Shown piece by piece: positions 1-43,700 of a stretch of DNA of 43,700 bases. The first letter of the stretch is position 1, and each line of letters opens with the position of its first letter. The notes below the pieces were generated by a model. The model did no database searches, had not been told where the DNA came from, and was given only the letters and a program-made list of their open reading frames with translations. Source of the stretch: Synechococcus sp. J7-Johnson (GTDB lineage: Bacteria; Cyanobacteriota; Cyanobacteriia; PCC-6307; Cyanobiaceae); assembly GCF_024345795.1 (NCBI RefSeq), contig NZ_JAGQBU010000024.1, forward strand, positions 1 to 43,700. The letters run 5' to 3'. Position numbers and translations under genes: made by a program.

Positions 1-105
1 GCTCGCGGTGGTCTCCCGACCGCTTTGGAAACTTACAACACCGGCGGCGGGCTCTCGCCCTCACTTCAGTTGCAAGCCCTGCAGCGCTTGCCTTTCGGCT
101 CACGC
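1..105 (-). promoter_or_regulatory. Structured RNA element, possible cobalamin-type riboswitch (cut by window edge)
   Basis: Read on the minus strand, this non-coding stretch folds into a run of short perfect hairpins. GCC-GAAA-GGC lies at 99-90, GGGC-GAGA-GCCC at 60-49 and GGUC-GGGA-GACC at 21-10. All three have GNRA tetraloops. A further 6-bp stem GCAAGC/GCUUGC lies at 91-72. The segments UUGCAACUG and GGUCGGGAGACC resemble the CGCAACUG and GUCAGGAGACC boxes of cobalamin riboswitches, but a clear GGGAAGG box is missing. If real, it would control a minus-strand gene left of base 1. A GTG-initiated reading frame also stays open to the edge, so a coding start is an alternative. Low confidence. 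Confidence 0.3.
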
Positions 106-146
106 GCAGTCCAAAAACATACCACAGAACTAGCCGTGCTTTGGGC

Positions 147-953
147 TCAACCCCGAAGAAGCGCTTCGGCCCAGGGCATGAAGCGCTCGAGCGCCTCCGG
201 GCTGCTGGCGGCCAGCACCGGAAAATCAGTGTGGCCATGGTCGTCGCCAGGCCTCAGGTGCTCGGGACTGCGCACCAGCCAGCGCAGGGGACACTGCAAT
301 TCACTCAGCACCAGCCAGGCTGCAGCCAGATCCCAGATCTTGGGGGTGGCCTCCAGCGCCATCACGGTCTGGCCCATGGCCACGCTCACAAGGTTGAGGC
401 TGGCGACCCCGAGCAGGCGGATCTTGCCGGGGAAGCGCCGATCCGGCAGCTTCTGCAGCACCCCGATCGAACGGCTGCAGAGCGAAGCACACCCGGCCGC
501 CTGGGCCTCATCTCCCGGTGGTTTCAAGGATTTGCCATTGCGCCAGGCCCCCAGCCCTCGCACCGCGATGATTCTCTGGCGCAAGGGAGGCACATCCAGC
601 ACCGCCAGCACGGGGACACCTCCCTCGAAGCGGGCCAGGGAAATCGCCCAGTAGGGAATCCCGGCGGCGAAGTTGGTGGTGCCATCAAGGGGATCGACCA
701 CCCAGTAGGCGTCGGTGGAGGGAACCAGCTTGCGGCCCTCCTCACTGAGAACCCCCTCGCCGGGATAAAGCAGCTCCAGCCCCCGCACCAGGGTTTCATC
801 GCTCCAGCGGTCACAGGCGGTGATCAGGCTGCCATCGGCTTTGGCTTCCGAGGCCATGTGGCCGAAATCCTTGCGTTGCCGCTCGGCAACGGCATCAAGC
901 AATTCCGTGAGCCTCAGAGCCTCGGGTGGAATTGCGGTAAAGGTGGCAGTCAT
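147..953 (-). CDS. Inositol monophosphatase family protein
   Basis: Predicted Mg2+-dependent phosphatase of the inositol monophosphatase/CysQ/FBPase-like superfamily, 268 residues, the usual length. The metal-binding signatures are visible: SEEG at 70-73, VVDPLDGTTNF at 85-95 and the C-terminal IWDLAAAW with Asp208. Substrate cannot be told from sequence; inositol phosphate, PAP and sugar phosphates are family options. The ATG at 953 overlaps the TGA of the upstream MFS gene by four bases (ATGA), so the two are probably translationally coupled. It is the last gene of the minus-strand cluster that starts at uppP. A longer open frame runs upstream inside the MFS gene but is its shadow. Confidence 0.9.
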   Translation of the reverse strand: MTATFTAIPPEALRLTELLDAVAERQRKDFGHMASEAKADGSLITACDRWSDETLVRGLELLYPGEGVLSEEGRKLVPSTDAYWVVDPLDGTTNFAAGIPYWAISLARFEGGVPVLAVLDVPPLRQRIIAVRGLGAWRNGKSLKPPGDEAQAAGCASLCSRSIGVLQKLPDRRFPGKIRLLGVASLNLVSVAMGQTVMALEATPKIWDLAAAWLVLSELQCPLRWLVRSPEHLRPGDDHGHTDFPVLAASSPEALERFMPWAEALLRG

Positions 954-2359
954 CCGAGTTCGGTGGTCAGGACCTGGGTCAGCTGCCTGGTGGTGTCGTC
1001 GCGGAAGCAGTGAACATTGAGGGCGACCAGCACCCGCAGTGCCGCCAGGGCGATCAGCGCGGCCGTGCCCAAGACCAGGGCATAAGGAATAAAAGGACCC
1101 TGGCCGGGGATGATGGCACGACCCAGATCCAGCAATCCGCCACCGATCAGTTTGGCCGTGGCGCGGGAGAATGCCTGGGCCAGGCCCCACACACCCACGA
1201 AGGTGCCAGCGGCTTCCGGCAGGGTCAGATCGAGCATCAGGCACAGGGTGCTGTTGGTGCCGATGCCGGAGGCCAGCCCGAAGAGCAGCAGCACCGCCTG
1301 AAGCAAGGGGACCTCACCCACAAGTCCGCTCAGGATCAGCAGGAGCATCGAAGCCAGGATCAGCTGACAGCCAAGCCTGGCCGTTGCGTACTTACCCAGC
1401 CTGGGCACGATCCACCAACCCGCCAGCACCAGGCCGAGCAGGGTGCCGACCCCCCAGAAGGCATTGAGCGAGGCGGTGGCGGCAATCGGCATGGCGAACA
1501 CGTCGGCGCCATAGCTCTCCAGGATCGGGTCCTGGATGAACAGGGCCAGGGTGAAGAGCACCACGAACAGGAAGAAAACCGCCACCTGCCGGCTTGAGGT
1601 GATCAGACGCCAGGCCTGGGGCATGGTGATCGCATCGTCGCGGGCTGGGCTGGTGCCGCCGCCGACGGCCTTGGTGCTAGCCGGAGCGGCGGGCTCGACG
1701 CCCCAGGTGGCAAGCAAGGTGAGACCCATCACCGCCAGGGCGGCCCGAACCATGAACCGGGAGAGCACAGCCTCCAGCACCAGCGGGTCGGTGACGCCGT
1801 CGAGCCCCTTGAGGCTCCGGGAGATCACCACCGCTCCCACCACGATCCCCACTGTGAGCATGCACCAGATGATTCCCACCGCCCGGGGGCGCTCCCTCTC
1901 CTGGGTGCGGTCGATCACCAGTGCCAGATACGGGGTGGTGGCCATCGAAACAGCCAGTCCGTAGGCAGCGAACAGGGCACACATCAGGACTGTGCCCAGA
2001 GTGATGGCGGCTCCATCCCCCAGCTCCCGGGCCGCTGCGAGCCGGAAGATCACCGGCACCACCAGCACCGCCAGCCCGCAGAAGAGCGCGGCGCCCAGCC
2101 AGATGTATGGGGTGCGGTGGCGGCCCGCGAGGGGCCGGGCATCGGAGAGCTGGCCGAAGAGAATCCTCGACGGGGCCACGAATTGCTCGAAGGCCAGGGC
2201 CCCACCCACCAACAGACCGGGAAATCCCAGTTCACTGATCATCACCCGGTTGAGCATGCCGGCAAAAATCACCGCCAGAAAGCCGAGGCTTCCCTGGAAC
2301 AGCCCCAGCCGCACGGTGCTGGCGATCGAGAGGCTGGGCGGCGAGCTGGAGAGGGCCAT
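950..2359 (-). CDS. PucC/LhaA-type MFS transporter (BCD family)
   Basis: Polytopic membrane protein of 469 residues with about twelve hydrophobic segments. It belongs to the PucC/LhaA 'bacteriochlorophyll delivery' branch of the major facilitator superfamily, recognisable by GMLNRVMISELGFP near the N-terminus, the RILFGQLSDARPLAGRHRTPYIW loop region and the later GIGTNSTLCLMLDLT segment. In purple bacteria such proteins assist light-harvesting complex assembly; in cyanobacteria they are implied in chlorophyll or pigment-protein handling, but the substrate is unproven. I chose the ATG at 2359 over a TTG four codons upstream. Its stop overlaps the start of the phosphatase gene, and it follows the TolC gene after a 67-base gap. 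Confidence 0.88.
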   Translation of the reverse strand: MALSSSPPSLSIASTVRLGLFQGSLGFLAVIFAGMLNRVMISELGFPGLLVGGALAFEQFVAPSRILFGQLSDARPLAGRHRTPYIWLGAALFCGLAVLVVPVIFRLAAARELGDGAAITLGTVLMCALFAAYGLAVSMATTPYLALVIDRTQERERPRAVGIIWCMLTVGIVVGAVVISRSLKGLDGVTDPLVLEAVLSRFMVRAALAVMGLTLLATWGVEPAAPASTKAVGGGTSPARDDAITMPQAWRLITSSRQVAVFFLFVVLFTLALFIQDPILESYGADVFAMPIAATASLNAFWGVGTLLGLVLAGWWIVPRLGKYATARLGCQLILASMLLLILSGLVGEVPLLQAVLLLFGLASGIGTNSTLCLMLDLTLPEAAGTFVGVWGLAQAFSRATAKLIGGGLLDLGRAIIPGQGPFIPYALVLGTAALIALAALRVLVALNVHCFRDDTTRQLTQVLTTELG

Positions 2360-2426
2360 GGTGGAGGGCAAGATTCAGGCAACGAAACCTTCCGGCCACC
2401 CGGGTTGATCCCCCGCCGGGCGCTCT

Positions 2427-4160
2427 CTAGGGGGAGAGAGGACCACGCCCATCCGGCGTACGCACCTCAGACTGACAGGCCGGTAACAACGGTTGGGGCT
2501 CGATCGGAATCTGGGTGGTGAGATCGGTGGCCGGCTTGCTTGATGGGAGGGTGGGCGGCTGACAGAAAGCCACCTGATCCAGGCCCGTGCGGCGCCTCAG
2601 TTCGGCCAGCCGGCGGTTGTAGTCGGTCACGGCGCGGGCATAGCTCACCTCCGCCTGGGTGAGGTCGCGCTGGCTGTCGACGACCTCCCGCTGGGTGGTG
2701 ACGCCCGCCTGGAAGCGCAGCCGGGCCAGGCGCAGCGCTTCGCGCGAAGAGATCACCGACCGGGAGGTGGTGGTGATGTCGCGGTTGTTCTGAAGAAGCA
2801 GGTAGAAACTGGTTTCCACTTCCAGCCGAATCTGATCGCGGCGTTCGGCAAAGTTGAAGCGCTGCTCTTCTGCCGCCTGTTTCTGCTGGCGGTACCGGGC
2901 GGCGGCCCGACCACCGTCAAAGAGATTCCAGCTCAGATTCAGGCCGATCGAATTGTCGACGCCGTAGGTGTAACTGCCCATGTTGATCGGCAGATCCACC
3001 GGAACCCCATTCCGGCCGTTGCTGCGATCCCAGCCGAAGTTGTTGACGATGCTCAGAAAGGGCTGAACCGCGCCGATCGCCGCATTGGCATTGCTGTTGG
3101 CAATTGAGATCTGCAGGATTACCTGGTCGAGCTCCTCACGGAAGGCATAGGCCGCCACGATGCTTTCCTGCAACGACGGCATCCAGGTGCCCACCACTCG
3201 TGCCGGCTCCTTGGCCGTCGGCGTGACGTCCTGGGGAAGATCCAGCAGGGAGGCCAGAGCCCGGCGAGCCACCGACTGCTCGGCCAGAGAGTTGGTCAGC
3301 AACTGCTGGTCACGGGCCAGCTGGGTTTCCGCCTGGAGCACCTCAAGCTTGGTGGAGACCCCCGCCTGAAACCTGGCTCGGGCATCCTTGAGACTCACCA
3401 AAGAGGCCCGCACCGATTCCTGACCGATGCGCACGCCCTCATCAGCAAGCTGCAGGTTGAAGTAATTCTGGGCCGCCTGAAGACGCAGGTCGCGAAGGGC
3501 GATCAGGTATTGATTCTGGGCCTGCTCGAACTGGTCGCGGGCCGCTGAAATCTGGGGAACCCTCTGGGGATTGATCAGGTCCCAGTTGATCCCGATGTTC
3601 ATGTTGGCCCCAAGGGTCTGCCCTTTCGTGCGCGACTCAGGCGTGGCAAAGGGGCCGGTGGCGTCGGCGTCGTAACTGAAGCGGTAGTTGTTGGTAAGGG
3701 CCGGGAAGGCTCCGGTGGATAGGTTGATGCTGGGGTACCAGGCGGAGATCTGTGCGCGCAGGGTGGATCTGGCTTGATCCACCCGGGAGGCCACCGCCTT
3801 GAGGCTGGGGTTGTTGGTCTCGGCGAGGGTCTCGACCTCGCGGAGGCCCAGGGGCCGCAGTTGCTGGATTTTGACCTGGGCTGGCCTGGTGGGCAGCGCC
3901 AGGGAGGGGGGGGAGGCCAGGGGTCGTAAACCAGGCTCAAGCTCGGTAGCCGCCGGTGGAAGAACGGTGGGGTCCGATTTGGGCCGGTTTCCCTTGACCT
4001 CAGGAGCCAGGGGAATCGGCACGGGCTGGGCTGGGCGTCCAGGTGCAGCCTTCAGGGGAGCGGCCGCTGGGGCTGTGTCCTGGGCCAGGCTCACGCCCTG
4101 AAAGCCAGGGACGAGCGCCATCCCCGCAAGGGCTGCCGAGGCAAGGAAGGAGGGCCGCAC
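2427..4160 (-). CDS. TolC family outer-membrane efflux protein
   Basis: Outer-membrane channel protein of 577 residues. A signal peptide (about 1-26, ending SLAQ) is followed by a proline/alanine-rich linker to about residue 100. Two OEP repeats follow, rich in long amphipathic helices such as ARFQAGVSTKLEVLQAETQLARD and its second-half counterpart RLRFQAGVTTQREVVDSQRDLTQAE. This internal duplication is the hallmark of TolC trimers, which form the trans-periplasmic tunnel of type I secretion and RND/ABC efflux systems. The start is a GTG at 4160, 26 bases after the upstream radical SAM stop, so the two are probably co-transcribed. No inner-membrane pump or adaptor gene lies next to it, so its partners must be encoded elsewhere. 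Confidence 0.92.
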   Translation of the reverse strand: MRPSFLASAALAGMALVPGFQGVSLAQDTAPAAAPLKAAPGRPAQPVPIPLAPEVKGNRPKSDPTVLPPAATELEPGLRPLASPPSLALPTRPAQVKIQQLRPLGLREVETLAETNNPSLKAVASRVDQARSTLRAQISAWYPSINLSTGAFPALTNNYRFSYDADATGPFATPESRTKGQTLGANMNIGINWDLINPQRVPQISAARDQFEQAQNQYLIALRDLRLQAAQNYFNLQLADEGVRIGQESVRASLVSLKDARARFQAGVSTKLEVLQAETQLARDQQLLTNSLAEQSVARRALASLLDLPQDVTPTAKEPARVVGTWMPSLQESIVAAYAFREELDQVILQISIANSNANAAIGAVQPFLSIVNNFGWDRSNGRNGVPVDLPINMGSYTYGVDNSIGLNLSWNLFDGGRAAARYRQQKQAAEEQRFNFAERRDQIRLEVETSFYLLLQNNRDITTTSRSVISSREALRLARLRFQAGVTTQREVVDSQRDLTQAEVSYARAVTDYNRRLAELRRRTGLDQVAFCQPPTLPSSKPATDLTTQIPIEPQPLLPACQSEVRTPDGRGPLSP

Positions 4161-4186
4161 ACCGATACCCGTTGTTAGTCCCGAGC

Positions 4187-5575
4187 TTAAAGAGCCAAGG
4201 CCTGAATGCCGAGGCAGGCGGCCACGAAATCATCCGCCCCCTGCACCAGGCGGATCGGCGCCGGCAACCGACGCTGCAGGTCCTCAAGTCTGAAGTCATC
4301 CAGGAAGACCGGCTCCCCCTGACGCAGCATCACCGAGGGAAGCAGCAGCTCATCCCCCAGCGCCTGGCCCTCCAGGCCGGCCAGAAGATCGGAGCCAGTG
4401 AGCAGGCCGGTGACCACCTGTTCCTGCCCCCAGTAGGGACTGGGCAGACCATGGAGCCGAAGCGACAGCCCTTCGACGGCATTGAGGCGATCGACCACTG
4501 GCTGCAGGGCATCGGCCACCAAGCCCCCGACGACCCAGCTCAGGCGCCGGGGCTGCACCAAGCGGAGGGGCAGGCGGCTGGTGGCCTGATCGAGAGCTTC
4601 GAGAAAGGCACGGATGCTGCCGACCCCATTCTCCTGCTGGGGCAGATCCTCGTAGCTGGCGCGCTCCGGCAGGGGAAGGCCGGCCATGAGATACCACTCG
4701 TCGGAGAGCCAGGCGAAGCGGCTGCCGAGTGCCGCCCGGAAGCGGTCCTGGAGGGGCTCCACCTGCTCGATAACCCGGCGGGCGCAGGAGCGGTCGACCG
4801 GCACCAGACCATCTCCCGGGGGACGGAAGCGAGTCAGCCCCACGGGCACCACGGCGGCGGAGAGCACGGCCGGCCAGTCGCCGGCACCGAAGCGGGCCAG
4901 ATCGAGCAGGGTGCGCTCCAGGGCCGCTCCGTCATTAACCCCCGGGCATACCACCACCTGGGCATGGATCTGCAGCCGCCGCTCGCCGAACCAGCCCAGC
5001 TGATCAAGCAACAGGCCGGCCCTTGGGTTCACCAGCAGGCGGCTGCGCAACTCGGAATCGGTGGCATGCACCGAGACAAACAGGGGCGAGAGCCTCTGCT
5101 CCTCGATCCGCTGCCAATCCGCCGCGGTGAGGTTGGTGAGGGTGAGGTAGGAGCCGTAGAGAAAGCTGAGACGGTAATCGTCGTCTTTCACATAGAGGCT
5201 CTGGCGCCGGCCGGGGGGCTGCTGATCGATGAAACAGAAGGGGCAGTGGTTGTTGCACTGGCGCAGGCCATCGAAGAGGGCCTCGGTGAAAGCAAGCCCC
5301 AGACCTTCATCGGCATCCTTCTCGAGCTCGACCTGATGGCGGGTGCCATCGGGGTCCTCCACCTCCAGGCTCAGCTCCTCCTCCCCCACCAGCACCTGAA
5401 GGTCGATCAGGTCGCGTGGCCGCACCCCGTTGATACTGATCAGCCGGTCCCCGGGCTGGAACCCGAGGTCTTCGCCGATCGACCCGGGCTCCACGGCGGC
5501 CACCACGGCTGGCTGGGGCTGGCGGACTGAATCCACAGGGGCCAGGACAAGACCTGCGGAGGGTTCGTTCCACAC
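4187..5575 (-). CDS. TIGR03279-type PDZ/radical SAM protein (DUF512)
   Basis: Cyanobacterium-associated Fe-S protein of 462 residues with unknown reaction. An N-terminal PDZ-like domain (about 22-85, with PGSIGEDLGFQPGDRLISING) is followed by the radical SAM-like cysteine cluster C107-x3-C111-x2-C114 in CNNHCPFCFIDQQP. The C-terminal half matches the DUF512 family. The spacing CxxxCxxC fits a 4Fe-4S/SAM site. The start is GTG at 5575; no upstream ATG is available, but a GTG nearer the PDZ domain cannot be excluded. It lies 46 bases after uppP and 26 before the TolC gene, which suggests an envelope-linked operon, though this is inference from position only. Confidence 0.9.
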   Translation of the reverse strand: MWNEPSAGLVLAPVDSVRQPQPAVVAAVEPGSIGEDLGFQPGDRLISINGVRPRDLIDLQVLVGEEELSLEVEDPDGTRHQVELEKDADEGLGLAFTEALFDGLRQCNNHCPFCFIDQQPPGRRQSLYVKDDDYRLSFLYGSYLTLTNLTAADWQRIEEQRLSPLFVSVHATDSELRSRLLVNPRAGLLLDQLGWFGERRLQIHAQVVVCPGVNDGAALERTLLDLARFGAGDWPAVLSAAVVPVGLTRFRPPGDGLVPVDRSCARRVIEQVEPLQDRFRAALGSRFAWLSDEWYLMAGLPLPERASYEDLPQQENGVGSIRAFLEALDQATSRLPLRLVQPRRLSWVVGGLVADALQPVVDRLNAVEGLSLRLHGLPSPYWGQEQVVTGLLTGSDLLAGLEGQALGDELLLPSVMLRQGEPVFLDDFRLEDLQRRLPAPIRLVQGADDFVAACLGIQALAL

Positions 5576-5621
5576 GGTGGAGACTCGAAGCGGAGAGTTT
5601 CAGTGTGGGCGCCTGAGGGCT

Positions 5622-6494
5622 TCAGCTGACGGCTGGATCCATCCGCCAGACCCAGAGCAGCAGCAGCAGCCCGAAGGCCAAGCGGTAGATCACGAAGATC
5701 CAGGTGCTGTGGTTCTGCAGAAAGCGCAGCAGCCAGGCGATCGCCAGCCAGGACACCACGGCGGCTGAGGCAATGCCGATCAACAAGGGGATCGGCCCGT
5801 GGCTGGCGCTGCTGGCGAAGGCCGACTTCAGCTCCACCAGTCCCGCCAGTGTGATCGCCGGGATTCCGAGCAGGAAAGAGAATCGGGCCGCCGCTGCCCG
5901 CTGCCAGCCATCGAAGAGCGATGCGGTGAGGGTGCTTCCGGAGCGCGACACCCCGGGGATCAAGGCCAAGGCCTGGGCGATGCCCACCAGCAGGCCATCA
6001 ATCGGGCGCACCTGGGGCAGGTCCTTCTGGCGTCGACCGCTCCGCTCGGCCAGGGCCAGCAGCAGGGCCATCACGATCGAGACCAGGGCGATCGAGGTGA
6101 TGCCGCGCAGCGGCGAGCTCTCGTAGGCCGGCCACAGGATTTTGATGGCCAGGCCGGCCAGCACGATCGGCAGGCTGCCGATGGCCATGGCCAACCCCAG
6201 CCGCGCCGAAGGATCCCCCCACTGCCCATGGCGGAAGGCACGGCTGACGCCCGAGAGCACCTCCGCCAGGTCGTGGCGGAAGTAAACCAGCACGGCCGCG
6301 ATGCTGCCCAGCTGAATCACGGCCGTGACGGCCACCCCAGGATCGCCCCAGCCGAGCAGCACGGGCACCACCTTGAGATGGGCTGTGCTGCTGATCGGCA
6401 GGAATTCAGTGAGGCCCTGCACGATGCCAAGCACCAGGGCGTGCCAGCAGGCTTCAAGAAAGCTTGGAACCGGGGCTGAAAGGGCAGAGCCCAT
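5622..6494 (-). CDS. uppP: Undecaprenyl-diphosphatase UppP (BacA)
   Basis: Integral membrane phosphatase of 290 residues that recycles undecaprenyl diphosphate to the monophosphate carrier used for peptidoglycan and polysaccharide export. Both BacA signatures are present: GLTEFLPISSTAHL at 27-40, with the catalytic Glu and Ser/Thr cluster, and PGVSRSGST at 180-188 with the essential Arg. About eight hydrophobic helices are visible. The ATG at 6494 begins MGSALSAP. It heads the minus-strand cluster down to 147 and is divergent from the DUF3120 gene, with only 32 bases between the chosen starts. Confidence 0.96.
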   Translation of the reverse strand: MGSALSAPVPSFLEACWHALVLGIVQGLTEFLPISSTAHLKVVPVLLGWGDPGVAVTAVIQLGSIAAVLVYFRHDLAEVLSGVSRAFRHGQWGDPSARLGLAMAIGSLPIVLAGLAIKILWPAYESSPLRGITSIALVSIVMALLLALAERSGRRQKDLPQVRPIDGLLVGIAQALALIPGVSRSGSTLTASLFDGWQRAAAARFSFLLGIPAITLAGLVELKSAFASSASHGPIPLLIGIASAAVVSWLAIAWLLRFLQNHSTWIFVIYRLAFGLLLLLWVWRMDPAVS

Positions 6495-6526
6495 GCGCGG
6501 AGTGGCACGGCGGAGCCAGTGACCCT

Positions 6527-7354
6527 ATGACCGCCCTGCTCACAGCTCCACCTCCGGCGTCCCTTAAGGTTGCATACCTTTCTTCACAGAACCAGGTGAT
6601 CGGGGCCACCGCCACTCCTCCCACGTCCGCCCTGGTCCCCGAGACCCTCGTTATTTCCCAGCGCCCATCCAGAGCAGCGCTGAAGGCGCCCCTGGGAGGA
6701 TCTGATGCAGCCCTGCTGCCGATGGTTGCCGCTGCCCTTGTGGTGGTGCCTGTCTTTCTTCAGGCTCCCTGGGTCCGCCTGCACCCCAGCAGCGCCACGC
6801 TGTTCACAGCCGTGATCACAGCCGCCGGGCTGCTGCTGGAGTTGCGGGGCCCAGAGCGCTGCCGCGGTTTTGGGCCGCTGCTGGTGGGCTTCAGTAGCAG
6901 CTGGCTCGCCGGCTGTCTCTTCTGGGGATGGTGCCGCCTGCATCCGCTCTGGCATCTGCCGATCGAGGCCTTCGCCCTGCCTCTGGCCCTGGCCGGCCTG
7001 AATGGACGCTGGCGCAGCGCCTCCCAGTTCTATCTGGCCTCACTGCTGGGCACCGCCTGCACCGATGGGGCCATCGCCCTGACGGGGGTCATGCCGCTCT
7101 GGCCGCAGGTGTTGAGCGCCCCGGTCCAGGAAGCACCCGCTCTGTTGCATCGGGCAGCCCTGCAGGTCCTGGAGCCGGCCTCGCTGGCTCTGGTTATGGG
7201 GATCGCGGTGGCCCTGACGCTGCTGGCGCGTCGATGCCGCCGCTCGGGTGCTGGCGGGCGATTGGCCGCAGCCACGCTGCTGACCACCCTGGCGGTGGAC
7301 GGGTTGTTCCTGATCGCCGCCCTGCTCAGCCCCCAGCTCAGTGGATTGATCTGA
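6527..7354 (+). CDS. DUF3120 domain membrane protein
   Basis: Predicted cyanobacterial membrane protein of 275 residues with several hydrophobic segments starting near LLPMVAAALVVVPVFLQAP, which matches the start of the DUF3120 family as I recall it. Function unknown. The first roughly 60 residues are of low complexity and polar, and 32 bases is little room for two divergent promoters with uppP. A later start is therefore possible: GTG near 6596 or ATG near 6722. An AAGGT/ACCTT inverted repeat with a CATACC -10-like box near 6567-6581 would fit a promoter for the shorter form. Psb-type lumen protein gene psbU follows after 171 bases. Confidence 0.75.
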   Translation: MTALLTAPPPASLKVAYLSSQNQVIGATATPPTSALVPETLVISQRPSRAALKAPLGGSDAALLPMVAAALVVVPVFLQAPWVRLHPSSATLFTAVITAAGLLLELRGPERCRGFGPLLVGFSSSWLAGCLFWGWCRLHPLWHLPIEAFALPLALAGLNGRWRSASQFYLASLLGTACTDGAIALTGVMPLWPQVLSAPVQEAPALLHRAALQVLEPASLALVMGIAVALTLLARRCRRSGAGGRLAAATLLTTLAVDGLFLIAALLSPQLSGLI

Positions 7355-7525
7355 AGAGGAGCGGGACTGGGGGGCGGGAATTGAAGAACTGCAAAAGCCT
7401 TGGCGCTGTGTGGATTGATCCGCCAACTGGCCTGTAGCGTTGCCCGTGACCCTGCTCGGAGAGCTTCCGAGTCAAGGCTTCCATCCAACGGCGATCCTCA
7501 CCGATCCACACCACGGAGAACTGCG

Positions 7526-7903
7526 ATGAAACGGCTGGTTGCCTGGATGATGAGCGGCGTGCTGCTGGCTGGCCTGCTGGTGTCCCTGCTCCTGCCTCCG
7601 GCGGTCCAGGCGGAGGAGCTCCGCAATGTGGCGGATGAGAAGATCGCGGCCCGCCAAGGCAAGGTGGATCTCAATAACTCACCCGTGCGCAGCTTCCAGC
7701 AATTTCCCGGTATGTATCCGACCCTGGCCGGCAAGATCGTGCTCGGGGGGCCTTACGAGGAGATCGACGACGTGCTCAGCCTGGATCTGACGGATCGGCA
7801 GAAGGAATTGTTCGAGAAGTACAAGGACAATTTCACGGTGACCGCACCCTCGATCGCCCTTAATGAAGGCGACGATCGCATCAACCCGGGCGTCTACCGC
7901 TGA
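7526..7903 (+). CDS. psbU: Photosystem II 12 kDa extrinsic protein PsbU
   Basis: Lumenal extrinsic subunit of photosystem II that stabilises the oxygen-evolving Mn cluster together with PsbO and PsbV. The 125-residue precursor has a signal peptide (1-29, ending AVQA) and a mature part of about 96 residues. The mature part carries the helix-hairpin-helix-like features typical of PsbU, VDLNNSPVRSFQQFPGMYP and LGGPYEEIDDVLSL, and ends DRINPGVYR. I chose ATG 7526 because a GGAG Shine-Dalgarno lies at 7515-7518 and because it gives a proper signal peptide. An open frame upstream is not supported. A strong terminator follows at 7927-7956, so psbU is probably monocistronic. Confidence 0.96.
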   Translation: MKRLVAWMMSGVLLAGLLVSLLLPPAVQAEELRNVADEKIAARQGKVDLNNSPVRSFQQFPGMYPTLAGKIVLGGPYEEIDDVLSLDLTDRQKELFEKYKDNFTVTAPSIALNEGDDRINPGVYR

Positions 7904-7926
7904 ACCCCTACAGTCGCGACCCCCCG

Positions 7927-7956
7927 AAAGCCGTCGGTCTCCGGCGGCTTTTTTTT
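7927..7956 (+). terminator. Rho-independent terminator of psbU
   Basis: Stem AAGCCG/CGGCTT extended by CGG/CCG around a TCT loop, followed by eight T residues. It lies 24 bases after the psbU stop. The nadB ATG follows only eight bases later. Confidence 0.88.
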
Positions 7957-7964
7957 GCGGCCCC

Positions 7965-9659
7965 ATGACCTCGACACCCCACCCCCAACAACCCCTGGCT
8001 CCGCGCTGGGATGTGGTGGTTGTGGGTGGCGGCGCTGCTGGGCTGATGGCCTGCCTGGAGCTTCCCGCCGGGCTGAGGGTGCTCCTGCTCAGCAAGGAGC
8101 GCGGACCCCGAACCGCCAGCCGCTGGGCTCAGGGCGGCATCGCCGCAGTCACCCGGGCTGAGGACAGCCTGGAGAGCCACCGCGATGACACCCTGCGGGC
8201 TGGGGCGGGACTGTGCGATCCAGGCGCCGTCGATCTGCTGGTTCGGCAGGCTCCGGCCTGCGTTGAACGGTTGCTGGGGCTGGGCATGGCCTTTGACCGC
8301 GACGGCAGCGGCCTGAGCACCACCCTTGAGGCCGCCCACAGCCACAGGCGGGTGCTCCATGCCCAGGATCGCACTGGAGGCGCTCTGGTGGATGCCCTGG
8401 AGCGGGAGGTGCTGCGCCGCCCGGGGCTGGTGCAGCGCAAGGGCCTGATGGCCCTTCAGATCTGGGTCGAGCAGGGCCGCTGTCTCGGCCTGCAGGTGCT
8501 GGAGAACGATCAGGTGCGCTGGCTTGGGGCCGGTGCCGTGGTGCTGGCCAGCGGCGGCGGCGGCCACCTGTTCGAGAAAACCACCAATCCCTCCCAGTCC
8601 ACGGGCGATGGTGTGGCGATGGCCTGGCGGGCCGGGGCCGCCATCCGCGATCTGGAGTTTGTCCAGTTTCACCCCACCGCCCTGATGCTGCCAGGGGCCC
8701 CCCACTTCCTGATCTCCGAGGCGGTGCGGGGTGAAGGGGCCCGCCTGATCGATGCCCACGGCCACAGTCCGGTGGCCGACCTGGCCAGTGCCGATCTGGC
8801 GCCCCGCGATCAGGTGAGCCGTGCCCTGGTGCGAACCATGCAGGCCCAGAGCGTGGACCACCTCTGGCTCGACCTGCGCCCGGTGGGACAGGAGCGGCTG
8901 AACCGTCAATTTCCAACGATCCTGCGCCGCTGCCGCGAGCTGGGCCTGGAGCCCATTTCGGCGCCGATCCCCGTGGCTCCAGCCGCCCATTACTGGATGG
9001 GTGGCGTGAGCACCGACCTGGGCGCCGCCACAAATCTTCCGGGCCTGTACGCCGTGGGGGAAGTGGCCTGCACAGGCGTGCATGGCGCCAATCGGCTGGC
9101 CAGCAATTCACTGATGGAATGCCTGGTCTTTGCCGGGCAGCTGCGGCACCTGTCCCTGCCGGAGCAGCAGCCCTGGCCCAGCTCCTGGGAATCGCCCTCG
9201 CCTGCCGGGGGGGGCAGCTGCCCCTCCCCACTCGCCCAGGCCCAGCCCCTGCAGAGCGACTTGCTGGCCCAGAGCGAGCGGCTGCGCCATCTCTGCTGGC
9301 GGGTGGCGGGGGTAGAGCGCCAGGAGCGGGACCTGCGGGAGGCCCTGCGGCTGATCCACCACCAGCGACAGGAGCTGGACGATCAGCCCTGGATTCAGGC
9401 CCTGGCCAGGCTCGAACCCGGCGATCAACTGCCCCTTGGACCGGGAGGCGGAAGTGTTCTGCGCCCCCTCAACGATCTGCGCCAGCTGCTCACGCTGGCA
9501 GATCTGCTTGTGGAGGCTGCCCTGTTCCGCCGCGAGAGCCGCGGCGGCCACTACCGGACCGACTGCCCGGCGCCCCAGCCCTTCTGGCAGCGCCACTCAC
9601 TGCAGCTGTGCGGTAAGGGGATCCACACCACCCCGTTGCTGAAGGGGAACTCCGGCTGA
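7965..9659 (+). CDS. nadB: L-aspartate oxidase NadB
   Basis: FAD-dependent enzyme, 564 residues, that oxidises L-aspartate to iminoaspartate, the first step of de novo NAD synthesis; NadA then uses the product. The dinucleotide-binding motif VVVVGGGAAGLMA is at 17-29. The FAD/substrate segments SRWAQGGIAA, FHPTAL, AAHYWMGGVSTD and GANRLASNSLMECLVF follow in the order typical of the succinate dehydrogenase/fumarate reductase flavoprotein fold. I chose ATG 7965; the longer frame would read through psbU's terminator. The next gene, VKOR, is convergent, 16 bases away. Confidence 0.94.
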   Translation: MTSTPHPQQPLAPRWDVVVVGGGAAGLMACLELPAGLRVLLLSKERGPRTASRWAQGGIAAVTRAEDSLESHRDDTLRAGAGLCDPGAVDLLVRQAPACVERLLGLGMAFDRDGSGLSTTLEAAHSHRRVLHAQDRTGGALVDALEREVLRRPGLVQRKGLMALQIWVEQGRCLGLQVLENDQVRWLGAGAVVLASGGGGHLFEKTTNPSQSTGDGVAMAWRAGAAIRDLEFVQFHPTALMLPGAPHFLISEAVRGEGARLIDAHGHSPVADLASADLAPRDQVSRALVRTMQAQSVDHLWLDLRPVGQERLNRQFPTILRRCRELGLEPISAPIPVAPAAHYWMGGVSTDLGAATNLPGLYAVGEVACTGVHGANRLASNSLMECLVFAGQLRHLSLPEQQPWPSSWESPSPAGGGSCPSPLAQAQPLQSDLLAQSERLRHLCWRVAGVERQERDLREALRLIHHQRQELDDQPWIQALARLEPGDQLPLGPGGGSVLRPLNDLRQLLTLADLLVEAALFRRESRGGHYRTDCPAPQPFWQRHSLQLCGKGIHTTPLLKGNSG

Positions 9660-9675
9660 ACGCTGGCCTGTGAGT

Positions 9676-10596
9676 TCAGAGCTGGCCCTTGAAACCACTC
9701 AATTCGGCCAGTTTGGCGAGAGTCTTGACGCCGGAGTCCAACTTGCCGTTGATCTCCCAGGTGGGGAATCCCTGGAGGTTCTTGCTGTCGCAGAGCGCTT
9801 TCTGATTGTTGACGCCATCGGCGGCACATTCGATCACCTTCAGCTTGGCGTTGGCCTCCTTGCCGAACAGTTCCTTCTGTTCATGGCAGTGGGGGCACCA
9901 GTAGGCGCTGTACATCACCGCACCGGTCTGGCTGAGGTGCTCCGCCAGGGCCAGGGTGGCTGGGGTACTGACGCTGATGACGGGCGGTGGTGTGCCGCGG
10001 GTGCCCATGGCGGCGGGCCTATCAACGGAGGCGGCCCAGCCCAGGCCCACCAACCCCACCAGCAGGGCCACAAGAACCCCACGAAACACCAGCTGGCCGC
10101 GGTCGTCCCACTGGCCGCCGATGAGGCTGAGAACGAACAGGATCAGGCTGAGAACAGCCGAGAGCACACAGAAAAAACAGAAGGCCTTGATCTTGAACAC
10201 CAGCAGCCCCATCAGGAGCAGGCTGAACACGGCCATGCCGCCGCTGAGAAGGAACAGCCCCCACCAGCTGCGCTCGGAGATGGCCGATCGGGCCTCGCCC
10301 CTGAGAATCAGCGGCAGCACCGCCAGCACCAGCACCGTGGTGTAAGCGAGGAAGCCGAAGAGCGAGAGCGGCTGGCCGAAGAGACTGCCCCAGGCACTGT
10401 TGAGCACCTTGTCGCAGCCTTCGGAGCCCCCGGGGCAGCTGAGCGGGCCGATCAGCCCCCAACGCTTGAGGGTGATAGCACCGGTGTCGATCGCACCGAT
10501 CGTGGCCAGAACAGCCATCACGACGCGGACCCAGCGCAGTCCGGGATCTGATCGTCGACGGCTGCTCAGACGACTGCTCAAGCGGGTGGAAGTCAC
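9676..10596 (-). CDS. VKOR-thioredoxin fusion, thiol-disulfide oxidoreductase
   Basis: Membrane disulfide-forming enzyme of the bacterial VKOR type, 306 residues, which oxidises thiols in the lumen/periplasm and passes electrons to quinone. Residues 20-185 form the helical VKOR domain, with the loop cysteines C54 and C61 and the quinone-site pair C140-F-F-C143. A hydrophilic linker leads to a thioredoxin-like domain with C234-P-H-C237 and a second pair, C257 and C269. The start is GTG 10596, whose GTGA overlaps the TGA of btpA, so the two are translationally coupled. A longer frame upstream runs inside btpA and is rejected. Confidence 0.93.
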   Translation of the reverse strand: MTSTRLSSRLSSRRRSDPGLRWVRVVMAVLATIGAIDTGAITLKRWGLIGPLSCPGGSEGCDKVLNSAWGSLFGQPLSLFGFLAYTTVLVLAVLPLILRGEARSAISERSWWGLFLLSGGMAVFSLLLMGLLVFKIKAFCFFCVLSAVLSLILFVLSLIGGQWDDRGQLVFRGVLVALLVGLVGLGWAASVDRPAAMGTRGTPPPVISVSTPATLALAEHLSQTGAVMYSAYWCPHCHEQKELFGKEANAKLKVIECAADGVNNQKALCDSKNLQGFPTWEINGKLDSGVKTLAKLAELSGFKGQL

Positions 10597-11429
10597 GGCA
10601 AGGGCTTTATCTGGGCCGATTGTGGCAGCATCCGCTTCAGAGCACTGACCCGCGCGGGGTCCACCGGCGCAGAGATCAAGCCATTGCATTTGAGGGCCGT
10701 GCCAGCGATCACGCCGTCACAGGCAGCCGAAAGCCTCTGCAGCGTCTGAGGATTGGCCCCACTGCCGATCAGCACAGGCGCCCCGGCTGCCGCAGCCCTG
10801 GCCTGCTCCAGATCGGCCGGATCGGTGGGTCTGCCGGTGCCCGTGCCCGAGACGATCACCCCATCGGCGCCGCCGCGCTCGAGCACATCGCTCACTGCCT
10901 CCGCCATCGACAGCGGCGCCAGGGGGGCTCCGTGCTTGACCAGCACATCGGCCAGGATCCTCACCGATTCGGCACCCAGTAGGCGGCGCCGGCGCAGCAG
11001 CTCGGCGGCCACCCCCTCGATCAACCCCTGATCGGTGACCGTGGCACCGCTGAGCACATTCACCCGCAGAAAGTGAGCGCCACTGGCCTGGGCGATCGCC
11101 AGAGCCGCCAGCGCGTCATTGCGCAGCACGTTGATGCCCACCGGCTGCTCTGTGGCCCGCACCACCGCCAGGGCCAGCCTGGTCATTGCCGCCACCGTTT
11201 CCGGCGGCACCGATCCCCGCCAGAAGGGCACATCGCCGAAGTTCTCCACGATCAGGCCATCGACGCCACCGCTGAGATAGGCATCGGCATCGGCCAGGGC
11301 GGCAGCCTCCAGATGCCCCAGATCACCGGCCCAGCCCGGAGATCCAGGCAGGGGCCCAAGGTGAATCACCCCGATCAGCGGACAGAGTTGGGGAAAAAGC
11401 TCACGCCAGTGGGATCCAGAGCAGGGCAT
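10593..11429 (-). CDS. btpA: BtpA family photosystem I biogenesis protein
   Basis: Predicted TIM-barrel protein of 278 residues in the BtpA family. BtpA of Synechocystis is a thylakoid-associated protein needed for stable accumulation of the photosystem I reaction centre; distant homologues are archaeal and bacterial enzymes, so catalysis is possible but unproven. Characteristic segments are [15 protein letters not shown] near the N-terminus, [26 protein letters not shown] and [16 protein letters not shown] used the ATG at 11429; an ATG at 11477 would add 16 residues. It overlaps the downstream VKOR gene by four bases and is divergent from rimO across 113 bases. Confidence 0.9.
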
Positions 11430-11542
11430 GGCAATGGCCGCAGCAGGAGAACGAGCCAGGCCGAGGCACCCTGACATCCCATAGGGTGATGGATTGGCCC
11501 CAGGGGTTCTACCCACGGTCAAGGTTTTCGGCCGCCGCACCC

Positions 11543-12979
11543 ATGTCTCCCGCCAACGCAGCTTTCCCCGCAGGATCGGTCCGGCCCGCCGACGAGTCCA
11601 AGACCAGCCGTCCCACCGTGGCCTTCGCTCACCTGGGCTGCGAGAAGAACCGGGTCGACACTGAGCACATGCTCGGACTGCTCGCCCAGGCGGGCTACGG
11701 GATCAGCGCCGATGAGCGCGATGCGGCAGTGGTGGTGGTGAACACCTGCAGCTTCATCCAGGACGCCCGCCAGGAATCTGTGCGGACCCTGGTGGAGCTG
11801 GCGGAGCAGGGCAAGGAGCTCATCATCGCCGGCTGCCTCGCCCAGCATTTCCGCGAGGAGTTGCTGGAATCTCTGCCGGAGGCACGCGCGATCGTCGGCA
11901 CCGGCGACTACCAACACATCGTGGAGGTACTTGAGCGGGTCGAGGCCGGTGAGCGGGTGAACCGTGTGAGCGAGGTGCCCACATTCGTGGGCGATGAGCA
12001 TCTTCCCCGGTACCGCACCACCTCCGAGGCGGTGGCCTACCTCAAGGTGGCAGAAGGCTGCGACTATCGCTGCGCCTTCTGCATCATCCCCAGGCTCCGG
12101 GGCGACCAACGCTCCCGCACGATCGAGTCGGTCGTGGCGGAGGCCCATCAGCTCGCCGCCCAGGGGGTGCAGGAGCTGATCCTGATCAGCCAGATCACCA
12201 CCAACTACGGCCTCGACCTCTACGGCAAGCCCCAGCTCGCGGAGCTGCTGCGGGTCCTGGGAGAGGTGGAGATCCCCTGGATCCGGGTTCACTACGCCTA
12301 TCCCACCGGCCTCACATCAGAGGTGCTGAGCGCCTACCGGGACGTGCCCAACGTGCTGCCGTATCTGGATCTGCCGCTTCAGCACAGCCATCCCGAGGTG
12401 CTGCGGGCCATGAACCGCCCCTGGCAGACCGGCGTCACCACAGAGCTGCTGGGACGGATCCGCCAGCAGCTGCCCGATGCGGTGCTGCGCACCACGTTCA
12501 TCGTCGGCTTCCCCGGTGAAACCGAGGAGCATTTTGAGCACCTGCTCCGTTTCGTGGAGGAGCAGCGCTTCGACCATGTGGGGGTATTCACCTTCTCCCC
12601 GGAAGACGGCACCGCTGCGGTGGATCTGCCCGATCCGGTGCCGGCTGAAGTGGCGATCGAGCGCCGCAACTGCCTGATGGCCGCTCAGCAACCGATCGCG
12701 GCCGAGCGCAATGCCAGCTGGGTGGGTCGGATCGTTGATGTCCTGATCGAGCAGGAGAACCCCAGCAGCGGCGAGATGATCGGGCGTTGTGCCCGCTTCG
12801 CTCCCGACGTGGACGGGGAAGTGCGTGTGAGCCCGGGTCCCGGTGGTCTCTGCGCCTCCCCCGGCACCATGGTGCCGGTGCGGATCACGGCCTCCACCCC
12901 CTACGACCTTCAGGGCGAGGTGGTGGGCGCCCGGGCCATGGTGGAGGAGGCTCTGGCCAACCGCGGCAGCCGCGGTTGA
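11543..12979 (+). CDS. rimO: Ribosomal protein S12 methylthiotransferase RimO
   Basis: Radical SAM methylthiotransferase, 478 residues, that adds a methylthio group to the conserved aspartate of ribosomal protein S12. The N-terminal MTTase domain has the three cluster cysteines C33, C69 and C98 (LGCEKN, NTCSF, AGCLA). The radical SAM cluster is C173-x3-C177-x2-C180 in [15 protein letters not shown]-terminal TRAM domain follows. [11 protein letters not shown] and DLPLQH separate RimO from MiaB. I chose ATG 11543; an ATG 19 codons upstream would add a low-complexity tail. The stop overlaps the next gene's TTG start. Confidence 0.96.
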
Positions 12980-14214
12980 GGCACTGGATCCGCCGCAACC
13001 AGCGCACCACCTTTCTGATCGCCTCGGGGCTGAGCACCGCCGGCTCCTTCGCCGGACTGACAGCCAAAGGCTGGATCCTGATGGACCAGACCAGCAATCC
13101 GTTGCTGCTGGCCCTTCATTTCGGCGTCCTGGCGTTGCCGAGTCTGCTGGCCAGCGGCACTGCTGGGGTGCTCACCGACCGGATCGGCTGCGAACGGGTG
13201 CTGATCCGCTCCCAGTGGGGCCTGGTGGCGGGTGCCGCCCTGGGGGCTGTGGCCATCCCTCTGCTGACGGGAGCCGCCCAGGTGAGCCTTCTCCTGCTCA
13301 GCACCCTGGTGGTGGGTCTGGCCAGCGCCTTTGAACTCACGGCTCGCAACAAGTACTGCGCCCTGCTGGTGGATGAGCCGGCCCAGCTGGCTCCCTACCT
13401 CACCTCCTTCTCGGTGGTGTTCAACGTCGGCAAGCTGGTGGGGCCACCCATCGGTGGGTTGCTGCTCGCCCTGACGGGACCAGCCACGGCCCTGACCATC
13501 GATGCGGCCTCCTACCTGCTGCCGATCGCCACAGTGCTGTGGCTGCTGCAGCCCAACCTCAGCGCCGAGCGGCGCAGCGGCAGGGGCGTTGATTCCAGCC
13601 TGATCAGCGCCTGGCGGGGCTGTGGCGCCAGCCTTCGCCACGTGCTCGTGTTCACTGGCCTCGCTTGCCTGGCGGTCTTCTTCCATCCCGGCCTGGCGCC
13701 GCTGATCGCCGCCCAGGTGCTGGGACCATCCCCTCAGGCCCTGGGCTGGTTCACGAGTGTGCTGGCGGCGGGCAGCATCAGCGGAGGGCTGCTGCTGCAA
13801 CGACGCAGTCAGTGGCTGAGCGAGCGCCCTTCCCTGCTTCTGGGCACCTGTGCCGTGATCACCAGCCTCGCCCAGCTGGGCATGGCTCTGAGTGCGCCCA
13901 CGGCCTTCCGGCTGGGGATGACCTTTCTGATCGGAGCGGGGACCGCTGGTCTGCTGGCAGGCAGCAACCTGATCCTGCAGGTGGGAGCTCCGCTCGTGCT
14001 GCGCGGACGTATGGCAGGTCTTGGTCAGATCGCCTTCCTCGGCGGCGGCGGCTTCAGTGGCCTGATCGCCGCCGTGCTCACCCTGAGGATCGGATTGCCA
14101 GCCACCTTTGCGCTCATGGGCAGCATTGGCCTGGCGTTGGGGCTGCTTGAGCTAACCAGCCGCTGGGGACTGCGCCTGAATCCAGGGGGGTCAGATCAGC
14201 TTGATGCCGCGTAA
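12976..14214 (+). CDS. MFS transporter (DHA3-like exporter)
   Basis: Membrane protein of about 412 residues with eleven to twelve hydrophobic segments, organised like the MFS_3/enterobactin-exporter branch of the major facilitator superfamily. The loop [14 protein letters not shown] after helices 2-3 corresponds to the MFS signature, and [19 protein letters not shown]-like residues follow helix 4. Substrate unknown. No ATG lies near the expected N-terminus; a TTG at 12976 forms a TTGA overlap with the rimO stop and gives [13 protein letters not shown] before the first helix, so I take it as the start. The 3' end overlaps the antisense petL-like gene by 24 bases. Confidence 0.85.
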
Positions 14215-14283
14215 AACAGTGGACAGAAGGAAGGCCGTCAGCAGTCCAGCGGCCACCAGAACGAGGTACAAAGCTGCCGCCAT
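14191..14283 (-). CDS. petL: PetL-like cytochrome b6f small subunit (30 aa)
   Basis: A 30-residue single-helix peptide: MAAALYLVLVAAGLLTAF followed by [12 protein letters not shown]. The short N-terminal tail, one membrane segment and C-terminal L-R-x-I-K-L-I match the pattern of PetL, whose members end in G-L-x-x-I-K/R-L-I. PetL sits at the periphery of the b6f complex and stabilises the dimer. The gene is too short for normal ORF cut-offs. It lies convergent to the MFS gene and overlaps its last 24 bases. An in-frame GTG three codons upstream is an alternative start. Assignment rests on the motif and length only, so a different small membrane subunit is possible. Confidence 0.7.
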   Translation of the reverse strand: MAAALYLVLVAAGLLTAFLLSTVLRGIKLI

Positions 14284-14375
14284 GGCCAGCACGGGAATAC
14301 AACCCGCTCATTAGAGCAGAGCAACCCTGCTGCCGTGGGTTCCCCTTAGGCTGGCGCCCTACGAACCGGATCAGC

Positions 14376-15980
14376 ATGCGCGCTCTGCTCGTCTACCCGG
14401 AGTTCCCCAAGACCTTCTGGAGCTACGAGAAAATTCTCGAGCTAGTGAATCGCAAGGTGTTGCTCCCGCCACTCGGGATGGTCACCGTGGCGGCCCTGCT
14501 GCCCCAGCAGTGGGAGTTCAAGCTTGTCGACCGCAATGTGCGCGAAGTGACCGAGGCCGAGTGGGCCTGGGCTGAGCTGGTGATCATCTCCGGGATGATC
14601 GTGCAGAAGGCCGACATGGCCGCCCAGATCGCCAAGGCCAAGCAGCGGGGTCTGCCCGTGGCGGTGGGAGGCCCCTTCGCCAGTTCGACCCCTGATGCAC
14701 CAGAGATAGCTCTGGCCGATTTCAAGGTGCTCGATGAGGGTGAGATCACCCTGCCGATGTTCATCGAGGCTCTGGAGCGCGGCGAGCAGCAGGGCCGCTT
14801 CAGCTCGGAGGGCGTGAAGCCCGACGTGACCGGCACCCCCATTCCCCGCTTCGATCTGCTCGAGCTCGACGCCTACGACTCGATGTCAGTGCAGTTCTCC
14901 AGGGGCTGCCCGTTCCAGTGCGAGTTCTGCGACATCATCGTTCTGTATGGACGCAAGCCCCGCACCAAGACCCCAGAGCAACTGATCGCCGAGTTGCAAT
15001 ATCTCTACGACCTGGGCTGGCGGCGCTCGATCTTCCTGGTGGATGACAACTTCATCGGCAACAAGCGCAACGCCAAGTTGCTGCTGCCGGCCCTGAAGCA
15101 ATGGCAGATCGAGCACGGCTATCCCTTCAGCTTCGCCACCGAAGCGTCGGTGGATCTGGCCTCCGACGACGAAATGATGTTGATGATGGCCGAAAGCCGT
15201 TTCGACAGTGTCTTCCTCGGCATCGAGACCCCGGATGAGGCGAGTCTGGAAACGGCCCGGAAGCTGCAGAACACACGCAGCTCCCTGGAGGAATCCGTCG
15301 ATCGGATCACCTCCTACGGCATCAGGGTGATGGCCGGCTTCATCATCGGCTTCGATGGGGAGAAATCCGGGGCCGGCAAACGCATCGTCGAGTTCGTGAC
15401 CCGCACAGGCATCCCCGCAGCGATGATGGGCATGCTGCAGGCTCTGCCCAACACCGGCCTCTGGCATCGGCTCGAGAAGGAAGGACGGCTGATCCAGGAC
15501 AAGGCTGACGCCAAGGGGGTGAACCAGACCAACCTGCTCAACTTCGTGCCCACCCGCCCGATCCGCGACATAGCCAACGAATACGTGGAGGCCTTCTGCA
15601 ACCTCTATGAGCCGAACGCCTACATGGATCGGGTCTTCAGCTACTACCACAAGGTGGGCAAGCCCCGCTGGCAGCCCTTCCTCAAGCCTGAGCATTCCGG
15701 CTTCAAGCTTCCCAGCTGGACCGACGTGCGCGCCTTGCTGATCGTCATCTGGCGTCAGGGCCTGGTCCGCGACACCCGCGGTCGGTTCTGGCGTTACCTG
15801 TTGGCCATGGCCCGTACGAATCCCGATCAGCTAGAGCAGTTCCTCGTGGTGCTCGCCCACAACGAGCACTTCATGGAGTACCGCAGCATCGTCACCGAGG
15901 AGATTCAGGTGCAACTGCAGTCACTGCCTCCGGAACCACCTCCCGCCACGTCAGATGTGAGAGAACTCCAGCCGGCGTGA
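14376..15980 (+). CDS. B12-binding radical SAM protein with DUF4070 domain
   Basis: Cobalamin-type radical SAM protein of 534 residues. The N-terminal Rossmann-like B12-binding domain spans about 1-135 (MRALLVYPEFPKTFW to VLDEGEITLPMF). The radical SAM core has C178-x3-C182-x2-C185 in SRGCPFQCEFCDIIVLYGRKP. A C-terminal DUF4070 region begins near MLQALPNTGLW. The architecture is that of the BchE/HpnP group (anaerobic cyclase, hopanoid C-2 methylase), but many cyanobacterial members have no known substrate and no squalene-hopene genes are nearby. The ATG at 14376 is preceded by 92 bases of intergenic sequence shared with petL. Confidence 0.9.
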   Translation: MRALLVYPEFPKTFWSYEKILELVNRKVLLPPLGMVTVAALLPQQWEFKLVDRNVREVTEAEWAWAELVIISGMIVQKADMAAQIAKAKQRGLPVAVGGPFASSTPDAPEIALADFKVLDEGEITLPMFIEALERGEQQGRFSSEGVKPDVTGTPIPRFDLLELDAYDSMSVQFSRGCPFQCEFCDIIVLYGRKPRTKTPEQLIAELQYLYDLGWRRSIFLVDDNFIGNKRNAKLLLPALKQWQIEHGYPFSFATEASVDLASDDEMMLMMAESRFDSVFLGIETPDEASLETARKLQNTRSSLEESVDRITSYGIRVMAGFIIGFDGEKSGAGKRIVEFVTRTGIPAAMMGMLQALPNTGLWHRLEKEGRLIQDKADAKGVNQTNLLNFVPTRPIRDIANEYVEAFCNLYEPNAYMDRVFSYYHKVGKPRWQPFLKPEHSGFKLPSWTDVRALLIVIWRQGLVRDTRGRFWRYLLAMARTNPDQLEQFLVVLAHNEHFMEYRSIVTEEIQVQLQSLPPEPPPATSDVRELQPA

Positions 15981-16027
15981 CCAACTGAGCTCATGTCGGA
16001 GAGAAACCCTGAGCTCCAGCAGTTCCT

Positions 16028-16450
16028 TCAGTCCTGGATGTAGGAGTCGCCAGAACGCAGGGCCGCTTCGGCCTTCTGCAGTTCACGGCCCAGATAAAGG
16101 GCATGATCCAGCCTGCTGATCGGGGCTGGGGATGGCCCCTCAGTCAGCTGAATACCCAGTTGTTTGGCCGTGCGGCCTCGAAATACTGTCACCGGCCGGC
16201 GGGGGGCTGCTCTACGGCAACTGAGCACTTCGCCGGTGTCAGGATCGGTGGCCAGGCCTCTGGCATTGATACCGTTGCTGTAGAGCTCCGCCACCAACTC
16301 TCCCCGCTCGCGATCCAGGCTGATCAGCACATAGCCGGCGGGATCGAGATCGATAGGGCGCTGCGACAGGCGTTCATCGAGAGCTCGCAGCTCCTGCAAG
16401 GGTGTAGCTGCAGGCGCGGGTGAAGACGTGATCGACGATCGCTGATCCAT
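16028..16450 (-). CDS. DUF4346 domain protein
   Basis: Small soluble protein of 140 residues with no known function. It matches the cyanobacterial DUF4346 pattern as I recall it: ELRALDERLSQRPIDLDPAGYVLISLDRE, a central NARGLATDPDTGEVL, TVFRGRTAKQLG and the C-terminal LDHALYLGRELQKAEAAL ending DSYIQD. The ATG at 16450 follows the upstream acyltransferase-like gene by 22 bases on the same strand, so they may share a transcript. A much longer frame upstream runs inside that gene and is a shadow. Confidence 0.82.
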   Translation of the reverse strand: MDQRSSITSSPAPAATPLQELRALDERLSQRPIDLDPAGYVLISLDRERGELVAELYSNGINARGLATDPDTGEVLSCRRAAPRRPVTVFRGRTAKQLGIQLTEGPSPAPISRLDHALYLGRELQKAEAALRSGDSYIQD

Positions 16451-16472
16451 GCACTGATCGTAAACAGCGGAC

Positions 16473-17651
16473 TCAGCAGGTGCCCAAGGGCAGATCCCGG
16501 CGGCTGAAAGGCAGCTCGGCATTTTCCGCCTCGATCTCCTCGAGCATCTGGGCATTGGCTTCGGGCAGCCAGCGACGCAGCAGCCGATCGAAGCCTGGAT
16601 CCTGCCAGCGGTGCAGGCTGGCTCGGGGCTCGGCCAGAAAACCCCGGCGCCGCTTGTGGCTCCCGCCAGCCCCTGGATCAAAGCAGCTGATGCCCTGCTC
16701 GATCGCCCACTCGATCGGGGCGTAGTAGCAGACCTCGAAATGCAGGTTCTCGATCTCCCGATCACTGCCCCAGTAGCGGCCCCAGAGGGCCTCGCCGTGG
16801 CGCACGCAAAGCGACATCGCCACCGGCTCCTGCGGATCGCCCCGATGGGCACTGAAGAGCACCAGATGCTCTCGCAACTCAAGGGCATCCAGCCGGAAGA
16901 ACTCCTCGCTGAGGTACTTGCTGCCCCAGGCCCCCCAGCGGCTGCAATGCTGGGCGTAGAGGTGGTGCATCCGCTCCAGCATGGCGGCGGGAATCGCAGA
17001 TCCCACCAGGGGAGTCACCTGCAGACCGGCCGCGGCGATCGAGCGCCTCTCCCGGCGGATGTTGCGCCGCTGGTTGGCATTGAAGCCCGCCAGATAATCC
17101 TCGAAACTGCTGAATCCATCGTTGGACCAGAGACTCTGCTGATTCAGCCAGGTGGCGCAGCCAGCGGCCTCGGCCCAGGGCTGCCACTGGGGATCCACGT
17201 AGAGGAAGTTGCAGCTGAAGATCTTCTGTTCGCGGCAGAAGCGATCGATCAGCTCAAGCATCAGGGCCGTGACCTCTGCCTCGTCTTCACTGGGATCGAT
17301 GTGAAAGCGATAACCCTGCACCGGGCTGAGCGGGCTCATGCCCACCAGCTTCGGGTAGTAGCGCAGGCCCAGCTGACCGGCGAGCTGGGCGAAGGATTGA
17401 TCGAAGACGAATTCCCCGTAGCTGTGGCCCTTGAGGTAGAGCGGCGCCACGGCAATCAACCGCTCCTGGCGCCACAGGCTCAGATGGCAGGGCTGCCAGC
17501 CCTGGCGGGGCACGATGCTGCCGGAGCGCTCCAGAGCGTGCAGCCAGGGCCAGCCGTAGAACGGAAGACCCGCAGGCCCCGTGAGCTCCTGCCAGGCTTC
17601 ACGGGGAATCTCCGTCATGGCCCGGTGCCAGCGGGCCTGCAGCTCAGCCAT
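16473..17651 (-). CDS. FemAB/GNAT-like protein (COG3146)
   Basis: Soluble protein of 392 residues in the family once called 'peptidoglycan biosynthesis/recognition FemAB', related to the GNAT fold. Visible family features are PFYGWPWLHALERSGS near the N-terminus, VAPLYLKGHSYGEFVFDQ, FNANQRRNIRRERR, and the C-terminal FDPGAGGSHKRRRGFLAEP. Members are thought to transfer an acyl or aminoacyl group, but no substrate is established. I chose ATG 17651; ATG 17699 would add 16 residues and overlap the divergent gene at 17698. It lies upstream of the DUF4346 gene. Confidence 0.82.
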   Translation of the reverse strand: MAELQARWHRAMTEIPREAWQELTGPAGLPFYGWPWLHALERSGSIVPRQGWQPCHLSLWRQERLIAVAPLYLKGHSYGEFVFDQSFAQLAGQLGLRYYPKLVGMSPLSPVQGYRFHIDPSEDEAEVTALMLELIDRFCREQKIFSCNFLYVDPQWQPWAEAAGCATWLNQQSLWSNDGFSSFEDYLAGFNANQRRNIRRERRSIAAAGLQVTPLVGSAIPAAMLERMHHLYAQHCSRWGAWGSKYLSEEFFRLDALELREHLVLFSAHRGDPQEPVAMSLCVRHGEALWGRYWGSDREIENLHFEVCYYAPIEWAIEQGISCFDPGAGGSHKRRRGFLAEPRASLHRWQDPGFDRLLRRWLPEANAQMLEEIEAENAELPFSRRDLPLGTC

Positions 17652-17697
17652 GGCGGAGGAACACGTGGGCTCGACGGCGAGGGGCAAAACTAACGGC

Positions 17698-18150
17698 ATG
17701 ACGCAACGACTGCACCGGTTGTCGACCCTGGTGGCGGCACTCCTGACGCTGTCCGGTGCATTGGCCTCCGGGTTGGGCAGCCCCCTGCCCGCTGCGGCCA
17801 GTCTGCTGGGGCCGGTACTGCGCCTGATGCGACCCCAGCTGGAGAGAAAGCTCAGCGACGTCTGCGTGAGCACTGCCGCCGGCGGCCAGGCCAGCCTGGA
17901 GCGCAGCCTGAAGGAACCCTGCCGTCGTCTGGCGGCACCGGCCAGCGCCTGCCTGATCTCCGAGGCCGAGAGCAGCGGGCGCAGCTTCGGGGTGATCAGC
18001 GAACTGGCCCGGGGCCGGCTTGGCGACGACAGCGAGGTGGTGGTGAAACGCTGCGTTGCCAAGCTGCTGGGGCTGCCCGCCGACAGTCTCAAGGAAGTGT
18101 CTCTGGATGACCTTCAACGCCGCTTCAAGCGCCCCGTCACGCTGCCGTAG
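17698..18150 (+). CDS. Predicted secreted protein, unknown function
   Basis: A 150-residue protein with a likely signal peptide: basic MTQRLHRLS, a hydrophobic stretch through about residue 24, and a possible cut near AAAS. The rest is mostly helical, with three or four cysteines (DVCVST, EPCRRL, SACLIS, KRCVAK) that could form disulfides in the periplasm. I do not recognise a family. It is divergent from the FemAB-like gene and its 3' end overlaps the convergent reductase gene by 14 bases. The protein-like composition and the fitting signal peptide make it a likely real gene. Confidence 0.68.
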   Translation: MTQRLHRLSTLVAALLTLSGALASGLGSPLPAAASLLGPVLRLMRPQLERKLSDVCVSTAAGGQASLERSLKEPCRRLAAPASACLISEAESSGRSFGVISELARGRLGDDSEVVVKRCVAKLLGLPADSLKEVSLDDLQRRFKRPVTLP

Positions 18151-18784
18151 GAGCACTGCAGCGGTAGCGCAGCAGCAGTTCACCGTCCCCCAGGGGCCGG
18201 TGCTCCAGCAACTCCCAGCACTGACCCGAGAGGTCGGGCGCCAGGGGACTCACCCAGCCATGGCTGCCCCCCAGCAGCAGTGGGCAGAGGCTCAGCTGCA
18301 GCTCCTGCACCAGTCCCTCCGCCAGCAGGGCCGTGGCCAGTTCGGCGCCACCGAGCAGCACCAGCCGGCGCAGCCCTCGCCCTGCCAGTTTCGCCAGGGA
18401 AGCCCGCCAGTTGCCAAGGGCCACATGGTCATCAAAGGCCTGCTGGGCAGGCCCAGGTGAAAGCAACCAGCGCTCCAGGGGCTGGGAGAAGAATGGAAGG
18501 GACGGCTCGAGTCCGCGGCCACGACTAACCACCACAACGATGGGTTGAAGTTGGCGCCCCTCCAGGCGGCGACGCGCCAGCAACTCAGGGCGATGGATCA
18601 AGCAGGTGCTGCGATGTAGGCGCAGCGTGGCCGCTCCGACGAGGCAGCCATCAGCCCAGGAGAGGGCCTCCTCGAGCACGGCCCGATCTCCGGCAGCTCC
18701 AAGCTGGGCGGCACCTCCTTGGGCGGGCGCGAGACGGCCATCGAGGCTGATGGCCAGCACCAGCCTCAGCTGGGGCAGGCTCAA
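18137..18784 (-). CDS. RibD C-terminal/DHFR-like reductase
   Basis: NADPH-dependent reductase of 215 residues with only the RibD_C domain (dihydrofolate reductase fold). The N-terminal LRLVLAISLDGRLAP is the substrate-side strand. IVVVVSRG and LRRLVLLGGAELATALL match the nucleotide-binding part, and ELQLSLCPLLLGG is near the end. The deaminase domain of bifunctional RibD is absent. It may reduce a pyrimidine or a pterin. It starts with TTG 18784, which overlaps the TGA of the QueD-like gene (TTGA), so it is probably co-translated with it; this favours a pterin-related role. Confidence 0.85.
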   Translation of the reverse strand: MSLPQLRLVLAISLDGRLAPAQGGAAQLGAAGDRAVLEEALSWADGCLVGAATLRLHRSTCLIHRPELLARRRLEGRQLQPIVVVVSRGRGLEPSLPFFSQPLERWLLSPGPAQQAFDDHVALGNWRASLAKLAGRGLRRLVLLGGAELATALLAEGLVQELQLSLCPLLLGGSHGWVSPLAPDLSGQCWELLEHRPLGDGELLLRYRCSAPTAA

Positions 18785-19767
18785 GCGCCGGCCAAGGCCT
18801 CCAGCACGGCGGGGCGAGTTTCGAGCAGGGGGGTTTCGGCGAACACCTCAGCGGCGTTGTTCGGGCTCTCCTGCAGACGCACCTTGTGCAGAGCTGCACC
18901 AGTGGCGGCAATCGGAGCGCTGAGCAGATCGGCAATGTGCAGTGCGATGTTCTCAGCCGTGGGGACGCAGCTGGCGAAATGGGCCACGTCCTTGTTGAGG
19001 AAGGTGTGATCGAAAGGCTCCACCACCAGTTCGTTCACCAGGCCCTGCAACTCGCCCAGGTCGCAGACCATGCCGGTACGGGGATCGATCGCACCGCGCA
19101 CGGTGACATCGAGCAGGTAATTGTGGCCATGGCCATGGGGGCGGGCGCACTTGCCGTAGATCGATTCGTTCTCGCTCTGGGACAACTCTTCGCGGGCCAG
19201 GCGGTGGGCGGCGGAGAAGTGGGTGCGGATCGAGAGGAAGGCTTCCATGGGATTGCCGATGACATCGGCCCAGAGGGTGGGTTGCTCGTAGAGGCGCAGA
19301 CCGACGAGCGGCAGGTGCGGGGCCAGCCGTTTCCAGATGGCCTGGAGCAGAGCCTCGGTGGTGGGCAGGCAACCCTCGGGTCGGCTCAGATCAAACTCCG
19401 GCCAGCAGTCGTTGAGGAAACGGAAATCGAGGGGATCGGTGACCTCCCGACGGATGGCATGTTTCACATCAGAGAGGTTGAGCACCATGCCGTCGCCATC
19501 GAGCGGGCCAGCCATCGCCACGATCAGCTCATAGTTGTGACCGTGACCCGGGGCGAGGCTGCAGCGGCCAAAGCGGTTGGCGTTCTCCTCATCGCTCAGC
19601 TCCGGCAACCGGTAGAGGTGGCTGGCACTGAACAGGGCCCGTCGGGTGATAACGCAGCCACGGCCGCGGCCATGGTGGTTCATGCCGGCTGAAACGCCAG
19701 TGGTTGGGGTGGCGGGCATCGCCAGGATCCCGGTTGCCATCGACTCGGCGGCGTCCTGCTGGGTCAT
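18781..19767 (-). CDS. Two-domain 6-pyruvoyl/6-carboxy-tetrahydropterin synthase (QueD/PTPS)
   Basis: Tandem fusion of two PTPS/QueD domains, 328 residues, acting on dihydroneopterin triphosphate in pterin or deazaguanine synthesis. Domain 1 (about 40-170) has zinc ligands H50, H75 and H77 and Cys69, but the catalytic Asp-His pair is D114-F115. Domain 2 (about 178-310) has H188, H213, H215, C207, an intact D253-H254 and E300. Domain 1 therefore looks partly degenerate. I chose ATG 19767. The gene is coupled to the downstream reductase by a TTGA overlap and is divergent from aroK across 55 bases. Confidence 0.9.
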   Translation of the reverse strand: MTQQDAAESMATGILAMPATPTTGVSAGMNHHGRGRGCVITRRALFSASHLYRLPELSDEENANRFGRCSLAPGHGHNYELIVAMAGPLDGDGMVLNLSDVKHAIRREVTDPLDFRFLNDCWPEFDLSRPEGCLPTTEALLQAIWKRLAPHLPLVGLRLYEQPTLWADVIGNPMEAFLSIRTHFSAAHRLAREELSQSENESIYGKCARPHGHGHNYLLDVTVRGAIDPRTGMVCDLGELQGLVNELVVEPFDHTFLNKDVAHFASCVPTAENIALHIADLLSAPIAATGAALHKVRLQESPNNAAEVFAETPLLETRPAVLEALAGA

Positions 19768-19822
19768 CCTAGGGATTCCGCCCCTGGCAACGCCGGACCC
19801 AAGTCTTCGCCGACCAGCCCCC

Positions 19823-20509
19823 ATGGCCTCTGAACCGCCCTCCACCGCCAGCGTCAGCGTCAGCCCAGATTTGCCCGGGAGCCTGGAGGGCCTCAACATC
19901 TACCTGGTGGGGATGATGGGGGCAGGCAAGAGCAGTGTGGGGCGCCCGCTGGCCGAAGCCCTCGGCTATCGCTTCATCGATGCCGACAGCGTGCTCGAGC
20001 AGCACGCCGGCTGCTCCATCCCCGAACTGTTCGAGCACCAGGGAGAAGCGGCCTTTCGCGAACTGGAGTCGGCCGTGCTCAACCGGATCGCCTGCTGGCA
20101 TTCCCTGGTGGTGGCCACAGGCGGTGGCGTGGTCAGCCGCCCCGTCAACTGGGGCCAGATGCGGCAGGGGCTGGTGGTGTGGCTGGACGCCCCAGAGGAG
20201 CTGTTGCTGAAGCGCCTCCGAGCCGATCCAGGCCAGCGGCCCCTGTTGACCACGGCTGATCCTGAGTCGCGGCTGCGCCAGCTGCTTGACCAACGCCGGC
20301 CCCTCTACAGCCAGGCCGACCTGAGGGTGCCCCAGGACGGCCGGGCGGCCGCGGCAGTGGCCCAGCAGGTCGTGGAGGCGATCCCGACGGTGCTGCGCCA
20401 GCGGGAGGCGCCACCCCAGGCTCCCGCCGAACTGATCGACATGAACGGCGCCAGTGCAGCGAGCCTGAACAGCACAGCAGAGCTGCAAGGAGTTCCAGGT
20501 CTGCAGTAA
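19823..20509 (+). CDS. aroK: Shikimate kinase AroK
   Basis: Kinase of 228 residues that phosphorylates shikimate at O3 in the aromatic amino acid pathway. The P-loop GMMGAGKS spans 30-37. The shikimate-binding residues appear in FIDAD and in FRELES, and GGG in VVATGGGVV is the next conserved site; the lid arginines are in RPLL. It is longer than E. coli AroK by an N-terminal tail of about 25 and a C-terminal tail of about 45 residues, both of low complexity, as in other picocyanobacteria. ATG 19823 is the first start after the divergent QueD-like gene. Confidence 0.95.
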   Translation: MASEPPSTASVSVSPDLPGSLEGLNIYLVGMMGAGKSSVGRPLAEALGYRFIDADSVLEQHAGCSIPELFEHQGEAAFRELESAVLNRIACWHSLVVATGGGVVSRPVNWGQMRQGLVVWLDAPEELLLKRLRADPGQRPLLTTADPESRLRQLLDQRRPLYSQADLRVPQDGRAAAAVAQQVVEAIPTVLRQREAPPQAPAELIDMNGASAASLNSTAELQGVPGLQ

Positions 20510-20549
20510 CCCTCTAATCGGAACTGAACTCCATCGAGGCGTTCGTGCA

Positions 20550-20813
20550 TCAACGGGCCGGGGGCTCCAGGCGCACGGCAAACCACTGAACAGCCATGCC
20601 GGGCTCCAACTCCAGTTCACAGGCCGTTTCCAGCAGGCGCTCGGCCCGTTCACGGTCGCTGGGCAGGGAGCGCAGGTCGGCGGGGGGCTCTTCCAGTTCA
20701 GCGAGCTGGGTGGTGAGCCAGCTGAGGGTTTCGGCGGCCGAGAGAATGCGTTCACCCCGGGAGGGCTCCAGCACCACGTAATGATCGAGTTCCCGCAGCA
20801 GGGGATCGGACAT
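20550..20813 (-). CDS. CRR7-like NDH-1 accessory protein
   Basis: Small protein of 87 residues matching the chlororespiratory reduction 7 family. Conserved blocks are LDHYVVLEPSRGERILSAAET, PADLRSLPSDRERAERLLETACELELEPG and a C-terminal QWFAVRLE. In plants CRR7 is needed to assemble chloroplast NDH subcomplex A; the cyanobacterial homologues are less studied. The ATG at 20813 shares the tetranucleotide CATG with the ATG of the divergent gene at 20812, so the two coding regions meet head to head with no gap. A longer frame upstream would overlap that gene and is unlikely. Confidence 0.85.
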   Translation of the reverse strand: MSDPLLRELDHYVVLEPSRGERILSAAETLSWLTTQLAELEEPPADLRSLPSDRERAERLLETACELELEPGMAVQWFAVRLEPPAR

Positions 20814-21507
20814 GCTCAGCTCACGGATCGCCTTCATCCTCGCCGCCCTGATCGCCCTCTGGCCGGGGCAGGCAATGGTGGCCAACAGTGGCCCAGGTCC
20901 GCTGGAGCGGCGGCTGGTGGCCTGGCCGGAATGGAGTCTGCCGGCTCCGCTCAGCCGACCCGGTCGCAGCGATCTCCGCTACCCCGACTGGTTCGCCGGG
21001 GCCTGGTGGGTCCACAGCCTGGAGGAGGGCAGTTCTGCGCCGATCCCGCCCTATGCGGTGCGCTTCCTCATGGATCACCGAGGGGCAGTGGTGGGAGATC
21101 GTGCGTTCAACGCCACCCAGGTGGGCGATGCGCTACTGGGTGGTCAGCTGCTCTCGGTCGCCAACGACCCGGCCAACCCCAACCGTCAACTGGCTCTGCT
21201 GCGCGGTGATCTGGAGCTGGAATCCACCGTGATCGGCCGCCGCAGCCAGGGTGGTTCGGAGGCTGTGGCCCTTGGCGAAAGCTTTCTCAGCGACGAGCTG
21301 GCCCTGCAGGTGCTGCACGGCCCCGGTGGGGCCCGGATCAGCCGCGTGGAGACCCTGAGCCGCTACCGGCTCGTGGACAGCACTCCGGGCCACGAACTGA
21401 TCCGGGCGGAGCAGTGGCAGGCCAGCTACCCGTCACCGGAGCAGGGGCTAGTGGCCCATGCCGGCGACAGCCATCACCTCTGGTTGCTGCTCAGCCGCAA
21501 CCCCTGA
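20812..21507 (+). CDS. Predicted exported protein, DUF6816-like
   Basis: Protein of 231 residues with a signal peptide (MLSSRIAFILAALIALWPGQAMVA) and a mature part beginning with a WPEWSLPAPLSRPGRSDLRYP segment and the tryptophan-rich WFAGAWWVHS. These resemble the cyanobacterial/plastid family I recall as DUF6816, but the name is uncertain. The remainder is likely beta-rich and lipocalin-like in pattern (RFLMDHRGAVVGDRAFN, LSRYRLVD, EQWQASYPSP). Probably lumenal or periplasmic; function unknown. Its ATG overlaps the divergent crr7-like start by two bases, and the convergent GST stop lies nine bases after its own. Confidence 0.72.
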   Translation: MLSSRIAFILAALIALWPGQAMVANSGPGPLERRLVAWPEWSLPAPLSRPGRSDLRYPDWFAGAWWVHSLEEGSSAPIPPYAVRFLMDHRGAVVGDRAFNATQVGDALLGGQLLSVANDPANPNRQLALLRGDLELESTVIGRRSQGGSEAVALGESFLSDELALQVLHGPGGARISRVETLSRYRLVDSTPGHELIRAEQWQASYPSPEQGLVAHAGDSHHLWLLLSRNP

Positions 21508-21516
21508 GTACCCGGA

Positions 21517-22263
21517 TCAGGGTGTGGTCGGGGAAACCGGCTCGCTGACAGCAATACGGCCGAGGGAGAGGTACAGGCCATCCCTCCAGGCGAACAGGCT
21601 GGTAAGCAGAGGATGGTCGGCCAGGCCTGGCACGCCACGGCCAGCCAGGGGGGCACCGGAGCTGGCCGGGAAGAGCAGCAGCGACAGCTGGGCCGCCACC
21701 GCCAGATCAGCCAGAGAGAGGCGATCACCCACAAGAAAACGGCCGGGCGCGAGAAGCACCGCCAGCTGCTCGAGGTTCGCCTGCAGTTGGCGCCGCTCTG
21801 CCTGGCCGATGGTGTCGCCAAGCGACGCGAGCAGATCCGTGGGCAGGGCCCCCACCACCAGCGAGCGCAGCACCGCAGGGGTGGCTTCAGGCAGCAGGGC
21901 GCCGCGCAGCACCGAATCCGAGCTTGCCGCCTGCAGCAGAGCCTGACGGACCCCGCTGGCCAGGGCAGTGTCGGCCCAGTCTTCAAGCAGGAGCACCCGC
22001 GCCCTTTCGGCCGGATCCTCGGGAATCAGGGGAGGGGTCGGCACCTGGCGCTCCAGGTACTGGGCAATTGAGCTGGAGTCGGCGATCACCTCGGCTCCAT
22101 CCACGAGCACCGGCACCTGACGCTGACCTGAGAGACGGAACAGCTCAAGCTGCCCCAACCCGGGGGTGACCTCGATGACGCGATACTCCAGACCTTTGGC
22201 GGCCAGGATCAACCTCACCTTCTCGCAGAAGGAGGAATGGCGGAACTGGTGGAGCTCGAGCAT
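21517..22263 (-). CDS. Glutathione S-transferase family protein
   Basis: Thioredoxin-fold transferase of 248 residues. The N-terminal GST domain starts MLELHQFRHSSFCEKVRLIL, with the likely catalytic Ser/Cys in SSFC at 10-13, and continues through the cis-proline segment QVPVLVDG and the glutathione-contacting ADSSSIAQYLE. The helical C-terminal domain includes FLVGDRLSLADLAVAAQ, the usual N-capping/hydrophobic staple region. Substrate unknown; omega/theta-like members often do dehydroascorbate or glutathionyl-conjugate reduction. ATG 22263 chosen; a longer frame starts 20 codons upstream. It is divergent from ycf33 across 113 bases. Confidence 0.88.
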   Translation of the reverse strand: MLELHQFRHSSFCEKVRLILAAKGLEYRVIEVTPGLGQLELFRLSGQRQVPVLVDGAEVIADSSSIAQYLERQVPTPPLIPEDPAERARVLLLEDWADTALASGVRQALLQAASSDSVLRGALLPEATPAVLRSLVVGALPTDLLASLGDTIGQAERRQLQANLEQLAVLLAPGRFLVGDRLSLADLAVAAQLSLLLFPASSGAPLAGRGVPGLADHPLLTSLFAWRDGLYLSLGRIAVSEPVSPTTP

Positions 22264-22376
22264 CGGCGGCACGGTCCTCTGGGCGGCAGAGTAGCCCTCA
22301 TGTTCTCCCGGCGTGGGCGGCACCCCGCCACTGCCTCGCCTTTCAACGACTTGCCACCCACTGCCCCGCCTGCGCC

Positions 22377-22583
22377 ATGAAGGACTTCTTCCTCAACGTG
22401 ACGCGCTACCCGCGCTACCTGGTGGCCTTCAGCCTCGGTGTGTTCAACTCCGTGCTCGAACCCCTGGCAAAACGGCGCAGCAACCCGGTCACCGCCGTAG
22501 CCCTTGTGGGGGCCCTGGTGAGCGGAATGATCAGCCTGAGCCTGGTGCTGCGTGCCATGGTGAATCCAGCACCACTGGCATAG
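22377..22583 (+). CDS. ycf33: Ycf33 / DUF751 small membrane protein
   Basis: A 68-residue protein with two hydrophobic segments: [21 protein letters not shown] and [23 protein letters not shown]. This matches DUF751, the family of the plastid-encoded Ycf33 proteins, including the [11 protein letters not shown] start and the NPVTA motif. Function unknown; it is conserved across cyanobacteria and algal plastids, probably in thylakoids. The rbfA ATG begins two bases after its TAG, so the two are likely co-transcribed. Confidence 0.88.
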
Positions 22584-22585
22584 GA

Positions 22586-23035
22586 ATGGCACAGGGCCGA
22601 CGGGTCGAGCGGATGGCTTCCCTGATTCGCCGGGAGATCAGTGAGCTGCTGGTGAACGGCATCAAGGACGAGCGGGTCTCGCTGGGCATGGTCAGTGTCA
22701 CCCAGGTGGAAGTGGCGGGTGATCTGCAGCACTGCAAGATTTTCGTGAGCGTCTTCGGGAGCGACGAGGACCGCCAGACGACCCTGGCCGGTCTGAAGTC
22801 GGCGGCTCCCTTCGTGAAAGGGGAGCTGGCACGGCGGCTGAATCTGCGCCGCACCCCCGAGGTGCAGTTCCTGCTCGATCGGGGCCTTGAGCGGGGCGGG
22901 GCGGTGCTCGGGCTGCTCAGCCAATTGGGGGAGGAGCGGCAGCAACGGGAGGCCCTGGCCGTTGATGAGCCTCCCCCCTCTGATGAACCCCTCACAGCTG
23001 AAGCCGTCGACGGAGGCCAGGGCAGCGGGCGATGA
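22586..23035 (+). CDS. rbfA: 30S ribosome-binding factor RbfA
   Basis: Type II KH-domain factor of 149 residues that binds the immature 30S subunit near the 5' end of 16S rRNA and supports late maturation and cold growth. Features are [49 protein letters not shown] and the AxG-kink equivalent region [14 protein letters not shown]. The C-terminal 35 residues are an acidic, disordered tail. The ATG at 22586 follows ycf33 by two bases, and its TGA overlaps the nagZ ATG (ATGA). Confidence 0.94.
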
Positions 23036-24684
23036 CGACGGTTCTGCCCCAGGACCTGGAGCCCCTACCACCGGCGGCTGAACTGCGCAGGCAGGTGGCC
23101 CGGCTGCTGGTGATCCGCGGCAGCGGCCACCTGAGTGACGGTCAGCGGCGCTACCCACTCTGGGAACTGGAGAACTCCACCCTGAAGCGGCTGCTGGCAG
23201 AAGGCGTGGGTGGCGTGATCCTGCTGGGGGGCAGTGCCGCCGAGCTGCGCCTGCGCAGCGAACAACTGCGGAATTGGTCGGAGCAACCGCTGCTGATCTG
23301 CGCCGATGTGGAGGAGGGGGTGGGGCAGCGATTCGAGGGGGCCAGCTGGCTGGTACCGCCCCTGGCTGTCGGGCGCCTGCACCGCAGCGATCCTGAGGGC
23401 GCCCTCTCCCTGGCCCGCCGCTACGGCCACTGCACGGGCCGCCAGGCGCGCCTGCTGGGGCTCAACGGTGTGCTCGCTCCGGTCTGCGATGTCAACAACA
23501 ACCCCGACAACCCAGTGATCAACGTGCGCGCCTGGGGGGAGACCGCCGCCACCGCGTCGGCCCTGGCGGCGGCCTTCGTGGAGGGGGCCCAGGCCGAAGG
23601 GGTGCTCTGCTGCGCCAAGCACTTCCCCGGTCACGGAGACACCAGCGACGACTCCCACCTGGAATTGCCCCGCCTGCCCCATGGCAGGGAGCGGCTGGAG
23701 GCGATCGAGCTGCCCCCCTTCCGGGCGGCCATGGCCGCCGGCTGCGCGGCGGTGATGACCGCCCACCTGCAGCTGGACGCCCTGGATCCGCTGCGGCCGG
23801 CCACCCTTTCGCGGCCCGTGCTCACGGGGCTGCTGCGGCACGAGCTGGGATTCACGGGGCTGGTGATCACCGACGCCCTGGTGATGGAGGCGATCACCTC
23901 CCGCTGGGGCGCAGCGGAGGCCGCCGTGCTGGCCTTCGAGGCCGGCTCGGATCTGATTCTGATGCCCGCCGATGCAGATGCCGCAATCGAGGGTCTGGTG
24001 GAGGCCTTCAGCACCAGGCGCCTGTCGCTGGAGCAGCTGAACCAGAGCCTGCGGCGGCGCGAGCAGGCTCTGGCCGCCGCAGGCTCCCGGGCCCCGGCCG
24101 CCTCGATGGCACCACTGGAGGGGCTGGGCGAGCTGGAGACTCCGCAGGATCAGGCCCTGGCGCGGGAGCTGGTGGAGATGAGTCTGAACACGCGGGGCCA
24201 CCAGGACCTGCCGCCGGGGCCAGGGGTCAACCTGATCCGCCTGGACAACAGCCTGGCCTGTCCCTTCCTGCCTGCGATGGCGCCGGCCCTGTTGCGGCCA
24301 GCCGCGGCCGACTACCGATGCTGCCTGCTGGACGCCCGTGGGCCCAGTCCCTGGAGCGGGGACGCCGAGGCACCCCTCGCCCTTGACCGCCTGCCGGATG
24401 GGCCGTTGTTTCTGCAGTTGTTCGTGCGCGGCAATCCCTTCCGCGGCAGCGCCGGAGCTGATGAACCCTGGCCCGCGGTGATCCGGCAGCTGCTGCGGCT
24501 TGGTCGGTTAGCTGGCCTCACCGTGCTGGGCAGTCCCTACCTGTGGGAGGCCCTGGAGCCCCAGCTTCCCAGTGGAATTCCTGCGGGCTACAGCCCCGCC
24601 CAGATGCCCCTGGCCCAGGCCGCCCTGCTCACAAGGCTCGGCCTGGCCGCCGGCAGCCCCGCCGAGGGCGGCTTCACCGACTGA
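23032..24684 (+). CDS. nagZ: GH3 beta-N-acetylhexosaminidase (NagZ-like)
   Basis: Glycoside hydrolase family 3 enzyme, 550 residues, that removes N-acetylglucosamine from muropeptides during cell-wall recycling. The TIM-barrel domain (about 20-345) contains the general acid/base loop [14 protein letters not shown] (196-209) and the nucleophile Asp281 in VITDALVM. The His-Asp dyad loop is diagnostic of the NagZ branch. A further C-terminal region of about 200 residues is less conserved and is not present in the short E. coli enzyme. The start overlaps rbfA by four bases. Confidence 0.92.
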
Positions 24685-24734
24685 GCCCGATCACGCCTGA
24701 AGCCCTGACCTCTCACCCCTAACCTCCCGCCTGG

Positions 24735-25943
24735 TTGCGGGCCGCCGCCGTGCTCAGCCTGTCGATGATCGTGCGCAACGAGGCCGAGCGCCTCGGCCGC
24801 TGCCTGGAGTCGGTGGCGGGGTTCGCCGATGAGCTGGTGGTGGTGGACACCGGCTCCAGCGACGACACGGTGGCGGTGGCTGAACTCCATGGCGCCCGGG
24901 TGGAGCGCATCGTCTGGCCCGGGGACTTCGCCCCCGCCCGCAACCTGGCCCTGGAGTGGGTCCGGGGTACCTGGGTGCTGGTGCTTGATGCCGATGAGCA
25001 GCTGCTGGAGGAGGCCCGTGAACCATTGCGCGCGTTGATGGCCGATCCCGACACGCTGCTGATCAACCTGCTGCGCCAGGAAGTGGGCGCGCTGCAATCG
25101 CCTTACTCCAGCGTCAGTCGTCTGTTCCAGCGTCACCCCCAGATCCGCTGGAGCCGCCCATATCACGCGATGGTGGATGACAGCGTGGCCGAGCTGCTCG
25201 CAAAGGAGCCCCGCTGGAAAGTGGTGGACTGCCCCCAGCCGGCGATCCTCCATGAGGGATACCGACCGGAACGGCTTGCCGATGGGCGCAAGGCGCGGCA
25301 ATTGCGACGGGCCATGGAGCAGGAGCTGCGGGAGTACCCCGGGAATGCCTACGCCAGCGCCAAACTCGGTGGCCTGGAGATCAGCGAGGGGCGGGTGAAG
25401 CGTGGGATTGCCCTGCTCAGGGCCGGGCTGGCTGGCTGCCCCCCCGGAGCCCACCCCGAACGCTTTGAACTGCTGCTGCACCTGGCGATGGCCGAGGCCA
25501 GCCGCCATCCCGCCAGGGCCGCGGCCCTGTACCGGGAGGCCCTGGAGCTGCCGCTCGATCCACGGCTGCAGGTCGCGGCACGGCTGAACCTGGCGGCCCT
25601 GCAGCTGCAGGACGGCGCCACGGAAGAGGCTGCCCAGCTGGCGGAAGCCGTCACGCGCGGGGCACCCGAGCTGGCTCTGGGCTGGTACAACCTCGGCCTG
25701 ATCCGCCGCCGCCTCGGCGACATTCGCGGCTCCCTCAAGGCCTACGACATCGCCGTGAGCCTGGCCCCCGAGCACGCCGAAACCCACCAGAACCGGGCGG
25801 TGGCCCAGCTGCTGGCGGGCGACATCAGCGCTGCCCGCGCCAGTTTTCGCCAGGCCATTGCCCAGCTGCGGCAGCAGGGCCAGACCAGCGCCGCCGAGCA
25901 ATTGCAGCGGCAGGCGGGGGCGATGGTGAGACTGGACGACTGA
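24735..25943 (+). CDS. GT2 glycosyltransferase with TPR tail
   Basis: Protein of about 402 residues. The N-terminal GT-A domain (1-230) begins LSLSMIVRNEAERLGRCLESV, has VVVDTGSSDDT and the metal-binding DADE at 85-88, and continues to ILHEGY, as in the 'TPR-containing GT2/SunS-like' group. The C-terminal half is built of tetratricopeptide-like helical repeats (such as LGWYNLGLIRRRLGDIRGSLKAYDIA). Acceptor unknown. No ATG is available: TTG 24735 or GTG 24750 must be used, with no clear Shine-Dalgarno. The stop overlaps the hemD ATG by one base (TGATG). Confidence 0.86.
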   Translation: MRAAAVLSLSMIVRNEAERLGRCLESVAGFADELVVVDTGSSDDTVAVAELHGARVERIVWPGDFAPARNLALEWVRGTWVLVLDADEQLLEEAREPLRALMADPDTLLINLLRQEVGALQSPYSSVSRLFQRHPQIRWSRPYHAMVDDSVAELLAKEPRWKVVDCPQPAILHEGYRPERLADGRKARQLRRAMEQELREYPGNAYASAKLGGLEISEGRVKRGIALLRAGLAGCPPGAHPERFELLLHLAMAEASRHPARAAALYREALELPLDPRLQVAARLNLAALQLQDGATEEAAQLAEAVTRGAPELALGWYNLGLIRRRLGDIRGSLKAYDIAVSLAPEHAETHQNRAVAQLLAGDISAARASFRQAIAQLRQQGQTSAAEQLQRQAGAMVRLDD

Positions 25944-26743
25944 TGGAGGAGGTGGACATGCTTTCAGGTCGGGTGGTGGCGGTGACGCGGGCCGAGCAGC
26001 AGCTGGGCGAAGCTCGCGCGATGTTCGAGCGGGCCGGCGCCAGGGTGCTGGACCTTCCCGCTCTGGTGATCGGCCCTCCCGATGAATGGGGGCCCCTTGA
26101 TGATGCGCTCGAAGAGCTGGAGAGCTTTCACTGGCTGGTGTTCTCCAGCGTCAATGGGGTGGAGGCTGTGGAACAGCGGCTGCAGCGGATCGGGCGCAAC
26201 CTCAGTGATCGCCCCCGCGGCCTCAAGATCGCGGCGGTCGGCCGCAAGACCGCAGCCCGACTGGAGCAGCTGGGCGCCCCCGCCGATTTCGTGCCTCCCA
26301 GCTTTGTGGCCGACAGCCTGATCGAACATTTCCCTGTCTCCGGCTGGGGGCAGCGCCTGCTCCTGCCCAGGGTCCAGAGCGGTGGCCGCACCCTGCTGGC
26401 GGAAGCCTTCGCCGAAGCAGGCACGCGGGTGGTGGAGGCCGCCGCCTATGAGTCCCGCTGTCCGCCCCATCTACCCCTGGCCACCGCCGCTGCCCTGCGC
26501 CAGGGCCAGGTGGACGCCATCACCTTCACCAGCGGCAAGACCGTGCGCCACACCGTTCAGCTGCTGCAGCAGGATCTGAAGGAGGGCTGGCGCGAACGGC
26601 TGGACACCGTGGCCCTGGTGTCGATCGGTCCCCAGACCAGCAACGCTTGCCTGGAGCTGCTTGGACGGGTGGACGCCGAAGCCGACCCCCATGACCTGGA
26701 CGGGCTGATGGCGGCCTGCGACCGCGCCCTTGGAGGTCCCTAG
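25943..26743 (+). CDS. hemD: Uroporphyrinogen-III synthase HemD
   Basis: Enzyme of 266 residues that cyclises hydroxymethylbilane to uroporphyrinogen III with inversion of ring D, the branch point to chlorophyll, haem, bilins and B12. The two-domain fold is seen in LSGRVVAVTRAEQQLGEARAMFERAGARVLDLPAL, the WLVFSSVNGVEAV strand-loop, the AAVGRKTAARLEQLG turn and the FTSGKTVRHTVQLL segment near residue 195. Sequence conservation in this family is low, so the call rests on the order of these blocks. It is coupled to the glycosyltransferase gene by TGATG, and its stop TAG is shared with the convergent lipoprotein gene. Confidence 0.93.
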   Translation: MEEVDMLSGRVVAVTRAEQQLGEARAMFERAGARVLDLPALVIGPPDEWGPLDDALEELESFHWLVFSSVNGVEAVEQRLQRIGRNLSDRPRGLKIAAVGRKTAARLEQLGAPADFVPPSFVADSLIEHFPVSGWGQRLLLPRVQSGGRTLLAEAFAEAGTRVVEAAAYESRCPPHLPLATAAALRQGQVDAITFTSGKTVRHTVQLLQQDLKEGWRERLDTVALVSIGPQTSNACLELLGRVDAEADPHDLDGLMAACDRALGGP

Positions 26744-27309
26744 AGCTCGGCGATCACCACCTGGCCCTTGGCCTGGCCCTGACGGCTCACAAGGGTCAGG
26801 CGGCCGCGCAGCACATCAATCGAGGCCACACCCCAGGCCTCGGGCAGGAGGTCTGTGGTGCGGCCGCCTGCATCACCAACGGCCAGGGAACCGCTCTGAC
26901 CGCCGAACTGGACGAGAGCCATGGGGCGGCCGCCGCTGCTGATCACGCCCTGGAAACGGAAACCATCGGGGAGGGTGAGGGGAGGTTGGACCACGATGGC
27001 CCGGGGTTTACCGGCGTCCCTGGTGACCCTGGTGACCGCCAGTGGCGCGAAGGGGTCGAGCCGGCCCTGGGGCATCGCAGCCTCAACCTGCTGGACCGTG
27101 GGCAGGGGGGTGAAGCCTGCTTTGGCAATGGCGGCTGACGCCGGTGCGGGTTTGTTGGGTGTGGTGGGGGCTGCCCCGGGTGCAGCGGGGGGCGGAGGGG
27201 CCACCGCACCAAGATCGGGAGGGGGTGGTGTGCCTCCACAGCCCGACAGGCCAGCCGCGAGCAGGAGCGGCAGCAAGGCGAGGCCCGTCACGATTCGCCC
27301 CTGGTTCAT
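26740..27309 (-). CDS. Predicted lipoprotein with a PilP-like motif
   Basis: Secreted lipoprotein of 189 residues. The signal peptide MNQGRIVTGLALLPLLLAAG ends in the lipobox LSGC with Cys24. A proline/alanine-rich linker (27-65) leads to GRLDPFAPL (82-90), the R-x-DPF-x-P motif seen in PilP-type pilus lipoproteins, and then a small beta-rich domain (FRFQGVISSGGRPMALVQFGG). PilP-like function is only a suggestion, as no pilus genes are near. ATG 27309 chosen; an ATG at 27339 would overlap the SRPBCC gene. The stop codons of this gene and hemD share the palindrome CTAG. Confidence 0.8.
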   Translation of the reverse strand: MNQGRIVTGLALLPLLLAAGLSGCGGTPPPPDLGAVAPPPPAAPGAAPTTPNKPAPASAAIAKAGFTPLPTVQQVEAAMPQGRLDPFAPLAVTRVTRDAGKPRAIVVQPPLTLPDGFRFQGVISSGGRPMALVQFGGQSGSLAVGDAGGRTTDLLPEAWGVASIDVLRGRLTLVSRQGQAKGQVVIAEL

Positions 27310-27325
27310 GCCGGGTTGATGCCGC

Positions 27326-27772
27326 TCAGCTCTGGCCATGCTCCTGCTCCACAAGGTCCCGGAAGCGATCCAGGTTGGCCTGGAGTTCCCGGGTGACGAT
27401 TCCTCCAAGGATGGTCGGTTCCATCAGCGGCGCAAGGATTCCCGGCAGCTCGTAGCTGACGGTCAGCCGGACAATCGTCAGCCTCTCGGACTGGGGGTAG
27501 AACCGCACGGCCCCCTTGGTAGGCAGACCCCCCACCGACTCCCAGTGCAATTGCTGGGCTTCGATCCGGTGGGAGATACGGGCCTTCCAGTGGAAGCGAA
27601 ATCCCTGGGCCGCCAGGGTCCAGTCGGTGAGATCGGGATCATCAAGGGTGACCACTGACTCGATCCAGCGCATCCAGCGCGGCATTGCCTCCAGATCGCT
27701 CCAGACTTCCCAGACCCGATCCACCGGAGCCTTGATCTCCGTGGTCACACTGTGCTCAAGCCAACGTCCCAT
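27326..27772 (-). CDS. SRPBCC (START-like) cyclase/dehydrase family protein
   Basis: Small hydrophobic-pocket protein of 148 residues in the polyketide cyclase/dehydrase COG2867 group. Visible blocks are HSVTTEIKAPVDRVWEVWSDLEAMPRWMRWIESV, the central FHWKARI and the C-terminal helix TRELQANLDRFRDLVEQE. Such domains bind lipids or isoprenoid-like ligands; some members are carrier or coenzyme-Q proteins. It starts five bases after crtQ, so a role in binding or delivering carotenoid intermediates is plausible but inferred only from position. Confidence 0.86.
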   Translation of the reverse strand: MGRWLEHSVTTEIKAPVDRVWEVWSDLEAMPRWMRWIESVVTLDDPDLTDWTLAAQGFRFHWKARISHRIEAQQLHWESVGGLPTKGAVRFYPQSERLTIVRLTVSYELPGILAPLMEPTILGGIVTRELQANLDRFRDLVEQEHGQS

Positions 27773-27777
27773 GGTGA

Positions 27778-29262
27778 TCAGGCGACGGCCGCCAGGGAGG
27801 CAAGCCGCACCGGCTGATCGAGGATGGCGGCTGCCGCTAAACGCCCACTCATCGTGGCCCCCTCCATCGAATCGATGTAGTCCTGACGGGTGTAACTGCC
27901 AGCCAGAAAGAAATTGTCAACCGGCGTGCGCTGCTGCGGGCGGAAGGGTTCCATGCCAGGGGCCTCGCGGTACAACGACTGAGCCAGTTTGACCACGTTG
28001 CTCCAGATCAGGTTGAGGCCGCGGGCCGAGGGGAACAGCTCACGCACCTGGGCGTCCACCAAAGCGGCGATCTCGTCGTTTCGGCGAGGAATCCAGGGGT
28101 CACCGGGGGTGAGCACACACTGCAAAAGGGACCCCTCCCCCTCGCGCCGGTAGTCGGCAGGGCTGGCGAGAGCCAGGTCGGCGAAGCAACTGAAATCGGC
28201 GTCGGCGGTGTACAGCAGGTTGTCCAGTCCGCTCGCACGGCTGAGATCACGGCGGGCAGCGGCATGGGCTTCGCCCTCCCCGAGCTCGGTGACCCAGCCG
28301 TCGTAGCGCAATTGCACTGTGGCCACCGGCACCGCCTCCAGCCGGTAGATGTTCTCAAACTGGGCAAAGCGGCGCCAGGAGGGCGGCAGCAGCCGCTGGA
28401 TGCCAGGCACGTCGCAGGCTGCCAGGTAAGCGTCGGCCTCGACACTGATCTCCCCATCGGGGGTACCCAGGCGCAGGGCCGTGACCTGGGGCGCCGCCTC
28501 CGGCCCCGCCCCCTCGTCGAAGCAGACCTCACTGACCCGGTGGCGGAGATGCAGCCTTGCCCCGCGGGCTTCGATGTAATCGAGGATGGGCTGGTGCAAC
28601 CAACGATGCGGCGAGCCCTTGAGCAGATTCAGCTTGGACGCCTCGGTCTTGGAGGCGAACATCATGAAGATGGTGAGCATGCAGCGGGCCGAGATGGCCT
28701 CGCAGTCGATGAAGCCCAGGGCATAGGCAATCGGATCCCACATCCGCTCCACACTGCGGGCGCTGCCTCCATGGCCGAGGAACCAGTCGCGGAAGCTGAT
28801 CCGGTCGAGGGACCGGATCACTCCCATCGCCCCCTGGTAGTCCACCAGGCCACGCACGATCGGGCTGGTGCCCAGGGCCAGGGCATTGCGCAGCTTGTCG
28901 ATCCAGTCAAGCTGCGGGGTGGTGAAGAAGGCCTTGAGCCCGTTGAAAGGGGCTCCGATCGGGAAGCGGAAATCCAGTTCACGCAGATCGCCGCCCTTGT
29001 TCACGAACAGGTGGGTGTGCTGCTTGGGCAGAAGGTTGCCGAAGGCCCCCACCTTCCGCATCAGGGCGAAAAGGTTGGCGTAATTGAAGAAGAAGACATG
29101 CAGGCCCATCTCGATGTGGTTGCCGTCCGCATCGACCCAGCTGCCCACCTTGCCACCCACGAACGGGCGGGATTCATAGAGGTCAACCTGGTGGCCGGCA
29201 TCACAGAGATCGACCGCGGCTGCCAGACCGGCCAGACCAGCTCCCACGATGGCGACGCGCAC
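27778..29262 (-). CDS. crtQ: Zeta-carotene desaturase CrtQ
   Basis: FAD-dependent plant-type carotenoid desaturase, 494 residues, converting zeta-carotene to lycopene (poly-cis pathway) at the membrane. The N-terminal [19 protein letters not shown] holds the GxGxxG dinucleotide site (7-12). [33 protein letters not shown] is typical of the ZDS branch as opposed to CrtP, and the C-terminal [26 protein letters not shown] is the FAD-binding end motif. The start is GTG 29262 with a strong AAGGAG at 29274-29269. The gene heads a three-gene minus-strand unit and is divergent from the Fe-S carrier gene. Confidence 0.95.
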
Positions 29263-29287
29263 CCTTGACTCCTTCAGGTGAGCCGAC

Positions 29288-29344
29288 TCTATGGAGCCGT
29301 CCACGGCGACGGCGGGACGCCAGAGCTCGAGATTGCTCCATAGA
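29288..29344. promoter_or_regulatory. Divergent promoter region with 10-bp inverted repeat
   Basis: The 122-base gap between crtQ and the A-type carrier gene holds the perfect inverted repeat TCTATGGAGC (29288-29297) and GCTCCATAGA (29335-29344), with 37 bases between the arms. Read toward either gene, each arm gives GCTCCATAGA followed by a -10-like CATAGA box, 41 bases before the carrier ATG and 26 before the crtQ GTG. It may be a pair of back-to-back promoters or an operator. No good -35 boxes are seen. Confidence 0.4.
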
Positions 29345-29384
29345 CTGACCTGACAACCCGTTCCACCTGCCGCAGGCCTCGCCC

Positions 29385-29813
29385 ATGAGCAGCCCCACAA
29401 CCGATGCTCCCGCCCCGACCCAGGAGGCCGCGGCGGCACCTGTGGCAACTCACACCGGAAAGGACGGCAAGGGCATCCGCATCACCGAGCCGGCCATGAA
29501 GCAGCTGGCCGCCCTGATGCAGCAGCAGGGCAACGACAAGCTCCTGAGGGTGGGAGTGCGCTCCGGCGGCTGCAGCGGCATGAGCTACACCATGGATTTC
29601 ATCGACAGCGCCGCGATTCGCGACGATGACGAGCATTACGTCTATGAGCCTGATGGCGCCCCCAGCTTCCGGGTGGTGAGCGATCCCAAGAGCTTGCTCT
29701 ACATCTACGGCATGCAGTTGGATTTCAGCTCTGCTCTGATCGGTGGTGGCTTCAATTTCACCAACCCCAATGCCAGCCAGACCTGCGGCTGCGGCAGCTC
29801 CTTCGCCGTCTGA
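29385..29813 (+). CDS. A-type iron-sulfur carrier (IscA/SufA/ErpA family)
   Basis: Protein of 142 residues that accepts an Fe-S cluster from a scaffold and passes it to apoproteins. The three conserved cysteines are C63 in GGCSGM and C134 and C136 in the C-terminal CGCGSSF. The core is [15 protein letters not shown] and [13 protein letters not shown]. An N-terminal extension of about 28 residues, rich in alanine, proline and threonine, precedes the core. The ATG at 29385 is the first after the divergent crtQ promoter region. The TPR gene follows 57 bases later. Confidence 0.93.
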
Positions 29814-29870
29814 ACCGCCGCAGATGCGGACCTTCAGCGTGGGAATCTGGGTCACCCGCAGCCGCAGCCG

Positions 29871-30299
29871 ATGACGGCCACCACCAAGTCCGCCGAAGCC
29901 CTGTTCGATCAGGCCATTGGCCGCTACCAGCAGGGAGCTGCAGCCGCTGACGTCATCGACGACTTCCTGACGATCACGTCCCAGGCTCCCCGCCTAGCGG
30001 CAGCCTGGACCTGCCTTGCCTGGCTGCAGCTGCTCGAGGACCAATCCGAAGCAGCGCTGCGCTCAGCCCGGATGGCGGTAAAGCTGAACCCCCAGGACCC
30101 CCAGTCGCGGGTGAACCTCTGTCTGGCCATGCTCGAGTCGGGCGCCAAAGGAGTGCGGGAGCACATTGATCTGGTGCTGCGCATCACCGCCGTATCACCG
30201 GAGCTGGCCAGCGAACTGAACGAGGCGATAGCAGATGGGCTCAGGCGGCGCCCAGGCTGGGGTGCTCTGGAGAAGGTCAAGGCCTGGCTGCAGGGTTGA
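29871..30299 (+). CDS. Small TPR protein
   Basis: Protein of 142 residues composed of about three tetratricopeptide-like helix pairs. SEAALRSARMAVKLNPQDPQSRVNLCLAMLESG is the clearest, and a preceding pair begins AAWTCLAWLQLLED. No catalytic residues are seen; a scaffold role is likely. It lies between the Fe-S carrier and the LpxB-like gene, and its TGA overlaps a TTG that could start the latter. A mild SD is not obvious; ATG 29871 is the only reasonable start. Confidence 0.8.
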   Translation: MTATTKSAEALFDQAIGRYQQGAAAADVIDDFLTITSQAPRLAAAWTCLAWLQLLEDQSEAALRSARMAVKLNPQDPQSRVNLCLAMLESGAKGVREHIDLVLRITAVSPELASELNEAIADGLRRRPGWGALEKVKAWLQG

Positions 30300-30316
30300 T
30301 CCCTCGAGCCCCCACG

Positions 30317-31543
30317 ATGGGCGATCCCCCCCGGCGCCTGCTGCTGCTCAGCAATGGCCATGGGGAAGACCTCAGCGGCAGCCTGATCGGACAGGAGCTC
30401 CAGAAACTGGGGCTGGAGGTGGTGGCCCTGCCGTTGGTGGGTCATGGCGGCGCCTACCGCCAGGCTGGATTGCCCGTGCTCGGGCACACCCGCGAATTCA
30501 GCACCGGCGGACTGGGCTACACCAGCCTCGGCGGACGCCTGACTGAACTGGTGCAGGGCCAGCTCACCTACCTGCTCAGCCAGCTGGTGCTGTTTTTCCG
30601 AGAAGCCCGGCACTGCGCCGCGGTGGTGGTGGTCGGAGATGTGATCCCCGTACTGGCCGCCTGGTGCAGCCGCCGGCCGGTGGTCACCTACCTGGTGGCC
30701 TACTCCAGCCACTACGAAGGCCGCCTGCGCCTGCCCTGGCCCTGCGGAAGCTGCCTGCGCAGCCGCCGCTTCCGCAGGGTATTCAGCCGGGATGCGTTCA
30801 CCGCCACAGACCTGAGCCACCAGCTCGGGCGGCCTGTGGACTTTCTCGGTAACCCCTTCCTCGACAGGGTCCTGGAGAGCGCACCTCCCCTCGACGGACC
30901 AGGGGTCGGGGCGCCCAGCCCCCGGCTGGGGCTGCTGCCTGGCAGCCGCCTGCCAGAGGCCCTGCGCAACTTCGAGTTGATGCTGCAGGTGCTCACCCGC
31001 TTGCCTGCCGCCCTGCAGGCCAGCGGCGGCCTCCAGCTGAACGCCGCCCTGGTGGGGGCCATCGACAAAGCCACAGTGGCCAGGCTCAGCCGCCCCCTTG
31101 GCTGGCAGCTGGATCCATCTGGGCGCCTGTGCCACGGGGAGCTGGAGCTGAGGCTGCACTGGGGGGAATTCCAGGCGGTGGTGCAGCAGGCCGATCTGCT
31201 GCTGGCGATGACCGGCACGGCCACGGAACAGGCCGTGGGCCTGGGCAAACCCGTGGTTCAGCTGGCGGGGGGCGGGCCCCAGTTCAGCCCCAATTTCGCC
31301 GAGGCCCAACGACGCCTGCTGGGGCCCTCGCTGTTCAGTGCCGAGGGGGAGCCGGGCTCGGAGCGCAGCCTTGGCGGCACCGCCGCGCTGGTGGGCGAAG
31401 TGCTGCACCAGCTGCAGCACACCGATCTGGGCGAGCGCTGCCGACGCAACGGCCTGGAGCGCATCGGTGGTCCCGGCGGGGCCGCCAGGATGGCTGGGCA
31501 GATCCTGCAGGTCCTCAATGAACCCTCAGCCCCGCTCCAGTGA
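30317..31543 (+). CDS. Lipid-A-disaccharide-synthase-related protein (TIGR03492)
   Basis: GT-B-fold protein of 408 residues related to LpxB but belonging to the separate cyanobacterial/plant TIGR03492 group. It begins LLLLSNGHGEDLSGSLIG, has FSTGGLGYTSLGGRLTELVQGQL and VVVVGDVIPVLAAW, then LGLLPGSRLPEALRNFELML and the C-terminal nucleotide-binding region LLLAMTGTATEQAVGLGKPVVQLAGGGPQFS. The E. coli lipid A substrate is not assured. Start is uncertain: ATG 30317 chosen, or TTG 30296, which overlaps the TPR stop (TTGA) and adds seven residues. The end overlaps the next gene by 26 bases. Confidence 0.88.
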   Translation: MGDPPRRLLLLSNGHGEDLSGSLIGQELQKLGLEVVALPLVGHGGAYRQAGLPVLGHTREFSTGGLGYTSLGGRLTELVQGQLTYLLSQLVLFFREARHCAAVVVVGDVIPVLAAWCSRRPVVTYLVAYSSHYEGRLRLPWPCGSCLRSRRFRRVFSRDAFTATDLSHQLGRPVDFLGNPFLDRVLESAPPLDGPGVGAPSPRLGLLPGSRLPEALRNFELMLQVLTRLPAALQASGGLQLNAALVGAIDKATVARLSRPLGWQLDPSGRLCHGELELRLHWGEFQAVVQQADLLLAMTGTATEQAVGLGKPVVQLAGGGPQFSPNFAEAQRRLLGPSLFSAEGEPGSERSLGGTAALVGEVLHQLQHTDLGERCRRNGLERIGGPGGAARMAGQILQVLNEPSAPLQ

Positions 31544-31823
31544 TGCCGCCAGCGCTGAAGCCCTTGCGCCGCGGCTGAAGCGCTGGATCGACACCGTGCT
31601 GGTGATCGATGTGTTCCTGGTGATCGCGGGGGCGATCTGGTTTGCCCTGGCGGTGACTCTGCACAGCCAGCATGTAGAGGCACCGCTCCAGCTGCTTCAG
31701 AGGCTCTGGGATCCTCTGTTCACCCCGGCGATCGGCCTTCTTATGGCGGCCGCCCTGGTCAGTGGGCTGCTGGGCTGGTGGCAGCGGCAAGGGCTGAGTC
31801 GAGATCGGGGTAGCGAAAAGTGA
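31518..31823 (+). CDS. Small two-helix membrane protein
   Basis: Protein of 101 residues with two predicted membrane segments: VLVIDVFLVIAGAIWFALAVTL and FTPAIGLLMAAALVSGLLGWW, with a polar N-terminal tail. I do not recognise the family. The ATG at 31518 overlaps the LpxB-like gene by 26 bases, which suggests coupling. Its 3' end overlaps the convergent TIGR01777 epimerase gene by 65 bases (31759-31823), so one of the two C-termini may be mis-set or the overlap is real. Confidence 0.65.
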   Translation: MNPQPRSSDAASAEALAPRLKRWIDTVLVIDVFLVIAGAIWFALAVTLHSQHVEAPLQLLQRLWDPLFTPAIGLLMAAALVSGLLGWWQRQGLSRDRGSEK

Positions 31824-32694
31824 AGCCCTGGAGTTCCAGCCGCTCGGAGACCACCTGCTGGCCTTCCAGAACCACCGAGGCACCGTCCCCGAGCATCAAC
31901 TGCAGCACTGGCGCGGGAACCGGCAACAGGCTGGGACGCTTTAGCACCCTGCCAAGGGCCGCCGCGAATCGCCCCATGCGCACCGGCTGGGGAGCCACGG
32001 CGTTGTACACGCCCTGGTAATCCGGGGTCTCCAGGGCGCTGGCGATCAGCGCGCAGAGGTCGGTGCGATGAATCCAGCTCATCCACTGCCGTCCGGAGCC
32101 AATCGGGCCGCCCAGACCAGAGCGGAACACCGGCAACATTTTGCCGAGGGCACCACCATCGGGGCCGAGCACGATGCCGATCCGCAGCTTCACCAACCGG
32201 CAGTCGGAGGGAGCCTGATCGGCAGCCGCTTCCCAGTCGCGGCAGAGCTGACCAAGCAGATCCGGCGCCGCAGGGCTCGATTCGCTGAAGCGGGCGTCCT
32301 CGCTGCTGCCGTAGTAGCCCACGGCGGAGCCGCTCACCAGCACCCTGTTCGGCCGGGGATGGGTCCTGAGAGCCTCCACCAGATGGGTGGTGCTTCCCAG
32401 GCGACTGTCGATCAACCTGCGCCGCTGCTCGTCACTCCAGCGCTTCTCCGCGATCGGCTCCCCGGCCAGATTCACCACCCCGTCCGCCTCAGCCACGGCA
32501 GCGATCAAAGCCGGCTCCTGCCAGGAGGCCGCCAGGGCCGGATCCGCCTGGATTCGCCGCAGTTCAGGGTGCTCCAGCCCCACCAGGGGCACCAACTGAC
32601 GGCTCACCACCACCAGCTGGTGCCCCCGAGCGAGCAGGTGGGGCACCAGCTCGCGCCCCACGAACCCCGTACATCCCAGCAGCAGCAGTCTCAC
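31759..32694 (-). CDS. TIGR01777 family epimerase (DUF1731)
   Basis: NAD(P)-binding short-chain-type epimerase of 311 residues. The N-terminal Rossmann fold VRLLLLGCTGFVGREL has the GxxGxxG motif. NLAGEPIAEKRW, SGSAVGYYGSS with the likely catalytic Tyr, and RIGIVLGPDGGALGKMLPVF are typical of the group. A C-terminal DUF1731 segment ends ERLELQGFTFRYPDLDSAL. Substrate unknown; plant homologues include a plastid division factor (SulA-like). The start is GTG 32694, with GTG 32709 as an alternative. The gene overlaps the convergent membrane-protein gene by 65 bases. Confidence 0.9.
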   Translation of the reverse strand: MRLLLLGCTGFVGRELVPHLLARGHQLVVVSRQLVPLVGLEHPELRRIQADPALAASWQEPALIAAVAEADGVVNLAGEPIAEKRWSDEQRRRLIDSRLGSTTHLVEALRTHPRPNRVLVSGSAVGYYGSSEDARFSESSPAAPDLLGQLCRDWEAAADQAPSDCRLVKLRIGIVLGPDGGALGKMLPVFRSGLGGPIGSGRQWMSWIHRTDLCALIASALETPDYQGVYNAVAPQPVRMGRFAAALGRVLKRPSLLPVPAPVLQLMLGDGASVVLEGQQVVSERLELQGFTFRYPDLDSALAAATSPAAH

Positions 32695-32788
32695 GGGCCC
32701 AGGCAGCACACACTGCTGCCGAGGCTAAGAGGCTCCCCAGGCCGCCGAGCAGGGCCTAGCGTGATACGAAGCGGAGTGCTTACTGTCA

Positions 32789-33037
32789 ATGGCCGAGACC
32801 CCAACAGATGCCATCGCCCCCAAGGCCGTTACCATCAAGAAAGGCTCCCTGGTGAAGGTCAGCAGGAGCGCCTATCAGGGCAGTCTTGAAGCGGCTGCCA
32901 GCGATCCCACTCCCCCCGACTATCTGTTTGAAGGTCCAGGCGAAGTGCTGGCTCTCAACGGCGACTTCGCCCAGTTGCGGTGGCGCCTGCCGGTGCCGGA
33001 CGTGTGGCTGAGGCTCGATCAGCTCGAGGCCTGTTGA
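32789..33037 (+). CDS. ndhO: NAD(P)H-quinone oxidoreductase subunit O NdhO
   Basis: Small stromal-side subunit of the cyanobacterial NDH-1 complex, 82 residues. Beyond a short unconserved N-terminus, the family pattern is clear: IKKGSLVKVSRSAYQGSLEAAASDPTPPDYLFEGPGEVLALNGDFAQLRWRLPVPDVWLRLDQLE. The protein sits at the ferredoxin-docking side and affects cyclic electron flow. The ATG at 32789 has GGAG about 12 bases upstream, and TGATAC near 32761 could be a -10 box. It is divergent from the epimerase and convergent with the J-protein gene. Confidence 0.93.
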   Translation: MAETPTDAIAPKAVTIKKGSLVKVSRSAYQGSLEAAASDPTPPDYLFEGPGEVLALNGDFAQLRWRLPVPDVWLRLDQLEAC

Positions 33038-33066
33038 AGGATGATCCACCCATCTCTGGATCCTGT

Positions 33067-33744
33067 TCAGAGATCGAGGCTTCGGCGCTCTTCCTTGAGG
33101 CGGCTGCGCCGTTGCTTGGCCTCCCGCAACATCTCGCGGCCATCGTGCAAGTAGCTGTCGACGTAGCCCAGGGTGTAGCGCTCCAGCTCCAGCAGGGCGT
33201 CCTGAACCTGGCTGAGGCAGTGATAGAGGCTGAGGCCAAAACCCCGGGCCTCGCTCGGGCAAGGGACGGAACGGTAGAGCGCCTCCACCTTGTCCATGCG
33301 GCTCTTGCTCTGCTCCAGATAGGCGCAGAACGCCCCCATCAGGCTGTCGTCGTAAGGATCGGCGGCCAGGGCACGCAACTGGCCGGGGAAGGGGTTGATC
33401 ACCTGGGCGAGCAGACGATCGATCGGCCCATAGACCTGCTGTAACCAGCCCAGCAGGGCCCCATCGCGATCAAGGCCGCGATGGGCTGGGGTGGCGACTC
33501 TGGATCCAGGCCGCCCGCTCCGGGCTGATGGTTGCCGGCTGAGGTCGTAGGTGCGACGCCGGTCGCCATCTCCCAGAACCGCCCAGGCGGCATTGATGGC
33601 CAGGATCGCGGTGTCATCCCCACCGGCATCGGGATGGTGCCGTTTGACCAGGGCGCGGTACGCCGCCTTGATTTCATCTGCCTCAGCCGTGGCTGGAACG
33701 CCCAGGACGGCATAGAAATCGCTGCTGGCCAGGGCTGCCTTCAA
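33067..33744 (-). CDS. J-domain protein
   Basis: Protein of 225 residues with an N-terminal J domain (8-70): FYAVLGVPATAEADEIKAAYRALVKRHHPDAGGDD, with HPD at 37-39, which stimulates Hsp70 ATPase. The rest has no zinc finger or canonical DnaJ C-terminus. It is helical and ends in a charged coiled segment (REMLREAKQRRSRLKEERRS). Partner and client unknown. The only start in frame is TTG 33744, since a TGA lies ten codons upstream. No clear Shine-Dalgarno is seen. It is downstream of the porin 1 terminator region. Confidence 0.86.
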   Translation of the reverse strand: MKAALASSDFYAVLGVPATAEADEIKAAYRALVKRHHPDAGGDDTAILAINAAWAVLGDGDRRRTYDLSRQPSARSGRPGSRVATPAHRGLDRDGALLGWLQQVYGPIDRLLAQVINPFPGQLRALAADPYDDSLMGAFCAYLEQSKSRMDKVEALYRSVPCPSEARGFGLSLYHCLSQVQDALLELERYTLGYVDSYLHDGREMLREAKQRRSRLKEERRSLDL

Positions 33745-33791
33745 GGGGATTGCTGGGAGCTGAGCCCATCATGACAAGGGCTCCAGCCATG

Positions 33792-33812
33792 AAAAAGCCC
33801 CCTGACGGGGGC
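33792..33812 (-). terminator. Rho-independent terminator of porin 1
   Basis: On the minus strand the stem GCCCCC/GGGGGC has loop GTCA and is followed by five T residues. It lies about 36 bases after the porin 1 stop, directly after the CUCACAC element at 33828-33816. Confidence 0.87.
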
Positions 33813-33815
33813 CAT

Positions 33816-33828
33816 GGTGTGTGAGGTT
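33816..33828 (-). promoter_or_regulatory. Yfr1-like AACCUCACACACC element in porin 1 3' UTR
   Basis: Between the porin 1 stop and its terminator the transcript reads AACCUCACACACC. The first ten bases (33828-33819) are a perfect complement of GUGUGAGGUU in porin 1's own leader (35546-35537), which includes its Shine-Dalgarno. The layout of CUCACACACC followed at once by a terminator hairpin recalls the 3' half of the cyanobacterial small RNA Yfr1. The function is inferred. Confidence 0.5.
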
Positions 33829-33847
33829 GTGGACTCGGGCAGCAGGC

Positions 33848-35533
33848 TCAGAACTTGAAGGTGGTCTGGACGAGGCCGCCGAAGTTGCTGAAGCTGTTGT
33901 CGTCGCCGGTGAGCTGTCCCAGGGGACGGCTCAGGTAGAAGATCGCCGGGGTCACGGCAATGTTGTCGGTGACCTGGAACTTGTACCACCACTCCCAGAC
34001 GTAGTTGCCGTCGGCCGGGGTGGTATTACCTGTGTCGCTGCTACCACGGGAAAGGGCGGTGGCGAAGACAGGCTGACCGACCGCCATACCGGCGGCATTG
34101 CCCTTGCCGAACAGATCATTCCACTGCAGGCCGACGAACCAGCTCTGGCTCTCGGTCACATAGGGATCAACGAATTCAACACCCAGGGCATTGTTCTCGT
34201 TGCCAGAGAGGCTATTCAGACCCCAGCCCAGGCTGATCGAGGGCAACCAGCCACTTTCTTTGGGCTGCCAGTAGGCGTTGGCCGCCACACTGTTCGAATC
34301 ACCAGTGGTCAGGAACCAGCTATTACTGGCTACGAAGTTCGTGCCCCGCCGGAAATTGGTGGCCTGCTGGCCATAACGATAGGCCAGCGACACGTTCCAC
34401 TGAGGAGCCGTGTAGTTCAGCTGGGCCAGGAAGTTGCCTCGGGCACAGTCGGTGCCGATGCCACCCTCGCTGCTGGAGCAGGAATTGTCGTCTCCATCAA
34501 AAGCCTGGCCTGCAAATCCCTGCTGGGCCACGTAGTTGGCACCGAAGCTGAAACCACCCTGGCCCTTCTTGACGTTCTGCTTCCAGATACCGGCCAACAT
34601 GGAACCAGTGGCCTTGTTGTAAACGCCAGGGGCACCATGCAGGCTGAACAGGTCAAGGATGCGGTCGCCCTTGCCGCTTCCGTAGACCGAAGGGGTGACA
34701 GCAAGCGATTCAGTGTTCCGGGCCTTAGGGCCAACAATGAATGTGAAATCGCGGCCGACCGGGAAGCGGTAGTAGAGACGATCAATCCCGATCGAGTCGG
34801 TGCCACCGATGCCGTTGCTGGCCACATCCAGGGCTGTGAGGTTAACCCCGTTGCCGTTAAAGGCGTTGTCGAAGTTCCCCGAGCGCAGACGGGTGTAGAG
34901 AAGATCCTTACCGGTGAAGCTGGTGAGCAGATTCAGCCGCAGGTCATAGCTGAAGGTGGTTGCTCCGAACTGAGCATTGTATTTTTCGGCTGCATCACGG
35001 CTGCCGAAAGTGGGGGACGACCCGAATACGCCGGCACCCGGGCGATCACCACTGGCAGTGACAGCGCCGATCACAAAGGTGGCCTGACCCTGAAGTTTTG
35101 TGGTGGTGGAGAACTGGGTTGCCTCCAATTCACCAACCTTGGCCTCGAGATTGTCGACGCGGCCGCGCAGGATGGCGAGTTCCTTCTCAAATTCCTTGAG
35201 CAGGCGGCGCAGCTCGTCGGTCACTTCGGTGATCCGATCAAGGCAGGCATTCAGCAGAGCAGCGGCTTCCCAGCGGCTCAGGGGTTGCTTGCCGCGGAAG
35301 GTGCCGTCGGGATAACCGGCGACGCAGCCATAGCGCTCGATTAGGTTCGAGAGTGCCTGATAGGCCCACTCGGTGGGCTGAACATCAGAGAACTGGGTGA
35401 TGCTGGTCACCTGATATTTCTTGCCGGCATACTTTTTCATGCCGTCCAGATCAAGCTCCCCAGCCGAAGCGGCCATGGGAGCCACCAGCCCAAGGGCGAC
35501 CGGTGCCAGCAGCAGACGCTGGAATAATTTCAT
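33848..35533 (-). CDS. SLH-domain OprB-type 'iron uptake' porin (porin 1)
   Basis: Outer-membrane porin of 561 residues (Som family). Signal peptide 1-24 ends MAASA. An SLH domain (43-100) carries TEWAYQALSNLIERYGCVAGYPDGTFRG, for anchoring to cell-wall polymers. A coiled coil (102-138, ELRRLLKEFEKELAILRGRVDNLE) precedes an OprB-like beta-barrel ending VQTTFKF with the usual terminal Phe. The barrel has cysteines near CSSSEGG and CARGNF, absent from porin 2. ATG 35533 has SD GAGG at 35542-35539, five bases away. It is a tandem paralogue of porin 2, and its codon and base use looks a little AT-richer. Confidence 0.93.
   Translation of the reverse strand: MKLFQRLLLAPVALGLVAPMAASAGELDLDGMKKYAGKKYQVTSITQFSDVQPTEWAYQALSNLIERYGCVAGYPDGTFRGKQPLSRWEAAALLNACLDRITEVTDELRRLLKEFEKELAILRGRVDNLEAKVGELEATQFSTTTKLQGQATFVIGAVTASGDRPGAGVFGSSPTFGSRDAAEKYNAQFGATTFSYDLRLNLLTSFTGKDLLYTRLRSGNFDNAFNGNGVNLTALDVASNGIGGTDSIGIDRLYYRFPVGRDFTFIVGPKARNTESLAVTPSVYGSGKGDRILDLFSLHGAPGVYNKATGSMLAGIWKQNVKKGQGGFSFGANYVAQQGFAGQAFDGDDNSCSSSEGGIGTDCARGNFLAQLNYTAPQWNVSLAYRYGQQATNFRRGTNFVASNSWFLTTGDSNSVAANAYWQPKESGWLPSISLGWGLNSLSGNENNALGVEFVDPYVTESQSWFVGLQWNDLFGKGNAAGMAVGQPVFATALSRGSSDTGNTTPADGNYVWEWWYKFQVTDNIAVTPAIFYLSRPLGQLTGDDNSFSNFGGLVQTTFKF
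35093..35413 (-). repeat. Near-identical SLH/coiled-coil region shared with porin 2
   Basis: Residues 41-147 of porin 1 and of porin 2 (copy at 37072-37392) differ at only two places by eye: residue 83 (Gln/Lys) and 139 (Thr/Asn). The DNA is also highly alike. The barrels that follow diverge. Recent duplication or gene conversion of this block is likely. Confidence 0.8.
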
Positions 35534-35560
35534 TGGAACCTCACACCAATTGAGGGATGG
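35534..35560 (-). promoter_or_regulatory. Porin 1 leader with looped Shine-Dalgarno
   Basis: The leader ends AUUGG-UGUGAGGUU-CCAAUG. A five-base-pair stem AUUGG/CCAAU closes on the start codon and presents the Shine-Dalgarno GUGUGAGGUU (35546-35537) in the loop. That ten-mer is the perfect complement of AACCUCACAC in porin 1's 3' UTR and largely of Yfr1's core ACUCCUCACAC. A TAAAAT/TATAAA -10-like region lies further upstream near 35575-35586. Confidence 0.45.
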
Positions 35561-35730
35561 TCCAAAAGGACGCATTTATATTTTATCGAAAAGGCAGATT
35601 AGGGCTGCCGCTCACGAACACATGACCAAGTGTCGACGGTCACATACCAATGTTCAAGCCCCTGCCCCGCAGGGGATCTCAAGCCCTGCTGCATCGGCCA
35701 CAACACCGCAGCCCTCCAAGAAAGCTCATC

Positions 35731-35756
35731 AAAAAGCCGTGGCGTAAACCACGGCT
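35731..35756 (-). terminator. Rho-independent terminator of porin 2
   Basis: On the minus strand the stem AGCCGTGG/CCACGGCT has loop TTTACG and runs into a T tract (35735-35731). It lies about 125 bases after the porin 2 stop, so the mRNA has an unusually long 3' UTR that includes the hairpin at 35802-35840. Confidence 0.8.
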
Positions 35757-35801
35757 GAAAGAAAGAATTGCTGTGAATCCGCTCAGCTCAGTGCCAGGAA
35801 G

Positions 35802-35840
35802 CCAGCCAGATCAAGGTGTGTGAGGAGTTGATCTGGCTGG
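35802..35840 (-). ncRNA. 13-bp perfect hairpin with Yfr1-core loop, porin 2 3' UTR
   Basis: Minus-strand arms CCAGCCAGATCAA (35840-35828) and TTGATCTGGCTGG (35814-35802) pair without mismatch. The 13-base loop (35827-35815) is CUCCUCACACACC. With the closing A it holds ACUCCUCACAC, the 11-base hallmark of the small RNA Yfr1. UCCUCACACA in the loop is the exact complement of UGUGUGAGGA in porin 2's leader (37526-37517). It could act as a 3' UTR element or be a processed small RNA. Unlike Yfr1, the core is in a hairpin loop, not between two stems. Confidence 0.5.
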
Positions 35841-35880
35841 AAAAAGATTCAGCAAAGGCTGATCAACTGATCAGGATGGA

Positions 35881-37512
35881 TCAGAACCTGAAGGTGGTCT
35901 TGACTAGGCCACCGAAGTTGTCGAAGGTGTCGCCGTCGGCTTTCTGGAACTGGCCTTGGGGGACGCTGAGGTAGAAGATCGCAGGGGTGATCGAGATGTT
36001 GTCGGTCACCTGGAACTTGTACCACCACTCCCAGGCATAGTTGCCGTCGTTGGCCTCGATGACGTCGTCGTCACCCGACTTGGTGAAGAAGGTGGGCTGA
36101 CCCACGGCCATACCGAAGGAATTGCCCTTGATGAAGACGTCGGACCACTGCAGACCCACGTACCAGGACTGGGTCTGGGCACCGTCGATCTGATCGAAGG
36201 TATCGGAGCTGTGGGCGTTGAGACCCCAGCCGGTGCTGATCGAGGGGAGCCAACCGGAGTTGGAGGGCTGCCAGTAACCGCTGATGCCAACGGAGTTGAC
36301 GCTGTCGGAGAGGGCATACCCGAGGTTGGCCAGGGGGGTGCCGTTACCGCCGTAGAGGCCAGCCAGACCACCCTGGGGGGTGGTGTAGGTGTAGGCGGCG
36401 GCGATACCGAAGTTCTCGTTGTTCCAGGCGATCTGGGCGGTGCCGGTCTGGGCGGAACCGTCAGTGCCGATGCCACCGATGTTGGGGTTACCCACGTTGC
36501 CGTTGACGGCCACGTAGTTGGCACTGATGCTGAAGCCCCCGCTCTTCCACCACAGACCACCACCGGAGCCGAGGGTCAGGGGGTAGGCGCCGGGAGCGCC
36601 GCCGTAAGTGAAGATGTCGAGGACGGTGTCAGCGGGGTACACGCTGGGCCAGAAGGCCAGCATGTCGTCCTGACGGACCTTGGCACCCACCGTGGCGGTG
36701 AAGCTGCTGCCCAGGGGGAACTGGTAGAAGAGGCGGTTGACTTCGACGGAATCGGCGCCACTGGGACCTTCAAAGGCAATCTCGAAGGCGTTCAGGCCCA
36801 CCAGGTTGTCGGGGTTGGCTGCACCCCAGGGGCTGGAGCCGAAGTTGCCGGCCCGGAGACGGGTGCGCAGCAAATCCTTGCCGGTGAAGCTGGTGTCGAG
36901 GAAGAGATCGAGGTTGTAGTTGAACGCGGTCGCGCCCTGCTGGGCAGCGGCGGCGTCAGCGAACTTCTGGCCGGGGGCCACTTTGTCGCCGCTCAGGATG
37001 GATTCGCCGAGGGTGGCGCGGGCATCACCGCTGTAGCTGTTGGCGCCGATGGTGAAGGTGGCCACACCACGCAGCTTGGTGGTGGTGGAGAACTGGTTGG
37101 CCTCCAGCTCACCCACCTTGGCCTCGAGGTTGTCGACGCGGCCGCGCAGGATCGCGAGTTCCTTCTCGAACTCCTTGAGCAGGCGGCGCAGCTCATCGGT
37201 CACCTCGGTGATCCGGTCGAGGCAGGCGTTGAGCAGAGCGGCGGCTTCCCAGCGGCTCAGCGGCTTCTTGCCGCGGAAGGTGCCATCGGGATAGCCAGCG
37301 ACGCAGCCGTAACGCTCGATCAGGTTCGAAAGCGCCTGGTAGGCCCACTCGGTGGGCTGCACATCGGAAAACTGGGTGATGCTGGTGACCTGGTCCTCGG
37401 AGGCGGCGTATTGGTTGATGCCGTCCAGGTTCATTTCGCCGGCGGTGGCGGCCACGGGGGCCATCAGTCCGAGGGCGACAGGTGCCAGCAGCAATTGCCG
37501 GAAGAATTTCAT
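35881..37512 (-). CDS. SLH-domain OprB-type 'iron uptake' porin (porin 2)
   Basis: Outer-membrane porin of 543 residues, tandem paralogue of porin 1. Signal peptide 1-24 ends VAATA. The SLH domain (43-100) and coiled coil (102-138) are nearly identical to porin 1, while the beta-barrel (from about 142) differs and ends VKTTFRF. Typical barrel repeats include YVGLQWSDVFIKGNSFGMAVGQP and AWEWWYKFQVTDNISITPAIFYLS, shared with the paralogue. ATG 37512 is preceded by GAGG (37521-37518), five bases away. The longer frame upstream lacks a signal peptide. Likely the main passive channel for small ions, including iron, though this is a family inference. Confidence 0.94.
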   Translation of the reverse strand: MKFFRQLLLAPVALGLMAPVAATAGEMNLDGINQYAASEDQVTSITQFSDVQPTEWAYQALSNLIERYGCVAGYPDGTFRGKKPLSRWEAAALLNACLDRITEVTDELRRLLKEFEKELAILRGRVDNLEAKVGELEANQFSTTTKLRGVATFTIGANSYSGDARATLGESILSGDKVAPGQKFADAAAAQQGATAFNYNLDLFLDTSFTGKDLLRTRLRAGNFGSSPWGAANPDNLVGLNAFEIAFEGPSGADSVEVNRLFYQFPLGSSFTATVGAKVRQDDMLAFWPSVYPADTVLDIFTYGGAPGAYPLTLGSGGGLWWKSGGFSISANYVAVNGNVGNPNIGGIGTDGSAQTGTAQIAWNNENFGIAAAYTYTTPQGGLAGLYGGNGTPLANLGYALSDSVNSVGISGYWQPSNSGWLPSISTGWGLNAHSSDTFDQIDGAQTQSWYVGLQWSDVFIKGNSFGMAVGQPTFFTKSGDDDVIEANDGNYAWEWWYKFQVTDNISITPAIFYLSVPQGQFQKADGDTFDNFGGLVKTTFRF

Positions 37513-37550
37513 GGGGTCCTCACACAAGTTGGCGCAATGCGCCTGCCATG
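37513..37550 (-). promoter_or_regulatory. Porin 2 leader with Shine-Dalgarno complementary to its 3' UTR
   Basis: The leader reads GGCGC-AUU-GCGCC (a tight hairpin, 37543-37531), then AACUUGUGUGAGGACCCC and AUG. UGUGUGAGGA (37526-37517), which holds the Shine-Dalgarno GAGG, is a perfect ten-base complement of UCCUCACACA in the 3' UTR hairpin loop at 35826-35817. Confidence 0.45.
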
Positions 37551-37656
37551 AAGAATCGCCCCCAGCCCAGCAGGCTGCCCGTGCAGGTGTGACAGAAAGC
37601 ACAACGGCTGCGGGGACGGCAACTGGTCCAGACTGGCCTGAACCGCCGCCAAGGCC

Positions 37657-39747
37657 CTGAACACCCGGTCCCAACGCCCCTGGCTGTGGTGGCTGGCCCT
37701 GGCGGCCATCTGGCTGGCTGGCAGCCTGGCCGACCAGCTCTGGTTGCAGCTGGACCAGCGGTTGCCTGCCTGGGATCAGGCCGACTACCTCAACAGCGCC
37801 GTGGACCATGGCCGCGCCCTTGGCCTGCTTCCCGGTGGAGGCTGGCCGGGCTGGCAGGGTCTGCTCGATCTCTCCCCAAAGGTGCCGCCGCTGGCGAGCC
37901 TGGTGAATGGCTCGGTGATCGCGCTCTCAGGCGACAGCCCCGATCAGTCCAGCGCGGCCCTGGCGCTCTGGCAGGGACTGCTGCTGGTGAGCGTGGCCTG
38001 TTGGGGCCGCCAACTGGTATCGCAGGGTTTCGGCCTTCTCGCGGCCGCCCTGACCACCACCACCCCGGCCCTGCTCAGCCTGCGGCTGGATTTCACCCTC
38101 GATCTGCCTCTCGCCGCCACCAGCGTGCTGGCGCTTTGGCTTATGGGGCGCTGGGCGGCGCCCGACCCCAGGGGGGGACGCTGGCAACAGGCCGCCGTCG
38201 CGGCCCTGGCGCTGGCGGCGGCCGTGCTGGTGAAGCAGAGCGCTTTGCTGGTGCTGCTCCCCCCGGCCCTGTGGGTGGCGCTGCGGGGGCTGGGGCGAGC
38301 CCAGCGGCGCTGGCAGGCGCTGGCCGCCCTGGCGCTGGTGCTCACCCTGGTGCTCCCCTGGCTGCAGCACAACTGGATCACCACGATCGGCGGCACCAAC
38401 CGGGCGGTGATTGAGTCGGCTACCCAGGAGGGTGACCCGCCGGCGTTCAGCCTGGCCAGCCTGCTCTGGTACCCCAGGCTCTGGCCCCAGCAGCTGGGGC
38501 TGGCAAACAGCCTGCCAGCCCTGGCGGGCACGCTGCTGGCCCTGCACGCCGCCTGGCCATGGCGCCGGGACTGCCCGCAGCCGCAGCCAGCCGATGGGAC
38601 GAATCGGGCTCAGGGCGGCTGGGGCTGGCGCTGGTTGATCGGCTGCGGTCTCAGTGGCTGGCTGTTCACCACCCTCAGCCCCAACAAAGACCCCCGCTAC
38701 ATCACCCCGGTACTGCCGCTGCTGGTGCTGCTGCTGAGCTGGGGCTGGTGGCAGCTGGGACAGGCCTTGCTCAGGCAGGGCTGGAGGCGCGCCAGCTGGG
38801 CTGCCCTGGCCGCGGGGTTGGCGGCCAGTGCGGGCAGCGCGGTGACAGCACTGGCCGGCGAAATCCGCTGGCAACCCCGCTCACCCTTGCCAGACGTGAT
38901 GGACACCATGCGCCAGCAGGTGGGTGATCAGCCCCGCACCCTGGTGATGCTCCCCAATGCCGCCGAGCTCAACGAGCACACCGCCACGGTGTTCGGACGG
39001 GCCCGGGGGGGGCAGATCGTTGCCCGACAGCTCGGCCGGCAGCCCAGGGAGCGAGAGCTGGTGCTGGATCAGGCGGAGTGGGTCCTGCTCACCACCGGCG
39101 AGGCAGGCATGCGACGGGAAGCCTCACGGAAGCTGGCCAGAGCGATCCGCCAGGACTCCCGCTTCCGGCTGGTGGGCCGCTGGCCCTGGAGCGACGGCGA
39201 ACCCGTTGAGCTCTGGGCCCGCCGCCAGCCCGTGCCCGCCACGACGCGCTTCGATCGCAGGTTCATTGAGCTGGCCTCTGGTCTGGAGCGGGGCCCGGCC
39301 GGGCTGGCGCCTGTGTTCGAAGCCATCGGCCCCCAACACCAGCTCGATGGCCACTGGCACTACCAGGGGCGGGTGATCGACTGGGCCGAGCAGCGCCTGC
39401 GCTCCGATCCAGACGATCGGGACGCCCTCTGGGCGCTGGCATTGCTGGCCGTGCTGCGCAACCGCCCCTTCCAGGCAGATCAGTGGTTCAGCAGGTTGCA
39501 GACCCTGGAGCCAGCGAACCCCTGGCCGCCGGCGTACCGCAGTGTGGTGCTGCTGGCCGGCTGGAATCCCTGGCGCGCCCATGCCGTGGCCACCGCGGCG
39601 GCCCGTGGGCATCAGGAGCCTGTGCTCAACGCCCTCGCCGATGTGAGCGGCGCCCTGCTGGCAGATCCCTTCAGTCTGCAGCGGGCCTTGCGTTCGGTTC
39701 CCCAGGCCACCCGCAGGGTGACCGACCAGCTGAACAAGGACAAGTGA
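37657..39747 (+). CDS. GT39-like membrane glycosyltransferase with TPR-like tail
   Basis: Polytopic protein of about 696 residues with roughly ten membrane helices, in the phospholipid-carrier-dependent glycosyltransferase (PMT/ArnT-like) group. The first loop has WDQADYLN, where the catalytic acid is expected, and FTTLSPNKDPRYITPVLPLLVLLL is typical of the helix bundle. A soluble C-terminal part follows, with LWALALLAVLRNRPFQADQWFSRL repeats. No ATG, GTG or TTG lies before TTG 37744, yet a clear first helix (WLWWLALAAIWLAGSLADQLW) is in frame upstream. I therefore suggest CTG 37657; TTG 37744 is the alternative. It is divergent from porin 2 and starts a three-gene operon. Confidence 0.8.
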   Translation: MNTRSQRPWLWWLALAAIWLAGSLADQLWLQLDQRLPAWDQADYLNSAVDHGRALGLLPGGGWPGWQGLLDLSPKVPPLASLVNGSVIALSGDSPDQSSAALALWQGLLLVSVACWGRQLVSQGFGLLAAALTTTTPALLSLRLDFTLDLPLAATSVLALWLMGRWAAPDPRGGRWQQAAVAALALAAAVLVKQSALLVLLPPALWVALRGLGRAQRRWQALAALALVLTLVLPWLQHNWITTIGGTNRAVIESATQEGDPPAFSLASLLWYPRLWPQQLGLANSLPALAGTLLALHAAWPWRRDCPQPQPADGTNRAQGGWGWRWLIGCGLSGWLFTTLSPNKDPRYITPVLPLLVLLLSWGWWQLGQALLRQGWRRASWAALAAGLAASAGSAVTALAGEIRWQPRSPLPDVMDTMRQQVGDQPRTLVMLPNAAELNEHTATVFGRARGGQIVARQLGRQPRERELVLDQAEWVLLTTGEAGMRREASRKLARAIRQDSRFRLVGRWPWSDGEPVELWARRQPVPATTRFDRRFIELASGLERGPAGLAPVFEAIGPQHQLDGHWHYQGRVIDWAEQRLRSDPDDRDALWALALLAVLRNRPFQADQWFSRLQTLEPANPWPPAYRSVVLLAGWNPWRAHAVATAAARGHQEPVLNALADVSGALLADPFSLQRALRSVPQATRRVTDQLNKDK

Positions 39748-41399
39748 TGAGAGTGAGCCGCGCTCTGCTCGGGCTCTGGGCCGTGGCCCTGGTGCTGGCC
39801 CTGGCCGGCCTGGGCAACCTGCCCCTGCGCGACTGGGATGAGGGCATCGTGGCCCGCGTGGCCCTGGAGACCAGCCAGGCCTCCTGGCCCGAAACCCTGC
39901 TGCCGACCTTCTGGGGATCCAGCTATCTGAACAAGCCTCCTGGCCTGCACTGGCTGATCGCGGGCGTGATCCAGCTCTGGCGCGCCCTCAGCGGCGAGTC
40001 CACCGCCCGGCCACCGGAGTGTGTGATCCGGCTGGCGCCGGCGATCGTCTCAAGCCTGCTGGTGCCGCTGATCGGCGCGATCCAGCTGCGCCTGCGACCC
40101 GGCCAGCCCCTGGCCGCCGTGGCGTCGGCAGCCATCGCCCTGACCCTGATGCCCCTTGCCCGCCACGGCCGGCTGGCGATGCTCGATGGGGCCCAGCTCA
40201 CGGCCATGGCCCTCCTCTGGCTGGGCCTGCTGCTGGCCAGGCCCCGGTCAAGAACGGCGCTGGTGGGTGGTCTGATCGCTGGAGCCGGGGGCAGTGGGCT
40301 GCTGCTGCTGAAGGCTCCGGTGCTGTTGCCGGTGCTGGCTACGGGCCTGTTGTTGCGCTGGCTCGATCGCGACCTGGATCGGCAGGCCTGGCTGCGTCTG
40401 GGGCTGGGACTGGGCCTGGGGCTGTCAGTGGGTATGGCCTGGCACGGCTGGCATGGTCTGCAGCGGGGCTCCGAGGCCCTGCTGATGTGGGGAGGTCAGG
40501 GACTGCTGCGCTTCACCGCCACGGTGGAAGAGCACCACGGCAGTCCACTTGAGCCACTGCTGGAGGTGCTGGAGGGGGGGTGGCCCTGGCTGCCCCTCTG
40601 GCCGATCGGTCTGGTTCTGGCCTGGCGAGAGCGGCGGCAAACGGCGGGGCGCTGGAGCCTGGGCCTCAGCCTGGCGGCCAGCCTGACGGTGCTGCCGATG
40701 AAGACCCAGCTGCCCTGGTACAGCCTCCTGCTCTGGCCACCCTTCTGCCTGATCTGCGGGCCGATTCTGGCCAGACTGTTGGAAGGTCCCCGTCCGAGGG
40801 GCGTGCTGGGGCGGCTGCCCTGGTTCTGGGCCGCACTGGGGGCGCTGCTGCTGCTGGCCTCACTGCTGCTCCCGCAGTCGTTCCGCTGGCTGCCCCTGCC
40901 GGCGGGGGTGGGTCTGCTGCTGGGGGGGATCGCCCTGAGCCGGCCGGCCCAGGGCAAGCGACGACTGGGGCTGACGCTGCTGCTGCTCGGTTGGAGCGCC
41001 TCGCTGCTGCTGTTCTTCCTGAGTCCGTTCTGGAACTGGGAGCTGAACGAAACCTGGTCGGTGCTGCCAGCCGCTGAGCTGGCCCGAGGCGTCGGGGGCG
41101 ACAGCCCCACGGCCAAGCTGCCGATCCACATGCCCGGCAACGAGGGCCAGCGCCCGAGCCTGCGCTGGTACGCAGAGCAGGAGCTGTTCAACCTGCCCGA
41201 CAGCCCCCGCGACCACTGGCCGAAGCGCTTCAGGGTTCTGCTGCGCCCCGTCGACGGCGTCGGCAGACTGGAGCCTGGCAACCCTGACCGCCTGCGGCTT
41301 CAGGATGCCACCTGTGACCTGGAGGCTCGCGGTGGCGACAGCTGGCAACGCTGGATCTGCGCAGGAGAAGCCAAGGACCCTGCCCCTCAAGCCCCCTGA
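39747..41399 (+). CDS. GT39-like membrane glycosyltransferase (second)
   Basis: Polytopic protein of 550 residues with about eleven hydrophobic helices, in the ArnT/dolichyl-phosphate-mannose-mannosyltransferase superfamily. It uses a lipid-linked sugar donor on the outer side of the membrane. The N-terminal GNLPLRDWDEGIVARVALE holds the loop Asp-Glu motif and LNKPPGLHWLIAG the family lysine-proline pair. The acceptor is unknown. The ATG at 39747 overlaps the previous stop by one base (TGATG), so the pair is coupled. The last 95 bases overlap the next gene if that gene starts at 41305. Confidence 0.88.
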   Translation: MRVSRALLGLWAVALVLALAGLGNLPLRDWDEGIVARVALETSQASWPETLLPTFWGSSYLNKPPGLHWLIAGVIQLWRALSGESTARPPECVIRLAPAIVSSLLVPLIGAIQLRLRPGQPLAAVASAAIALTLMPLARHGRLAMLDGAQLTAMALLWLGLLLARPRSRTALVGGLIAGAGGSGLLLLKAPVLLPVLATGLLLRWLDRDLDRQAWLRLGLGLGLGLSVGMAWHGWHGLQRGSEALLMWGGQGLLRFTATVEEHHGSPLEPLLEVLEGGWPWLPLWPIGLVLAWRERRQTAGRWSLGLSLAASLTVLPMKTQLPWYSLLLWPPFCLICGPILARLLEGPRPRGVLGRLPWFWAALGALLLLASLLLPQSFRWLPLPAGVGLLLGGIALSRPAQGKRRLGLTLLLLGWSASLLLFFLSPFWNWELNETWSVLPAAELARGVGGDSPTAKLPIHMPGNEGQRPSLRWYAEQELFNLPDSPRDHWPKRFRVLLRPVDGVGRLEPGNPDRLRLQDATCDLEARGGDSWQRWICAGEAKDPAPQAP

Positions 41400-43017
41400 G
41401 CAGGTCCGGGCTGAGCGAACCGTGCTGGTGGCGGCGGCGCTGTTTGCGCTGACGGGGCTGATGCTGCAGTGGTGGCGTCTGCAGGTGCTCACCGCCTCCT
41501 ACGACCAGGGCATTTTTCTGCAGACGATCTGGAGCGGCCTGCACGGCCATCCCTTCGAGAGCACCCTTTCCTCCCAGCTGTCCACCAACGTGATCCACGC
41601 CGGGGAACCTCCATCCCTGGGCTATCACCGACTTGGCCAGCACTTCACACCAGCCCTGCTGCTCTGGGTGCCACTGGTGGGGTTGCTGGGGATCTGGGCC
41701 CTTCCGCTGGTGCAGGTCGGCCTGATGACGACCGCCGGGCTGGTGCTGCACCGAATTGCCCGGGAACGGCTGGAGGATCCCTGGCTGGCCGCCTTCCTGG
41801 CCTGCAGCTTCTTCGGCGCCAATGCCGTGATCGGCCCCACCTTGGGGAACTTCACCGACCTGGCCCAGCTGCCCCTGGCGGTCCTGCTGCTCTGGTACGG
41901 ACTGCAGCGCCGCAACTGGTGGCTGGTGGCGCTGGCGGCGCTGGCGGTGCCGATGATTCGGGAAGACACCGGCGTGCTGCTGGTGGGGGTCAGCCTCTGG
42001 ATTCTTGTGCGTCAACGCCAGCGCTGGCCCCTGGCTCTGGGGCTGGCCGTGATGGGTCTGGGCTGGGTGCTGCTGGTGACCAACGTGCTGATGCCGCTCT
42101 TCAGCGACGACAACTCCCGCCGCTTCATGGTCGAGAACTTCGGCCAGTACCTCAATGATGCGGAGCAGGCCAGCAGCCTGGAGGTGCTGCTCACGGCCCT
42201 CGGTCAGCCGTTGGTGGTACTGCGGGAGCTGATCTGGCCGCCAGGGGAGACCCTGCGCTACCTGCTGGCCCAGGGTCTGCCCCTGATGCTGGTGCCACTG
42301 ATCAGCCTCGACAGCTGGCTGCTGATGGGCCTGCCCCTGCTGGGCCTGCTGCTGGCGCAGGGATCGAACAATCCACTCTCGATCAACCTCCGCTACGCGC
42401 TGCTGGTGGTGCCCGGGCTGTTCGCCGGGGCGATCGAGTGGTGGAGCCGCCATCCCCAGACCTTCGCGCGCCGGCGCTTGCGGCGGGTATGGATCGGCTG
42501 CATCACGCTCTCCCTGCTGTTCACCCTCCTTGCCAACCCCAATCGCAGCCTCTCGTTCCTGATTCCTGACAGCATCGATCCCTGGGTCTACAGCTCCCCG
42601 CCGCGCCAGTGGAGCCACGGGGCCAACGCCCGGGACCTGCTCAGGCTGATCCCAAAGGACGCCAGCGTGGCCGCCACCACCCCCCTGATTCCCCACCTGG
42701 CCCAGAGGCCGGTGCTGATCCGCTTCCCGAACGGGGTGATCTACAGAGATCGCCTGGGCCGCCACAATGCTGTCGACTGGATCGCCGTCGATCTCGATTG
42801 GTTGCGCCGCTACGAAGTGGCCTTCCCCAGCGATCGTGAAGCCCTGGAGAACAGCCTCGAAGGGCTGAGTTCCTTGTCTGAGCCCTACGGGGTGCGGGCC
42901 TTCTCCGATGGGGTGGTGCTCCTGCAGCGGAACCAGCCTGATGTGATGCCAGCGCGGCGCCAGCTCGAGGAACTGATCGGCTCGATCCAGCGGCAGCTCA
43001 ATCGCCGACCCGATTGA
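41305..43017 (+). CDS. DUF2079 family membrane protein
   Basis: Polytopic protein of up to 570 residues with about ten hydrophobic helices. It matches DUF2079, distantly GT-C-like: YDQGIFLQTIWSGLHGHPF, GYHRLGQHFTPALLL, VPMIREDTGVLLV and a C-terminal soluble domain with NARDLLRLIPKDASVAATTPLIPHLAQRP. Function unknown. The ATG at 41305 overlaps the previous gene by 95 bases and gives an unconserved 39-residue start; GTG 41422, just after that gene's stop, would start directly before the first helix. The gene closes the three-gene operon. Confidence 0.86.
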   Translation: MPPVTWRLAVATAGNAGSAQEKPRTLPLKPPEQVRAERTVLVAAALFALTGLMLQWWRLQVLTASYDQGIFLQTIWSGLHGHPFESTLSSQLSTNVIHAGEPPSLGYHRLGQHFTPALLLWVPLVGLLGIWALPLVQVGLMTTAGLVLHRIARERLEDPWLAAFLACSFFGANAVIGPTLGNFTDLAQLPLAVLLLWYGLQRRNWWLVALAALAVPMIREDTGVLLVGVSLWILVRQRQRWPLALGLAVMGLGWVLLVTNVLMPLFSDDNSRRFMVENFGQYLNDAEQASSLEVLLTALGQPLVVLRELIWPPGETLRYLLAQGLPLMLVPLISLDSWLLMGLPLLGLLLAQGSNNPLSINLRYALLVVPGLFAGAIEWWSRHPQTFARRRLRRVWIGCITLSLLFTLLANPNRSLSFLIPDSIDPWVYSSPPRQWSHGANARDLLRLIPKDASVAATTPLIPHLAQRPVLIRFPNGVIYRDRLGRHNAVDWIAVDLDWLRRYEVAFPSDREALENSLEGLSSLSEPYGVRAFSDGVVLLQRNQPDVMPARRQLEELIGSIQRQLNRRPD

Positions 43018-43040
43018 ATCAAAGGCGGTCCAAGAACGAT

Positions 43041-43078
43041 GCCCCCGCTGCCGGGCTCAAGAGCGCAGCAGCGGGGGC
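43041..43078 (+). terminator. Hairpin after the glycosyltransferase operon
   Basis: A perfect 11-bp stem GCCCCCGCTGC (43041-43051) and GCAGCGGGGGC (43068-43078) has a 16-base loop and lies 24 bases after the DUF2079 stop. The following bases (GTTCGCC) give no T tract, so it may terminate weakly or protect the 3' end. Confidence 0.5.
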
Positions 43079-43133
43079 GTTCGCCGGGTCCGCTATGGCG
43101 CGGAACCGATTGATCAGGAAACTGGCGCCGAAA

Positions 43134-43389
43134 TCAGCCGGCGTTCTCCGCGATCAGCAGACCCTGGGTCATGGAACTGTGGCTCACGGGCACCTCCTCC
43201 TTGGGGGGATAAAGCCAGCCGGTGACGTTTTCGAAGCGGGCTGATCGGGCACTGGGCCTGAAGACCTGCTCCACGACACTGCTGACGGAACGCCGTGAAT
43301 CTAGGGGAATCTCCCGGCCTGGCGAGAGCTGGTGAGCTGGGCAGCACAGGCATCACCAGCCTGAGCTCGTCATTGCGGAGGACGGCCAT
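43134..43389 (-). pseudogene. Possible small gene with a +1 frameshift, about 85 aa
   Basis: The frame from ATG 43389 starts naturally (MAVLRNDELRLVMPVLPSS) and has CAGGAG about 14 bases upstream, but its second half is arginine/glutamine/proline-rich shadow sequence. In the next frame (skip one base near 43311-43322) the sequence becomes protein-like: RRSVSSVVEQVFRPSARS, FENVTGWLYPPKEEVPVSHS, ending MTQGLLIAENAG at 43136. Joined, they would give a protein of about 85 residues. Causes could be a sequencing insertion, a decayed gene, or a short separate gene from GTG 43274 (46 aa). I do not recognise the family. Confidence 0.4.
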
Positions 43390-43479
43390 GACCTAATGGG
43401 GGACTCCTGAAAAAGAGCGGCAGCCAAAACCGGTCTTGGAGCGGCAGGGGATGCGCTATTGCGGAGCCCACAAATCTGG
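43390..43479. other. Unassigned intergenic sequence near right end
   Basis: Between the two weak minus-strand ORFs I see no supported gene, promoter or repeat. Base composition is less GC-rich than in the rest of the window from about 43380 to the end, which may mean the start of a different region. Confidence 0.5.
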
Positions 43480-43644
43480 CTATGCGGTGACCGGCAAATC
43501 ATCCCACTTGGGAGATGGACCATTGCAGGCACCTCCTTCCATGGAATTGAGCTCAAGAAGGCTCCAAAGCCAAGCGAAAAGGAATACAAAAAAGAGGCAC
43601 AGCAGCCTCAGGACCTTCTCCGCGCACATCACCAGGAAGCTCAT
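43480..43644 (-). CDS. Possible 54-aa membrane peptide
   Basis: MSFLVMCAEKVLRLLCLFF and the following VFLFAWLWSLLEL form one strongly hydrophobic helix with a polar tail ending WDDLPVTA. GAGGG about ten bases upstream of the ATG could serve as Shine-Dalgarno. The surrounding sequence is AT-richer and has no other support. No family recognised. Confidence 0.3.
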   Translation of the reverse strand: MSFLVMCAEKVLRLLCLFFVFLFAWLWSLLELNSMEGGACNGPSPKWDDLPVTA

Positions 43645-43700
43645 TGAGATTGAACCCTCAGCGCCAGCGGACAGTCTGGCCATGATCAACTTCAAGGAAT

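Follow-up and report, generated by a model that had tools for sequence, protein, structure and literature searches.

The window analysed here, a stretch of 43,700 nucleotides from Synechococcus sp. J7-Johnson, carries two tandem genes for SLH plus OprB-family porins; both genes and all of their features described below lie on the minus strand. Porin 2 (543 amino acids) occupies positions 35881..37512 and porin 1 (561 amino acids) positions 33848..35533, stop codons included. In both leaders GUGUGAGG is found 5 nt upstream of the start codon. The porin 2 leader site, UGUGUGAGGA (37517..37526, core 37518-37525), is a Yfr1-type target at the Shine-Dalgarno sequence, and the porin 1 leader site is GUGUGAGGUU (35537..35546, core 35539-35546). 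Both 3' UTRs contain CCUCACAC between the stop codon and a predicted terminator, and the element lies 21 nt after the stop codon in porin 1 and 55 nt after it in porin 2. In porin 2 it is part of a hairpin (35802..35840) with a 13-bp stem and the loop CUCCUCACACACC, which holds the Yfr1 seed (core 35818-35825); the intrinsic terminator predicted at 35735..35756, with a T run downstream, follows 61 nt further on. The porin 1 element, AACCUCACAC (33819..33828), is of the single-stranded type and its core is spaced 5 nt from the stem of a predicted intrinsic terminator (33796..33813), which also has a T run downstream. Downstream of the porin 2 stop codon and ahead of the element lies a small hairpin (35849..35862) with a U-rich stretch after it. 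It is possibly a weak terminator or a processing region, and some transcripts could be shortened there.

A preliminary description of this DNA had reported that each porin leader is perfectly complementary to a segment of its own 3' UTR. The positions and letters it gave are right for porin 1 (leader GTGTGAGGTT, 35546-35537; 3' UTR AACCTCACAC, 33828-33819) and for porin 2 (leader TGTGTGAGGA, 37526-37517; 3' UTR TCCTCACACA, 35826-35817), and we confirmed the complementarity over 10 of 10 bases for each of the two genes. We also counted exactly four GTGTGAGG/CCTCACAC sites in the window, as had been claimed. This is an ordinary number, as the shuffled window holds a mean of 2.34 sites and 24 of 100 shuffles reach four; the unusual feature of the sites is their placement. 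A scan of positions 33700-37800 for sigma-70-like promoters found none, and as it found none for the porins themselves it says little.

We found that CCUCACAC forms the core of ACUCCUCACAC, which is the ultraconserved seed of Yfr1, a small RNA of cyanobacteria (PMC2190773, PMC2518516). The full ACUCCUCACAC is present inside the porin 2 tail AACTCCTCACACACC and is missing from the porin 1 tail AACCTCACAC. Porin leaders are established targets of Yfr1 in Prochlorococcus MED4 (PMC6778093), and the window leaders are therefore of a known kind. In an E. coli reporter assay reported in the same work, expression from the PMM1121 porin leader drops 4.7-fold with Yfr1 (3.8-fold with a control RNA) and Yfr2 relieves this repression (PMC6778093). 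The related RNA Yfr10 presents the motif in a loop atop a stem, and in vitro both Yfr1 and Yfr10 are bound more strongly by Yfr2 than by ppa mRNA (PMC6778093). The preliminary description had recognised neither the Yfr1/Yfr10 seed in the 8-mer shared by the two tails nor the porin leaders as a known class of Yfr1 target (PMC6778093). The 3' element is thus the seed itself and the leader site a known Yfr1 target type. As for the "new control layout" that had been proposed, it consists of an embedded copy of a known small RNA seed and no new motif.

Yfr1 is present in nearly all cyanobacteria. The canonical copy in this genome lies at G000:C45 (61 bits) with a GuaB-like reading frame upstream, and a separate canonical Yfr1 is found in 136 of 151 genomes of the family. 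Therefore the porin tail is not a moved yfr1, and we rejected relocation as the source of the porin tails. Rfam searches at the gathering threshold gave no match for the elements in the window, and the Yfr1 model (RF01116) gave no match in positions 33700-37800 at E values up to 10. In three other genomes a second, weak Yfr1-like match of about 30 bits lies beside the canonical yfr1 (G164:C1:1348576-1348637, G115:C1:1288239-1288300 and G169:C12:216967-217024). Extra copies of CTCCTCACAC occur in eight other family genomes; in G075, the genome compared, their places differ from the porin places.

The genome contains 64 GTGTGAGG/CCTCACAC sites. Outside the window a seed with a terminator-like hairpin at most 70 nt downstream occurs in one of 59 distinct contexts, and this one is the canonical Yfr1. 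Both window elements follow the same rule, which with yfr1 makes three. We therefore rejected a generic 3'-UTR motif of many genes, the combination of seed and terminator being limited to yfr1, among the 59 other contexts, and to the two porin tails. On the target side, GTGTGAGG lies 3-16 nt upstream of an ATG or GTG opening at least 60 codons in 4 of the 59 contexts elsewhere. A Cyano-1 hit on the opposite strand over the seed (19.3 bits, cut-off 41) was discarded as merely the antisense of the seed. The genome does encode a Cyano-1 RNA (RF01701), which we take to correspond to Yfr2, at G000:C1:135557-135626 (L291, 48.2 bits). Its 5' end, GTGTGAGGAG, is complementary to the porin 2 loop at 10 of 10 bases, and judged by this sequence the Cyano-1 RNA would be the natural partner of the seed.

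The preliminary description had named conservation of the 3' elements in relatives as a test, and here its expectation was borne out. We assembled a BLAST-anchored catalogue of 236 distinct porin 3' ends among the matches listed and kept the 235 with at least 160 nt downstream, the remaining one having too little downstream sequence. The catalogue is drawn from part of the listed matches, leans to close relatives of porin 2 and includes a few ends from outside the family. We found CCTCACAC within 160 nt of the stop codon in 56 of the 235 ends among the matches listed. When the ends were dinucleotide-shuffled, a mean of 1.1 and a maximum of 5 carried it in 300 rounds, and its reverse complement is present in 3 of the 235. 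The motif is concentrated close to the gene: among the 234 ends with 300 nt available it lies at nt 0-140 in 56 and at nt 160-300 in one. It is found in 31 of 145 clusters of similar tails. Two earlier sets preceded this catalogue. One of 105 ends, collected by a C-terminal pattern, missed many genes including the third porin type of the genus; in the other, of 176 BLAST-anchored ends, the motif was present in 49, against a mean of 1.3 when all 168 orderings of its letters, the motif among them, were counted. The runner-up ordering, CCCTCACA, occurred in 24 of the 176 and overlaps the motif.

Within the genus (nine genomes, 26 catalogue ends) the tail is present in 9 of 9 genes of the porin 2 type and 8 of 9 of the porin 1 type, and in none of the 7 of the third type or the one fragment (0/1). 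This third type (G000:C16:7486-9042; L075, L076, L078, L251, L253, L263 and L269) lacks the leader site as well as the 3' element. Outside the family, 1 of 34 porin ends among the matches listed has the CCTCACAC tail, and GTGTGAGG occurs in 18 of the 34 by a coarse rule, anywhere in a 510-nt stretch around the start of the open frame. One record titled as a Bifidobacterium breve MAG (L277, CALPNT020000083.1) encodes a cyanobacterial porin and is likely mislabelled or contaminated.

The tails have two RNA architectures. In class A the seed sits in a hairpin loop with a separate terminator downstream, and in class B an unpaired seed directly precedes the terminator. Porin 2 belongs to class A and is Yfr10-like, with its seed in the loop of the 13-bp hairpin, while porin 1 belongs to class B, its seed just upstream of the terminator as in the 3' half of Yfr1. 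The split was made by pattern and gave 36 class A and 20 class B elements for the structure tests, or 40 and 16 under another pattern. The 36 class A elements can be sorted by their flanks into 16 groups. We found a stem of at least 6 bp around the seed in 11 of these groups, compared to 21 of 240 pairings of flanks across groups, and none of 20000 permutations reached the mean of the real pairings; the other 5 groups lack a 6-bp stem. Stem positions 1-7 each show 3-4 pair types over the 11 stems, so that the two sides of the hairpin co-vary around the seed. Such hairpins are found across eight genus labels (g1, g10, g34, g45, g48, g49, g50 and g52). The stems of the window's genus are close copies of one another, and those of the L239 and L223 groups are related, but most groups look unrelated. 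In class B, 14 of 16 elements (40/16 split) have no such stem.

Among class A elements, 32 of 36 have a predicted terminator-like hairpin downstream of the motif; in class B the figure is 19 of 20, and there the median distance from the seed is 8 nt. Such a hairpin intervenes between the stop codon and the motif in 3 of the 36 class A ends and 0 of the 20 in class B. By prediction the seed is mostly unpaired (probability above 0.8) in 31 of the 36 class A elements and in 10 of the 20 in class B. For the window genes the predicted unpaired probability is 0.998 in porin 2 and 0.53 in porin 1, where the seed is half unpaired.

A leader could be read for 201 of the 235 ends (34 had none). The leader core is present in 144 of these 201 catalogue leaders and in 134 of the 144 it lies 3-7 nt before the start codon. 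We found both sites in 51 genes, the leader site only in 93, the tail only in one and neither in 56. Thus among the matches listed 51 of 52 tail-bearing genes with a readable leader also have the leader site, and the tail is present in 1 of 57 genes without it (Fisher p = 6e-8, with phylogeny not corrected for). The single exception is a porin of G012 (L025, identical to L207), whose leader reads GTGTGAGA. Since the exact tail is missing from 93 of the 144 porins with a leader site, the tail is not needed for leader control. A near match is present in 31 of these 93, compared to a mean of 5.7 and a maximum of 12 in 200 rounds of shuffling and to 2 of the 57 genes that lack the leader site. The third porin type, with both sites missing (0/7), indicates that the link between leader and tail partly follows gene ancestry.

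Within the leaders themselves, CCTC(A) upstream of the Shine-Dalgarno core (70 of the 144; in the window at 35534-35570) is able to pair with that core, and the ribosome site may therefore already be partly masked in cis. The leader core is often predicted to be paired inside the leader, with a mean unpaired probability of 0.37 over 51 leaders. A palindrome at 37531-37543 (minus strand GGCGCATTGCGCC) lies directly upstream of the porin 2 leader site, and a similar hairpin is present in 35 of the 144 GTGTGAGG-bearing leaders, those of class A porins in relatives among them.

The preliminary description further held that the bases at which the two leaders differ, GGUU against GGA, are matched by compensating changes in the 3' elements, so that pairing is kept within each gene. 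This did not extend to the other genes. In the 51 genes with both sites, pairing past the 8-nt core continues for a mean of 1.16 bases with the gene's own tail and 1.17 bases with tails dealt to other genes, and 1188 of 2000 permutations reach the own-pair value. We therefore rejected cis pairing with gene-specific covariation. The apparent GGUU/GGA compensation is not a rule: 47 of the 51 genes have A beside the core in the leader, and at the corresponding tail position 29 have T, 19 have C, 2 have A and 1 has G. The seed itself is constant, as would be expected for a partner shared by these genes. The interaction energies, which had been proposed as a check, favoured the own pairs only moderately: the predicted duplex of each window leader with its own tail is better than with shuffled sequences, a value that 3 and 5 of 200 shuffles still reach. 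Of the regulatory interpretation offered earlier, the conserved 3' elements within predicted transcribed 3' UTRs stand, as does action in trans as the likeliest mode, and a private 5'-3' pairing does not.

We propose that the porin 3' UTR gives rise to an RNA that mimics Yfr1, acts in trans to repress the translation of porins and joins the Yfr1/Yfr2 network, and we assign this reading a probability of about 0.58. The analysis shows the sequence, position and conservation of the element, the co-variation in its hairpin and its link to the leader site; release as a small RNA, repression and feedback are the steps that we infer. The 3' end of the porin mRNA would probably be freed by cleavage in the U-rich stretch; alternatively, the tail may be left on the mRNA. 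Its seed would base-pair with the GUGUGAGG of the leaders, where the ribosome binds, both in its own porin and in the paralogue, and this pairing would block translation as Yfr1 does. A high level of porin mRNA would therefore limit porin synthesis. Through the shared seed the tail would also compete with Yfr1 and bind Yfr2-type RNAs, by which porin output would be tied to the network.

The main competing explanation is that the tail acts as a sponge, which titrates Yfr2, whose 5' end carries GUGUGAGGAG, and so frees Yfr1; the porin mRNA would then set Yfr1 activity. The 10 of 10 match between the GTGTGAGGAG end of the genome's own Cyano-1 RNA (RF01701) and the porin 2 loop fits this, and so does the stronger in vitro binding of Yfr1 and Yfr10 by Yfr2 than by ppa mRNA (PMC6778093). 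We nevertheless consider it unlikely, since a sponge does not require its genes to have a leader site, yet 51 of 52 tail genes have one, and since Cyano-1 is predicted to pair with the two elements no better than with shuffled sequences (44 and 125 of 200 shuffles reach the values). A brake and a sponge for Yfr2-type RNAs are compatible, and the tail can be both at once. Still less probable is a direct 5'-3' contact in which the tail folds back onto the ribosome site of its own mRNA. The 8-10 complementary bases and the presence of tail and leader site in the same genes would suit such a contact, but bases past the core do not covary in the 51 genes, and in the minimum-energy fold of a porin 2 transcript of 1821 nt the leader site pairs elsewhere and the seed in the tail stays unpaired. 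The display of the seed in a hairpin loop would also better suit a diffusible RNA.

Comparably improbable, in our view, is that the motif is bound by some other RNA or by a protein and in this way sets the stability or 3' processing of the porin mRNA, leaving the leaders untouched. Voss et al. is cited in support of this possibility, and the seed is mostly unpaired and close to terminators, but the linkage of tail to leader site argues against it. That the motif reflects chance or common ancestry of porin 3' ends and has no function is already disfavoured, and we regard it as very improbable. Its patchy presence, the close-copy stems within the genus and the related stems of some groups (L239, L223) would agree with such an origin; different stems around a fixed 8-mer (0 of 20000 permutations) and the occurrence of the motif in 31 of 145 tail clusters do not.

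Several known systems resemble the porin tails. Like Yfr1 (RF01116), the window elements have the seed ACUCCUCACAC/CCUCACAC and would have porin leaders as targets, and in class B the order of seed, short linker and terminator hairpin is similar to that in the 3' half of Yfr1. In contrast to the window elements, Yfr1 is a separate gene, mostly near guaB or trxA, with its seed unpaired between two stem-loops; the window elements fall below the Rfam gathering threshold and lie inside porin 3' UTRs. In its porin 2 form, and in 11 of the 16 flank groups of class A, the element shows the seed in a loop on a stem as Yfr10 does, whereas the porin 1 type lacks such a stem.

A further parallel is with OppZ and CarZ, autoregulatory 3'-UTR small RNAs of Vibrio cholerae that pair with their own transcript and inhibit its translation (PMC7398697); for the porins this is predicted. 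As in those RNAs, the porin element has a predicted position in the mRNA 3' UTR ahead of a terminator and is complementary to its own translation start region, with all 10 bases matching in both window genes. Unlike OppZ and CarZ as described there, the porin tail uses the seed of a phylum-wide small RNA and comes in two architectures, and its release by RNase E is assumed. ApcZ of Synechocystis is likewise a cyanobacterial 3'-end-derived small RNA that shares the terminator of an mRNA (PMC8136909). It differs from the porin tails in acting on ocp through another pairing region and in having a promoter inside apcC (PMC8136909).

Both the Yfr1 seed and 3'-UTR small RNAs are already known. In the open-licence literature searched, we found no description of the Yfr1 seed as a recurrent module of porin 3' UTRs. 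At even odds, we suggest that the porin genes of one cyanobacterial family have incorporated the Yfr1 seed into the 3' UTRs of their mRNAs, in two architectures and with several unrelated stems, so that each such mRNA would yield a mimic of its own repressor and rewire the Yfr1/Yfr2 network in proportion to porin expression. This bears on the spread of the Yfr1 seed to new RNAs and on the limits set to porin output. If true, it would be a clear natural case of 3'-UTR autoregulation in evolution, in which the seed stays fixed while the stem is free to change. It would also predict a family of unannotated small RNAs and add a porin-coupled competitor for which studies of Yfr1 and Yfr2 would have to account.

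Yfr10, Yfr12, Yfr18, Yfr104 and Syr5 have the same seed, and according to the accounts available their sequence and synteny are otherwise not conserved (PMC6778093, PMC2518516). Unlike the porin tails, Yfr10 of Prochlorococcus HL strains is reported to be encoded upstream of yfr2. The Yfr10 described from WH8102 (PMC6778093) could itself be a porin 3'-UTR element.
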